64,000 nucleotides of DNA. Origin: Gammaproteobacteria bacterium (GTDB lineage Bacteria; Pseudomonadota; Gammaproteobacteria; AKS1). Below are positions 1-64,000 of the stretch, piece by piece (position 1 is the stretch's first letter; each line of letters opens with the position of its first letter). Position numbers and translations under genes: made by a program. The notes under the pieces are model-generated. The model saw nothing but the letters and a program-made list of their open reading frames with translations, searched no databases and was not told where the DNA came from. Location of the stretch: assembly GCA_027006175.1 (NCBI GenBank), contig JALTKS010000079.1, positions 81,515 through 145,514 on the forward strand, read 5' to 3'.

Positions 1-1
1 T

Positions 2-271
2 AAAACGGATGCAGAAGTACTGGAATATGCAGCCGCCTTTATGCAAATTTACCGTGAAGAAGCGCATTACCTTGAGCGTACTGCGCCGTGGATTGAGCGT
101 GTTGGTTTGGCACATGTGAAAGAAAATATTGTCGATGATGCCGATAACCGCAAAGCACTTGCCGAACGTTTCCACTTCTCGCAAAGTTTTGCTCAGGATG
201 ATCCATGGGAAGCACGTGCCAAGGGTGCTGAAAAACATGAATTTGAAGTAATGAAAAACATTAACGCGTAA
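2..271 (+). CDS. nirB: Assimilatory-type NAD(P)H nitrite reductase large subunit, C-terminal end (truncated by window start)
   Basis: Frame is open from position 2 (KTDAEVLEYAAAFMQIYREEAHYLERTAPWIERVGL...), resembling the NirB C-terminus; directly upstream of a NirD-like gene. Confidence 0.8.
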   Translation, partial: KTDAEVLEYAAAFMQIYREEAHYLERTAPWIERVGLAHVKENIVDDADNRKALAERFHFSQSFAQDDPWEARAKGAEKHEFEVMKNINA

Positions 272-305
272 GCACTACAATTAGATACGACTGCGAGATA
301 AGAAT

Positions 306-647
306 ATGAGTGAAGAATGGGTTGAAGTAGGGTCTTTGAGTGATATCCCCAAATTAGGTGCACGTGTTGTTAATGCACCTGATGGTGATATTGCCGTTTT
401 TCGTACCGCTGATGATAGTGTGTTTGCGCTACGCGATGAGTGCCCACATAAACAAGGGCCGTTGTCGCAAGGTATCGTGCACGGTGATCGTGTTTCCTGT
501 CCGTTACATGATTGGAAAATTATGCTCGATAGCGGTAATGCGGTTGCTCCTGATGAAGGTTGTGCCGCCAGTTACCCGATTAAAATGGATGGCGAGACTA
601 TCTTTTTATCATTAACTCCAAATGAAGGTTGTCCTAACAAGGATTAA
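306..647 (+). CDS. nirD: Nitrite reductase small subunit (Rieske-like)
   Basis: 113 aa; Rieske-like CPHKQGPLSQG...CPLHDWKI motif; follows nirB. Confidence 0.85.
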   Translation: MSEEWVEVGSLSDIPKLGARVVNAPDGDIAVFRTADDSVFALRDECPHKQGPLSQGIVHGDRVSCPLHDWKIMLDSGNAVAPDEGCAASYPIKMDGETIFLSLTPNEGCPNKD

Positions 648-664
648 CCGTTCAGGTAAGACAG

Positions 665-2869
665 ATGCTTTTTGGTCGCAAACAAAAGAACCCGATTAAG
701 ATCGCCGATAAAGGCGTTGTAGAGTGGAAGTATGCCGCTTGTGGCTATTGCTCTACGGGTTGCTCTATTGAAGTGGGTTTAAATACAGATGGTAAGCCGG
801 TTGCCTCACGTGGTGTGGCGGATGCGGATGTAAACCGTGGTAAATTGTGTCTTAAAGGTATTTTTGAACACGAACTGTTTGATTCGGCGGGGCGTGGTAC
901 GGAGCCAAAAATTCGAGAACAGTGGCATCAGCCATGGCAAAGTACCTCATGGGACACAGCGCTTGATAAAACCCATGATGAAATTTTACGTATCCAGGAA
1001 AAATACGGACGTGATTCGTTTGCGATTATTTCAACAGGCCAAATGCTGACCGAAGAATTTTATACTTTGGGTAAATTAACTCGCGGTCTAATCGGTACGA
1101 ATAACTACGATGGTAATACAACACTCTGTATGGCATCGGCAGTATCTGGTTACAAACGCTCATTTGGTTCGGATGGTCCTCCTGGTTGTTACGAAGATTT
1201 TGAACACACCGATTGTTTAATCGCCTGGGGTTCGAATCTTCCGGAGCAACACCCGATCATCTACTGGCGCATGAAAGAAGCGCAGGAAAAGAAAAATTTC
1301 ACACTGATTGTGGTTGATCCGCGTGTCACCATGTTGGCACAGAATGCACACATGCATTTACCCATTACACCGGGCACAGATGTGGTGTTAATGAATGCCT
1401 TGATGCATGTCATTATCGATGAAGACCTGCAAGATATGGCATACATTGAAGCAAACACAAATGGTTTTGACGAATTAAAAGCAGAAGTCGCAAAGTATGA
1501 TCCGGTTACCGCGGCGAAAATTTGTGGTATTGATGAAGATCGCATTCGTCATGTCGCAAGAATTTTTGCTAAATCTGAATCTGCCATGCAGATTTGGACA
1601 ATGGGCATTAACCAGTCAACGCACGGTTCTGATGGTGTGGTGGGGATTAATAACTTAGCGCTGATTACCGGTAACATTGGTAAACCGGGTGGTACCAGTT
1701 TGTCTATCACTGGTCAGTGTAATGCGATGGGAACGCGTGAGTGGTCATCTTGTTCCGGTTTGCCTAATCATCGTTATTTAGAATCAGCAGAAGATCGTGA
1801 AGAAATTGCCAAGTTCTGGAATATTGATCCGGAGTTTTTCCCGAAAAAACGCGGTATGTTCCAAACCGATATTTACCATGCGATTGAATCAGGGCAGATA
1901 AAAGGCTTGTGGTTAATCGCGACTAATCCTTTAACGTCATTACCGAATACGGCGCGTATTCGTAAAGCAATGGAAAAACTTGAATTCTGTGTTGTACAAG
2001 ATTGTTATGAAGATACTGAGAGTGCTCAATACGCGCATGTTTATTTGCCTGCAGGCACATGGGCTGAAAAAGAAGGTGTGATGACCAATACAGAACGTCG
2101 TATCAGTGTTGTTAAACCATTAGCCACACCGCCAGGGCAGGCAAAACCTGATCTCTGGGTGTTTAACCGGATGGCAGAGCGTTTTAATAAAAACGGCAAT
2201 GTCACTTTCCCTGAAAAAGCACCCGATATCTTTCTTGAAATGGCTGAGATTTCAAAAGGTCGCCTAGCGGATATTTCAGGCATGGATCACGACTTAATTG
2301 AAAAGCAACGTGGCATTCAATGGCCTTATACAGAACAGCAATTAAAGAAGGGCGAATTACCACCGCAAGGAGGTAAACGTCTTTATACTGAAGATGCTAC
2401 ATTCCGCTACCCAGATGGCAAGGCAAAATTAATTCCGTTACCGTTTATCGACAATAACGAAGTGCCGAATGAAAAATTCCCTATCTGGTTAAATACCGGG
2501 CGTTTAATTGAGCATTGGCATGGTCGTACCAAGACTGGCAAGATTGGCGATAACAACAAGTACAGCCCAATACCGTTTATTGAAATTAACCCTGATTTGG
2601 CACATGAGCTAGGAATACAACGCGGTGAATACGTGCGTTTGGTCTCACGTCGTTCCGATGCCGTGGTCATGGCACAGCCAACACATCGTGTTGCAAAGAA
2701 CATGGTTTTCTTGCCGTTCCACTTCTTTGATTGTGCAAATCGATTAACACTGGGTTTATTAGATCCACATTCACGCCAACCTGCCTATAAACAATCTGCG
2801 GTACGAATTGAACGCATGGAAGATCAGCAAGAAGCAGCACGTTTGAGCATGGAAATGCGGAAATTTTAA
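665..2869 (+). CDS. Molybdopterin oxidoreductase, NasA/NarB-like nitrate reductase catalytic subunit
   Basis: 734 aa; N-terminal CGYCSTGC 4Fe-4S motif, NTTLCMASAVSGYKRSFGSDGPPGCYEDFEHTDC and GQCNAMGTREWSSCSGLPNHR segments typical of NasA/NapA-class enzymes; next to nirBD. Confidence 0.8.
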   Translation: MLFGRKQKNPIKIADKGVVEWKYAACGYCSTGCSIEVGLNTDGKPVASRGVADADVNRGKLCLKGIFEHELFDSAGRGTEPKIREQWHQPWQSTSWDTALDKTHDEILRIQEKYGRDSFAIISTGQMLTEEFYTLGKLTRGLIGTNNYDGNTTLCMASAVSGYKRSFGSDGPPGCYEDFEHTDCLIAWGSNLPEQHPIIYWRMKEAQEKKNFTLIVVDPRVTMLAQNAHMHLPITPGTDVVLMNALMHVIIDEDLQDMAYIEANTNGFDELKAEVAKYDPVTAAKICGIDEDRIRHVARIFAKSESAMQIWTMGINQSTHGSDGVVGINNLALITGNIGKPGGTSLSITGQCNAMGTREWSSCSGLPNHRYLESAEDREEIAKFWNIDPEFFPKKRGMFQTDIYHAIESGQIKGLWLIATNPLTSLPNTARIRKAMEKLEFCVVQDCYEDTESAQYAHVYLPAGTWAEKEGVMTNTERRISVVKPLATPPGQAKPDLWVFNRMAERFNKNGNVTFPEKAPDIFLEMAEISKGRLADISGMDHDLIEKQRGIQWPYTEQQLKKGELPPQGGKRLYTEDATFRYPDGKAKLIPLPFIDNNEVPNEKFPIWLNTGRLIEHWHGRTKTGKIGDNNKYSPIPFIEINPDLAHELGIQRGEYVRLVSRRSDAVVMAQPTHRVAKNMVFLPFHFFDCANRLTLGLLDPHSRQPAYKQSAVRIERMEDQQEAARLSMEMRKF

Positions 2870-2878
2870 GGGTTAAAC

Positions 2879-4726
2879 ATGTTTAAAGTACGCGACAATG
2901 AACCTGACTACGCCTTGCTGAATGATCCGAATAGCAAAGTGCGCAATCGTTATGGCACACCTATTGATACTATTTCCGAGTCAGATGAACTCTACGGGAA
3001 AAGTTTAAACATCAATGGTGATGCAGAGGTAGGTGAAAACCCTAATCGCTATAAGCAGCATGGTTTCTTCTTTACTGCAGATAACTGTATTGCTTGTCAT
3101 GCCTGTGAAGCCGCATGCAGTGAAAAAAATGATAACCCTGCGCATATCGCATTTCGCTCGGTTGGATTTGTTGAGGGTGGTACTTACCCGGATTACCAGC
3201 GTCTTAATATTTCAATGGCGTGTAACCATTGTGATGATCCGGTTTGCTTAAAGGGTTGTCCAACACGCGCATACACGAAATTTGCCGAGTATGGCGCCGT
3301 ATTACAAGATCCGGACATTTGTTTTGGTTGTGGTTACTGTACCTGGGTGTGTCCTTATAACGCACCGCAGCTTGATCCGGTTAAAGGGCAAGTCAGTAAA
3401 TGTAATATGTGTGTGGATCGTCTTGAGGTTGGATTAAAGCCGGCATGTGTATCTGCTTGTCTTGGTAAAGCACTTGATTTCGGTGTGATTGAAAATATTC
3501 CTGAAGGCCGGGAACAGGCACGGACTGAAATACCCGGTTTCCCAACCACCGATATTACGCACCCGAATATTCGTTTCCAACAAACGCGTACATTACAGCG
3601 TGATATGGTTCGTGTTGATAGCACTGCCTTGAAATATCATCGTGATGACAATGAAGATAAATTTAAACCAGTTGTCGATCCAAAATACGGTAACAAGCGC
3701 GAATGGAATTTACGTAAGTTACGTTCACGCGAAGATCCGTTGGTATTATTTACACTTATTTCACAAATGGTCGTGGGGGCATTTTTATTATTATTCCTGG
3801 GTCCGATGATCGGCCTTGAGCATTTAGCCCCAACAGCTCATTCAACGACCTATACAGCATTATTGTTTGGTTTGCTCGGTATTGAAACCTATGCCCTGTA
3901 TACCTCAACCATGCATTTAGGTAAGCCGCAGTATTTTTATCGTGCATTTTATAATTTGCGTTATTCGCCGGTGAGTCGTGAAGTGGCCAGTTTGGCTGTT
4001 TTCTATAATCTATTAGGTCTCTATACATTATTAATAACCTTCCCGTTTGTATTAACAGACTGGATAGGATTGTCGACATCGTTTGTTGATACGATTATTC
4101 ACCTTACGGGGTGGGCAGCAGTGATCGCAGGACCTGTTTCTTTATTCTTTATGCACAGTATTTATCGTATTAAGGCACGTCCGTTTTGGAATCACTGGCA
4201 AGTACTAACCAGTTTTTATGGCAACATGCTGGCGTTAGGCGGATTATTAGTGGGTTATATATACAGTTGTGTACTGGTGATAGAAGGGCTGGAAACCGCC
4301 GCGATGATAAATGTGCTTGCCTGGGCGATCCTTTCTGGCTTATTAATCGAAGCCTATGGTTTATGGCGACATGCAGTGGATATGAAAAAGCAGGGGGGCG
4401 AAGGTGCCGCTTCCCACTATGTACAGCAAACGAAATTTGGTAAAACTTACAGAGCCAGAAACATAGGTCTGGCTATTAGTATTGTTTTATCAGCAGGATT
4501 ATTTATTGGTTTACCCCAAGCTGAGATTGCCATGACAGTCATAACATTATTAGCCATTGTGATGTTAATGACCGCACTGGTTGGTCGAGCACTGTTTTAT
4601 GTATTAGTCACCCCTACCACGATGCCGGGTGCATTCTTCTGGCATAACAAAGGCTTTGAAGAACACGCACGTGAAACCGGTTTAGCTGACATGCCTCAAG
4701 TAGGCGTAGTACCTGATTCACACTAG
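2879..4726 (+). CDS. Fused DmsB-type 4Fe-4S ferredoxin / DmsC-type membrane anchor
   Basis: 615 aa; N-terminal multi-cluster cysteine motifs (CIACHACEAAC, CNHCDDPVCLKGCP, CFGCGYCTWVCPYNAP, CNMCVDR...CVSAC) followed by a multi-TM DmsC-like C-terminal half in one ORF. Confidence 0.85.
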   Translation: MFKVRDNEPDYALLNDPNSKVRNRYGTPIDTISESDELYGKSLNINGDAEVGENPNRYKQHGFFFTADNCIACHACEAACSEKNDNPAHIAFRSVGFVEGGTYPDYQRLNISMACNHCDDPVCLKGCPTRAYTKFAEYGAVLQDPDICFGCGYCTWVCPYNAPQLDPVKGQVSKCNMCVDRLEVGLKPACVSACLGKALDFGVIENIPEGREQARTEIPGFPTTDITHPNIRFQQTRTLQRDMVRVDSTALKYHRDDNEDKFKPVVDPKYGNKREWNLRKLRSREDPLVLFTLISQMVVGAFLLLFLGPMIGLEHLAPTAHSTTYTALLFGLLGIETYALYTSTMHLGKPQYFYRAFYNLRYSPVSREVASLAVFYNLLGLYTLLITFPFVLTDWIGLSTSFVDTIIHLTGWAAVIAGPVSLFFMHSIYRIKARPFWNHWQVLTSFYGNMLALGGLLVGYIYSCVLVIEGLETAAMINVLAWAILSGLLIEAYGLWRHAVDMKKQGGEGAASHYVQQTKFGKTYRARNIGLAISIVLSAGLFIGLPQAEIAMTVITLLAIVMLMTALVGRALFYVLVTPTTMPGAFFWHNKGFEEHARETGLADMPQVGVVPDSH

Positions 4727-4740
4727 GAATTGAATAAATT

Positions 4741-5082
4741 ATGTCATTAGTATTTGAAGGTAATGAAGTCGGCGTTGACGATGAAGGATATCTACTGGAT
4801 CCCACCATGTGGGACAATCAGGTGGCTGAACAGTTGGCCGATCAACTTTCTTTAGAAATGAATGAAGATCGCTGGCAAATCGTTAATATTGTTCGTGAAC
4901 ATTATGAAACAACTAGCTGTGTTCCAGAGTTGCGTACGGTATTGAAACGTTTAAAAGAGCAGTCAGGTAAAGATAAAGCCACAAGAAAACATGTTTACTA
5001 CCTGTTCCCATACGGGTATGGGCAAATGGCATGCAAAATCGCTGGTATGCGTAAGCCTTTAAAGGTCTTGTTAGACCTTTAA
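4741..5082 (+). CDS. DsrC/TusE-family protein with only the upstream conserved C-terminal cysteine
   Basis: 113 aa; DsrC-like fold sequence (DDEGYLLDPTMWDNQVAEQLA...LFPYGYGQMACKIAGMRKPLKVLLDL); aligns with DsrC KQACKYAGLPKPTGCV but lacks the penultimate Cys. Confidence 0.85.
   Translation: MSLVFEGNEVGVDDEGYLLDPTMWDNQVAEQLADQLSLEMNEDRWQIVNIVREHYETTSCVPELRTVLKRLKEQSGKDKATRKHVYYLFPYGYGQMACKIAGMRKPLKVLLDL
5059..5082 (+). other. Inverted repeat TTAAAGGTC-TTGTTA-GACCTTTAA overlapping the 3' end and stop of the DsrC-like gene
   Basis: 9-bp perfect arms, 6-nt loop read directly; no T-tract follows. Confidence 0.75.
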
Positions 5083-5183
5083 ATCGCATCAAATAGCCCA
5101 AACGGGTCATATAACTATCATATATATAAGGTTAATATCTCGGCACTCTTAATTTATTCGGACTTCCGTGGGGGAATGTCAGA

Positions 5184-6131
5184 GTGCGATTACAAAAAAC
5201 TTTTCGTTCATTTTTAGCAATATTCTGTTTTGCGTTTGCCTCTGTAGCCAATGCAGCATTGGTTGATTTCACCAGTCGTGTTTGGGGTGAGGCAATTAAT
5301 GACGGTGATGGTACCACTGCAACGGTTGGAAATGTTACGTTGACGGCATCAAATGGCATACTTACGTTTAATAGCAGTAATTCTGAAACTTCGGGTTGTA
5401 TGGCTGGTGTAGAGAATCATGGTTTAGCCTGTTCGGGTGATGGCATTGGTATTAATAATGATGAAATTACCGAAAGTGGTGATGTTTTCACATCAATTGA
5501 TCAAACAATCACGATATCTTTTGCGGCACCTGTTGATGTAACTAATGTATTTCTTTTAGATCTATTTGCAAACGAAACGAGTAGTCATAACGATATTCAT
5601 AGCAGTGACTCAAGCGATGACAGCAGTGACCATGATGATTCAAGCAGCAGTCATAGCAGTGACTCGGGCGATAGCAGTAGTGACCATGATGATTCAAGCA
5701 GCAGTCATAGCAGTGACTCAAGCGATAGCAGTAGCGATCATGATGATTCAAGTAGCAGTCATAGCAGTGACTCAAGCGATAGCAGTAGTGACCATGATGA
5801 TTCAAGTAGCAGTCACAGCAGTGACTCGAGCCATAGCAGTGGCGATCATGATGATTCAAATAATAGTGCTAGCGTAGGTGAAATTGCTGTTATTGATGGT
5901 CTTTTGTTTGGGCCACCTGCGGATAGCCTAGATAATCTTGGTGGTTACTATGAAACCGGTTTTAACAAATGGGGAGCGTTGACAGTCGTTCTCAGCGGTA
6001 ATACAGATGATTATAGTGATTATTCATTAGCTGCGATTGAAATTGGTATGTCTCCAGTACCTGTTCCAGGAGCATTTATTTTATTTGGAACCGTTCTTTT
6101 AGGAATGTTTGGTATTAAACGTTTTAAATAG
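5184..6131 (+). CDS. Secreted PEP-CTERM-like protein with Ser/Asp/His-rich repeat region
   Basis: 315 aa, GTG start; signal peptide (RSFLAIFCFAFASVANA); C-terminal VPVPGAFILFGTVLLGMFGIKRFK resembles PEP-CTERM sorting signals. Confidence 0.75.
   Translation: MRLQKTFRSFLAIFCFAFASVANAALVDFTSRVWGEAINDGDGTTATVGNVTLTASNGILTFNSSNSETSGCMAGVENHGLACSGDGIGINNDEITESGDVFTSIDQTITISFAAPVDVTNVFLLDLFANETSSHNDIHSSDSSDDSSDHDDSSSSHSSDSGDSSSDHDDSSSSHSSDSSDSSSDHDDSSSSHSSDSSDSSSDHDDSSSSHSSDSSHSSGDHDDSNNSASVGEIAVIDGLLFGPPADSLDNLGGYYETGFNKWGALTVVLSGNTDDYSDYSLAAIEIGMSPVPVPGAFILFGTVLLGMFGIKRFK
5631..5846 (+). repeat. Four tandem 54-bp (18-codon) repeats, degenerate flanking copies
   Basis: Units begin catgatgattcaagc/tagcagtca... 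at 5631, 5685, 5739 and 5793; encode HDDSSSSHSSDSxDSSSD. Confidence 0.9.
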
Positions 6132-6174
6132 ATACTATGTTTAATTAAAAAGTCAGCTCTTTGAGCTGGATTAT

Positions 6175-8172
6175 TTATTTTTCACTTAGTAAAGCGCGTA
6201 AACTACTGAGTGTCGCGCGTCCTTCTTCCTGCGTTTTCTCCGGATCAGCCTTCTCACCTTCAAAGTGCAACAACTCTTGCGGAATTTCATCGAGAAAACG
6301 GCTAGGTAAACACTGAATCATTTCGCCATAACGCTTACGGCGTAGCGCATAACTGAATGACATGGTTTTTTGCGCGCGAGTAATACCAACATAAGCAAGT
6401 CGTCGCTCTTCTTCTATATTATCTTCTTCAATACTGACCCGATGGGGAAGAATGTCTTCTTCCATGCCAACTAAATAGACATGTGGAAATTCCAGACCTT
6501 TTGCGGCATGCAGGGTCATCAAGTGAACATGATCACCTTCCTGTTCATCATCGCGATCAAGAATATCAAGGAGTGTTAAGCGACTAACGATATCACCTAG
6601 ATCAGCATCACTGGATTTGTTTGATAAACGTTCTATCCATTCAATCAGTTCAGAGACATTGTCCATTTTTCGTTCTGCGACTTTCTCTTCAGGGTAGTTA
6701 TCTTTAAGCCATTGAGGATAATCAATGTCAGCAACCAGATTTTTTACCACAAAGGTAGGCGCATTAGTTTCAGCTGAATAAACCTGTTTATCTAACCAGT
6801 CAATAAAATATTGAATGCGACTTACTGCGCGATTGGGCAAGGCATTAACAATGGACGGGTCGTGCATTGCCGCAAATAAACTTGAATTTGTGTCAGCGGA
6901 AAAGGCCACTAATTTTTCTAATGTGCCAGGACCAATCTCGCGGCGCGGCGTATTAATAATGCGTAACATAGCATTATCATCATCCGGGTTGGTGATAACA
7001 CGAAGATAACACATGATGTCTTTGATTTCGGTGTAGGCAAAGAACGATGTGCCACCACTGAGATAATAAGGGATGTTATATTCGCGTAAGCCACGTTCAA
7101 ATAACCTTGATTGAAAATTACCACGATAAAGAATTGCGTAATCTTTGTAATCGGTACGGTGTCTGAACTTATGGTGTAGCAAACGGGTGACGACTTTTTC
7201 TGCTTCTTGTTCTTCATTGGCAGCACGAATAACGTGCAATGATTCACCAAAACCCAGTTCACTCCACAATGCTTTTTCAAATACATGTGGGTTATTTGCA
7301 ATAACACTATTTGCTGCCTGAAGTATGCCACCCATTGAACGATAATTTTGTTCGAGCTTAATGACTTTCAGATTTGGGTAATCTTCGGCGAGCAAATTCA
7401 TATTTTCAGGTTGTGCACCGCGCCAGGCATAAATAGATTGATCATCATCACCGACCACGGTTAAACAACCACGATCACCCACCAGTAATTTTACTAATTC
7501 ATATTGGGTTTTGTTGGTGTCTTGATACTCATCAACGAGCAGGTACTTTATTTTTTCACGCCAACGATGAAGTGCCTCGGTATCTTTTGCAAACAGATGC
7601 ACAGGGATCAGAAGTAGATCATCAAAATCAATCGCATTACAGGCATGTAGATGGCGGTCATAGGCTTCGTAAAGTTCGGCCATTCGACTGGCTAAAGAAT
7701 CTTCAGCGGTTGCCATTGCTTGTTGATGAGAAATGCAGGCTGCCTTCCAGCGTGATATTTGATTTCGTAATAGCCTTAAGCGTTCTTCTGTTTCACCACG
7801 AGCAAGTTCATTGAGAACGGCCATACTATCGGTATCATCATAGATAGAGAAACCTTTGCGATAACCAAGTGTTTCTAATTCAGAGCGAATTATGTTTAAA
7901 CCGAGGGTATGAAAAGTACTGATGCGTAGGCCTTTATTAACGTCTTTATCAAGCATATCAGTGATACGCGAGCGCATTTCACGAGCCGCTTTATTGGTAA
8001 AGGTAACGGCGGCAATATGCCGTGGTTCCAGCCCATGTTGGCGGATTAATTCAGTGATTTTTGTCGTAATGACACGGGTCTTGCCGCTGCCAGCACCTGC
8101 AATAACTAATAAAGGCCCATCTCGATAGTGGACGGCTTCACGTTGCCCGGGGTTTAAAGAGGATAAAGACAT
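6175..8172 (-). CDS. rep: ATP-dependent DNA helicase Rep (UvrD/Rep superfamily 1)
   Basis: 665 aa; LNPGQREAV, AGAGSGKTRV Walker A, VDEYQDTNKTQ, GDDDQSIYAWRGA. Confidence 0.92.
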   Translation of the reverse strand: MSLSSLNPGQREAVHYRDGPLLVIAGAGSGKTRVITTKITELIRQHGLEPRHIAAVTFTNKAAREMRSRITDMLDKDVNKGLRISTFHTLGLNIIRSELETLGYRKGFSIYDDTDSMAVLNELARGETEERLRLLRNQISRWKAACISHQQAMATAEDSLASRMAELYEAYDRHLHACNAIDFDDLLLIPVHLFAKDTEALHRWREKIKYLLVDEYQDTNKTQYELVKLLVGDRGCLTVVGDDDQSIYAWRGAQPENMNLLAEDYPNLKVIKLEQNYRSMGGILQAANSVIANNPHVFEKALWSELGFGESLHVIRAANEEQEAEKVVTRLLHHKFRHRTDYKDYAILYRGNFQSRLFERGLREYNIPYYLSGGTSFFAYTEIKDIMCYLRVITNPDDDNAMLRIINTPRREIGPGTLEKLVAFSADTNSSLFAAMHDPSIVNALPNRAVSRIQYFIDWLDKQVYSAETNAPTFVVKNLVADIDYPQWLKDNYPEEKVAERKMDNVSELIEWIERLSNKSSDADLGDIVSRLTLLDILDRDDEQEGDHVHLMTLHAAKGLEFPHVYLVGMEEDILPHRVSIEEDNIEEERRLAYVGITRAQKTMSFSYALRRKRYGEMIQCLPSRFLDEIPQELLHFEGEKADPEKTQEEGRATLSSLRALLSEK

Positions 8173-8290
8173 GATTGTATGCTAACTTCCTGATATTAAT
8201 ATGATTTTTACACAGGACTACTGCTTGCAGCGGAAACCATGCTAAGCTCTATGATACATAAAATTAATCACTCATACAGCCTATAAAAAT

Positions 8291-8605
8291 ATGACATCAC
8301 GGATAGAAGCCTTATTTCAATCATATCGAGAAAGCTTACCATCGCTACTGACTGAACTTGAATCTATGTGGCAAGCATTGAACCAACAGTGGGATGCAGA
8401 TTTGGCGGCTGAATTTGATCGTAAGGTTCATGGTTTAGCCGGTTCTGCCGCCACCTTTGATTTAGCCGTTATCGGTGATATCGCCAGAGAACTTGAGCAC
8501 ACCTTCAAGCCCTTACTTGATACAAGTGAAGATGATGAGCGTAAAGCCTTGGCTCAACAAGGATTACAAAAACTCAAAGAGACGATTCAATCAACGATCA
8601 GTTGA
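8291..8605 (+). CDS. Stand-alone HPt (histidine phosphotransfer) domain protein
   Basis: 104 aa; KVHGLAGSAATFD phospho-His motif, all-helical. Confidence 0.65.
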   Translation: MTSRIEALFQSYRESLPSLLTELESMWQALNQQWDADLAAEFDRKVHGLAGSAATFDLAVIGDIARELEHTFKPLLDTSEDDERKALAQQGLQKLKETIQSTIS

Positions 8606-9422
8606 TGACATCAACCTTGATATAAAGTTGTGAATCACTGTTAGCGTTACGCTGAGTTGAGTGCAAAATGCCTGATTTAGACTGGTTAAGTTGTTGTGTA
8701 ACGCCACCAATACTGATCCATTCTCCAATTTTACCACTGAGTGTTGTCCCGGTACGCTGAACGTTAAATCGTTGTCGTCCATGGCGATCGATACTCATAC
8801 TGTTTTGTAATACATCCAGATTGACGCGATCGCCGGCAAGGCGAGGCAGAACATAGAAACCGCTACTGGCATTTTTGTAGCGAACAGAATTACTTTGATT
8901 GCCAAAGCGGTCGGTACGACGTTCGCCAACGGGAACAAGTTGACCAGTTTGAATAAATGCCTGACGACCTTCGGTTACATGGATGCGTCGTATTGAATTG
9001 TTGTTAATTGAACGGCGACTCTCATACAGGCGGACATTATTTTTATGTTCATCTCCCACAGACAAGCGGGCATTGCCTGACTTAATACTACCCGATGCAC
9101 TTAACTCATTATCATTATGAATAGATTGCCCACCACGACGAAGACTGATCATCAACTGTTTAAGAGGGTGATCCAATTGAAGAACAAGATCGCGAACTTG
9201 AGAAATTGTTTTTTCAGAGCCGCGGACGATCAGTTTATAGCCTTGTGCGCTAAGGCCGGTATCTGCTCCAAGTAGTGGTTGAATAATGGGGATAATGTCA
9301 TTGGCACTGCGCCCCTGTAATTGAATGACCTCAATGCGATCTGCAAAAACAGGAATCGAAAACAGGCAGATCATTAAAATAAGTGTGCGTTGTAATAGTG
9401 TTTTAAATTTCATGTTATGCAC
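8598..9422 (-). CDS. Secretin N-domain-like (NolW-type) secreted protein
   Basis: 274 aa; signal peptide; IEVIQLQGRSANDIIPIIQPLLGADTGLSAQGYKLIVRGSEKTISQVRDLVLQLD resembles secretin N1 domain; no pore domain. Confidence 0.6.
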   Translation of the reverse strand: MHNMKFKTLLQRTLILMICLFSIPVFADRIEVIQLQGRSANDIIPIIQPLLGADTGLSAQGYKLIVRGSEKTISQVRDLVLQLDHPLKQLMISLRRGGQSIHNDNELSASGSIKSGNARLSVGDEHKNNVRLYESRRSINNNSIRRIHVTEGRQAFIQTGQLVPVGERRTDRFGNQSNSVRYKNASSGFYVLPRLAGDRVNLDVLQNSMSIDRHGRQRFNVQRTGTTLSGKIGEWISIGGVTQQLNQSKSGILHSTQRNANSDSQLYIKVDVIN

Positions 9423-9430
9423 CTAGTGGC

Positions 9431-9928
9431 TTAAAGGCTTAGTCGTCTTAAGTTAGGATCATCATTGGCTTCATTCCACATATTATCAAAATCTTTTGTG
9501 ATATCTCGAAGCTGTCGTGCTGCGGAGTAATTGACTTCCGCAATATATTTGTCGGCATGCGGGCGGCGAATCCATGCTTTGGCATCAACAATGAGCCATG
9601 CTTCGTTAAATTCCTTGAAGCGTTTGCCATGAATGCGAATTTTAATAAATGAGCTTAGTTTACGTGCCAGCTCAACAAGACGGTGACCTTGTTTGACTGC
9701 TTTATTACTATCTTGAATAAGAATTCTTATTTTTGCTTTTGGTCCGCTGGTAGCAAGTTTTTTTACTGCGTCATAAAAATCGTCATTATCGTAGAGTGCA
9801 TGGTCAAGATCGCGACAAACGATATCCAGGGCATAGCGAGCTTGTTCAACCAGCTCAATACTGGCATCTCGGTTTTGTTCAGCCGTTTTGAGGCTTAATA
9901 CTTTTTCATCACCTGTTTCATTCGTCAT
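9431..9928 (-). CDS. Uncharacterised protein (possible phospholipase-D-like fold)
   Basis: 165 aa ORF between consistent minus-strand genes; family assignment is tentative. Confidence 0.45.
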   Translation of the reverse strand: MTNETGDEKVLSLKTAEQNRDASIELVEQARYALDIVCRDLDHALYDNDDFYDAVKKLATSGPKAKIRILIQDSNKAVKQGHRLVELARKLSSFIKIRIHGKRFKEFNEAWLIVDAKAWIRRPHADKYIAEVNYSAARQLRDITKDFDNMWNEANDDPNLRRLSL

Positions 9929-10020
9929 TGTGATTCACCTATCGCCAAAGTCATTTTGTAGTGCGGATCGCGGTTGTTTATGTAGTAATATTAGACCAAT
10001 TCGTTAATTTTACCTGCCAA

Positions 10021-11205
10021 TTAGTTGGCATTTTCATTACTATTGTTCGAAAATTCCAGTAAGCCAATTTCATACCAGGCGCATAAAAGAGTCAGGCACT
10101 GATCGTTCATTAGCCAATCAGAAAGACTGTTGGTATCAAATACTCGGTGGTCACAAATATGTTTGGCAATCGTGGCGGTTGCACCTGATAGTGTTTTGGT
10201 ACAGCTATCAATAAAAATACGGGTGTTCTCATCATTTTCAATATAGGCAAAGCGACTGGTTGGATTACGATAAAGCAAATCGCCTTGTTGAATACGCTGT
10301 TTAATCTCATCAACATCCAGACTGGTTTCAACAGGGATGACCGTTAATGTTTGGTGTGTGCTGGTAATGAATTTGCCAAACCACTGTTTGATTTCGTCTT
10401 CGTCTCTCGGGATATCTTTTATTAGTTTTATAATTTGATTAATCGCGTCATGGGTTATTTCACCGCTCGCATTCCTGGTCAGTGCTGGGTCACGATAGCG
10501 TGTTTCATTGCTGTTATGTTGATTAAGGGTTAATTGATCAACATAGTCACCGATAAGTTCAAGTTGACTGGGTGCACGCAAGCCAATCGAGTACGTCATA
10601 CAGGCTTTATCGCTAACGCCGTAGTGTTGCAAACCGGGTGGTAAGTAAAGCATGTCACCGGGGTGTAAGATAAATTCTTGCTCTGCTTCAAAGTTTTCTA
10701 AAATACGAAGATCAATCCCCTTGATAAGTGCGGCATCTTTTTTTGCGCTGCTAAGTTGCCAACGCCGAGTGCCCATGCCTTGTAATAAAAACACATCGTA
10801 TTGATCTGTGTGTGGCCCAACCCCACCGTAAGGAGCCGCGTAACTGACCATGACATCATCAATACGCCACGAGGGTAAAAAATCAAAGGCATCAAGAAGT
10901 TGATCCAGTTCAGGTATGTGTTTATTTAAATCTTGCACCAGAACAGTCCAGTGACTCTCTGGCAGACATGTAAAGTCATCGTCATTAAACGGGTTATGTC
11001 GTACCTGCCAATCGTTATTGCCTTTATCAATAATAATCCGTGCAGCGATTTCCTCTTCACAGGCAAGACCGGCTAATTCTTCGGGCTCAAGTGGATCGTT
11101 AAAATGATTGAGTGCTGCGGGGATATAGAGAGGCTTCTTTTGCCAATAGTCTCGCAGGAACTCATTCGTCGTTATGCCATTAGGAAAGGTTAACTTCATC
11201 TTCAT
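10021..11205 (-). CDS. roxA: Ribosomal protein uL16 3-hydroxylase-like (JmjC/cupin 2OG oxygenase, RoxA/YcfD)
   Basis: 394 aa; GGVGPHTDQYDVFLLQGMGTRRWQL and LHPGDMLYLPPGLQHYG motifs; next to purB. Confidence 0.88.
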   Translation of the reverse strand: MKMKLTFPNGITTNEFLRDYWQKKPLYIPAALNHFNDPLEPEELAGLACEEEIAARIIIDKGNNDWQVRHNPFNDDDFTCLPESHWTVLVQDLNKHIPELDQLLDAFDFLPSWRIDDVMVSYAAPYGGVGPHTDQYDVFLLQGMGTRRWQLSSAKKDAALIKGIDLRILENFEAEQEFILHPGDMLYLPPGLQHYGVSDKACMTYSIGLRAPSQLELIGDYVDQLTLNQHNSNETRYRDPALTRNASGEITHDAINQIIKLIKDIPRDEDEIKQWFGKFITSTHQTLTVIPVETSLDVDEIKQRIQQGDLLYRNPTSRFAYIENDENTRIFIDSCTKTLSGATATIAKHICDHRVFDTNSLSDWLMNDQCLTLLCAWYEIGLLEFSNNSNENAN

Positions 11206-11236
11206 TGGCTGATCGCTGAATCGCAGGCAAAATAAA

Positions 11237-11268
11237 CCCGGACTGCGGGGTGGGGGATGCAGTCCGGG
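11237..11268 (-). terminator. Intrinsic terminator/attenuator between purB and roxA
   Basis: 10-bp perfect stem CCCGGACTGC/GCAGTCCGGG; on the minus strand followed by TTTATTTT. Confidence 0.75.
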
Positions 11269-11398
11269 TGGGTTGGGTACCAGCTGATGGCGACTTGTGG
11301 GGGTAGGAAGGGGTCACACATCATCTGTTGCCTGTTGAGTACTATCCTTAATTGTATCGTTCAACTCTGTGCGCTAGTTCACAAAACGGCGCATCTGC

Positions 11399-12793
<1,395 letters not shown>

Positions 12794-12827
12794 TTATGCG
12801 GGGATTGTGCCATAAAACACAACAAAA

Positions 12828-12846
12828 AGCCCCGCATGGCGGGGCT
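12828..12846 (-). terminator. Rho-independent terminator of the 12875..13189 gene
   Basis: AGCCCCGC-CAT-GCGGGGCT followed by TTTTTG on the minus strand. Confidence 0.85.
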
Positions 12847-12874
12847 GAATTTTTGTGATAATGCTTTGTTATTA

Positions 12875-13189
12875 TTATGTATAGGCCCAGTCCTTGCTAC
12901 AGGACGTGAGATTCTGTTTGAGACTAACTTGTATCGTTTTTGCTTGATGTACTTGTGCTAATTGACGACGTTGTTGGCGTTGACTGGCTAGCCAGGCATT
13001 GGTTGCGGCAATGCGTTTTTTGGTGATTTCGTGGCGTTTAAGTACTTTTTGACTCGGTTTTATCGTTTGTTGGGCAATAATCGTATTCGTTGTTTCAAGC
13101 TGTGGTGCGGTAGCTGGTTCATCGGTTGGGCTCATTACGATGCCCAGGCTGAAAAATAGTGCGATGGTGGTATCCATAATCTTCTCCAA
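12875..13189 (-). CDS. Small uncharacterised protein
   Basis: 104 aa, hydrophobic N-terminus, basic C-terminal half; followed by a strong terminator on its own strand. Confidence 0.5.
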   Translation of the reverse strand: MEKIMDTTIALFFSLGIVMSPTDEPATAPQLETTNTIIAQQTIKPSQKVLKRHEITKKRIAATNAWLASQRQQRRQLAQVHQAKTIQVSLKQNLTSCSKDWAYT

Positions 13190-13504
13190 AACAGCGTGAA
13201 CAGGGTTTTATTACACCGTATTCAGTCAGGCTTTTCCGTGATGCGAGTCACGCTTGCGGTAATTGCCTGAACCTTGCTGTAAAAATAAAAACTTCTTTAT
13301 TTAGTTATAGTTATAAGTTCTTTGTAAAGCAAATTATTATTATAAATGCCAAAAGCATTTGTGTTTTTGTACTGCTTTAGGGGTCCAACTTAATACAAAT
13401 GTATTAGTAATGCCAGTGATTTTATACGGTTATTGACGATTAGGCGTGTGCCGACAGCCCTGAACCGGTAGAATACCCGCCCTGATTAGAAAGAAGGAGT
13501 TATC

Positions 13505-16063
13505 GTGCTTGAGTCATACCGTCAACATGTGAGTGAACGTGCTGAACAGGGTTTGCCCCCATTAGCTTTGGATGCAGAGCAAACCGCCGCATTAGTCGAA
13601 CTATTAAAGAATCCACCCGTAGGTGAAGAAGAAAGCCTGCTTGAATTATTGATCCACCGTGTACCACCCGGTGTTGATCAGGCTGCGTACGTCAAAGCCG
13701 GATTTTTAACCGCGATAGCCAAAGGTGAAACAGATTGTTCGCTAATTGATGCTGAGAAAGCGACCGAGTTGCTGGGGACGATGTTAGGTGGCTACAACAT
13801 CACGCCATTGGTTGATTTGCTGGATAACGATAAGCTGGCGCCGATTGCTGCTGAAGCCTTATCTAAAACCTTGTTAGTTTTTGATGCCTACCATGATGTG
13901 GTGGCAAAATCGGCTAATAATCGCTATGCCAAACAGGTTGTCGATGCCTGGGCTAATGCGGAGTGGTTTACTTGCCGTGATCCAATGGTTGAATCGATGA
14001 CAGTGACAGTTTTTAAAGTTGATGGTGAAACGAATACCGATGATCTGTCTCCTGCATCCGAGGCATGGAGTCGCCCTGATATTCCATTGCATGCAAAGGC
14101 AATGCTTATTAACCGTATGCCGAACGCATTGTCAGTCATTGATGAGCTAAAAGAAAAAGGTCATCCACTTGCCTATGTTGGTGATGTGGTGGGTACCGGG
14201 TCATCGCGTAAGTCAGCCATCAATTCGGTGTTATGGCACATGGGGGAGGATATTCCTTTCGTTCCGAATAAACGTCAGGGTGGTATCGTATTAGGTGGCA
14301 ATATTGCACCTATTTTCTTTAATACCGCAGAAGACTCCGGTGCTTTACCGATTGAATGTGATGTCACCAAAATGAACACAGGCGATGTGATCACGGTTTA
14401 CCCCTATAAAGGTGAAGTACATAACGAAGCGGGCGAGGTGATCAGCACCTTTACGCTTAAACCAACGACCATGGCAGATGAAGTCCGTGCCGGTGGGCGT
14501 ATTCCACTTATTATTGGTCGCTCTCTAACGGATAAAACGCGTGAAGATTCAGGTTTAGACGCTTCAGAATTATTTACGCGTCCGATTGCACCTGCGGATA
14601 CGGGCAAGGGCTATACCCTGGCGCAAAAAATGGTCGGTCGTGCTTGTGGTGTTGAGGGTATTCGCCCTGGCACTTACTGCGAACCACGCATGACAACGGT
14701 TGGCTCGCAAGACACAACTGGTGCCATGACGCGTGATGAGCTAAAAGAGTTGGCTTGTTTGGGTTTTTCTGCAGACCTGGTGATGCAAAGTTTTTGTCAT
14801 ACGGCTGCGTATCCTAAACCCGTTGATATTACCTTGCAGCATCAGTTACCGGAATTTATTCAAACGCGTGGCGGTGTGTCACTTCGCCCGGGTGATGGTG
14901 TGATTCATTCCTGGTTAAACCGAATGGTTATGCCTGACACGGTTGGCACTGGTGGTGACTCGCATACACGCTTCCCGTTAGGGATTAGTTTCCCGGCAGG
15001 CTCAGGGTTGGTTGCCTTTGCGGCGGCATTGGGTGTGATGCCGTTGGATATGCCTGAATCAGTATTGGTTCGTTTTAAAGGTGAAATGCAACCGGGTATT
15101 ACCTTGCGTGATCTCGTTAATGCAATTCCTTATGTTGCTATTCAAAAAGGCTTGTTGACAGTAGAAAAACAAAATAAGAAAAATATTTTCTCGGGTCGTA
15201 TTCTCGAAATTGAAGGCTTGCCTGATCTGAAAGTAGAACAAGCGTTTGAACTTTCTGATGCCTCGGCTGAACGATCAGCGGGTGGTTGTACGGTTCGTTT
15301 AGGCAAGGATTCAATTTGTGAATATCTTGAATCAAATATTACCTTATTAAAATGGATGATCGCAGAAGGCTACGGTGACGAACGGACATTGCAGCGTCGT
15401 ATCACAGCCATGCAAGAATGGGTGAACGATCCACAATTATTGGAACCTGATAATGATGCAGAATATGCGGAAGTGATTGAAATTGATCTCGCCGACATAA
15501 CAGAACCATTATTAGCTTGCCCTAATGATCCGGATGATGTGAAGTCGTTATCTGAAATTGGTGAAGTGAAAATTGATGAAGTATTTATCGGTTCATGTAT
15601 GACTAACATCGGGCATTATCGTGCCGCGGGTAAGGTGCTTGAGAAAGTCACCAATGTGCCGGTTCGTTTATGGATTGTGCCACCAACAAGAATGGATGCG
15701 CATCAATTAACCGAAGAAGGGTATTACTCTATTTTCGGTAAAGCAGGGGCGCGCACAGAAACACCGGGTTGTTCTTTGTGTATGGGGAACCAGGCACGTG
15801 TTGCTGATGAAGCCATTGTCTTATCAACATCGACTCGAAACTTCCCCAACCGTTTAGGTAAAGATGCCGATGTATATTTAGGCTCGGCAGAATTAGCCGC
15901 TGTAACATCGGTGTTGGGCAAGTTACCTACGGTGGATGAATACATGGCGTATATGAAAGATTTAAAACCATTCAGCGATGAAATTTATCGCTACTTGAAT
16001 TTCCATGAAATTGCGGAATACAAAGAAGTAGCAGATAAGTTAGCACCCATAAGCATTACCTGA
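13505..16063 (+). CDS. acnB: Aconitate hydratase B
   Basis: 852 aa; [38 protein letters not shown]..., [37 protein letters not shown]. Confidence 0.97.
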
Positions 16064-16088
16064 GCCGACATACATCCGCTCAGGTAAT
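16055..16088 (+). other. Inverted repeat spanning the acnB stop codon
   Basis: 11-bp perfect arms ATTACCTGAGC/GCTCAGGTAAT with 12-nt loop; no T-tract. Confidence 0.75.
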
Positions 16089-16135
16089 ACTGGGTACCTA
16101 AAATGACACTCGCCTTTCTTTAAACAATAAATTGT

Positions 16136-16651
16136 TTAAGGGAAGGCGGGTACAGTTGGATCGCTTCCTTCACCTTCAGCTTCAGGATGATGACGTGTCA
16201 TCAACGTTGTAACTTCAGTCATCCTTGATTTTGGAATATCAACAATAAATAGATATTCACCTCGTTCGATTGCTTTTTCAAATGCTTTAAGGTGAGTATT
16301 ATGAATTGATATGCCAACCATACTGGATACCCATGCACCAAAGAATGCACCGGAAAGTGTAATGGCAAGAATAGCGCCTCCGCCTAATTGAATCCCAAAA
16401 GGCGCAAACACAACACCAATGAAGCTCAATACAAGTCCTAATGCAAAGCCAGTGATAAGACCACGTTCAAATGCTGGTACGACATCAGACTTTTCTAACA
16501 ATGTTGCAGCAGGTAAATTTTCTCTGACTAACTGAGATTCATCTTTGCTAACAACATGAACGTGATGGTCATCGATACGTGCTAGTAACAAATCTTTAAA
16601 GACCGCTTTCGCACTTTTGAGGTGTGGAGCAAGATAGTATAAACGTTTCAT
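16136..16651 (-). CDS. DUF1269-like membrane-associated protein with glycine-rich TM hairpin
   Basis: 171 aa; two Gly-rich hydrophobic segments (ITGFALGLVLSFIGVVFAPFGIQLGGGAILAITLSGAFFGAWVSSMVG). Confidence 0.55.
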   Translation of the reverse strand: MKRLYYLAPHLKSAKAVFKDLLLARIDDHHVHVVSKDESQLVRENLPAATLLEKSDVVPAFERGLITGFALGLVLSFIGVVFAPFGIQLGGGAILAITLSGAFFGAWVSSMVGISIHNTHLKAFEKAIERGEYLFIVDIPKSRMTEVTTLMTRHHPEAEGEGSDPTVPAFP

Positions 16652-16806
16652 GATGTATTCTCCTTTTTATGTGTTGAACATAACGGACAGAGAACTACTT
16701 TTGAACATCTCTATATATCAAAAATATAGCTCAAATACAGACGTTGTTCAACGTTAAAGTCGGGACATCTTCACTACTTATTTTGACTGTATTTTTAGGG
16801 TTTTGT

Positions 16807-17427
16807 TCAATTCTTTATAAGTCGTTTAGATTCATTGAGATAGTGTTTTCTGGCAAACAATAACTGTAGGCGGGAGCCACCTGATTGGCGCCACAATACC
16901 GCTGAGCGCACTGCGGCAAGCAGCAAACTTCTAATTTTATTGGCATTGTCCGGGTGGGTTAAATGCATCTGTTCACCGTTGATCATAATACGTGGTTTAA
17001 GCTTACTTAAAGTGTCTGAATAAAGCCCTGCTAAAGACGCAATAACATTACTGTGCAACATCGAAAAATGTTCACTTTGTATTTGTGCTTTTGAAATACC
17101 CGCTGCGATCTCATCGAGAACAGCCGGGTTTTTATTGAGTGTTCGCTCTAGTTGAATAATGGCGATGATATAACGCATCAGTTCGTTTCTTTCAGTATTG
17201 CCGCTTAGCGTGAGCAATTCTTCGGTGTATTTCAAGCCTCGGGACAAGTGATCGCCAGCATTAAAAACATCGCGACAATTATCGGCATAGGTAACAAAGA
17301 TGCTATGTATGCAGGTTGTTAATGCATCGGTATCGACCATGCCCGTTCTGGCAATTTGCTGGGCGCATTGACACGCTTGAACGATACCTGCAAAAGCGAG
17401 CACACGATCGGAGTAAGATTTAGCCAT
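16807..17427 (-). CDS. hflD: High-frequency lysogenisation protein HflD homologue
   Basis: MAKSYSDRVLAFAGIVQACQCAQQIARTG; start moved to the internal ATG at 17427, adjacent to the mnmA stop; canonical mnmA-hflD order. Confidence 0.88.
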   Translation of the reverse strand: MAKSYSDRVLAFAGIVQACQCAQQIARTGMVDTDALTTCIHSIFVTYADNCRDVFNAGDHLSRGLKYTEELLTLSGNTERNELMRYIIAIIQLERTLNKNPAVLDEIAAGISKAQIQSEHFSMLHSNVIASLAGLYSDTLSKLKPRIMINGEQMHLTHPDNANKIRSLLLAAVRSAVLWRQSGGSRLQLLFARKHYLNESKRLIKN

Positions 17428-17428
17428 G

Positions 17429-18529
17429 TTAATTATAACCTTGAGTAATGATCGCACCGCCGAGGCACTGTTGGCCATCGTAAAGCACAAGAGATTGACC
17501 GGGGGTAATAGCACGTTGTGGTTCATTGAATTCTACATGCAAAACACCGTCATTCATTGTTATTTGGCAAGCTTGATCGGGCTGGCGGTAACGTGTTTTT
17601 GCCATGCAATGAAAAGTGCTATTAAGCAGCGCATCCGGAAAGCTATCAGATACCCAGTGAATATCGTCAGCAAGTAATTTCTTTTTATAGAGCAGGGGGT
17701 GCTCGCCACCTTGCACAACTATGAGCTGGTTAGTGTCCATGTTTTTTTGTGCAACAAACCAGGCTTCGCTGCCCGCATCATTTCGACCACCTATACCCAG
17801 TCCTTGTCGCTGACCAATGGTGTAATACATGAGTCCGTTATGTTTGCCGATCACCTTGCCGGACTCCGTAATAATGTCACCAGGTTGGGCGGGCAAAAAG
17901 CGTGAAAGAAATTCGCTGAATTTTCTTTCGCCAATAAAACAAATGCCGGTACTGTCTTTTTTGCGACTATTAATAAAATTATTTTCTTCGGCTATTTTTC
18001 TTACCTGATCTTTTTCTATATTGCCAAGTGGGAACAAGGCCTTTGATAGTTGAGTTTGCCCCAGCATGTACAGAAAATAACTTTGGTCTTTATTATTGTC
18101 GCGGCCTTTAATTAATTGATATTCATTATTTTGCAGGCGCGTATCAACGTAGTGACCGGTGGCAATAGCATCCGCACCGAGTGTTTGTGCATGATCAAGA
18201 AAAGCACGAAATTTTATTTCACGATTACACAACACATCCGGGTTGGGTGTTCGTCCGGCTTTGTACTCATTTAAAAAGTGCTCAAACACGCGATCCCAAT
18301 ATTCGGCAGAGAAATTTACCGTATGCAAAGGAATGCCGAGTTGGTCGCAGACTGATTGTGCGTCATTTAAATCTTCGGTTGCGGTGCAATATTCTTCGCT
18401 ATCATCTTCTTCCCAGTTTTTCATAAACAAACCTTCAACATGGAAGCCTTGTTGAATGAGAAGGTGTGCAGCAACTGATGAATCAACGCCACCAGACATG
18501 CCAACAATAATGTGTTTTTTATTTATCAT
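17429..18529 (-). CDS. mnmA: tRNA-specific 2-thiouridylase MnmA
   Basis: 366 aa; [15 protein letters not shown], PCxxCN region and [16 protein letters not shown]. Confidence 0.96.
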
Positions 18530-19071
18530 GTGGATACATCAACATCGCGCCATTGACCAGGTGCTAAACCATCAAGTTTCCACTTACCAACGGAGACACG
18601 CACCAGGCGTAAAGTAGGGTAACCAATGGCTGCCGTCATACGGCGTACCTGCCGGTTTTTCCCCTCACTAATGGTAAGCGCTAACCATGCCGTCGGAATA
18701 TTTTTTCTAAAACGAACCGGCGGGTTTCGTGGCCATAAATCAGGCGCATCGATTAAGGCTACTTGTGCGGGGCGTGTTACGCCATCTTTTAATGCAATTC
18801 CTTCACGAAGTTGCTGTAGCGCAGCCTCGTCGGGTTCTCGTTCAACCTGAACCCAATAGGTTTTGGTTTTTTTAAACTTGGGATCTGCAATTCGCTCTTG
18901 AAGCTTGCCATCATCGGTGAGTAATAATAATCCTTCACTGTCACGATCTAGTCGCCCGGCAGGGTAGACATTGGGGACATCAACGTAATCGGCGAGGGTT
19001 GGGTGAACACCTTCACGACTAAACTGGCTAAGCACACCAAAAGGTTTGTTTAATGCGATGAGTCGGCTCAT
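18526..19071 (-). CDS. rluE: 23S rRNA pseudouridine synthase RluE-like
   Basis: 181 aa; [42 protein letters not shown]. Confidence 0.85.
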
Positions 19072-19457
19072 AGTAATTCCGTGTCATCGTCTGAATAGGC
19101 GGGGGAACAACAACAAAGCAACACCAGTTCTTTATCACCGTTATTTTCAATGCAATGAGGCGTTCCCGGTTTAATGCAGATTGTGTCGCCCGTTTGCACC
19201 GGGAAGGTTTCATTGGCAAGCGTCATCACACCTGAACCAGCCGTAATATGGTATAGCTCTTCTGTTTTTAAATGCTGGTGTAACTGCGTTTTACTCCCAA
19301 CCATGACACGTGCTTCGGCAAGGCTCTGCGCATTAACACCGAATGAGTCGGCATGTTGTTTGGGGTGCATGAGCTCACGAATATTGGAGCCATCACGGGT
19401 AATAAAGGCTTTAATAGAGGAATATGTTGTTTTTAATGACATTCGAGCATCATGCAA
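19068..19457 (-). CDS. Cupin domain protein
   Basis: 129 aa; [21 protein letters not shown]...[16 protein letters not shown]; overlaps rluE start by 4 nt. Confidence 0.8.
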
Positions 19458-19511
19458 GACCAGAAAGCGTTATTATAACGCGCCTTTGGTCGAGATACCC
19501 AAATATTGAGC

Positions 19512-19748
19512 TTAATGGAGCGTGTCAGTTGTCTCCACAGGCGTTTTATTGTCAGGACGTATATGTTGAGCCTGCAAGCCTTTGGGGCCATCAATAAGCT
19601 CAAATTCAACGTGTTGACCGCGTTTCAGGGTCTTAAAGCCATCCATTTCAACGCTTGAAAAGTGTGCAAAGATTTCATGTTCTTCTTCATCGGCAATAAA
19701 ACCGTAGCCTTTGCTGTTGTTAAACCACTTGACGGTACCGTGTGCCAT
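19512..19748 (-). CDS. Cold-shock domain protein (CspD-like)
   Basis: MAHGTVKWFNNSKGYGFIADEEE...IFAHFSSVEMDGFKTLKRGQ; divergent from clpS as in other gammaproteobacteria. Confidence 0.85.
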   Translation of the reverse strand: MAHGTVKWFNNSKGYGFIADEEEHEIFAHFSSVEMDGFKTLKRGQHVEFELIDGPKGLQAQHIRPDNKTPVETTDTLH

Positions 19749-19985
19749 ATTTGTCCCCTCATATTGATTAAACAATATTTACCCCCACTTAATGAGTCAG
19801 TGAGGCTGATAACACCTTTTTAACTAACCTGATTATAATAGTCAACTATTCAAAACTTAGGTAAAAAGTGTGTGTATACAGATACTTGGTATTATTCTAA
19901 AGAGAATCACAGTGTTACATTAATATTCTACTGAAGGTGTTAAGCAGTGGATTTTGAACCATAATTGACGTTAGATAGAGTAAGT

Positions 19986-20309
19986 ATGAGTAAAGAGATA
20001 CGACATAATGATGATGACGGCCTGGCGCTGCAAGAGGCCAAACCGAAATTAAAGCAACCACCGCGTTACAAGGTGTTGCTGCTGAACGATGATTTCACGC
20101 CAATGGAATTTGTGGTGCATATCCTCGAGGACTTTTTTAACATGAATCGAGAAAAGGCAACTCAGATCATGTTGAATGTTCACACCAAGGGAATGGGTGT
20201 ATGTGGTGTGTATAGTCGCGATATCGCAGAGACGAAGGTGGAATTAGTTAACGCTTATGCAAAAGAAAATCAGCACCCATTAAAGTGCGTCATGGAAGAA
20301 GACGGTTGA
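19986..20309 (+). CDS. clpS: ATP-dependent Clp protease adaptor ClpS
   Basis: [30 protein letters not shown] at 19986 preferred over 19965. Confidence 0.95.
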
Positions 20310-20319
20310 GGACATTTCT

Positions 20320-22587
20320 ATGTTGAGTAAAGAGCTCGAATTTACGCTAAACCTTGCTTACAAGGAAACGCGTGACAAGAAACACGAATTTATGACGGTT
20401 GAGCATTTATTGCTAGCCTTGTTGGATAACCCTGATGCGGCACTTGTTTTACGTGCATGCGGTGCTGATTTTGCGACACTGCAGTCTGACTTGATAGACT
20501 TTCTTGATGAAACAACGCCTTTAATTCCTGAGCTAGATGAACGCGAAACACAACCGACATTGGGTTTTCAGCGTGTGATGCAACGAGCGGTGTTTCATGT
20601 GCAATCGTCAGGTAAACAGGAAGTCACGGGCGCCAATGTACTGGTTGCTATCTTCAGTGAACCTGATTCCCAGGCTGTTTATTTTTTGAATAAGTTAGGT
20701 ATAACGCGTCTGGATATTGTTAATTACTTGTCGCACGGTATTTCTAAAATTGAAGATGAAGCAGACGAAGAATTCAGTGCGGAAATTGATGAAGAGGGTG
20801 CAGAACCGCAAGCTAAATCACCTTTGGAAAGTTACGCAGTCAATTTAAATGAACAGGCGGCTCAGGGAAAAATTGATCCACTGATTGGTCGTAATCAGGA
20901 AATACAACGCTCAATCCAGATTTTATGTCGCCGCCGTAAAAATAATCCTTTGTTTGTTGGCGAAGCCGGTGTAGGTAAAACGGCGATTGCAGAAGGCCTT
21001 GCCTTAATGATCGTTGAAGGTGATGTACCCGAAGTATTAAATGAAAGTGTTATCTACTCATTAGATATGGGCGCGTTACTAGCGGGTACAAAATATCGCG
21101 GTGATTTTGAAAAACGCTTAAAAGGTATTCTTAAACAGTTAAAGCAACAACCTCATGCAATACTCTTCATTGATGAAATTCATACTATCATTGGTGCCGG
21201 TGCTGCATCGGGTGGTGTGATGGATGCCTCAAATTTAATTAAACCAATGCTCGCATCCGGTGAGCTTAAATGCATGGGCTCAACTACCTATCAAGAGTAC
21301 CGTGGTATTTTTGAAAAAGATCGCGCGCTTGCCAGACGCTTCCAGAAGGTTGATGTTAACGAGCCGAGTGTTGATGAAGCCGTACAAATTCTAATTGGCT
21401 TGAAATCACGCTTTGAAGATTTTCATGATGTGAAGTACACCAAACAGTCCATGCGTGCAGCAGCAGAGTTGGCGGAGCGTTACATTAATGATCGTCACCT
21501 TCCGGATAAAGCAATTGATGTTATTGATGAAGCCGGTGCCTATCAACGTTTACAGTCAGCATCCAAACGTAAAAAGACCATTGGTGTTGGTGACATTGAA
21601 CGCGTTGTCGCGAGTATTGCACGTATTCCACCGAAGAAAGTTTCATCATCCGATAAAGATATGTTGAAGAAACTTGATCAAGATTTGAAAATGGTTATCT
21701 ATGGTCAAGACAAGGCGATTGATAGCTTATCGACAGCCATTAAAATGTCGCGCTCCGGTTTGGGTACAGAAGATCGTCCTATTGGTGCCTTCTTGTTTGC
21801 CGGTCCAACCGGGGTGGGTAAAACAGAAGTGACACGTCAACTTGCCCGTATTATGGGTGTTGAGTTAATTCGCTTTGATATGTCTGAATATATGGAACGA
21901 CATACGGTATCGCGTTTGATTGGTGCGCCACCAGGCTATGTTGGTTTTGATCAAGGTGGCTTGCTCACCGAAGCCGTCACGAAACAACCGCATGCCGTTT
22001 TGTTGTTAGATGAAATAGAAAAAGCCCATCCGGATGTATTTAATTTATTGTTACAAGTGATGGATCACGGATCGTTAACCGATAACAACGGTCGTAAAGC
22101 GGATTTCCGTAATGTTGTGATTGTGATGACAACGAATGCCGGTGCAGAACACATGAGCCGACCCAGCATTGGTTTTACAGAACAGGATCATGATAAAGAT
22201 AATACCGAAGTGATTAACCGTACTTTCTCTCCTGAGTTTAGAAATCGTCTTGATAGTGTTATTTGGTTTGATGCTTTAGGACGCAGTACGATTGAGCATG
22301 TCGTGAATAAATTTATTTTCGAGTTGGAAGCACAGCTTCAGGACAAACATGTCACGATTGAGCTCGATGATGCGGCACAAACATGGCTTGCAGAAAACGG
22401 TTTTGACAAGAAGATGGGGGCTCGACCAATGAGCCGCTTGATTCAGGACAAGATTAAAAAGCCATTGGCAGAAGAATTGCTCTTTGGCCGTTTGGTGCAT
22501 GGTGGACATGTACGCATCACGGCAAACAAAGAGGGGCTACAGCTTGAAATTATGACTGAAGATGAACACGAGGAGCCGGTTCATTAA
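20320..22587 (+). CDS. clpA: ATP-dependent Clp protease ATP-binding subunit ClpA
   Basis: 755 aa; two AAA modules ([28 protein letters not shown]); follows clpS. Confidence 0.97.
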
Positions 22588-22595
22588 CAAAGTAA

Positions 22596-22814
22596 TTAGC
22601 GAGCGCGGTAAGTAATGCGACCTTTGCTTAAATCGTAGGGTGTGAGCGCAACCGTTACGGTGTCGCCGGTAAGAATACGAATGTAGTGCTTGCGCATTTT
22701 ACCGGAGATATGAGCCGTTACAACGTGGCCATTTTCCAGTTCTACGCGGAACATAGTATTAGGGAGGGTCTCGATGACCGTTCCTTCCATTTCAATTGCT
22801 TCTTCTTTAGCCAT
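22596..22814 (-). CDS. infA: Translation initiation factor IF-1
   Basis: 72 aa; [51 protein letters not shown]. Confidence 0.97.
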
Positions 22815-22927
22815 ATATCCCGTTCTATTGCTTAGTTTGATAAGCAGTCTGTTGTTGATAACGGCGCGAATAATGCACTAACTGGGCGTTAGTTTCAACG
22901 TATAAAGCCAAGAATTAGACCAAAACG

Positions 22928-22941
22928 GCCCCATATGGGGC
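22928..22941 (-). terminator. Putative intrinsic terminator downstream of the 22968..23204 gene
   Basis: GCCCC-ATAT-GGGGC followed by CGTTTT on the minus strand; short stem. Confidence 0.5.
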
Positions 22942-22967
22942 TGTATGGCGGATGGGAGAGGCTAAAT

Positions 22968-23204
22968 TTAGAAAGAAGCGACTTTTCGATAAGAAGATTC
23001 GATCCAGGATAGATGTGGATGCAGGGTGTTTTTCTCGATAACAATCTCCATCTCAAGACGTCCAATGATGGCTTCAATATTATCGGGATCAAGGAAATCT
23101 TCACGAAGTTTATCAAAGTGCTCATTATTGAGATGCAGCACATTTGGCTTCATTCCATGTTCCAGTTCAAAGTCTCTCATCATGCGGTAAATAAAGCTCA
23201 ACAT
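22968..23204 (-). CDS. Conserved-looking small hypothetical protein
   Basis: 78 aa; MLSFIYRMMRDFELEHGMKPNVLHLNNEHFDKLREDF; possible RBS agga upstream and terminator downstream. Confidence 0.6.
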   Translation of the reverse strand: MLSFIYRMMRDFELEHGMKPNVLHLNNEHFDKLREDFLDPDNIEAIIGRLEMEIVIEKNTLHPHLSWIESSYRKVASF

Positions 23205-23324
23205 AATCGTCTCCTTTTACAGTGCATCGACATTTACTTGGTCGTTATAAGCTATATCGTGCAAAGCGCAGACCACTTTAGTACCAGAAACGTTAAAAAA
23301 TGTTAACTCATTGATAAATATAGA

Positions 23325-24044
23325 TTAATAAATTCCACCGGTTCGCCAGTTTCCTTCCTGAAAGATCTCAAACGGACGATACTTGCTCTTATAGACCATT
23401 TTCTGGCACTGTTTTATCCAGTAACCGAGATAAATATATTCAATATTTTCCTGTTTGGCGTGTTCTATTTGCCAAAGGATCGCCATGCTACCGAGGCTAC
23501 GCGCGGATTCAGTCGGATCAAAGAAGGTATAAACTGCGGAAAGGGCATTATTGAGTTTATCGACACTGGCAACTGCCAATAATTTGTCATGGTGCCGGAA
23601 TTCAACCAGATAAGCATCAATATAAGGGTTAAGTAGAAATTCACTGTATTTTTCCGGATCCGGATTATCCATGCCGCCGCCTTTATGGCGACTTTTCATG
23701 TAATGACGATAGAGCTGGAAGTGTTCACTATTATATTCAGCCGCAGCGATCATAATCTCGAGGTCTTGATTGCGTTTCCAGATACGGCGTTGGCCTCGAG
23801 AGGGTTTAAAGTCATCGGCGGCAATTCGGATCGGGATACAGGCATCACACATTGGGCAGCGTGGGCGGTATACATGCGTACCACTACGGCGAAAGCCGTA
23901 TTGAATCAGTTCACTGTAAAGATCGGTATTAATACAAACAGAGGGGTCTGCAAACAAGGTCATGGCTTGTTCTGATGGAAGGTAACTACACTCGTGCTCG
24001 GGTGTTAAATAAAAATCCAGTGATTCATGATGAAGTGACCCCAT
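23325..24044 (-). CDS. bpt: Aspartate/glutamate leucyltransferase (arginyltransferase-like)
   Basis: 239 aa; YLPSEQAMTLFADPSV, GFRRSGTHVYRPRCPMCDACIPIRI, YLGYWIKQCQKMVYKSKYRPFE. Confidence 0.93.
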   Translation of the reverse strand: MGSLHHESLDFYLTPEHECSYLPSEQAMTLFADPSVCINTDLYSELIQYGFRRSGTHVYRPRCPMCDACIPIRIAADDFKPSRGQRRIWKRNQDLEIMIAAAEYNSEHFQLYRHYMKSRHKGGGMDNPDPEKYSEFLLNPYIDAYLVEFRHHDKLLAVASVDKLNNALSAVYTFFDPTESARSLGSMAILWQIEHAKQENIEYIYLGYWIKQCQKMVYKSKYRPFEIFQEGNWRTGGIY

Positions 24045-24046
24045 GA

Positions 24047-24784
24047 CTATAGTGTCTCCAGGGTTAAGACTTGTTTATCAAACACCGAGGGCTTTGTTTG
24101 TTGAACACAATAACGGGACAATTTTTCAGAAAATAACTGACGTGATATTTGTGTTGCCCCAAGACTTTGTAAATGCGCAGAATCAACCTGACAGTCGATG
24201 ATTTTAAAGCCAGCATTGTGTAAGTGCTGAACGAGATGCACAAAGGCAATTTTAGAGGCATCATTCGCACGGGCAAACATGGATTCACCAAAAAACACCT
24301 TGCCGATGGCGATACCATAAAGCCCCCCGACTAACTCTCCTGATAGCCAGCTTTCAACAGAGTGAGCATGACCCTGGTGATGAAGTTCGCCATAGGCTTG
24401 TTGCATCTCGATTGTAATCCAGGTGCCTTCACCTTCATCTCGTGGTGCGGCGCAGGCATTGATAACGTCGTTAAAGGCTTTGTTTAAGGTGATTTCATAC
24501 GGTTTTTTGCGCAAGGTTTTGGCAAGACTTCGAGCGATTTTTATATCATTTGGCAATAACACGGTGCGTGGATCGGGCGACCACCACATAATGGGTTGTC
24601 CGTCACTATACCAGGGGAAAATGCCGCGTTGATAGGCGTTTAATAAACGTGGCACTGATAAATCACCGCCTAATGCTAATAAACCATCAGGCTCGGTTAA
24701 GGCATGATCCAGTGGCGGGAATGCGGCAGTTGGATCATCCGGATCCATCCAGAGCAAATCATGTATCGCATTATTGGTGCTCAT
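24047..24784 (-). CDS. aat: Leucyl/phenylalanyl-tRNA--protein transferase
   Basis: FPPLDHALTEPDGLLALGGDLSVPRLLNAYQRGIFPWYSDGQPIMWWSPDPR; start moved to ATG at 24784. Confidence 0.95.
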   Translation of the reverse strand: MSTNNAIHDLLWMDPDDPTAAFPPLDHALTEPDGLLALGGDLSVPRLLNAYQRGIFPWYSDGQPIMWWSPDPRTVLLPNDIKIARSLAKTLRKKPYEITLNKAFNDVINACAAPRDEGEGTWITIEMQQAYGELHHQGHAHSVESWLSGELVGGLYGIAIGKVFFGESMFARANDASKIAFVHLVQHLHNAGFKIIDCQVDSAHLQSLGATQISRQLFSEKLSRYCVQQTKPSVFDKQVLTLETL

Positions 24785-24794
24785 AGCGTGTTGC

Positions 24795-25946
24795 TCATTT
24801 CTTGAATGGTGAATGCTCACCTAAAACATCAATATAATCCTGAATGCCTTTTTGTTCGTGTTGCAGGAACTCGGCGATCACTTTACTAAATTCAGGGTGT
24901 GCTAACCAGTGTGCCGACCAGGTTGTGGTAGGTAAAAAGCCGCGACTTAATTTGTGTTCACCTTGCGCACCGGCTTCAAAGCGTTTAATACCATGTTCAA
25001 TACAATATGCAATCAGTTGGTAATAACACAACTCAAAATGCAGACCACTAAAAGTTTGACTGCATCCCCAATGACGACCATACAAAGTATCGACACCCAG
25101 CAGGTTGAAGGTGCCCGCAACATATTCTCCGTTATGCTTTGCCAGCACTAAAATTACCTGGTCTGGCATTGATTGCGCTAAATCCTCAAAGAATGCCTTC
25201 GTTAGCGTTGCATAACCACTTTTTCGTCTAAAGGTAGAAACATAAAATTGGTGGAATACCGCCCAGTGTTGAGAGGTGGTATCTTTACCATGGAGCAGTT
25301 CTATTTCTAAGTCTGCCGCTAACACATCACGACGTTCTTTACGTATTTGTTTGCGTTTTTTGGACGACAGGGTTGCTAAAAAATCATCAAATGAGCTGTA
25401 ATGGTTATTCTGCCAGTGAAATTGGCAGCCACTGCGGCGTAATAAGCCAGTTTGTTCAAGCTGGTTGGTTTCCGCCTCTGTTGTGAACAAGTAATGCAGG
25501 GAAGAGACCTGAATTGATTTAGCATAAGCTAATGCGGCTTCGATTAATCCCGTACGTAGTTTCTCGGGGTCGTGTTGCTGATGTGTCAGTAAACGTGGGC
25601 CTGTTGCCGGTGTGTAAGGAACCGCAACAACTAATTTAGGGTAGTATTTTAGTCCCTGTCGCGAATAGGCATCTGCCCATGCCCAGTCAAACACAAATTC
25701 GCCGTATGAATTATCTTTTAAATACATGGGGAGTGCTGCAACGAGTTTTTGGTTTTTGTCGAGCAAGGTAATAAAGCGTGGTTGCCACCCCCATGTTTCA
25801 AGGCAATCATTTTTCTCTAAGGCAGCTAGAAAAAAATAGCTAACAAAAGGGTTGCCCTTTATATCGAGCTGTTGCCACTGGTCGATCGGAATATCAAGAA
25901 TACTGGATTGAATCTGAACGTTGTAGTGTTGGGTCATTGCGAGCAA
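24795..25946 (-). CDS. GNAT-fold/FemAB-like N-acyltransferase (COG3146-type)
   Basis: 383 aa; NPFVSYFFLAALEKND...GWQPRF, SSKKRKQIRKERRDV, GAQGEHKLSRGFLPTTTWSAHWL. Confidence 0.8.
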   Translation of the reverse strand: MLAMTQHYNVQIQSSILDIPIDQWQQLDIKGNPFVSYFFLAALEKNDCLETWGWQPRFITLLDKNQKLVAALPMYLKDNSYGEFVFDWAWADAYSRQGLKYYPKLVVAVPYTPATGPRLLTHQQHDPEKLRTGLIEAALAYAKSIQVSSLHYLFTTEAETNQLEQTGLLRRSGCQFHWQNNHYSSFDDFLATLSSKKRKQIRKERRDVLAADLEIELLHGKDTTSQHWAVFHQFYVSTFRRKSGYATLTKAFFEDLAQSMPDQVILVLAKHNGEYVAGTFNLLGVDTLYGRHWGCSQTFSGLHFELCYYQLIAYCIEHGIKRFEAGAQGEHKLSRGFLPTTTWSAHWLAHPEFSKVIAEFLQHEQKGIQDYIDVLGEHSPFKK

Positions 25947-26043
25947 GAGCAGGGGGTGCTATTCCATATAATCGTGCAGTTGTTATAATGATAACAGAAT
26001 AAGTGACTTAGATTAACATCACCTTTTATAGGCTAATAGCTGA

Positions 26044-27018
26044 ATGGAATTAATTCGTTTTTACACATTGGTTCTTGTATTGCTATTGAGCAATATTTCT
26101 ATCGCCTCCGCATTACCTCGGTGTCTGCATGTTATGTCTTATCATCAAGGTTATGCATGGAATGATGGTATAGAGAAAGGCGTTGAACAAGGACTGGCGG
26201 GCAAGTGTGAGTTACGCAAGTTCTATATGGATTCAAAAAGAAATACATCGCCTGATTTTATTCGCGTCAAGGCGCTTGAGGCAAAGCAACTGATTGAAGA
26301 GTTTAAGCCAGATATTGTTATTGCCTCTGATGACAATGCTTCAACCTATCTAGTGAAACCCTATTTTAAAGATGCCAAGTTACCGTTTATTTTTAACGGT
26401 ATTAACTGGAATGCTGAGATCTATGGATATCCCTATAAAAATACAACAGGCATGGTTGAAGTCGCACCAACAAAAGAAATGCTCACTATCGCTCGCCGTA
26501 ATGCATCGCATATAAATAAAATTGTATTTATTTCTGATGATGTTGTGACTGAACATAAAGATTTTCGTCATTATAAACGTGTTTATGAAAGACAGGGTAT
26601 TACCGTTGTAGGTGTATTTGTCAAAACCATGGCTGAATGGGAGAAAGCTTTTGTACAGGCGCAGTCTGCTGATTTTATTATTTTAGGTAATAATGCAGGT
26701 ATTAATGATTGGCATAAAAAACGCGCGGCTAGTCATGTTGAAAAATACGGTAAGCGTCTATCGATGACAACTTATACATGGATGATGCCGTATAGCATGT
26801 TAGGTGTCGGTAAAGTTGCTGAAGAACAAGGTGAATGGGCCGCAGAGGCAGCTTTGGCTGTTTTATCGGGAACAAAAATAAACAATATTCCCATTACATT
26901 AAATCGTCGCTGGGTTTATTACCAAAATAAGAGATTACTCAAAAAAGCATATATTGATATTGATAAAGTATCTCGCCATAAGGCTATTGCTAAAGACTGG
27001 CTGAATGTTAGAAATTGA
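26044..27018 (+). CDS. Periplasmic ABC-type substrate-binding-like sensory protein
   Basis: 324 aa; signal peptide; PDIVIASDDNASTYLVKPYF..., overlaps the following kinase ORF by 14 nt. Confidence 0.7.
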   Translation: MELIRFYTLVLVLLLSNISIASALPRCLHVMSYHQGYAWNDGIEKGVEQGLAGKCELRKFYMDSKRNTSPDFIRVKALEAKQLIEEFKPDIVIASDDNASTYLVKPYFKDAKLPFIFNGINWNAEIYGYPYKNTTGMVEVAPTKEMLTIARRNASHINKIVFISDDVVTEHKDFRHYKRVYERQGITVVGVFVKTMAEWEKAFVQAQSADFIILGNNAGINDWHKKRAASHVEKYGKRLSMTTYTWMMPYSMLGVGKVAEEQGEWAAEAALAVLSGTKINNIPITLNRRWVYYQNKRLLKKAYIDIDKVSRHKAIAKDWLNVRN

Positions 27019-28840
27019 CACCTCAGAATATCGTTCAAAATATTTAATTATTTTGATTGTCGTTGGTATAGGCATTAGTCTATTGGCGTTCTTTTTGGGT
27101 GTCAGTGTGGTTGTCAGTGATAGTAAGAAAGATTTTCAACGTCGTGCCGAACAAGCCTTTTCTCGAATAGAAAACCGTTTTGAATTATTGACGCAAATTG
27201 ATGAGGATTTGGCGCAGTTTTTTTATGCCTCCGATGAAGTGACTTCTGCTGAGTTTAGCCAGTTCACTCGGCAAATCGTTGAGCGGAATGACTTTCTTCG
27301 GCAGACAATGTTGGCAAATGTGGTACCTAAAAACGAGTTGAAATTATTTGAATTTTCCAAGCGCGAACAAGGCTACACCGGATACAAGGTGAAATCGTTT
27401 GAATCAGGGAAGAATACATCAAAATATCTTTATCCTATTGAATACTATGAACCGGTTAGCATTCAGTCCAGTTTGTGGTTTGGTAAGGATTTAAGATCGC
27501 TGGCTGAAACGCAAGAGGCTTTTGAGCAGATACATCGGGATTCATTTTTTGCTTTATCCGACCCAATGGATGTGAATGGCAGACTAAGTTTTTTAATATT
27601 GCATGCCTTATCACCTGATGCTGATATGCGCCCTGATTCCGGTCTTGATGAATCGGATGCCTATGGTGTGCTGGCTTACGTTATTGATATTAATGATTTA
27701 TTGGAATTGAGTTCATCCTTGTTAAGTAGTGTTACTTATAAGGTAGAAATGGACGGTCGAGAGGTGTTTAAGTCTCAAGCGCCGAATGCATTAAATTCAC
27801 TTAAGTTAGGCAGTTTCCTGGTTAACAGGACCTTCGTTTTTTCAAATACATCAATGTACTTTGAGATTTCCCATTATGTGGTTTTTTCTGACATTGATTT
27901 TTTATTGCCGTTATTGATCTTTCTTTCAGGTTTATTGATGACGGGCTTTATCTATGCAACAACGCGTTCTGAGTTAATGCGTTCACAGTTATTAGAGCAG
28001 CAAAAAAATGAAGTTAGTCGACAAGTCAAGAACCAAACCCGGCAGTTACGGCATCAAGCGGCAAGCCTTGCATTGACACGAGATCAAGCCTTAAAAGCCA
28101 ATCAAACTAAATCGACATTCCTTGCTAATATGAGCCATGAATTACGTACACCACTTAATTCTATTATTGGCTTTTCTGAAATTCTCGGCAAAGGTATGAG
28201 TGGTCCGGTTGAAGAAGAACAAAAGAAGCAGTTAGATATTATTTTAGTTAATGCGCGAGGTTTATTGGCGTTAATTAATAATGTATTGGATCTTTCAAAG
28301 GTAGAGTCAGGCAAAGTTGAAATAGACATCGGTTTACTGGATGTGGAAGCGATGTTAAAGAACCTGGAAGAAACTTTTATACCGTTGGCAAAAGAAAAGA
28401 ACTTAACATTTGAATATGAGATCAAAGACAATAGCAAGCCGGTTTATACAGATCATGAAAAACTGCGACAAATTCTGGTCAATCTAATTGCGAATGCCAT
28501 TAAATTCACCAATGAAGGCGGTATAAAAGTCGAGTTTTTCTCACACCTTGAATATTACTGCTTTAGAATAATTGATACGGGTATTGGTATTTCACGTCAA
28601 AAATTACGAAATATTTTTGATGATTTCTATCAGGTGGAAGGCAGCGCCTCTCGTACTTATGAGGGAACTGGTTTGGGTTTAGCGATCAGTCAGCGATTCG
28701 CAGAACTATTAGGTGGCTTTATTAATGTTGAAAGTGAGGAAGGTGTCGGATCGATATTTAGTGTTTATATATCTGATCTTGATGATATGGAAACCAGAAG
28801 GAAGTCACTGGAAGAATCGAATAAAAAAACGGTGACATAA
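27005..28840 (+). CDS. Sensor histidine kinase (N-terminal extracytoplasmic CHASE-like domain, HisKA, HATPase)
   Basis: 611 aa; two TM segments; STFLANMSHELRTPLNSIIGFSEIL, NLIANAIKFTNEGG, GTGLGLAIS. Confidence 0.9.
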   Translation: MLEIDTSEYRSKYLIILIVVGIGISLLAFFLGVSVVVSDSKKDFQRRAEQAFSRIENRFELLTQIDEDLAQFFYASDEVTSAEFSQFTRQIVERNDFLRQTMLANVVPKNELKLFEFSKREQGYTGYKVKSFESGKNTSKYLYPIEYYEPVSIQSSLWFGKDLRSLAETQEAFEQIHRDSFFALSDPMDVNGRLSFLILHALSPDADMRPDSGLDESDAYGVLAYVIDINDLLELSSSLLSSVTYKVEMDGREVFKSQAPNALNSLKLGSFLVNRTFVFSNTSMYFEISHYVVFSDIDFLLPLLIFLSGLLMTGFIYATTRSELMRSQLLEQQKNEVSRQVKNQTRQLRHQAASLALTRDQALKANQTKSTFLANMSHELRTPLNSIIGFSEILGKGMSGPVEEEQKKQLDIILVNARGLLALINNVLDLSKVESGKVEIDIGLLDVEAMLKNLEETFIPLAKEKNLTFEYEIKDNSKPVYTDHEKLRQILVNLIANAIKFTNEGGIKVEFFSHLEYYCFRIIDTGIGISRQKLRNIFDDFYQVEGSASRTYEGTGLGLAISQRFAELLGGFINVESEEGVGSIFSVYISDLDDMETRRKSLEESNKKTVT

Positions 28841-28856
28841 TGTAGTCACCGGTTTT
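28825..28856. terminator. Bidirectional terminator between the kinase gene and trxB
   Basis: AAAACGGTGAC...GTCACCGGTTTT (one bulge), A-run and T-run on the two sides. Confidence 0.7.
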
Positions 28857-28861
28857 ATGGC

Positions 28862-29950
<1,089 letters not shown>

Positions 29951-30006
29951 TTACCTAAACCATCTGGTCCGTATAATAATGGTCATATAAACAAGCGGTT
30001 ATTGCA

Positions 30007-32310
30007 TTGGCTCAAGTAAAACGTAAAAAATCAACAACACCCACTTCGCCACATACACAGCGTGGTTTGCGCGAAGGGACGCTGCTTGTCTTCATGGCTG
30101 TGAGTGTTTATCTCTTGCTCAGCTTGTTGAGTTACCAAACATCGGATCCGGGTTGGTCCCATACTGTCGATAGTGTCAATAAAATTCATAACATGGGGGG
30201 TATTACGGGCGCCTGGTTTGCGGATGTATTTCTTTATTTGTTTGGTCTCATGGCGTATTTGTTTCCAATAATGCTTGGCTATAGCGGTTGGTTGCTTTAC
30301 CGAGAAAAACCCAATGAAGCCTTTGATGCCTGGCATTTAGGTTTACGGGTAACAGGATTCCTGCTCACACTTATTGCGGGTGCAGGACTTGCGACATTAC
30401 ACGTACAGCAGCCCGATTTACAGCTGCCTTTAAATCCCGGTGGGATCCTGGGGCAAGTTGTTGGCAGTGGGCTTGAGAGTGCGTTTAGTTTTCTTGGTGC
30501 AACCTTATTGCAGTTGGCATTATTTCTTGCCGGAATAACCCTGTTTACCGGCTTGTCCTGGTTCTGGTTGATGGATGTAACCGGTAAATACAGCATCTTA
30601 CTGGTGTTTTATGTTCGTCAGCAGTTTGTCACTTTGCGTGAACATCTTGCTGGTCGCCGGGCACGTAAAGAACGCACTGCGACGGTGGAAATTGCCAAGC
30701 GTAAAACAAGTAAACGCAAACCACCGGTCATTGAAAAATCAATTGTTTTGCCTGAACCAAGCGCTCGCTCTGAACGAGAACGCCAGGTTCCCTTGTTTGA
30801 AACGGCCGATGACACGCCACTGCCACCAATTTCATTGCTAGATGAAGCCAAGCCAGATACAAAACGGATGTCGGATGAGTCACTGGAAGCGATGTCACAG
30901 TTAGTAGAAATTAAACTGCGTGACTTTGGTATCGAAGTGGAAGTGGTTGCGGTTCATCCTGGGCCGGTTATTACCCGGTTTGAATTACAACCAGCAGCAG
31001 GGGTTAAGGTTAGCCAAATCAGTAATCTTGCTAAAGATCTTGCACGTGCATTATCAACCATCAGTGTCCGTATTGTCGAAGTGATCCCGGGTAAATCCGT
31101 GATCGGACTTGAAGTTCCTAATGAAAATCGCGAAATTGTGCGTTTAAGTGAAATTATTAACTCACAAGAATACGACAGTAATAAATCAGGACTCTCAATT
31201 GCATTGGGTAAAGACATTGCCGGTTACCCTAAAGTCTATGACTTGGGAAAAATGCCGCATATGTTAGTAGCGGGTACAACCGGCTCGGGTAAGTCGGTTG
31301 CGATTAACGCGATGATTTTGAGTTTGCTATATAACGCCACACCACATGACGTGCGATTGATCATGGTCGATCCAAAAATGTTGGAGTTATCAATTTACGA
31401 AGGCATTCCGCACTTGCTTACACCGGTTGTGACTGACATGAAAGATGCCGCAAATGCCTTACGTTGGTGTGTTGCCGAAATGGAACGACGTTATAAACTA
31501 ATGGCAGCATTGGGTGTACGGCATTTAAACAGTTATAACAAAAAGATTAAAGAAGCCGATGAAAAAGGGGAGCCTATTCCTGATCCTACGTTCAAACCGG
31601 AGGAAGGGCTGGAAGAGACACCGCCGAACCTGGAGCACTTACCGTTTATTGTCATTATTATTGACGAACTTGCTGACATGATGATGATTGTGGGTAAAAA
31701 AGTTGATGAATTGATTGCACGGCTGGCGCAGAAGGCACGGGCATCGGGTATTCACCTGATTCTAGCCACACAGCGTCCTTCAGTGGATGTGATTACCGGT
31801 TTAATTAAAGCCAATATACCAACACGCATTGCCTTTCAGGTATCCAGTAAAATTGATTCAAGAACTATTCTTGATCAAGGTGGCGCTGAACAACTCCTGG
31901 GGCATGGTGATATGCTTTACATGGCGCCCGGTAGTGGTGTGCCAACGCGTATTCATGGTGCCTTTGTTTCTGATGAAGAAGTCCATAAAGTAGTTGCGAA
32001 TCTGAAAGGTAAAGGTGAGCCAGAATATCTTGATGACATTATTAGTGATACCAGCGGTGATGGCGTGCCCGGGATGCCGGGTGGTGATAGTGAGGTAGCC
32101 TCGAGTGAGGAAATGGATCCGCTCTACGACCAAGCAGTAGCATTAATTACCGAATCACGTCGCGCCTCCATTTCAGGTTTACAACGCCGACTTAAAATTG
32201 GTTATAACCGAGCCGCACGAATGATTGAAGAGATGGAACGTGCGGGTGTTGTCAGTGAAGTTCAAAGTAACGGGATGAGAGAAGTGGTGGCACCACCGCC
32301 TCCACAATAG
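30007..32310 (+). CDS. ftsK: DNA translocase FtsK
   Basis: 767 aa, TTG start; four N-terminal [18 protein letters not shown]-terminal gamma winged helix ([23 protein letters not shown]). Confidence 0.96.
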
Positions 32311-32316
32311 TTAACT

Positions 32317-32931
32317 ATGTATAAATTTATTATATTTTTTTTGATGTTCCTGATTTCGAGTGCCGTGAGTGCTGGTGCAGGCAAACAACGTCTTAATGAC
32401 TTTTTTTCAGAGGTGTCATCTGTACGTGCTGATTTTAAACAGCAAGTATTGGGGAATGATAAAAAAACCATACAAGAAACCAGCGGACAAATGTTATTGC
32501 TACGTCCCGGGCGGTTTCGCTGGGATTATAAAAAACCTTATGAACAACAAATTATTTCAGATGGTAAAAAAGTCTGGTTATATGATGTCGATCTGGAGCA
32601 GGTAACTGTTAAAAAGGTTGATAAAGTACTTGGCTCAACGCCCGCTTTATTGTTGAGCAGTGATACGCCTCTTGAAGAAAACTTTACGATTAACGAATTA
32701 GGTGAAGAGCAAAACCTTCAATGGGTTGAGTTACTGCCGTTGCAAAAAGAATCAGGCTTTGAAAGATTAGTACTCGCCTTTGATGAAAAAAATCTTGTTA
32801 GCATGGAATTGCATGATGCTTTTGGTCAGCTAACACGGTTGTTATTTAGCCATGTTGAACGTAATCCCGTTATTGATCCTGAAAAGTTTAACTTTATCCC
32901 ACCTAAAGATGTTGATGTTATTGGTGAGTAA
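32317..32931 (+). CDS. lolA: Outer-membrane lipoprotein carrier protein LolA
   Basis: 204 aa; signal peptide; RPGRFRWDYKKPYEQQIISDGKKVWLYDVDLEQVTVKK. Confidence 0.94.
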   Translation: MYKFIIFFLMFLISSAVSAGAGKQRLNDFFSEVSSVRADFKQQVLGNDKKTIQETSGQMLLLRPGRFRWDYKKPYEQQIISDGKKVWLYDVDLEQVTVKKVDKVLGSTPALLLSSDTPLEENFTINELGEEQNLQWVELLPLQKESGFERLVLAFDEKNLVSMELHDAFGQLTRLLFSHVERNPVIDPEKFNFIPPKDVDVIGE

Positions 32932-32946
32932 ACCAGATTTAATTTA

Positions 32947-34302
32947 ATGCAAAATAATAAAACTGATTTGTTTGCAGATAATCTGGCTAATACAGGCCAG
33001 CCGCTGGCTGACCGTTTGCGACCAACAGATTTAGTTACCTTCCATGGTCAAACCCATTTACTCGCAAAAGATAAGCCGCTGCGTATTGTCATCGAGTCGG
33101 GCAAGCTTCATTCAATGTTATTCTGGGGGCCACCCGGTACAGGTAAAACCACATTAGCCAGAATGATTGCTAATAACTGTGGTGCGCAATTTATTAGTTT
33201 GTCGGCAGTGCTATCGGGGGTAAAAGAAATCCGTGAAGCCGTATCACAGGCAAAGCAGAGTCAGGCTAACGGCAGGCAAACGGTTTTATTTGTTGATGAG
33301 GTTCATCGGTTTAATAAATCACAACAAGATGCCTTTTTGCCTTATGTTGAAGACGGCACGTTTATTTTTATTGGTGCAACCACAGAAAACCCTTCATTTG
33401 AATTAAATAATGCCTTGCTGTCCCGTTCGCGGGTATATGTTCTTAAGCATCTTGATGTCACTGAGTTACTGACGATTCTTCAACGTGGTTTACATGATAA
33501 TGAGCTTGGTTTAGGTGATAGCGATTTACAGGTGAGTGACGAGCAGCTTAAACAACTTGCACAAGCTGCCGATGGCGATGCGCGGCGCGCTTTAAATTTA
33601 TTAGATATTTTAGCTTCTCTGGCACAGGCAGAGGGAAGCAAAGCAATATCTGATCAGTTGGTGGCTGAAGTAATAAAAGGCGGTGTGCGGCGGTTTGATA
33701 AAGGTGGTGAGGCTTTTTATGATCAGATTTCCGCATTACATAAATCTGTTCGTGGCTCGGCTGTTGATGCCGCGCTTTACTGGTTAGCCAGAATGCTGGA
33801 TGGTGGCTGTGATCCTTTATACATAGCCCGGCGAGTGGTACGCATGGCATCAGAAGATATTGGCAATGCCGATCCTCGCGCTTTATCCATTTCATTGACC
33901 ACATGGGATGTGCTCGAACGATTAGGCAGCCCCGAGGGTGAACTGGCATTGGCACAAGCGATTAGTTATTTGGCGATCGCACCCAAAAGTAATGCCGTTT
34001 ATAAAGCATTCAACCAGGTGATGTCGGATGTCAAACAATCAAACAGTTTTGATGTCCCACTGCATTTACGTAATGCGCCCACCAAATTAATGAGTGACCT
34101 GGATTACGGTAAAGAATACCGTTATGCACATGATGAGCCGGAAGGCTATGCGGCGGGTGAAGATTATTTCCCAGACAATATGTCTGCAACCCAGTATTAT
34201 CATCCGGTCAGACGTGGTCTTGAAGATAAAATTGCTGATAAGCTTGAACGTTTACGGCAAGCTGATGACGATTACAAAAACAAACAGCGGGATAAGTCAT
34301 GA
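32947..34302 (+). CDS. rarA: Replication-associated recombination protein RarA
   Basis: 451 aa; [46 protein letters not shown]. Confidence 0.96.
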
Positions 34303-34685
34303 TAAGCCAATTATTCATTATTGCAGCGGGCGGTGCAGTAGGCGCAATGTTACGTTTTCTCGTATCCAATGGTGTTTATGCGATAGCCGGTCGCGACTTC
34401 CCCTATGGTACTTTAACCGTGAACGTACTGGGGAGCTTGTTAATGGGTATTCTCTATGTCCTGCTGGTTGAGCGGGTCGCCTTTGCGGTAGAATGGCGCG
34501 CATTCCTGATGATTGGTGTGCTTGGTGCATTTACAACCTTCTCGACATTTTCAATTGAAACAATGTTGTTAATAGAATCGGGTGACCATACTCGAGCACT
34601 GCTTAATATGCTTGTGAGTGTTGTATTGTGTGTGATGGCAACATGGGCGGGTGTTGTGGGCTTTAGACAAATTTACGGAGCGTGA
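34299..34685 (+). CDS. crcB: Fluoride efflux channel CrcB
   Basis: 128 aa; GGAVGAMLRFLVS, PYGTLTVNVLGS, GVLGAFTTFSTFSIET. Confidence 0.95.
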   Translation: MISQLFIIAAGGAVGAMLRFLVSNGVYAIAGRDFPYGTLTVNVLGSLLMGILYVLLVERVAFAVEWRAFLMIGVLGAFTTFSTFSIETMLLIESGDHTRALLNMLVSVVLCVMATWAGVVGFRQIYGA

Positions 34686-34686
34686 A

Positions 34687-34989
34687 ATGAGTGAAACAGT
34701 CACAATGGTACGTATTTATCTGACCGAATCGGATGCCCAATTAAAACCATTGCTCGAACGATTACATGATGTCGAGAAAGTAAAAGGTGTTACGGCATTT
34801 AGAGGTATTGCCGGATTTGGTGCATCAGGTAAAATGCATTCCTCATCCTTACTAGACATGTCACTTGATCTTCCCGTGGTGGTTGAGTTTTTTGATAGCA
34901 CCGATAATGCCACGCGTATCATCGAACACTTGTCTGAACAAATGGGTGATGGGCGAATTGTGCATTGGACGGCACAAGTGAATACATAA
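34687..34989 (+). CDS. DUF190 family protein
   Basis: VTMVRIYLTESDAQ...GVTAFRGIAGFGASG; ATG at 34687; next to crcB. Confidence 0.85.
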   Translation: MSETVTMVRIYLTESDAQLKPLLERLHDVEKVKGVTAFRGIAGFGASGKMHSSSLLDMSLDLPVVVEFFDSTDNATRIIEHLSEQMGDGRIVHWTAQVNT

Positions 34990-35018
34990 CTATTTATTTT
35001 AAATGATAACGAGATTAA

Positions 35019-36299
<1,281 letters not shown>

Positions 36300-36403
36300 C
36301 CCTATGAACAACAAGGCAATTACTTTGCCGGATGCCTGCAAGGCAGGTATAATGCCGCGCCTGTTGATAATGCCATTATATTGATGGTCTGGATCTGAAA
36401 TTT

Positions 36404-37807
36404 ATGGATTTTCTACCTGTTTTCATGAACTTACAGCAACGTGACTGCCTTATTGTTGGCGGTGGCGAAGTTGCGACACGTAAAACATCATTATTACTTG
36501 ATGCGCATGCGAAGGTGATTGTTATTGCACCGTCACTTTCAAACACTATGACCGAATGGATGGAAAGTGGCCAAATAAGCCATGAGGCGCGTGATTTTAC
36601 CGCTGACGATGTACAAGGTAAGTCATTAGTGATTGCGGCAACAGATGATGAGGCGGTCAATCAGGCGGTTCACACGGCGGCAACGGCGGTGAATATTCCG
36701 GTTAATGTGGTGGATAGCCCCGATTTATGCACGTTTATCATGCCATCCATTGTTGATCGCTCACCAGTGATAGCCGCCATTTCAACGGGTGGAGCCTCGC
36801 CGGTATTGGCGAGAATGATTCGTTCACGCCTGGAAAGTTTATTACCAAGCGCATACGGTCGATTAGCTAAAATGACCGCTGATTTTCGTGATCGCGTTAA
36901 AACACGTTTTACAAATCCAACTGATCGCCGTCTTTTCTGGGAACGCGTCTTACAAGGACCCGCCGCTGAAATGGTATTTGCGGGCCGCGATAGTGATGCA
37001 GAAATAGAAATTGAGAAATCACTGAACGCGCCGGATGCAGAGCAAGCCAGGAATATTGGCGAAGTGTATCTTATTGGTGCCGGTCCCGGTGATCCTGATT
37101 TGCTAACATTCAGAGCCCTTCGCTTGATGCAACAGGCTGATGTGGTGGTGCATGATCGTCTTGTTTCACAGCAAGTGATCGACTTGGCTCGACGTGATGC
37201 AGAACGTATTTATGTTGGTAAAGAGCGTGCGAATCATGCTGTTCCTCAAGAAGATATTAATCACTTACTGGTACGTTTAGCCAATGAAGGTAAACGTGTG
37301 TGCCGATTAAAAGGCGGTGATCCTTTTATCTTCGGTCGAGGTGGTGAAGAAATTGATACGTTAGTGGAAGAGGGTGTTTCTTTTCAGGTTGTACCCGGTA
37401 TTACCGCCGCATCTGGCGCTTCTTCTTACACGGGTATTCCATTAACACATCGTGATTATTCGCAATCAGTCGTATTTGCAACCGGCCATTTAAAAAATGG
37501 CATGATGGATATCAACTGGCCAGGACTGGTTCAGCCTAATCAAACGCTGGTTTTTTATATGGGCCTCGTGGGTGTTAAAACAATTTGTAAAGAACTGATT
37601 GCACATGGTATGTCAAAAGATATGCCGATGGCATTAGTTCAAAAGGCAACAACACCCGAGCAACGCCTCTTTACCGGCACACTTGAAAACATGCCTGATA
37701 TTGTTGAAAGAGAAGAAATTAAACCGCCGACACTTATTATTGTTGGTGAAGTAGTGAAGCTACATGAGAAGTTGAATTGGTATAGCGAGAACAGCGATAT
37801 TAGTTAG
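36404..37807 (+). CDS. cysG: Siroheme synthase CysG
   Basis: 467 aa; MDFLPVFMNLQQRDCLIVGGGEVATRK plus YLIGAGPGDPDLLTFRALRLMQQADVVVHDRLV. Confidence 0.96.
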   Translation: MDFLPVFMNLQQRDCLIVGGGEVATRKTSLLLDAHAKVIVIAPSLSNTMTEWMESGQISHEARDFTADDVQGKSLVIAATDDEAVNQAVHTAATAVNIPVNVVDSPDLCTFIMPSIVDRSPVIAAISTGGASPVLARMIRSRLESLLPSAYGRLAKMTADFRDRVKTRFTNPTDRRLFWERVLQGPAAEMVFAGRDSDAEIEIEKSLNAPDAEQARNIGEVYLIGAGPGDPDLLTFRALRLMQQADVVVHDRLVSQQVIDLARRDAERIYVGKERANHAVPQEDINHLLVRLANEGKRVCRLKGGDPFIFGRGGEEIDTLVEEGVSFQVVPGITAASGASSYTGIPLTHRDYSQSVVFATGHLKNGMMDINWPGLVQPNQTLVFYMGLVGVKTICKELIAHGMSKDMPMALVQKATTPEQRLFTGTLENMPDIVEREEIKPPTLIIVGEVVKLHEKLNWYSENSDIS

Positions 37808-39893
37808 TATTCTGATTTAACTTCGTGTTGCTGGAAAAGGTAGCAACAAAATCACTAAATTTTATGGCGGGAAGTGGTTGGCTGAAATAATAGCCTTGAA
37901 TATTATCGCAGCCATGTGCAAGTAACATATCCAGTTGGGCTGCATTTTCAACACCTTCTGCGATGACATTCATGCCAAGGCTTTTTGACATGGCAATAAT
38001 CGTTTTTACCATGACGCCCTGGCTATCACCCTCTATTTCAACAATAAAGCTTCGATCTATTTTAATGGTATCAATAGGAAATGTTTGTAATTGACTCAGT
38101 GAAGAGTAGCCCGTACCAAAATCATCCATAGAAATAGAGACACCTAATTCTCTGAATTCTTTAAGAACACTAATGATGTCGGCGGTTTTTGTTGCCGCCA
38201 TGCTTTCTGTGATTTCAATATCGAGTTGTGTGGCAGGTAGTCCTGTTTTCGTAAGAATATCTTTTATATTCGTGATGATATTATGATCAATAAACTGTCT
38301 TATTGACAAGTTAACACTGAGTACGAAGTCACCAACACCCTGAACACTCCATTCCCTGGTTTGCGCACAGGCTTGTTCAATGATAGATGTGCTTAAATCA
38401 ATAATAAGCCCTGTTTTCTCCGCAATATCAATAAAATGATACGGTGCAACCAGTCCTTTCGTTGGATGCACCCAACGGGCGAGTGCTTCAAAGCCGGTTA
38501 TAGTACCTGTTTGTGCATTGATCTTGGCTTGATAATAGGGAATAAATTCGCCGCGCTTGATTCCTTTACGCATATCGTTTTCGATATCGAGTCTTTCCTG
38601 TGCTTCACGGTTGGATTGTTCATTATAAAACAGATACCGACCACCACCCTGTTTTGAGGCATTCAGCATAGCATTTTCAGCACCTAATATGGTAGATTCG
38701 GCGGTACTGTTATCAATGGGGTAAATTGAAATACCAATACTGACAGTGACAAAAATATCATGGGTGTCAATAGAAAAAGGTTTAATTGTTAAATCTGTAA
38801 TCGCCTTGGTCATATTGGTAACATGACTAAGATCGCTGAAATTACTCGACATAATGGCAAAGGTGCTGTCGTTGAATCGAGATAATACAATAGAATCTGA
38901 TTCCAGCTTTTTTAAACGACTGGAAAAAGAGATTAGCACTGTTTCGGTTGCCTTGTAACCCAGTGACTCTGACAAGCTTCTAAGATTGTCCAGCGTTAGC
39001 ATATAGATAACAATGGCATTTTTATTATTCACGGTATTCTTTATTACCTTGTCTGTAAATAATTGCCGGTTAGGTAAGTCTGTTAATAAATCATAATGAT
39101 TTTGATGATGAATAATCGCTTGTGTTGATCGTAATTCTGTAATGTCTTGAACTGTGCCAATTATTTTTAAGGCATGACCTGAACGGTCTTTGATAATGTC
39201 AGCATGTTGCAGTACAAATAACTCTGTTCCATCTCGACAAATAACGCTGTGTTCTAGTTGATAACCAACACCTTTAATCATGGCATCGACAATGTGGGCC
39301 CTCACTGATTCTTTTGCTTCGGGGTGAGCGTATTCAACCAGAGCATCCAGGTGGGGGACTTTTTCTCCTGGTGGTAATCGGAGCAAGTGTAATAGCTCAT
39401 CAGAGCATGACAGCTCATTATCATCAATAGATAATTCCCATGAGCCAAGTTTTGCAACTTTCTGAGCCTGAGATAGACGGCTTCTCTGGTTTTGAAGTTC
39501 ATCATGCATGCTTCTTGCATTGAGCGCATATTGAACGCGTTGTTCGAAAAGAGCCCAATTGATAGGTTTGCTAATAAAATCGGTCGCACCGGCATCGAGT
39601 GACGCACGAACGGATTCTACGTCATCAAGACCGGTCAGCATAATGATAGGTAGCTCAAGAAAATTCTCTTTTTCACGTATTGTGCGGCATGCTGTGTAGC
39701 CATCAACTTCCGGCATCATGACATCCATTAAGATAATATGTGGATTTACGTCATCAAACAATTCGATGGCTTCAGCACCATTTGATGCTTCAAATATTCG
39801 ATAACCGGAATTACTCAGGATTTTTCTTACCAGATGGCGTGTAACATGGTCATCATCAACGATAAAAATTCTTGTCTGATCATTAGTCAGCAT
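37800..39893 (-). CDS. Response regulator: REC-PAS-degenerate GGDEF-EAL (predicted c-di-GMP phosphodiesterase)
   Basis: 697 aa; REC domain IILMDVMMPEVDG; GGDEF position reads RFNDSTFAI (degenerate); EAL motifs GFEALARW, ITESMA, DDFGTGYSSLSQL, IKIDRSFI intact. Confidence 0.88.
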   Translation of the reverse strand: MLTNDQTRIFIVDDDHVTRHLVRKILSNSGYRIFEASNGAEAIELFDDVNPHIILMDVMMPEVDGYTACRTIREKENFLELPIIMLTGLDDVESVRASLDAGATDFISKPINWALFEQRVQYALNARSMHDELQNQRSRLSQAQKVAKLGSWELSIDDNELSCSDELLHLLRLPPGEKVPHLDALVEYAHPEAKESVRAHIVDAMIKGVGYQLEHSVICRDGTELFVLQHADIIKDRSGHALKIIGTVQDITELRSTQAIIHHQNHYDLLTDLPNRQLFTDKVIKNTVNNKNAIVIYMLTLDNLRSLSESLGYKATETVLISFSSRLKKLESDSIVLSRFNDSTFAIMSSNFSDLSHVTNMTKAITDLTIKPFSIDTHDIFVTVSIGISIYPIDNSTAESTILGAENAMLNASKQGGGRYLFYNEQSNREAQERLDIENDMRKGIKRGEFIPYYQAKINAQTGTITGFEALARWVHPTKGLVAPYHFIDIAEKTGLIIDLSTSIIEQACAQTREWSVQGVGDFVLSVNLSIRQFIDHNIITNIKDILTKTGLPATQLDIEITESMAATKTADIISVLKEFRELGVSISMDDFGTGYSSLSQLQTFPIDTIKIDRSFIVEIEGDSQGVMVKTIIAMSKSLGMNVIAEGVENAAQLDMLLAHGCDNIQGYYFSQPLPAIKFSDFVATFSSNTKLNQNTN

Positions 39894-39896
39894 AAA

Positions 39897-40373
39897 TCAT
39901 GATTCTTCTTTCATAGCAGAAAGAACGATCTCAAACTCTTCTTGAATCAGCGTCACTTGTTCATTTAGATCGGTAATCTCATTTTTTCTTGCCTGTTGCT
40001 CAAGATACTCAAGCTTTTTGTAAAGTTTAGTAAAACCAAAGCTACCGCTACTTGATTTTAGTGTATGGGCTATTTTAAAAATACTGTCGACATCATTAGT
40101 CATAGTGGCTGTTTTCAGCGCATCAAACTTAACGGGGAAGTCACTGGTAAAGTCATTGACCAGTTCTAAGTAACTATCGCCAAGTAGCTCTTTCAATGGA
40201 GATGCAACGGCATCATCGATGCTGGGAAGTTCTGTAAAGAGGTAATCACTGCTCATATAGCTAGACCATGTATAACGGTTAGTATTATTTACTCTTGTGT
40301 TATCGACATAAGTGTCTCGCTTATAAGCAATTCTGTAAATAGCTCGACTGAATTTCAGTGAGCGAATTAACAA
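39897..40373 (-). CDS. HPt domain protein
   Basis: 158 aa ORF; IFKIAHTLKSSSGSFGFTKLY; real start may be internal. Confidence 0.8.
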   Translation of the reverse strand: MLIRSLKFSRAIYRIAYKRDTYVDNTRVNNTNRYTWSSYMSSDYLFTELPSIDDAVASPLKELLGDSYLELVNDFTSDFPVKFDALKTATMTNDVDSIFKIAHTLKSSSGSFGFTKLYKKLEYLEQQARKNEITDLNEQVTLIQEEFEIVLSAMKEES

Positions 40374-40394
40374 ATATTAACATAAAACAATCGC

Positions 40395-40853
40395 TTATCT
40401 TTCTTGCTCAGGTCTAAGAACGCTTCTAAAATAGTCATCAGCTGAATCAATATCAACAGTTTTATTGTTGTTATCGACTAAGGCCTGTTCATAATCATTC
40501 CAGCCTCTCAAGCCGGTCTTGAGTGAAGCAACATTGTTATAGCCTAATTCCTGCATTCTTGCAGCAGCGAGCACACTTCGATTGCCTGAGCGGCAAATAA
40601 CGATGATTTCTTGATCTCTTGCGTCAGCCAGTTCCGGAATGGTTTCTTCGTAGTTAAATTCACAGGCTGTTTCCAGAATGCCGCGTGGCACGAGTAATGA
40701 ATCCTTTATGTGCATGGCATCATATTCATAAGGTTCTCTGATATCGATGAGCATCGGTAATGAATCTGATTCCAGTTTCTCTTCCAGATCCCAGGGCATG
40801 ATTTCAGTGATTGTTTTAGCTGTTGCTTCGACTATTTGCATAAATGTTTTCAT
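40395..40853 (-). CDS. Rhodanese-like domain protein
   Basis: 152 aa; LIDIREPYEYDAMHIKDSLLVPRG; active-site loop VICRSGNRSVLAA. Confidence 0.9.
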   Translation of the reverse strand: MKTFMQIVEATAKTITEIMPWDLEEKLESDSLPMLIDIREPYEYDAMHIKDSLLVPRGILETACEFNYEETIPELADARDQEIIVICRSGNRSVLAAARMQELGYNNVASLKTGLRGWNDYEQALVDNNNKTVDIDSADDYFRSVLRPEQER

Positions 40854-40877
40854 TATCGTTGAATTTCCTGAATAGAG

Positions 40878-41525
40878 TTATATACGCATGCCATGTTCAA
40901 CGGCGATGACGGCCGCTTCAACACGAGAATGTACACCGAGTTTTCTCAAGATGGCTTTGACATGCAGTTTGACAGTGCCATCTGAAATACCAAGCTGGCG
41001 AGCAATCACTTTATTACTTTCACCTTCAGCAATATGTGCAAGAATTTCCTGTTCACGAGGTGTCAGTTCGGAAAGTGGTGTTGCAGGCTCAATGGTATCC
41101 TGTTTCGAGGGTTTACCTTGAATGATATTGGTGAGTGACGCAATCAGTTCCTTTGCGACAACATTTTGACCGGTCATGGCGTCGTTCAGTGCGGGAATGA
41201 GTTCATCCGGATCCATATCTTTGAGTAGGTAGCCTTGAGCGCCTTCACGTAAAGCACGGGCTAAATCTTCCTCATCACGAGACATGCTTAGCATTAGAAC
41301 AGGAATCTCAATACCATCTGCTTTGAGTTTTTCCAGTGTTTCAAGTCCAGTCATCCCCGGCATTTTTATATCGAGTAAAATAATATCGGGTGACTCATCT
41401 TTAGCGAGTTGAATACCTTGTTCCCCATTGCCAGCCGATCCAACCACTTCAATACCACGACTTTGTAGTAGTTCTTCCAGGCCTTTTCTAACAAGGGCAT
41501 GATCATCAATTAATAGAACGCGCAA
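40878..41525 (-). CDS. NarL/FixJ-family response regulator
   Basis: 215 aa; LLDIKMPGMTGLETL, LTPREQEILAHIAEGESNKVIARQLGISDGTVKLHVKAILRKLGVHSR. Confidence 0.93.
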   Translation of the reverse strand: MRVLLIDDHALVRKGLEELLQSRGIEVVGSAGNGEQGIQLAKDESPDIILLDIKMPGMTGLETLEKLKADGIEIPVLMLSMSRDEEDLARALREGAQGYLLKDMDPDELIPALNDAMTGQNVVAKELIASLTNIIQGKPSKQDTIEPATPLSELTPREQEILAHIAEGESNKVIARQLGISDGTVKLHVKAILRKLGVHSRVEAAVIAVEHGMRI

Positions 41526-41549
41526 AATAGAACTCCGATTTAAATCTGG

Positions 41550-43175
41550 TTATTGAATATGTGACGAGGCGGGAACATGCAGCAGTACCCGCGTTCCTTC
41601 GCCCGGTTCACTTTCTATTTGTAATTCACCATCAATGGCATCCGCTCGTTCCTTCATGACAGATAAACCAATATGTTCACCCGGTTCAGCATTTGTTTCT
41701 ATTTCCTCAATACCTTGACCATCATCTTCAATTAATACGTTACAACCATCTTTAGGTAAGCGATTGATTAAAACACGCACATTACAGGCATCACTATGCT
41801 TTTTAATATTAACTAACGATTCCTGGATAATACGATATACCTGAAACTCCTGAGCAGGGGATAACCCGGAGTGCTCTTTGCTGTCATTGCAGTGTATGTA
41901 GGTGTTGATGCCTGTTTCTTGTTTAAAGGTGTAAAGTAAATCATTCACCGCATAAACAAGCCCGCGTTCATCCATTTTTGAACGAAAGTTGGAAAGTAAT
42001 TCACGCAGGCTTTTATGTGCATCATCAATGGCGGTGTTAAGTCGGCGTACTTCATTTTGTGCATGGCGAATATCTTTTTTGTATAAGGTTTCGCCCATCA
42101 TCTTGGTTTGTAAGCGCATGCTGACTAATGATTGCGCCAGTGAATCATGCAGTTCGTTGGCAATCATATTGCGCTCTTCCATAATAGCGAGGCGGCGTGC
42201 ATTTTGATCTAAACGTGTTTTTTCAATCGCCAAGCCAAGATGTTTGCCAATGGAGTTGAGTAAGTCGCGTATGTCTTTACCAAGTTCACGGCTGGGTCTG
42301 TCCAGGAAAATATTATACACACCAAGAATGCGCTCCTGGTATTGCAAAGGAATAACCAGCATTTCTTTACAGTCAGTATTGATAATCGAACAAGAAAGGA
42401 ATTGGTTGCAGGCATCAATGCCTTTTTGAATGCCAATGCCACCATGAAGCGTTATTTTCCCGCACAAGCAGCGATCGACATTAACGAGTTTTTCCTGTTC
42501 TTTAACCTCATCATTAAAACCGCGGCTGGCGACAAGTCGGGTCATATTCTGGCTATCTAATAATCGAACGCTAGCCGCTCTGGCATCGACCAGTGTCATT
42601 AAGGCATCAAGAAATTGTTCCAGTAGACCATCGAGGTTTTGAGCAGAACTAAGGCTGGTCGCTATATCGTAGAGTATTTCTAATGAACGTGACTTATCAG
42701 CAATGTGTTCGGTCTGGCTTTGAACACGGGTATCCATTTCATCGGTTAAACTATGAAGTTCATCCGTCAGGCTGTTAATATCCTGAATCAAGCTGGCAAA
42801 CTCACCGCGCGCAGGTATCGTTATGTGTGAATCAAGATCACCTGAGCGAATACGTTTTGACCATTCGCGTAACCCATTGAGCGGTGTTAATAACTGCTGA
42901 CGGATGCGTTGTACCGTATGGAAGGTTAAGCCAAGCCCAACAATAACCAATATTGATTGCCATAGAATAATGACCTGGTAGCTTTCAGGAATGATGTATA
43001 AAACAATGGCACTAATTGAAAGGAAACAGAGAATAGTAAAAAGCCCAACAATAGGAAACAACAGCCGATTGCGTGAAAGGGTACTGAAAATACGTTTGTC
43101 TTTTTCTTCGGACGTGGCGACAGCTTGAGATGACTCAATCGTTGTTGGCTTTATATTCACGTTATTTGTGCGCAT
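41550..43175 (-). CDS. NarX-type sensor histidine kinase (TM-HAMP-GAF-HisKA_3)
   Basis: 541 aa; ERNMIANELHDSLAQSLVSMRLQTK; DDGQGI; GAF with Cys cluster DRCLCG...DACNQFLSC...TDCKE. Confidence 0.9.
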   Translation of the reverse strand: MRTNNVNIKPTTIESSQAVATSEEKDKRIFSTLSRNRLLFPIVGLFTILCFLSISAIVLYIIPESYQVIILWQSILVIVGLGLTFHTVQRIRQQLLTPLNGLREWSKRIRSGDLDSHITIPARGEFASLIQDINSLTDELHSLTDEMDTRVQSQTEHIADKSRSLEILYDIATSLSSAQNLDGLLEQFLDALMTLVDARAASVRLLDSQNMTRLVASRGFNDEVKEQEKLVNVDRCLCGKITLHGGIGIQKGIDACNQFLSCSIINTDCKEMLVIPLQYQERILGVYNIFLDRPSRELGKDIRDLLNSIGKHLGLAIEKTRLDQNARRLAIMEERNMIANELHDSLAQSLVSMRLQTKMMGETLYKKDIRHAQNEVRRLNTAIDDAHKSLRELLSNFRSKMDERGLVYAVNDLLYTFKQETGINTYIHCNDSKEHSGLSPAQEFQVYRIIQESLVNIKKHSDACNVRVLINRLPKDGCNVLIEDDGQGIEEIETNAEPGEHIGLSVMKERADAIDGELQIESEPGEGTRVLLHVPASSHIQ

Positions 43176-43233
43176 AGTTGGGCGCTATTCTAACAAACTT
43201 TTGGCATCGCTAATAAGTTGTTTTTTAAGATAT

Positions 43234-43629
43234 TTATTGCCTTCGTAAGCGGTATTCACTAACAACGCGCATTATCTGGGGGTAGGGTAACGCTTTGATA
43301 GTGTTAAATTCATTGATCGCGTCTTCAATTAGCTCAGCAATATTATTGTCGGATGGCGGTTTTGAAAGTAACTGCTGAAGGGCTTGTAAACCGCCACACT
43401 TGAGCTTCATTTCTTGTCCATGTGTTAAAACGGTGTGATTTTTTGCCAGTTTGAGTGCGAACCGTGCATTTCGCTTTAATTCTTTGACGAGCGAGAGGCA
43501 GCCCAATCGTGCATTTGGATTGGTGCAAACAATACCTTCTTTTTCACCAATAAAGGTTTTTTGAGATTGGCTGCATTCAAAATGTACCGTTTGTACAGCA
43601 CGTTCAAAGGGGCAAGAGTCAGAAGCCAT
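43234..43629 (-). CDS. Uncharacterised five-cysteine protein downstream of dsrR
   Basis: 131 aa; C6, C19, C35, C44, C77; same strand and tightly spaced (9 nt) after dsrR. Confidence 0.6.
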   Translation of the reverse strand: MASDSCPFERAVQTVHFECSQSQKTFIGEKEGIVCTNPNARLGCLSLVKELKRNARFALKLAKNHTVLTHGQEMKLKCGGLQALQQLLSKPPSDNNIAELIEDAINEFNTIKALPYPQIMRVVSEYRLRRQ

Positions 43630-43638
43630 GTTGCTGGA

Positions 43639-43953
43639 TTAGTTAACTTCAGGCGCCTTATGATTTGGATCATTAGGGTTGATGAAAATGAAATGCATAT
43701 TGTCACCGTCCAGCGCCACATAATCGATAGTCGCACCGATAAGTAGATCGCGTGAACCAGGTGCAATGATGACTTCCAGATCATCAAATTCGATAACAGC
43801 ATCTTCGTCGGTCTTGTTATCATCAAAGCCCATTCCATACTGAATCGACTCGTCTTTATCTTTTGCCGCAGCAACCCGTAATGATAAACCCGCGTTATCG
43901 TCTGTCATTGATTTTTTGATCTGTTCAAGTGCCGCATCTGTGATTGTTAGCAT
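43639..43953 (-). CDS. dsrR: DsrR (IscA-like A-type scaffold fold without cysteines)
   Basis: 104 aa; A-type-like MLTITDAALEQIKKSMTDDNAGLSLRVAAA, no Cys; overlaps dsrN end. Confidence 0.85.
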   Translation of the reverse strand: MLTITDAALEQIKKSMTDDNAGLSLRVAAAKDKDESIQYGMGFDDNKTDEDAVIEFDDLEVIIAPGSRDLLIGATIDYVALDGDNMHFIFINPNDPNHKAPEVN

Positions 43954-45356
43954 AATTCAATACCTGCAAGATTTTCTGAAGATTTGTTAATAAGTATAAA
44001 TTGGATAAAGCGTTTAACCCAGGGGTTACTGTCAACATTACGTTGATGAGCATAACAGGCTAACAGGTTTTTATACATGATCCCGTCAAATTCACCATTG
44101 ATACCGTGACCGCGTTTCATTTCGTAGGCTGGTTTGAATTCGTCATTTAATTCAAAATTATCCAGGCTGGAATAATGAAATTCATGGGCTTGATGTGTTT
44201 GGCCGGCATTGCAATTGAGTCCTGGCCAGATAAAGTGTTCTGACTCTTCTATTTTAACATAGCCGCGGCCCTGAGGTTTGTCGTGCATGACTGTATCGCC
44301 TGGTATAATACCTACCATGGAAGATTTCTTGTCATTCCACTGTATTGATTTACTGAGATACATCATGCCACCGCATTCAGCATAAGTCGGTAGTCCAGCG
44401 TTAATTGCATCATGAATACTTTTACGCATAGAGGTGTTTTCTTCCAGTTTTTGCATGTTGCTTTCTGGAAAACCACCACCAATAAACAAGCCATCAATAT
44501 TGTAAGGTAAGCTAGCATCATTTAAAGTATCAAATTCAACTACCTCAGCACCCACATCACGCATTGCGTTGATATCACTGGCATAGTAAAAACCAAAGGC
44601 TGCATCACGCGCGACAGCAATACGACACGTTGTTTCGGAAGCGGGTGCTGAAAACGCTCTATTGGGCGAAGCAGGGGCTGTGTCAGCAATCGATATAAAT
44701 TGCTCCAGATCGACAGAGCTTTTAATATGCTTGCTTATATTGCTTATGTAGTTTGCCGCACTTTCGCTTTCATTGCTTGGTACAAGCCCAAGGTGGCGCT
44801 CTACGATAGCCATGTCATCATGTTTATGAATGGCGCCAATGACCTTTACATCGGTGTAGTGTTCGATAACACGGCGCAATTTACTTTCATGCCGTGAGCC
44901 ACCTAGTTGGTTTAGAATGACACCGGCAATATTGATATTTTCATCAAATGCCTGATAGCCAAGAATCAGTGGGGCAATACCTCGTGTCATACCACGGGCA
45001 TCAAGAACTAATACCACGGGTGCATTAATCAAGCTGGCAAGTGCGGCATTACTGTTACTGCCATCGAGATCGAGACCATCATAAAGACCTTTGTTGCCTT
45101 CAATAATGCTGATATCGGCATCATGGTTATATCGCTCAAAGGTTTGATTAATTTCTTCATGCTGCATTGTAAAGAAATCAAGATTGTAACAATCGCGGCC
45201 GCTGGCGCTGGCTAGCCACATTGGATCAATGTAGTCAGGGCCTTTTTTGAAAGGTTGAACGCCAAGACCGCGATCTTTAAGTGCGGCACATAAGCCAATG
45301 CTAACCGTCGTCTTCCCGGAAGATTTATGAGCAGCAGAAATAACAACGTGAGGCAT
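43947..45356 (-). CDS. dsrN: DsrN, cobyrinic acid a,c-diamide synthase-like amidase
   Basis: 469 aa; VISAAHKSSGKTTVSIGL; GGGFPESNMQKLEEN; AECGGMMYLSKSI; position in dsr operon. Confidence 0.9.
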   Translation of the reverse strand: MPHVVISAAHKSSGKTTVSIGLCAALKDRGLGVQPFKKGPDYIDPMWLASASGRDCYNLDFFTMQHEEINQTFERYNHDADISIIEGNKGLYDGLDLDGSNSNAALASLINAPVVLVLDARGMTRGIAPLILGYQAFDENINIAGVILNQLGGSRHESKLRRVIEHYTDVKVIGAIHKHDDMAIVERHLGLVPSNESESAANYISNISKHIKSSVDLEQFISIADTAPASPNRAFSAPASETTCRIAVARDAAFGFYYASDINAMRDVGAEVVEFDTLNDASLPYNIDGLFIGGGFPESNMQKLEENTSMRKSIHDAINAGLPTYAECGGMMYLSKSIQWNDKKSSMVGIIPGDTVMHDKPQGRGYVKIEESEHFIWPGLNCNAGQTHQAHEFHYSSLDNFELNDEFKPAYEMKRGHGINGEFDGIMYKNLLACYAHQRNVDSNPWVKRFIQFILINKSSENLAGIELC

Positions 45357-45412
45357 TATGCATACCTCACGTTATCAGGAGTTAGTGCGCTGCCTGGCAG
45401 CAATGACATGAC

Positions 45413-46669
45413 TTAAGCCGCGTTGGTCTCAGCAGCGTCAGCTTCAACAACGTCTTCAGCTGGCTTGTAGTGCGGATCCATTAGCTCATCAGAAAGAGAG
45501 TTAGGAATGAATGGCAATACTTTAATTGCAAATGTTGTCATTGCAAGAGCAAGGGCAATACCGCCAATACCTAAACCAAGTTCCCAGATACTAGGTGAGT
45601 AAGAGGCGATAGTGCCATCACCAAAGCTACTGGATACCTCAAAGCCGGGGAAGAGAGGCATTGGGTAAACTTGACCACCAATGATAATCACGTACATAGA
45701 AGCCAGACCACCAATGATAACCATGGCTGAAGCAATACCAATCCAGGTGCGTGATTTACTCATACTGGGGTGGTAAACAATAGCGATCGGTAGTACCAAG
45801 CCGATAAGCACCCAACCAATCCAGAATAACTGAGTGAACATGCCACCATCAGCAAGAATAAAGTTTTCAAAACCGTGGTTTTCAGTACCGTAAAGGCTTG
45901 TCAGGTGGAATACGAAAATAAAGTAGAACATCGCCGCAATAAACACGCCAAGTAAGTTCTTTAATTGTCGTAATACACTGTCACCAAGTTCGCGACCAGT
46001 CCAACGGCAGGTGGCCATCAAGCTCAAAATATAGATAGCTAAACCAAAACCAAATGACATAATAATGAACATAGGTGCAAGAATAGAGGCATCGTAACCG
46101 TTTCGAGCAACAACGAAGCCAAAGATAGAACCGGTACCTGTTGTTAAAAGTAAACGCCAAACGAAAGCGAACAGACCAATTTGATGTGAGTATTTGTTCA
46201 TTCTGCGTTCCATCATGAACCAGATATAAACAGCCACTGCACCAAAGAAACCAGGGTAGAGCAGGATGTTCCATGCAAATACTGATTTAGGGTTCAGGTA
46301 GGTTGCCGCAATGACTAAACGATCAGGACGGCCCAGATCAAGCATTAACACCATTAAACCACCAGCTAAAAAAGCAACTGCCATTAGTGCAGAGAGCCTT
46401 GAAAGCGGTTTGTACATTTTCTTGCCAAATACCGAGGCAATTGATGCGACATTAAGAATGCCGGATGCGGCAATAATCATGAATACAGCGAATACATGAG
46501 GTAAACCCCAGATAACCTGATTATTCATGCCGGTGACATAGTGGCCATTGTGTTCCATGACCCACACGGCACCAAGCCCTAATAAGAGAAATAAACCGAA
46601 AGTACCCAACAATCCCCAATAAGCGATGCTGCGTCCTTCAATGGCACTGTAATGAACAACTGGTTTCAT
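45413..46669 (-). CDS. dsrP: DsrP, NrfD-like integral membrane protein
   Basis: 418 aa, about ten hydrophobic segments; dsr position. Confidence 0.92.
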   Translation of the reverse strand: MKPVVHYSAIEGRSIAYWGLLGTFGLFLLLGLGAVWVMEHNGHYVTGMNNQVIWGLPHVFAVFMIIAASGILNVASIASVFGKKMYKPLSRLSALMAVAFLAGGLMVLMLDLGRPDRLVIAATYLNPKSVFAWNILLYPGFFGAVAVYIWFMMERRMNKYSHQIGLFAFVWRLLLTTGTGSIFGFVVARNGYDASILAPMFIIMSFGFGLAIYILSLMATCRWTGRELGDSVLRQLKNLLGVFIAAMFYFIFVFHLTSLYGTENHGFENFILADGGMFTQLFWIGWVLIGLVLPIAIVYHPSMSKSRTWIGIASAMVIIGGLASMYVIIIGGQVYPMPLFPGFEVSSSFGDGTIASYSPSIWELGLGIGGIALALAMTTFAIKVLPFIPNSLSDELMDPHYKPAEDVVEADAAETNAA

Positions 46670-46683
46670 TATTTTATTTCCTC

Positions 46684-47454
46684 TTAAATGCCACGATACC
46701 GCACGCCTGTATTCAAATTCAGGTCAGCGCGTATTTGAGTCGTAGCGTGTTTTTTCATTGTGATAGAAATCTCGCTGTTTGGGTCGTTTAAATCGCCAAA
46801 CATAATGGCTTGATGCCCATCTTTCTTACAGGCTTCTGCACAAGCTGTTGTGCCATCACCACGGTCAATCTTATGAACACAAAGTGTACAAGATTCAACG
46901 GTTCCTTTACCACGAGGTACATCAGGTGATTGATCGTTGAGTTCTTCATGAATAAATGAACGAGCCTTGTATGGGCAAGCCATCATGCAGTAACGACAAC
47001 CAATACAGATATGTTTATCAACAAGTACGATACCATCTGCTCGTTTGAATGAAGCACCAGTAGGGCATACATCCGTACAGGGTGGTTCTTCACAGTGCTG
47101 ACACATCATCGGTAACTGATGTTCGCTACCAGTGAGTTTATTTTTCAAGGTAACGGTGCGAATCCACTGTGCTTTTTGATCCGGATCCGATTTTTGTTCA
47201 TCAGTACTGCCACTGCCCCAACCATTTTCAGTTTCACATGCGGTGACGCAGGCATTACAACCATCAGAACATTTGTTGGAATCAACCAACAAACCCCAAC
47301 GGTTCTTGTTGCTAACAGGTTCATCAAGCGGGCGAGCTTGTGCTTGTCCAACGGACATCAGCATTACGCCCGGTGCAATAGCGCCTGTTGCTGCAGCCGT
47401 CGTTGCCTTTGTAAAAAAATCACGGCGGTATTGATCTATTTTTTGCTCACTCAT
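46684..47454 (-). CDS. dsrO: DsrO, periplasmic ferredoxin-like protein
   Basis: 256 aa; RRDFFTKATTAAATG Tat-like signal; CSDGCNACVTAC, CQHCEEPPCTDVCP, CIGCRYCMMACP. Confidence 0.93.
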   Translation of the reverse strand: MSEQKIDQYRRDFFTKATTAAATGAIAPGVMLMSVGQAQARPLDEPVSNKNRWGLLVDSNKCSDGCNACVTACETENGWGSGSTDEQKSDPDQKAQWIRTVTLKNKLTGSEHQLPMMCQHCEEPPCTDVCPTGASFKRADGIVLVDKHICIGCRYCMMACPYKARSFIHEELNDQSPDVPRGKGTVESCTLCVHKIDRGDGTTACAEACKKDGHQAIMFGDLNDPNSEISITMKKHATTQIRADLNLNTGVRYRGI

Positions 47455-47933
47455 TTGGCACCATCCTTTTTAGCGATAGTATCGAGCATAGATTTTGTTT
47501 CAGGAGCATCATGTACATCAGCAAAGGCTTTCATCTTATCAGTGACGATAGGGTGAAACGCAGTATCACGTGGTTTGGTTGCATGACATTCAAAACAGTC
47601 AAGTTTAACACTTGTGTATGCATGGCATGACTGACAAAACTCACCGGGTGCATTAACAGGAATGTATTTATCTGCTTCATCCTTGTTGGCATGGCAGTTA
47701 ATACATTCTTTAAGGCTGAACTGTTTGGTGCGAATACCATCGTGCATTGTTTCATCACGTTGGTGTTTCAGGTGCTTCATGTGATCCTTGCGCATTTCAT
47801 CAGCGGGGAGAACACATTTGTCACCGTTTGCACGGTTAATTTTCAGTTCAGGACCAACACTATCGGCCATAACTGTGCCGCTCATAAAGAGCGACATAGT
47901 CAGGATGATAAATAGATTGCGAATTTGCTTCAC
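47451..47933 (-). CDS. dsrJ: DsrJ, triheme cytochrome c
   Basis: Three CxxCH motifs (CINCH, CQSCH, CFECH); GTG start at 47933 with AGGGG RBS preferred over the 230-aa ORF that overlaps dsrL. Confidence 0.9.
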   Translation of the reverse strand: MKQIRNLFIILTMSLFMSGTVMADSVGPELKINRANGDKCVLPADEMRKDHMKHLKHQRDETMHDGIRTKQFSLKECINCHANKDEADKYIPVNAPGEFCQSCHAYTSVKLDCFECHATKPRDTAFHPIVTDKMKAFADVHDAPETKSMLDTIAKKDGAK

Positions 47934-47955
47934 GACGAACCCCTGGTTAGCTGGA

Positions 47956-49959
47956 TTAGTGATCGCCAAGACCCATTTTGATGTAGCCAGTAGGGCATAC
48001 ATCGGCACAGATATGACAACCAATACAACGGTCGTAGTCAGTGTAAACATAACGTCCCATTGTTGCTTCATCTTTTGGTGTACGTAATACAGCGTCTTGT
48101 GGACAGAAGATGACACAATTATCACATTCGAAACACATGCCACAACTCATACAGCGTTTAGCTTCAGCGATTGTATCTTCTTCGCTTAGACCTGCCATAC
48201 GTTCCTGGAAGTGACCTAGTACTTCTTCTGCATCAGGTACATTCTCTGTACGAAGGTGACGTGCTTCTTTTTCGAAGTGACCAAGGAAAAGTTCTTCGTT
48301 AGTGATGATTTCCTGTGCAGCACGATCTTCAAAGTTATGTACCGCGAAACCACCAACAGACTTACCTTCCTGTGAGGTGCCACGGCGTCCAGCGTCGATA
48401 GCACGATCATCATCAGTTGGTTCGAAGTGTTCTGGTGCTTTGTCAACTTCTTCCAGTTTTTCCAGTAAGTCAAAGTGATGTACATCAACTTTTGGACGCT
48501 TGCCAATTTCCTCTTGTTTGAAGAAATGGTCAATTGTTTCAGCAGTGATAGAACCTTGACCAATTACTGTTGTTAAAAGGTGAGGGCGTACAATATCACC
48601 ACAAGCGAAGAAACCTGGCTTATTTGGAATCTGGAAGTGCTTGTCTGCATCGATAAGGCCACGTTCATTTGCAATGCCATCCATACCTTCAAAACTTCCG
48701 CTTTGACCAATCGCAGAAACAATTAAATCTGCTTCGATATCGAATTCAGAACCCTCGATAACTTCCGGTTTGCCACTTGAATAATCAAGTTTGGCAACGC
48801 GTAGGGCTGTCGCACGACCGTCTTCACCACGAATAACACAAACAGGTGTAATTGAACCTTGAATATCAACGCCTTCACGTGTTGCATCATCTAGTTCATG
48901 TTGTGCCGCATTCATGTTTTCTAAAGGTTGACGTGAAATCAGAGTAACTTCCGCACCTTCTTTATTTGCAACATCCATCACATCATGTGCAGTGTGACCT
49001 AGAACGACATATTCAGGGTAGTCTTTTTCGTTCATGTTTTTAATGTGACCAAGACGACGTGCAACAGAGGCAACATCGATAGAGGTATCGCCACCACCCA
49101 CAACAACGATACGACCAGAAACGGCTTTCATGCGGCCATCATTGAATGCTTCAAGGAAAGCAACGCCACTGATACAGTTTTCAGATTCTTCAAAACCGTC
49201 AATAGGAAGACCACGACCAGATTGAGCGCCAAGAGCGAACAACACTGCATCAAAATCTTTTTCAAGCTGTTCCATTGTGATGTCAGTACCAATGTTGGTG
49301 TTGGTCTTGACTTCAACGCCCATATTAATGATACGACCGATTTCACCATCAAGTACGTCACGTGGCATACGGTAGCCAGGGATACCGTAGCGCATCATAC
49401 CACCCAGTTCAGCGTGGTTATCAAAGACAGTTGCAGCGTGACCCATGCGGCGTAGTTGGTACGCAGCAGACAGACCAGCAGGACCACCACCAATAATGGC
49501 GACTTTCTTACCTGATTCTGTTGAGCCAGCAGTAAAGCTTAAGCCTGCATCAAGCGCGCTATCACCAATGAATTGTTCAACCGCGTTAATACCAACAAAG
49601 TCTTCAACTTCGTTACGGTTACAACCATCCTGACAAGGCGCAGGACATACACGACCCATTGTAGAAGGGAATGGGTTAGCATCAGTTGAACGACGGAATG
49701 CGTATTCTTTCCAGTCCATATCACCTGTTGGTTGTTCGATACCACGAACAATATTTAACCAACCACGGATATCTTCACCCGATGGACAGCTGCCCTGACA
49801 AGGTGGTGTTTTATGTACGTAAGTTGGGCATTTGTAGGTTTCATCACCATTAAAGAGTTTGTCACCCCAATCCCAGTCTTCATTTGTTTCACCGTCAGCA
49901 AAACGACGTTTTGTGAAACCTTCCAAGTTGTCTTCTATTTCAGTTTTAGATGTTGCCAT
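47956..49959 (-). CDS. dsrL: DsrL, NAD(P)H:acceptor iron-sulfur flavoprotein
   Basis: 667 aa; GltD-like VAIIGGGPAGLSAAYQLRRMG; C-terminal CMSCGMCFECDNCVIFCPQDAV and CIGCHICADVCPTGYI. Confidence 0.95.
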   Translation of the reverse strand: MATSKTEIEDNLEGFTKRRFADGETNEDWDWGDKLFNGDETYKCPTYVHKTPPCQGSCPSGEDIRGWLNIVRGIEQPTGDMDWKEYAFRRSTDANPFPSTMGRVCPAPCQDGCNRNEVEDFVGINAVEQFIGDSALDAGLSFTAGSTESGKKVAIIGGGPAGLSAAYQLRRMGHAATVFDNHAELGGMMRYGIPGYRMPRDVLDGEIGRIINMGVEVKTNTNIGTDITMEQLEKDFDAVLFALGAQSGRGLPIDGFEESENCISGVAFLEAFNDGRMKAVSGRIVVVGGGDTSIDVASVARRLGHIKNMNEKDYPEYVVLGHTAHDVMDVANKEGAEVTLISRQPLENMNAAQHELDDATREGVDIQGSITPVCVIRGEDGRATALRVAKLDYSSGKPEVIEGSEFDIEADLIVSAIGQSGSFEGMDGIANERGLIDADKHFQIPNKPGFFACGDIVRPHLLTTVIGQGSITAETIDHFFKQEEIGKRPKVDVHHFDLLEKLEEVDKAPEHFEPTDDDRAIDAGRRGTSQEGKSVGGFAVHNFEDRAAQEIITNEELFLGHFEKEARHLRTENVPDAEEVLGHFQERMAGLSEEDTIAEAKRCMSCGMCFECDNCVIFCPQDAVLRTPKDEATMGRYVYTDYDRCIGCHICADVCPTGYIKMGLGDH

Positions 49960-49999
49960 TGCTCTGTTCTCCTAAAGCAGGAAAGTCCAGTTAGTTCAG

Positions 50000-51490
50000 T
50001 TATTCTTTAGTGCCCAGTTGGATCGCTTCGCTCACCAGACCATGCACACTACCAATCATATCCATAGGGAAGTTGTAGTAAGGAAGTGTTTTTGTAAACT
50101 GACTCTTACAAATCGCACAGATTGCAGCAAGATAGTTTACGTCATTTTCCTTAACTACTTCATTCAGTGCCTGCATACGTGGCATTGCACCTTTAACGCG
50201 CAATTCCATGAGGTCATCCGTTAACAGACCACCACCACCGCCACAGCAGAACGTGCTGTCATGAATTGTTTCAGGCGCCATATCAAAGTAATGATTGACA
50301 GACGCCTTGATGACTTCACGTGGCAGAACAAACTGACCACCAGGTGTATTACCCATACGTGTTGCGCGTGCGACGTTACATGAGTCATGGAACGTGACGC
50401 GTTTGTCATCATTTGCAGAAGGATCCAGGTTCAATGCGCCGCGCTGAATGAGGTCATGGGTGACTTCAATAATATGCTGCGGAACAGGATAGTTTGGATC
50501 CAGAAAATCGAAAGGTCCGGCGATAGTATTCCAGAACTGGTAAGCAACACGCCATGCGTGACCACACTCACCAACAACAATACGTTTAACACCAAGGTCT
50601 AAAGCGGCTTCACGAATACGCCATGCAACGCGTTTCATGTTGTCGTAACTACCAAGGAACATACCGAAGTTACCTGCTTCAGAGGCATGCGAACTTAACG
50701 TCCAGCTTATACCTGCCTGATGCAATACTTTACCGTAACCAATCAAACCATCAATATGCGGTTCAGCAAAAAAATCAGCAGAAGGGGTGACAACAAGAAC
50801 ATCGGCACCTTGCACATCAAGTGGGTACTTAACGGCTACGCCTGTGTCATCTTCAACATCTTCTTCAAGATCTTCAAGTGTCGCTTTTAATGCAGGACCA
50901 GGCAAGCCGAGGTTGTTACCAATCTCGTAAACCTTACCAATAATTTCGTTACAGTATTTTTGACCAACACCGACGGTATCAAGGATTTCACGTGCTGCCA
51001 TAGAGATTTCAGCGGTATCAATACCGTAGGGGCAGAACACAGAACAACGACGACACTGTGAGCATTGATGGTAGTAACTGTACCAGTCATCAAGCACTTC
51101 TTTAGTCAGGTCAGTTGCACCGACCAGCTTAGGGAAGAACTTGCCAGCTAATGTGAAGTAACGTCGGTAAACTTTACGTAACAGATCCTGACGTGCCACA
51201 GGCATGTTTTTGGGGTCAGTTGTGCCAAGGAAATAATGACACTTATCAGTACAGGCGCCACACTTAACACATGAATCAAGAAATACTTTTAGTGAACGAT
51301 ATTTCTTCGTCATATCGCCCAATTTTTCAATAGCAACTTCCTGCCAGTTGTCTACTAACTCATCGGGGTAACCTAATTTTTCCTGAAAGGGCGCACGAGA
51401 GACAAATGGCGCACTGTGTGCCATCGCACCTTCTTTAATAGAGGGAATGACGGGTATGTCTTTCAGCTCTGGTATTTCGTAATCTGCCAC
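50000..51490 (-). CDS. dsrK: DsrK, HdrD-like Fe-S protein
   Basis: 496 aa; CVKCGACTDKCHYFLG, CSQCRRCSVFCPYGI, CCG-type FCCGGGGGLLTD. Confidence 0.95.
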   Translation of the reverse strand: MADYEIPELKDIPVIPSIKEGAMAHSAPFVSRAPFQEKLGYPDELVDNWQEVAIEKLGDMTKKYRSLKVFLDSCVKCGACTDKCHYFLGTTDPKNMPVARQDLLRKVYRRYFTLAGKFFPKLVGATDLTKEVLDDWYSYYHQCSQCRRCSVFCPYGIDTAEISMAAREILDTVGVGQKYCNEIIGKVYEIGNNLGLPGPALKATLEDLEEDVEDDTGVAVKYPLDVQGADVLVVTPSADFFAEPHIDGLIGYGKVLHQAGISWTLSSHASEAGNFGMFLGSYDNMKRVAWRIREAALDLGVKRIVVGECGHAWRVAYQFWNTIAGPFDFLDPNYPVPQHIIEVTHDLIQRGALNLDPSANDDKRVTFHDSCNVARATRMGNTPGGQFVLPREVIKASVNHYFDMAPETIHDSTFCCGGGGGLLTDDLMELRVKGAMPRMQALNEVVKENDVNYLAAICAICKSQFTKTLPYYNFPMDMIGSVHGLVSEAIQLGTKE

Positions 51491-51526
51491 CTTACTCTCC
51501 TAAATTCTTTATCGTTATTGCAACGT

Positions 51527-52255
51527 TTAACTAACGTCGTCTTTTGCCCAAGGTGTCACATGACGTTGTTCACGAGGATTATCAACTTGTGTACGTGTTG
51601 GGCTGAAGAATACACCTGGTGCATGAAGTAGTTTGCTGTATGGGAAAACAATCATCAGCAGACCAACCAGTCCAAGGTGAGTTAACAGAATAGGGTCTTC
51701 TGGCATGGGTTGAATATCAAAATAAATCAAACCAAGCATAAAGTTTTTCACTGCGATGACATCGGTACCAGAAACAAATTTCATTAATAAGCCGGTAGCC
51801 GTAATGCCAACGATCATAGCAAGCATTAAATGATCAGATGGTGCAGATATATAACGAACACGGTCAACGAGGATACGACGCGCCCATAGACCAAGGAGGC
51901 CCAGCAGCATCAAAAACCCAGCGTAGATACCAAAAGGTTGAATCATATTAACCCATGTCCAGGGTGTTTCAATGATGTAACGAAGGTGGCGTAATAACAC
52001 CAACAACATACCGAAATGAAATGCCCAACCGAATACCCAGGTCCATTTAGAAGACCTGAATAAACTTTCAAATAAGACCACTTCTCGCCACATACGGTAA
52101 ACAACACCAGCCTTGGTAGTCGGGGCAGGTGTTACAACAATCTTTAGTGGTGAAGGGGTTTTGGCGTATGTATAAATACGGAATGCCAAGCCTGCAAATA
52201 ATATGAAGGCAGCAAAGTAAAATAATACACTATAACCTAATGTCAGCATCGACAT
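51527..52255 (-). CDS. dsrM: DsrM, NarI-like membrane cytochrome b
   Basis: 242 aa; multi-TM; adjacent to dsrK. Confidence 0.92.
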   Translation of the reverse strand: MSMLTLGYSVLFYFAAFILFAGLAFRIYTYAKTPSPLKIVVTPAPTTKAGVVYRMWREVVLFESLFRSSKWTWVFGWAFHFGMLLVLLRHLRYIIETPWTWVNMIQPFGIYAGFLMLLGLLGLWARRILVDRVRYISAPSDHLMLAMIVGITATGLLMKFVSGTDVIAVKNFMLGLIYFDIQPMPEDPILLTHLGLVGLLMIVFPYSKLLHAPGVFFSPTRTQVDNPREQRHVTPWAKDDVS

Positions 52256-52292
52256 CGATTAAATCCTCATGGTGTAACAAAGTTTAAAGCGA

Positions 52293-52312
52293 GGTCGGGG
52301 CGAACCCCGACC
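52293..52312 (-). other. Strong hairpin between dsrC and dsrM
   Basis: 8-bp perfect stem GGTCGGGG/CCCCGACC with TTCG loop on the minus strand; no immediate T-tract. Confidence 0.8.
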
Positions 52313-52334
52313 CACATAACATGTGCTTTAGAGC

Positions 52335-52670
52335 TTATACACAACCTGTTGGTTTTGGTAAACCAGCATATTTACAAGCTTGCTTGGCAGGACCGTATGG
52401 GAACAATTCGTACAAGTACTTGCTGTTACCTTTGTCTTTACCAAGTTTTTTACCAATTGCTTTAGTCAGTACACGTACTGCTGGTGCAATTTGGTATTCG
52501 TCGTAGTATTCACGTAAGAATTTGATCACTTCCCAGTGACTGTCAGTTAGTTCACAGTCATCGATAGTTGCCATGTGTGAACCAATTTCTTCGTTCCATA
52601 CACTACGGTCAACCAGGTAACCTTCTTCATCAACTTCTACGCTAGTGCCATTTACATCGATATTAGCCAT
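52335..52670 (-). CDS. dsrC: DsrC, sulfur-carrier protein with both C-terminal cysteines
   Basis: 111 aa; C-terminus KQACKYAGLPKPTGCV (Cys-x10-Cys). Confidence 0.97.
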   Translation of the reverse strand: MANIDVNGTSVEVDEEGYLVDRSVWNEEIGSHMATIDDCELTDSHWEVIKFLREYYDEYQIAPAVRVLTKAIGKKLGKDKGNSKYLYELFPYGPAKQACKYAGLPKPTGCV

Positions 52671-52718
52671 TACTTTTTCTCCTCAAAAATAGGATAGATT
52701 AAAATTTATAAATTTAGC

Positions 52719-53024
52719 TTAGAGCCAAGATTGAACTTGACTGTGGTCGGCTGCCAATTTGACAAAGCCGGCATAGTCCACAAGTTCGATTCCGTCCATA
52801 ACACGCTCATTAACACCGCGTGCACTAACGTCTTCACTTAAAGCGTAAACTTTGACAGTTTTCATAGCATCTTCAACCATAGAAGAAGATGACGCGCCTT
52901 TAAGAGCACCGTAAACACCGTCTTCAATTAATAAGACAGCGCTTCCGTCTTTCGCACAACCAATGGCACGCTCAAGAGAATTTTTGTCAAAGGGTGATTT
53001 ATTTACTGTATGTAAAATTGCCAT
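52719..53024 (-). CDS. dsrH: DsrH sulfur relay protein
   Basis: 101 aa; SLERAIGCAKDGSAVLLIEDGVYGAL. Confidence 0.92.
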   Translation of the reverse strand: MAILHTVNKSPFDKNSLERAIGCAKDGSAVLLIEDGVYGALKGASSSSMVEDAMKTVKVYALSEDVSARGVNERVMDGIELVDYAGFVKLAADHSQVQSWL

Positions 53025-53036
53025 AATCAGTATCCC

Positions 53037-53450
53037 TTAGAAGTTAAACATGACGTCTGAACTGTCGATGAGGTCAGCCATTTCAGCACGGCTAACGATT
53101 TTGATTGATGACTTTTCAGCCCAATCATCATCTTCATCTTCATATGTCAGTGGCATCAAGTCGTCTTCAGTCAGACCACGTTCATCGAGAGATTCTTTTT
53201 CAACATAAATCTTGTTGACATCGTAATCGCCCAGTGCTTTATAGGTTGGTGCAAAATTCTTTGTACCAATTCCAGTTGTATCCTGACCCTTCATGAGCTG
53301 GAATACACCATCGTCCAAAAATGCAAGTCTCACGTCTTGTTCAAAGGCAGCGCCGATAAGAACAACCTCCAGTGACTCCAATGCGTAAACAGTACCGTGA
53401 GGTGCTTTTCGGTTTACGTAGAGGAATTGTTTTGTAGTACCTTCACTCAT
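53037..53450 (-). CDS. dsrF: DsrF sulfur relay protein
   Basis: FLYVNRKAPHGTVYALESLEVVLIGAAFEQDVRLAFLDDGVFQLMKGQ; ATG at 53450 preferred. Confidence 0.92.
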   Translation of the reverse strand: MSEGTTKQFLYVNRKAPHGTVYALESLEVVLIGAAFEQDVRLAFLDDGVFQLMKGQDTTGIGTKNFAPTYKALGDYDVNKIYVEKESLDERGLTEDDLMPLTYEDEDDDWAEKSSIKIVSRAEMADLIDSSDVMFNF

Positions 53451-53466
53451 TTCTCGTATTCCTCTA

Positions 53467-53859
53467 TCAATCGCCGAAGACAACCAGGCGATCTGCCTGA
53501 ATGCCGGCTTCGATTAGCTGGCCAAGACCTGAAATGCGAAATCCTTCCTGGATATTGTCGGCATCTTTGCCGTTACGCTTTGACTCATCCGCATCTGCGA
53601 TGCCACGGCGTTGAGCCGCAGCAACACAAAGGACGAGATCAAGATCATTTTCTTTAGCCAGTTCTGCCCAACGGTTAACAACGTGACGGTCATCCTGAGG
53701 AGGCGTCGTCAAACGTGTGCCATTATTAACACCGTCATGGTAGAAGAATACGCGCGTCACTTCATGACCACCTTCAATCACAGCTTTGGTAAACATATAA
53801 GCTGAGTCAGAAGCCTCGTGCGTGTAAGGACCTTCGTTAATTTGAATCGCAAATTTCAT
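53467..53859 (-). CDS. dsrE: DsrE sulfur relay protein
   Basis: 130 aa; MKFAIQINEGPYTHEASDSAYMFTKAVIEGGHEV...DLVLCVAAAQRRGI. Confidence 0.94.
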   Translation of the reverse strand: MKFAIQINEGPYTHEASDSAYMFTKAVIEGGHEVTRVFFYHDGVNNGTRLTTPPQDDRHVVNRWAELAKENDLDLVLCVAAAQRRGIADADESKRNGKDADNIQEGFRISGLGQLIEAGIQADRLVVFGD

Positions 53860-53885
53860 TTAAGAATACCTGTGTTTCAAATAAC

Positions 53886-54959
53886 TTAGAAACGGATGTG
53901 CGTAGAAGCATTAAGGCTGTTACGCGCACCTTTCCAGTTGTCAATGTGGAACTTGGTGAACGGAAGTTCAGTCAGTTCGAAGAAACGAGGCCAACCGATA
54001 CGTTCAACCCAGTCACCAGTACGTTCCCAATCCAGTGCATCCTTACGGTATGCTTCAAGAATTGTTTTAACGATAGCGGCAGCTTCAGGCCAACGAGGTG
54101 GATTGTTAGGTACGCCAGCAGCAACAAGTTTGTGGAACATAGGCTTGCTACGTGCGTTGGAGTGCTTACCACCAACCCAGATAGCGAGTTTAGAGTATTC
54201 AGCATCGTTAATTTGCATTGGAGGACAAGGAGGGAAACATGCACCACAACAGATACATTTCTTCTCATCAATTTCCAATGATGGTTTGCCATTTACCATC
54301 GCAGGGCGAATCGCCGCTACTGGACAACGTGCAACAACTGAAGGACGTTCACATGCGTTAGCAACCAGGTCATGGTTAATCTTAGGTGGCTTGGTGTGCT
54401 GTACGTTAATCGCGATATCACCTTGACCACCACAGTTGATTTGACAACATGAAGTAGTAATGTGTACGCGGTTAGGCATGTTTTCGTGTGTAAAATCTTC
54501 GTGTAACTCATCCATCAATGCTTTAACAACACCTGATGCGTCAGTACCTGGAATATCACAGTGTAACCAACCTTGAGTGTGAGAAATCATTGTGACCGAG
54601 TTACCTGTGCCACCAATAGGGTAGCCAGCATCTTCAATCGCTTGAATCAGTGGTTCAACTTTTGCTTCGTCAGCAACACAGAATTCCATGTTTGATCGAA
54701 TAGTAAAATGAACGTAACCATCTGCGTATTCATCAGCGATATCGCAAAGAAGATTAATTTCGTATGGTCCAAGCTGACGCTGTGTACCGAAACGCACTGT
54801 CCAAATTTCATCACCGCTTTTCGCTACGTGGCGCAGAACACCTGGACGTGGGCGTTCGTGAAAATCCCAATTACCAAAGTTCTTTTTCATTACTGGGTGT
54901 AAATATTGAAACCCATCCGGACAACCGCTTTCAATTGGATACTGTGGAGTATCAGACAT
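53886..54959 (-). CDS. dsrB: Dissimilatory sulfite reductase beta subunit
   Basis: HYPVMKKNFGNWDFHERPRPGV-type sequence; CCQINCGGQGDIAINVQHTKPP; ferredoxin CICCGACFPPCPPM. Confidence 0.96.
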   Translation of the reverse strand: MSDTPQYPIESGCPDGFQYLHPVMKKNFGNWDFHERPRPGVLRHVAKSGDEIWTVRFGTQRQLGPYEINLLCDIADEYADGYVHFTIRSNMEFCVADEAKVEPLIQAIEDAGYPIGGTGNSVTMISHTQGWLHCDIPGTDASGVVKALMDELHEDFTHENMPNRVHITTSCCQINCGGQGDIAINVQHTKPPKINHDLVANACERPSVVARCPVAAIRPAMVNGKPSLEIDEKKCICCGACFPPCPPMQINDAEYSKLAIWVGGKHSNARSKPMFHKLVAAGVPNNPPRWPEAAAIVKTILEAYRKDALDWERTGDWVERIGWPRFFELTELPFTKFHIDNWKGARNSLNASTHIRF

Positions 54960-55015
54960 ATATGCCTCCAATTCCCTACTTAATTAGTTAAGTATTTCGT
55001 TACTCTCTAATAATG

Positions 55016-55041
55016 CAGCCCGCTTGTTTCCAAACGGGCTG
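55016..55041 (-). other. Hairpin in the dsrA-dsrB intergenic region
   Basis: CAGCCCG...CGGGCTG with inner TTG/CAA pairing; no T-tract. Confidence 0.7.
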
Positions 55042-55058
55042 TAAAATTAATTCAAAAA

Positions 55059-56369
55059 TTAACCGGCTTTACGCTGGTTCCACTTTTCAGCTTCTTCGTC
55101 CCATGTATCCATGCGAACATAAGATGACTGACGAGCAGTGGCGATCATGTTTGGATCAACGTCAACACCGATACCTTCCAGGAAGTTAACGAGGCCGATG
55201 CGATCAATCATTTCACCACAACGTTCATGCTCAAGACCATTTTCAGCCCAGAAGTCGATGATTTCTTCAGCGAGTTCAGTTAGCTTTTCGTAGTCTTCTT
55301 CAGTTTCCAGTTTCATGAATGGAATAAGAATTGTTCCCATCAAGTCACCGATTTTAAGTGTACGTTTACCACCAATAAGAATGGTTACGCCTTTGTCATC
55401 ACCAACAGAAAGTGCTTTGGTCATAACGTTGATGCAATGCATACAACGAACACAGTTACGGTTATCAACAGCAAGTTCGTCATCATCACTCAAAGAAAGT
55501 GCGTTAGTAGGGCAACGTGTTACCACATTGTCGATAACGTATTTACGACCTTTATCAGCGATGAAGTTTTTCACTTCTTCCTGGTTTACTTTCATGTCAT
55601 CACGCCATGTACCGATAACAGCCATGTCTGCGCGTTGAATAGAGTTCATGCAGTCGTTAGGACAACCTGAGACTTTGAACTTGAATTTGTAAGGAAGTGC
55701 AGGGCGATGCATATCATCAATGAAGTTGTTTACGAGTAAACGATGAATCTTCATTTCGTTTGCACAAGATTGCTCACAACGAGCCGCACCGATACAGGAC
55801 ATTGCTGTACGTACACAAGGACCGGCACCACCTAAATCCCACCCATAGGCATTGATGTCGTCAAAGAAATGTTGAACGCGGTCGTTGTCCGTACCGATAA
55901 ACATAATGTTACCCGTTTGACCGTGGAATGCGACAAGACCAGAACCCCATTTGCTCCATGAATCAGACAACCGACGAAGCATGTCTGTAGAGTAGTGGTT
56001 ACCAGCGGGTGGCTGTACACGAATAGTGTGGAATTCTTTACACTCTGGGAACATAGGTTCGCCGTCAGCACCCATTAATTCAGTGAAGCGAGGAATGATA
56101 CCGCCGCCGTAACCGAATACAGAGATAGTACCGCCTTTCCAGTAACCCAGGCGTGTGTTGTAAGAATGTTCTAATTGACCAAGAAGGTCGACCATCATGT
56201 CGCCGAATTCTTCTTGCATAGCGAGTCGTTTAATACCCGTTACGAAACTTGGCCATGGGCCTTTTTCCAGTTCGTCAAGATTAGGTGTGTCGTAGAAAGC
56301 CTTCGTAGATTTTTTCTCTGAAGGCATGAACGTATGATGACGTTCAGGGTTTTTTGGTGTATCAGCCAT
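55059..56369 (-). CDS. dsrA: Dissimilatory sulfite reductase alpha subunit (reverse-type locus)
   Basis: 436 aa; GPCVRTAMSCIGAARCEQSCANE, VSGCPNDCMNSIQRAD; AGGAGG RBS. Confidence 0.97.
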   Translation of the reverse strand: MADTPKNPERHHTFMPSEKKSTKAFYDTPNLDELEKGPWPSFVTGIKRLAMQEEFGDMMVDLLGQLEHSYNTRLGYWKGGTISVFGYGGGIIPRFTELMGADGEPMFPECKEFHTIRVQPPAGNHYSTDMLRRLSDSWSKWGSGLVAFHGQTGNIMFIGTDNDRVQHFFDDINAYGWDLGGAGPCVRTAMSCIGAARCEQSCANEMKIHRLLVNNFIDDMHRPALPYKFKFKVSGCPNDCMNSIQRADMAVIGTWRDDMKVNQEEVKNFIADKGRKYVIDNVVTRCPTNALSLSDDDELAVDNRNCVRCMHCINVMTKALSVGDDKGVTILIGGKRTLKIGDLMGTILIPFMKLETEEDYEKLTELAEEIIDFWAENGLEHERCGEMIDRIGLVNFLEGIGVDVDPNMIATARQSSYVRMDTWDEEAEKWNQRKAG

Positions 56370-56638
56370 TTTGTGATGTCCTCCTGTTTTGCTACGTCAT
56401 GTAGCCACAGTTATATCCAAATAAAACTAAACTTGTGTTTAACAATTGGGCTGTCGATTACCACTTTAATTATGTTAGCCAAAAAACAACCAACACAACG
56501 GAGCACATCGACACCCCCGTATTCAATGTTGAGCAAGTGTACGCGCCTGACGCCACAGTGAAACCCATCTTTGGGGGTGTATAAAAAAAACTTACCCCTC
56601 CCAAAAGGGATAGACCGCGAAGTCAAATTCAATACCGC

Positions 56639-56661
56639 TTTATCGTCCAGTGAACGATAAA
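56639..56661. promoter_or_regulatory. Inverted repeat TTTATCGT-N7-ACGATAAA in the divergent dsrA/dioxygenase intergenic region
   Basis: 8-bp perfect arms; candidate operator. Confidence 0.45.
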
Positions 56662-56771
56662 CCTTTAATTCTTGCAGTTCAGCTTAACCCCCCATAAGAG
56701 AGACTTTGCCGGCGTGGAATAATACACTAAAGTTCGAGTATTCCAAAAAGTCCGAGTGATTAAATTGGTAT

Positions 56772-56800
56772 TTGAATGGTATTTCTGATTACTCTATATA
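56772..56800 (+). promoter_or_regulatory. Sigma70-like promoter candidate TTGAAT-N17-TATATA
   Basis: Near-consensus hexamers with 17-nt spacer, 48 bp upstream of the 56849 start codon. Confidence 0.5.
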
Positions 56801-56848
56801 TAAGGGGCATCAGCTTAGCTTAAAACTTGTACAATTAAAGGGTAAACA

Positions 56849-57742
56849 ATGAGCCAATTCCTTCTCGACAATGAGCAGGCCTATCAAACATGGCGCGCTA
56901 ATAAACTAGGCTCATATCCCCAGTCTGCGAGTGAACTCATTGTTGATATTGCTGACCCAAGAAGTCTAACCACTGCTGAAAAAGATCTAATGTCAGTTCT
57001 ATTTAAGCGCGCTAATATGTTGATATACAATACCAAATTAGGTGAAACTGAGGATAAAGACATTCCTAGAAAGTGTGGTCAACAACTTGGTTTAGCGCAT
57101 CTGGACCCGAATATGCTGGCAGATGACGATGGTATTACCTCGCTCACGGTTGTGCCAGGCAAGCTCAAACGGGGTTATATTCCCTATTCAGATCGGCGTT
57201 TGTTGTGGCATACCGATGGTTATTACAACAAACCAGACCAGCAAATCAGAGCGGTTATCCTTCATTGTGTGCGTCCAGCGGCAGAAGGCGGGGAAAATGG
57301 CCTTGTTGATCCCGAAATGATCTATATTCAGTTGCGCGATGAGAACCCTGAATACATTGAGGCACTCATGCATCCGCAAGCAATGACGATACCAGCCAAT
57401 ACAGAATCAGGTGAAATTACCCGTGAAGCACAGACAGGACCGGTTTTCTCCCTTGATATTGCAACAAACTGCCTCCATATGCGTTATACAGCGCGAACTC
57501 GCAGCATTGAATGGCGAGATGATACCGTAACCCGGCAGGCGGTTGATTACCTTGCCGGCTTATTGAATGATGAAAACCCTTATGTTTTCAATCATATACT
57601 GCAATCAGGTCAAGGGCTGGTTTGCAATAATGTTCTGCACAGCCGAACGGCATTTTCAGATGAGCAGGCTGACGGTGAGGGGCGGTTGTTATACAGAGCC
57701 CGTTATTATGAACGTGTTTCAAGCGATTTAGCGATTATTTAA
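56849..57742 (+). CDS. TauD/CAS-like Fe(II)/2-oxoglutarate dioxygenase
   Basis: 297 aa; LLWHTDGYYN HxD motif and NNVLHSRTAF distal His. Confidence 0.8.
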   Translation: MSQFLLDNEQAYQTWRANKLGSYPQSASELIVDIADPRSLTTAEKDLMSVLFKRANMLIYNTKLGETEDKDIPRKCGQQLGLAHLDPNMLADDDGITSLTVVPGKLKRGYIPYSDRRLLWHTDGYYNKPDQQIRAVILHCVRPAAEGGENGLVDPEMIYIQLRDENPEYIEALMHPQAMTIPANTESGEITREAQTGPVFSLDIATNCLHMRYTARTRSIEWRDDTVTRQAVDYLAGLLNDENPYVFNHILQSGQGLVCNNVLHSRTAFSDEQADGEGRLLYRARYYERVSSDLAII

Positions 57743-57751
57743 GCGATAAAG

Positions 57752-57964
57752 GTGCCGATTATGCTCTATTTGAGTGAAGTATTAATGCAAAATCACGATT
57801 TAAAGACATTTTCTGAGCTCCTGGTCGTGGTTGAAAAAGCAGCACAAACCAGTGGTGAAATTCATTTTAATATGGATGTGAAGCCAAGCTACCCAGACAC
57901 CCCTAACAATTGGGAAGACCGCCTGGAAGGCGCTTTTGCCGGAGTTTATTCGGTAACCATGTAA
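57752..57964 (+). CDS. Small uncharacterised protein
   Basis: 70 aa from GTG (or ATG at 57761); same strand and tightly spaced in cluster. Confidence 0.5.
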   Translation: MPIMLYLSEVLMQNHDLKTFSELLVVVEKAAQTSGEIHFNMDVKPSYPDTPNNWEDRLEGAFAGVYSVTM

Positions 57965-57996
57965 TATAAATCACATTAAGAGTATTACTTAATATT

Positions 57997-58704
57997 ATGA
58001 AATATATAAAGAATGAAGAAGTTAGAGACGCAGACAGTGCTGAAGATGTGCAACAAGCCACCGGCCTGCTCGAAGCGCGTTTACACGAATTAGAACAGGA
58101 AATGACCGAATTACCGGCTGGTTTTGAGCCGAAGCAAAAGGGTGAATTACTGATTCAAACATCGGCCATTCTGGTTGATCTGGAACGCGGCGAAGAAGCC
58201 TTTAACCATGCTCGTGAAGCCTTCGATATTTTTAAAGACATCGAAGACTGGGAAGCATTGGCACAAACCTGTAATAACATGTTTTTAGCGGATCAACCGG
58301 AGTCACTGGCTGCCCTGGGTCAGGGAATTTGGGTCGGCGTTACATTCCCGCAGGTCGATCCTGAGCTAACAGTGGCATTATTACAGCATGTTGTGAATGA
58401 AACACCGCCCGACTCAGATGGCGCAGCATTAGCCGCTGCCGTGGCGCATTATATTGCCGATATTCGTACTGAAGGTAAAAAGCACGAAGATCTGACCTTT
58501 TTCACCAATTCATTGCTGGGAACGGTTGCCAGACGCCATTCAGAGGTTGAATCGCAGGAACAATTTAAAGCCTGGTTCACGCGTATGGAACTGGATGATC
58601 CCGAGAAATTCCTTGTCCGTATGCGTAATGTGATTGATGTACTGGTACAAGAAGACTGGTGGATTGATCGTGATGCTATTTGGGCAACCTTACCGGTTAA
58701 TTAA
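57997..58704 (+). CDS. Uncharacterised, predicted all-helical (TPR-like?) protein
   Basis: 235 aa; stop overlaps the next start (TAATG). Confidence 0.6.
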   Translation: MKYIKNEEVRDADSAEDVQQATGLLEARLHELEQEMTELPAGFEPKQKGELLIQTSAILVDLERGEEAFNHAREAFDIFKDIEDWEALAQTCNNMFLADQPESLAALGQGIWVGVTFPQVDPELTVALLQHVVNETPPDSDGAALAAAVAHYIADIRTEGKKHEDLTFFTNSLLGTVARRHSEVESQEQFKAWFTRMELDDPEKFLVRMRNVIDVLVQEDWWIDRDAIWATLPVN

Positions 58705-59387
58705 TGATGTATTGGCAGGAAGACGAAGAAGAATCCAAACGCGTTTCCGATGCAATTGTTGATGTTGTGTACGGACTGGATTGCCGTAGTTTGCCTGTTG
58801 ATCATGCTTTTGCTTTATCAGAAGCCATCTTGGAACATTTACCCTGGCTTGTTGAAGAACAGGGCGCAGGTGTTCATCCAATCAGCATTCCAGAGGCCGG
58901 TAATGGCTGGTTGCGACCTGAAGGCGAAGATGAGTTATTACACCTATCAAAACGCACCAAGCTAACACTACGAATACCAAGTGAACGCTTTGACGATGCA
59001 GCCGTACTGTGTGGTAAGCAATTATCGGTTGCCGGCAATGAGATGAAAGTATTAAAAATGCGTGAGCGTTTATTGCAGCCGATGGAAACCGTGTTTTCTC
59101 GCTACAATGTTGTTGCAGAAGGCATGGATGAGACGAGTTTTATGCAAGATGTTATGCAAAACCTGCAAGCAATGGGAATAAAACCGCGTAAAATGCTGCC
59201 AGGGCGTGAACACACCATGCGAACAGACGATGGCATGCTTAAAACGATGACATTGATGATTGCGGATCTTTCTCTGGAAGATTCACTAAAAATTCAGCAA
59301 CAGGGAATTGGCCAGCATCAACACATGGGCTGTGGATTATTCATTCCACAAAAAAGTATTACGGAAGTCCATGAAGTACATGAGTGA
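58704..59387 (+). CDS. Cas6/Cmx6-like RAMP-fold protein (orphan)
   Basis: 227 aa; C-terminal QQGIGQHQHMGCGLFIPQKSI matches the Cas6/RAMP G-h-G-x5-G-h-G loop; N-terminal VVYGLDCRSLPVDHAFALSEAILEHLPWLVEEQGAGVHPI resembles the Cmx6 subfamily from memory. Confidence 0.65.
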   Translation: MMYWQEDEEESKRVSDAIVDVVYGLDCRSLPVDHAFALSEAILEHLPWLVEEQGAGVHPISIPEAGNGWLRPEGEDELLHLSKRTKLTLRIPSERFDDAAVLCGKQLSVAGNEMKVLKMRERLLQPMETVFSRYNVVAEGMDETSFMQDVMQNLQAMGIKPRKMLPGREHTMRTDDGMLKTMTLMIADLSLEDSLKIQQQGIGQHQHMGCGLFIPQKSITEVHEVHE

Positions 59388-59485
59388 TTAATAATATAAA
59401 TTGAGTTTATATCAGCACTTCATGTACAATTCAGCAAATTTTTTAACTATTGATTTGAAATTGAAAAGCGACGAGGAAATTCAAC

Positions 59486-59824
59486 ATGGCTTACGAACTT
59501 AACGGTAAAACAATTGAAGCAACGGAAGAAGGTTACTTACTTGAGATAAACGACTGGTCTGAAGAGCTTGTTCCTGTTATGGCTCAGGCTGATGGTATTG
59601 AATTAACAGATCGTCACATGGATGTTGTGATGTACTTGCGTGATCAACACGTTAACAATGGCGGCAATGAGCCAAATGAACGTACTATCATGAAAGACAT
59701 GGGTAAAAAATGGGGTTCAAAAGTAAGCTCTAAAGATATGTTTATCTTATTCCCTTTTGCACCGTCAAAGCAGGGTCGTAAGTGGGCAGGTCTGCCAAAG
59801 AGTACACGTAAAGGTGGTTACTAA
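59486..59824 (+). CDS. DsrC/TusE-family protein without cysteines (RspA-like)
   Basis: 112 aa; LNGKTIEATEEGYLLEINDWSEELVPVMAQADGIELTDRHMDVVMYLRDQHVN...LFPFAPSKQGRKWAGLPKSTRKGGY; no Cys. Confidence 0.85.
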   Translation: MAYELNGKTIEATEEGYLLEINDWSEELVPVMAQADGIELTDRHMDVVMYLRDQHVNNGGNEPNERTIMKDMGKKWGSKVSSKDMFILFPFAPSKQGRKWAGLPKSTRKGGY

Positions 59825-59833
59825 AAACGCCTA

Positions 59834-59852
59834 TTGATTACGCTGTAATCAA
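59834..59852 (+). other. First hairpin downstream of the DsrC-like gene
   Basis: TTGATTAC-GCT-GTAATCAA, 8-bp perfect stem. Confidence 0.65.
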
Positions 59853-59861
59853 GATGTTTTG

Positions 59862-59888
59862 AAAAGGCTGTCTTCATGACAGCCTTTT
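59862..59888 (+). terminator. Intrinsic terminator downstream of the DsrC-like gene
   Basis: 11-bp perfect stem AAAAGGCTGTC/GACAGCCTTTT with TTCAT loop and T-rich 3' side. Confidence 0.85.
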
Positions 59889-59916
59889 CTGTCTTAACGC
59901 TAAAAATTGGTGTCAC

Positions 59917-60510
59917 ATGAGCGACTCACCCTACAAACTACGTGAATTAAAACCGCATACGTTTATTTATGAAGTAGAAAATGCCTTGTCAGACGAACTG
60001 TGTGACGACATGGTCGCGCGTTTTGAAGCCAATGAAGAACAACAGCATGATGGACGAATTGGGCAAGGAGTGGATGTTGAACAATCCATTAAACGTTCAA
60101 CGGATTTGCGTATTAGTGGTCGTGAAAACTGGAATGATGTTGATGCAAAATTATTTGAATCACTCAGCAAAGCCTTAAATCAAATTTCTGCCGAGTTTCC
60201 TTTTTTTGCGGTGAATAAATTTCGTGATATGGGTTACCAACTGCAACGTACTAACGAAGGTGAGTTTTATCACTGGCATATTGATGGTGGTCCCGGTGAA
60301 TTCAGTCAACGACAGCTTGTTGCCATTTGGTATTTAAATGACGTTGAAGGTCCCGGTGGTACGACTGATTTTGCTTTACAGGAAATAAGTGTCAAACCAC
60401 AACGCGGTAAGCTGGTTTTATTTCCGCCATTTTGGACACACATTCATCGTAATGCGACATTAGAAAAAGGCGTGAAGTACATCGCAACAACCTGGGTTTG
60501 TTTTTCCTGA
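59917..60510 (+). CDS. 2OG-Fe(II) oxygenase (prolyl-hydroxylase-like)
   Basis: 197 aa; FYHWHIDGGPG HxD, FPPFWTHIHRNATLEKGVKYIATTWV. Confidence 0.8.
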   Translation: MSDSPYKLRELKPHTFIYEVENALSDELCDDMVARFEANEEQQHDGRIGQGVDVEQSIKRSTDLRISGRENWNDVDAKLFESLSKALNQISAEFPFFAVNKFRDMGYQLQRTNEGEFYHWHIDGGPGEFSQRQLVAIWYLNDVEGPGGTTDFALQEISVKPQRGKLVLFPPFWTHIHRNATLEKGVKYIATTWVCFS

Positions 60511-60531
60511 ACAAACAGTGTTAACAAGTCG

Positions 60532-61260
60532 ATGAGTCTGACATTAATTTTAGTCCTGACGCTGGTGTGCGTGTTCACCTACGCATTCGAAATTACGTTT
60601 GGGCTTGCTGGCACGATCATTATGTTATCGATCATGTCGTACTTCATTGATGCAAAAGTATTGGTGATCTATTCCATTCTTCCGCAAATATTGGTTGCTA
60701 CGATTGGTTTATCACGCTCGCCTAAAACAGTTAATTTAAACGTACTTGCCGGTATGGTGGGTGTTGCTGCAACAGGTTCTTTATTAGGATTTTATATCTT
60801 CAATCGAATACCAATAGAAACGTTTCGCATGATGCTGGCGGCTGCGATCTTCTTGTTTGGTTTGTATCTGGTGATTGCGCCGGGGCGATTAAAAATAAAT
60901 ACCTTGCTTGGTCGCGTACTGGATTTTATTGCCGGTATTTCACAAGCCTTGTTTGGTATTAGTGGCCCCATCGCCATGACACGACTTATTTCAACACACA
61001 CAGATAAGCTGGTTATTAGAAATTATGCCTTGGCTTTTTTCCTGTCCATGAATATCTTTCGTGGTATCGGCTATGCGATAAACGGTTCAGTGACCGAACC
61101 TATTATCGAAATGATGCTGATTTCAGCACCTATATTGGCAATTACGCTCTGGTATTCGAATCATTTGCATTTCAAAGTACCGGACGCGCATTTTAAACGG
61201 GTTGTTGCCTGGATTATCTTACTGGGTGGTGTGTCATTATTTTTTGCACAAGCTAACTAA
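60532..61260 (+). CDS. TauE/SafE-family membrane transporter (putative sulfite/anion exporter)
   Basis: 242 aa, about 8 TM; AGISQALFGISGPIAMTRLI. Confidence 0.78.
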   Translation: MSLTLILVLTLVCVFTYAFEITFGLAGTIIMLSIMSYFIDAKVLVIYSILPQILVATIGLSRSPKTVNLNVLAGMVGVAATGSLLGFYIFNRIPIETFRMMLAAAIFLFGLYLVIAPGRLKINTLLGRVLDFIAGISQALFGISGPIAMTRLISTHTDKLVIRNYALAFFLSMNIFRGIGYAINGSVTEPIIEMMLISAPILAITLWYSNHLHFKVPDAHFKRVVAWIILLGGVSLFFAQAN

Positions 61261-61310
61261 TTGTGCATTTTTGAGTATAATTAACCGAATTGAAACCAAA
61301 GACAGATACC

Positions 61311-61625
61311 ATGACAGATTCATATATTTTTGCTGCAAATTTAGATGATGTAAAACCGGGCAAAATGTTTCGGGTTAAGTTAGAAGGCAAACTACTTTTA
61401 CTCGCAAACGTTGAAGGCACTATTCACGCTTGTGATGAAATGTGTACCCACGAAGAAGTGTCATTGGCACTTGGCGCATTGCAGGGGAATTGCATCAAGT
61501 GTTCACTGCACGGCAGTCGATTCGATTTGCTAACCGGCAAGCCACTGGATGAGCCTGCAGATGAAGATCTACGTATCTATCCGGTAAAAATTGAAGCCAA
61601 TACCATTTTAGTCAATATTAATTAA
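61311..61625 (+). CDS. Rieske [2Fe-2S] ferredoxin
   Basis: CDEMCTHEEVSL...CIKCSLHGSRFDLLTGKPL; ATG at 61311 preferred. Confidence 0.85.
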   Translation: MTDSYIFAANLDDVKPGKMFRVKLEGKLLLLANVEGTIHACDEMCTHEEVSLALGALQGNCIKCSLHGSRFDLLTGKPLDEPADEDLRIYPVKIEANTILVNIN

Positions 61626-61655
61626 AAGCCACTGTGGTTTTTAACGGAGAGTTTT

Positions 61656-62777
61656 ATGAGTAATGCCGAAGCAGAAGCCAGGGAATTAATGCGTTCAATT
61701 ATTCAACGTGTCGCAACCGGTCCTGAGCTGAGTAAAGACATTGAACAGGAAGAAGCCCGAGCCGGAATGAAAGCGATTTTAGATGGCTACATTGATCCGG
61801 TACAGTCAGCGATTTACCTGATTGGCTTGCGCATGAAGCGCGAGACACCGGAAGAAAATCGCGGCATTCTTGAAGGCATTATCGATTGCATGGATCGTGT
61901 TACCGCCAACGTTGATGAGTTGGTTGATATTGGCGATCCTTACGATGGTTATAACCGTACTTTACCCGCATCACCTTTTTTACCGGCCGTCATGGCAGCG
62001 TGTGGAATACCGGCAGTATCACATGGTATGGAAACAGTGAGTCCTAAATTTGGTGTGACGCATCGTCAAATCATGCGCGCAGCAGGAAAAAATGATTCAC
62101 TTACGCCACAACAAGCAGCAGAACAAATTGAAAACAGCGACATTGGTTGGGCTTACGTGGATCAAAGTCAGTTCTGTAAAAAACTCAATGACCTCACTGA
62201 TTTTCGTACGTTGGTTATTAAGCGCCCACCGATTACCACGGTTGAAACAGAAACCATGCCGATTAAAGCGCGTGGTAAAACCCATCACGTTTGTGGTTAC
62301 GTGCACAAACCTTACCCACCTGTTTACGCTATGTTAGCGGCGCTGTCGGGTTTTGATAGTGCCTTACTGGTACGCGGTATCGAAGGCGGTGTCATTCCAT
62401 CATTGCGCCAAACCGGTAAGTTGTTTAGTTATGAAGGTGAGGTGGTTAAACGAGAAGCCGAGCCCACACCACAAGATTTAGGGTTTGATTATGACTTGCG
62501 TGCAGTGCCGGTACCTGAATCGTGTAAACAGGAAAGTGGCAGCATTGAGGAAGTAACAGGCGACTATAATCGTGATGCCTTTGCAAAAGCGGCGGTGGAA
62601 GCCGGGCTTGCGGCACTCGGTGGTGAGAAAACCATGACTTATGATTCACTTGTTTATGGCGGCGCAAATATTCTTTGGCATCTTGGTAAATACGAAGCAC
62701 TGACGGATGCCGCGGATGCGATACGCTCAGTACTTGATTCAGGCGAAGCGCTTAAACGTTTTAATGCATCGGTGTAG
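61656..62777 (+). CDS. Anthranilate phosphoribosyltransferase-like protein (TrpD2/YbiB family)
   Basis: 373 aa; AIYLIGLRMKRETPEENRGILEGI, HGMETVSPKFGVTHRQIMRAAG. Confidence 0.75.
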   Translation: MSNAEAEARELMRSIIQRVATGPELSKDIEQEEARAGMKAILDGYIDPVQSAIYLIGLRMKRETPEENRGILEGIIDCMDRVTANVDELVDIGDPYDGYNRTLPASPFLPAVMAACGIPAVSHGMETVSPKFGVTHRQIMRAAGKNDSLTPQQAAEQIENSDIGWAYVDQSQFCKKLNDLTDFRTLVIKRPPITTVETETMPIKARGKTHHVCGYVHKPYPPVYAMLAALSGFDSALLVRGIEGGVIPSLRQTGKLFSYEGEVVKREAEPTPQDLGFDYDLRAVPVPESCKQESGSIEEVTGDYNRDAFAKAAVEAGLAALGGEKTMTYDSLVYGGANILWHLGKYEALTDAADAIRSVLDSGEALKRFNASV

Positions 62778-62832
62778 TTAGTCGTACTATCAGCTACGTC
62801 ACTGACAGCACTCCCTGTTTTTGTAATACGAG

Positions 62833-63510
62833 GTGGTTATGTTATTGGAAATACCTAATATTTTATCGGCGCAAGAATTAAAGCATGTTCGTGCAGCGTT
62901 AGATCAGGCTCCGTTTATTGATGGCAAACTATCAGCCGGTTCCGCCGCGCAGCGTGTTAAAAACAATGAAGAAGTGGATGTGCGTTCACAGGACGTGCAG
63001 CAACTTAATAATTTGGTCATGTCGCGTCTGGTTGAAAATCCTGTTTATCGTGCCGCTGCATTACCAATGAAAGTCGCCGCACCGTATTACGCACGTTATA
63101 ACACCGGCATGTCTTATGGTGATCATGTTGATGATCCGATCATGCATGCAGATACCCCTTATCGTTCTGATATTTCTATTACGGTTTTCTTAAGTGATAA
63201 AACAGACTATGAAGGCGGGGAGTTGGTGATTAATACGCAGTATGGTGAGCATACAGTTAAGCTATCGGCGGGTGATGCGGTGATGTATCCTTCTTCAAGT
63301 GTGCATCATGTCAATGAGGTAAGCAGTGGTACGCGGTTGGTAGCGGTAACCTGGTTGCAGAGTTTGGTGCGTGAGCCGGCCAGGCGGGAATTGCTTTATG
63401 ATATGTATCAGGTGAAGGAGCAGTTGTTACAGACTACGCCGGATGATGAGAACACCAAGCGGCTTGATCGTAGTTATGTGAATTTGGTTCGGATGTGGGG
63501 GGATGTTTAG
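62833..63510 (+). CDS. PKHD-type Fe(II)/2OG hydroxylase (PiuC/YbiX-like)
   Basis: 225 aa; YNTGMSYGDHVDDPIM HxD, YEGGELVINTQYGEHTVKLSAGDAVMYPSSSVHHVNEVSSGTRLVAVTW. Confidence 0.9.
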   Translation: MVMLLEIPNILSAQELKHVRAALDQAPFIDGKLSAGSAAQRVKNNEEVDVRSQDVQQLNNLVMSRLVENPVYRAAALPMKVAAPYYARYNTGMSYGDHVDDPIMHADTPYRSDISITVFLSDKTDYEGGELVINTQYGEHTVKLSAGDAVMYPSSSVHHVNEVSSGTRLVAVTWLQSLVREPARRELLYDMYQVKEQLLQTTPDDENTKRLDRSYVNLVRMWGDV

Positions 63511-63515
63511 TCGTC

Positions 63516-63596
63516 AATACATTTGAATCGTTTTTCTGTCGCTAAGAACTCGCTACGCTCGTTCAAAATGCGACAGAAAAACGATTCAAATGTATT
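63516..63596. repeat. Long palindromic element: 27-bp perfect inverted repeat with 27-nt core
   Basis: Arms AATACATTTGAATCGTTTTTCTGTCGC / GCGACAGAAAAACGATTCAAATGTATT; core TAAGAACTCGCTACGCTCGTTCAAAAT. Confidence 0.92.
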
Positions 63597-63614
63597 TCCT
63601 TAATGCGTTATATA

Positions 63615-63687
63615 TTTAATGTATTTGAACCGCTAAGAACTCGCTATGCTCGTTCAAAATGCGACATGAGAGAGGTTCAAATATATT
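63615..63687. repeat. Second, degenerate copy of the same element
   Basis: Core TAAGAACTCGCTATGCTCGTTCAAAAT (1 mismatch) flanked by different arms AATGTATTTGAACC...GGTTCAAATATATT. Confidence 0.88.
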
Positions 63688-63731
63688 GCTTAGGTTTGAT
63701 GGCTAGCTTTCAGTAAGAGGGATTAAAAACC

Positions 63732-64000
63732 TTACTGCATTTCTTCTGATTTTTTGTACCATTCCTGGGCTTTTTCAGCATCTTGTTCAACACCCTGACC
63801 TTGCTCGTACATCATGCCTAAGGTCATGGCGGCGCCGGCCATGCCTTGATTGGCGGCTTTTTCAAACCATTTAGCGGCTTCGGCTTCGTCTTTTTCAATG
63901 CATTCACCCATCATGTACATAAAGCCAAGCCCATGTTGTGCGAAGGCGTAGCCTTGTTCTGCGGATGCGCGCATCCATTTCAGTGCAGTGGCATCGTCTT
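63732..64000 (-). CDS. Sel1-repeat protein, C-terminal part (continues past window end)
   Basis: ALKWMRASAEQGYAFAQHGLGFMYMMGE...AAKWFEKAANQGMAGAAMTLGMMYEQGQG repeats; frame open to window edge. Confidence 0.85.
   Translation of the reverse strand, partial: DDATALKWMRASAEQGYAFAQHGLGFMYMMGECIEKDEAEAAKWFEKAANQGMAGAAMTLGMMYEQGQGVEQDAEKAQEWYKKSEEMQ

Follow-up and report, generated by a model that had tools for sequence, protein, structure and literature searches.

The window, a stretch of 64,000 nucleotides from contig JALTKS010000079.1 of the gammaproteobacterial assembly GCA_027006175.1, contains a dsr operon and, divergent from dsrA, a cluster of co-directional genes that starts with a TauD-like dioxygenase and includes a gene for a Cas6-family protein (Table 1). 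The start codon of the Cas6-like gene and the stop codon of the preceding gene overlap (TAATG). The initial annotation had described this gene as divergent from dsrAB (53886-56369), start-stop coupled to its upstream neighbor and followed by a DsrC-family gene (59486-59824), and it was correct on all of these points.

Table 1. Genes and candidate RNA structures of the dsr locus in the window, and related features in other contigs and genomes.
Feature	Position	Strand	Remarks
dsrM	51527..52255	-	
Hairpin, dsrC-dsrM gap	52292..52313	-	strong, GC-rich; possible RNA target
dsrC	52335..52670	-	both C-terminal Cys present
dsrE, dsrF, dsrH	52719..53859	-	
dsrB	53886..54971	-	
Hairpin, dsrA-dsrB gap	55016..55041	-	strong, GC-rich; possible RNA target
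dsrA	55059..56369	-	
TauD-like dioxygenase	56849..57742	+	TauD/TfdA family; first in cluster, divergent from dsrA
p70	57752..57964	+	conserved 70-aa protein, no assigned family
Helical-repeat protein	57997..58704	+	235 aa, TPR-like by fold; start-stop coupled to the Cas6-like gene
Cas6-family (Cmx6-type) protein	58704..59387	+	227 aa; candidate catalytic His34; glycine-rich loop G201-G211
DsrC paralogue	59486..59824	+	lacks the two C-terminal Cys; ends RKGGY
67-aa protein	L043 10896-11114 and others		downstream of the DsrC paralogue, other genomes
DUF6967 (PF22295)	L111 1339-1563, L112 1481-1696		after p70, rDsr loci without Cas6
II-C CRISPR-Cas locus	L080 2900-7241		cas9-cas1-cas2; other contig of the source genome
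I-F CRISPR-Cas locus	L081 8694-16784		other contig of the source genome

The same layout, in which a dsrAB-EFH-C-M-K-L operon is divergent from co-directional genes for the TauD-like protein, p70, the Cas6-like protein and the DsrC paralogue, was found in 33 of 41 loci. A profile search of 51 loci with a Cas6-like gene placed TauD near 34, p70 near 39, the Cys-less DsrC near 42 and dsrA near 40 of these genes. The helical protein is located near 19 of the 51, and a 67-amino-acid protein follows the DsrC paralogue in 23; the two are nearly mutually exclusive and co-occur in a single locus (p=7e-6). The predicted structure of the helical protein is of high confidence and resembles TPR proteins, with no fold match at E<1e-3. 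Four of 13 members gave a weak match to a Cas11e profile (E about 1e-3), and the identification as Cas11 was rejected, as the fold is instead TPR-like.

The DsrC paralogue belongs to the same family as DsrC (TIGR03342/PF04358), but it ends in RKGGY, whereas DsrC carries two redox cysteines. This C-terminus is strict: in the window and the other loci checked, the redox-type pair of C-terminal cysteines is absent from the paralogue and both cysteines are kept in the dsrC of the operon. We take the Cys-less paralogue to be of the RspA type. In a comparison of distance matrices for co-evolution, the correlation with the Cas6-like protein was highest for TauD (0.75), followed by p70 (0.54) and, weakly, DsrA (0.24); the distances are probably saturated, and these values are not taken as proof.

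Family and structure of the Cas6-like protein

The open reading frame at 58704-59387 encodes a true Cas6-family protein, both by sequence family and by fold. It matches the Pfam family PF09559 (E=2.3e-59, 201 bits; cut-off 26.7), TIGR02807 cas6_cmx6 (E=3.2e-39, 134.9 bits; cut-off 98.85) and the PADLOC Cas6 model (E=2.9e-60), with both bit scores well above the curated cut-offs, while the other Cas6 family in Pfam, PF01881, has no match in the source genome. The only match in a sequence search of PDB was the Cas6 of a type I-B CRISPR-transposon (CAST) system (8fcj, E=6e-13), and a profile search also recovered the type I-B CAST Cas6 (E=1.5e-26). A template-free AlphaFold model (mean pLDDT 90.4, pTM 0.85) has the tandem ferredoxin-like (RAMP) fold, and its 41 matches in PDB at E<=1e-3 are Cas6 or CRISPR RAMP chains. 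The top match is 8fcu (E=3.9e-17, TM 0.75/0.79), followed by Cas6 from Pyrococcus furiosus, solved with and without RNA. The profile matches and the comparison with solved Cas6 structures thus confirm the resemblance to Cmx6-type Cas6 that the initial annotation had proposed.

The closest CRISPR counterparts are the type I-MYXAN Cas6/Cmx6 proteins (TIGR02807, PF09559), for example those of Synechocystis 6714 pSYLB and Nostoc CENA543 (L104 and L105), to which the homology extends over the full length. An hhalign comparison of the Cas6-like profile with the CRISPR-borne cyanobacterial Cmx6 covered 204 columns (probability 99.9, E=4e-31), and the two share the same histidine and the same glycine-rich loop. 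Unlike the type I-MYXAN genes, the Cas6-like gene is located in a dsr neighborhood with no cas3, cmx8, cas7 or cas5 beside it, and the family from the dsr loci has an NGW insertion, R84 and K217 signatures, and a separate side of a 100/99 branch. The type I-B CAST Cas6 (8fcj, 8fcu) is the nearest solved relative by both sequence and fold (TM 0.75-0.79), but it differs in its CRISPR-transposon setting and in having an asparagine at the position of the candidate catalytic histidine. Cas6 and Cas6-related proteins of P. furiosus (3pkm, 3ufc) share the RAMP fold of the model, but belong to a CRISPR setting and had no sequence-level match to the Cas6-like protein in the PDB search.

Conservation was assessed in 57 relatives, nearly all of which come from dsr loci or dsr-bearing genomes, with a mean identity of about 42%. 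The C-terminal Cas6/RAMP glycine-rich loop that had been noted in the window (G201-I-G203...G209-C-G211) is near-invariant across this set. Alignment A1 shows no variation at P47, R84, R90, G201, G209, G211 and K217, and hardly any at G203. The first of the two histidines that had been noted as conserved-looking, His34 in LPVDHAFAL, is kept in 55 of the 57 relatives and is a histidine also in the CRISPR Cmx6 proteins; it adjoins the first helix of the model (residues 35-43), and the Cmx6 histidine is placed at the same site. The second, H58 in GVHPIS, is present in 50 of 57 but replaced by asparagine in both of the CRISPR Cmx6 proteins compared. That His34 is kept in so diverse a set suggests selection on catalysis. 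It is lost in two members, L060 and L103. Within the genus, the gene has a dN of 0.16 and a dS of 1.7, which indicates constraint on the amino-acid sequence. Conservation and dN/dS fit a working protein and are consistent with retained catalysis. Yet catalysis may have been lost, judging from the asparagine at the His34 position in both the CAST Cas6 8fcj and L060.

Relation to CRISPR-Cas systems

The Cas6-like gene in the window is not a CRISPR gene. Its neighbors are genes of the dsr cluster and no cas gene lies beside it, in agreement with its earlier description as an orphan of any cas operon. The initial annotation also saw no CRISPR array in the window. A search for cas genes across the source genome showed that it is not free of CRISPR: two cas1 matches were found on other contigs, one beside cas9 and cas2 and the other in an operon with its own Cas6f, which were assigned from their gene content to types II-C and I-F, respectively. 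To our knowledge, type II-C systems do not normally use Cas6. In a complete genome from the same genus (G001), the Cas6-like gene is present and a cas1 match is absent. More broadly, among 369 gammaproteobacterial genomes, 52 have both the Cas6-like gene and cas1, 66 only the former, 84 only the latter and 167 neither, and there is no association (odds ratio 1.6, p=0.06). Because the protein is present in dsr loci regardless of CRISPR in the genome, it has probably been repurposed for RNA of sulfur metabolism. Carriage by phages was also considered and rejected, as no relative was found on viral contigs in a search that reaches close relatives only.

Co-occurrence with dsrA in Gammaproteobacteria

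The family was identified in 118 of the 369 genomes, nearly always in a single copy, and carriers include genomes as small as 1.0-1.1 Mb. With dsrA called at E<1e-30, 112 genomes contain both genes, six only the Cas6-like gene, eight only dsrA and 243 neither, which corresponds to an odds ratio of 567 (p=2e-76 in a Fisher test, which ignores shared ancestry). The double positives are spread over more than 50 family-level groups, as counted by hand from the tables.

Most of the mismatches are dsr loci broken by contig ends. In six of the eight genomes with only dsrA, the contig breaks off at dsrA or shortly after it, at the expected site of the cluster, and the remaining two are 86% and 88% complete. 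One of the six genomes with only the Cas6-like gene (G319) has the start of dsrA at a contig edge, and several of the others are cut too. Five genomes carry the Cas6-like gene away from dsr, and each of these still has dsrAB at another site. The linkage to dsr is conserved in dozens of families, and the Cas6-like protein is a standard fixture of the gammaproteobacterial dsr locus, an attachment that spans the lineage and not a stray gene.

Hairpins in the dsr operon

Strong hairpins were found in the dsrA-dsrB gap of 19 out of 29 loci and in the dsrC-dsrM gap of 21 out of 25. The corresponding numbers for other gaps of the locus are 0/20, 0/8, 1/21 and 2/25, and 11/65 elsewhere. The sequence of the stems varies from site to site and from genome to genome, and it is their position that is conserved. 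Neither hairpin in the window was called as an intrinsic terminator and both lack a U-tract. A search of positions 44-64 kb of the window against Rfam gave nothing but one sub-threshold match.

Among the five available oxidative rDsr operons from outside the Gammaproteobacteria, which have no Cas6, two contain a similar hairpin at dsrA-dsrB and two at dsrC-dsrM. The hairpins were therefore kept as a lead, as unproven substrates, and control of transcripts by the Cas6-like protein is a tentative reading. They were rejected as substrates specific to Cas6: the signal is position-specific, yet it occurs in operons without Cas6, and the G-U bias between the strands is not significant (25:18 and 22:14). 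In A. vinosum grown on sulfide, transcripts of dsrEFH and dsrC are reported to be higher than those of dsrA (PMC3397948). Dosage is thus indeed uneven along the operon, and cutting at the hairpins would make sense.

Possible functions of the Cas6-like protein

From the computed family and fold, the kept histidine, the RNA-binding loop, the near one-to-one co-occurrence with dsrAB and the gene cluster, we infer a role in RNA handling as the best explanation, with a mechanism and a target that can be put forward only provisionally. We suggest, with a probability of about one half, that this is a non-CRISPR member of the Cas6 family that forms part of the gammaproteobacterial reverse-dsr gene set and handles RNA hairpins for sulfur oxidation. 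The protein would bind a hairpin that occurs in one RNA or in a small number of RNAs. Like Cas6, it would most likely cleave where the stem begins, and in this way adjust how much of each sulfur-oxidation gene product is made. The mRNA of the dsr operon, segments of which are needed in unequal amounts, is the first candidate, and the Cys-less DsrC paralogue may be a sensor of the sulfur state. A more far-reaching version is less probable: a Cas6 ribonuclease with an ancestry in common with CRISPR would be an obligatory post-transcriptional regulator of rDsr throughout the Gammaproteobacteria, with the Cys-less DsrC reading the sulfur state and directing cleavage.

The protein could instead bind structured RNA and leave it uncut; for the sulfur-oxidation genes it would then be a regulator of translation, an antiterminator or an RNA chaperone. 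The near-invariant glycine-rich RNA-binding loop, the match of the fold to a Cas6 solved with RNA (3pkm) and the loss of the histidine in L060 and L103 would all agree with this, but the retention of His34 in nearly all of the diverse members makes it unlikely. We consider it quite unlikely that the target is an RNA other than dsr mRNA, such as a tRNA or a small RNA with a link to sulfur relay. The constant partner of the Cas6-like protein is a TusE/DsrC-family protein, the Cys-less paralogue being related to TusE of the tRNA thiolation pathway, and DsrEFH-DsrC mirror TusBCD-TusE of that pathway (PMC3397948); the strict genomic tie, however, is to dsr. A structural role without RNA, as a scaffold in a regulatory or enzyme complex of Dsr, would suit a protein associated with partners of no assigned function, including the helical-repeat protein, but is very unlikely given that the active-site histidine, R84, R90 and the RNA-binding loop are all conserved. 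That it is an ordinary Cas6 serving CRISPR arrays elsewhere in the genome is extremely improbable: the type I-MYXAN model does match and the genome has CRISPR-Cas loci, but 66 of the 118 carriers, including the complete G001, have no cas1 match, the association with cas1 is negligible beside that with dsrA, the I-F locus has a Cas6f of its own, and type II-C systems do not normally use Cas6.

The observation made in the initial annotation was right, and there is more in its favor than could be known at that time. The Cas6 fold, known from CRISPR, is here associated almost universally with a core energy pathway of sulfur oxidizers, which points to an unrecognized RNA-level layer in sulfur oxidation. 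The label "type I-MYXAN Cas6/Cmx6" given to these genes in databases is probably misleading, judging from the name of the model. No paper that ties Cas6, Cmx6 or MYXAN to dsr was found in a literature search that covered few subscription journals.

Distribution and origin of the gene

Of 399 genomes drawn from across the phylum, only five carry the Cas6-like gene, all from the Gammaproteobacteria sensu lato and all with dsrA. Four of these were new; we judged them to be of betaproteobacterial type, and their Cas6-like genes are all located at dsr loci. The other 48 genomes with dsrA in this draw belong to other classes, and none has a match to PF09559. Of the twenty that were retrieved, five contain dsrEFH and are of the oxidative type. 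TauD and p70 are present without Cas6 in four of these loci, and the fifth, on a short contig, lacks all three.

The TauD-like and p70 genes (56849-57964 in the window; L110-L113) represent an older pair that is divergent from dsrA also where Cas6 is missing, and the Cas6-like gene likely joined it at the base of the Gammaproteobacteria or close to it. In three of the four loci with TauD and p70 only, a small protein is encoded next after p70; in two it was confirmed as DUF6967. At one locus of the betaproteobacterial type (L102 8227-9114), DUF6967 is fused to Cas6.

In an unrooted tree, every copy from a dsr locus was placed on one side of a branch with 100/99 support, and six Cmx6 proteins from plasmids, a small sample of CRISPR sequences, on the other. 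Such a tree agrees with descent from CRISPR as well as with the reverse, which raises the question of which role came first. Five of the six plasmid genes are located beside cas genes. The sixth, on a plasmid of Gloeobacter morelensis (L106 2974-3765), is a Cas6/Cmx6-type gene that has no cas neighbors and lies beside a gene of the PAPS-reductase family, and it may be another non-CRISPR Cas6.
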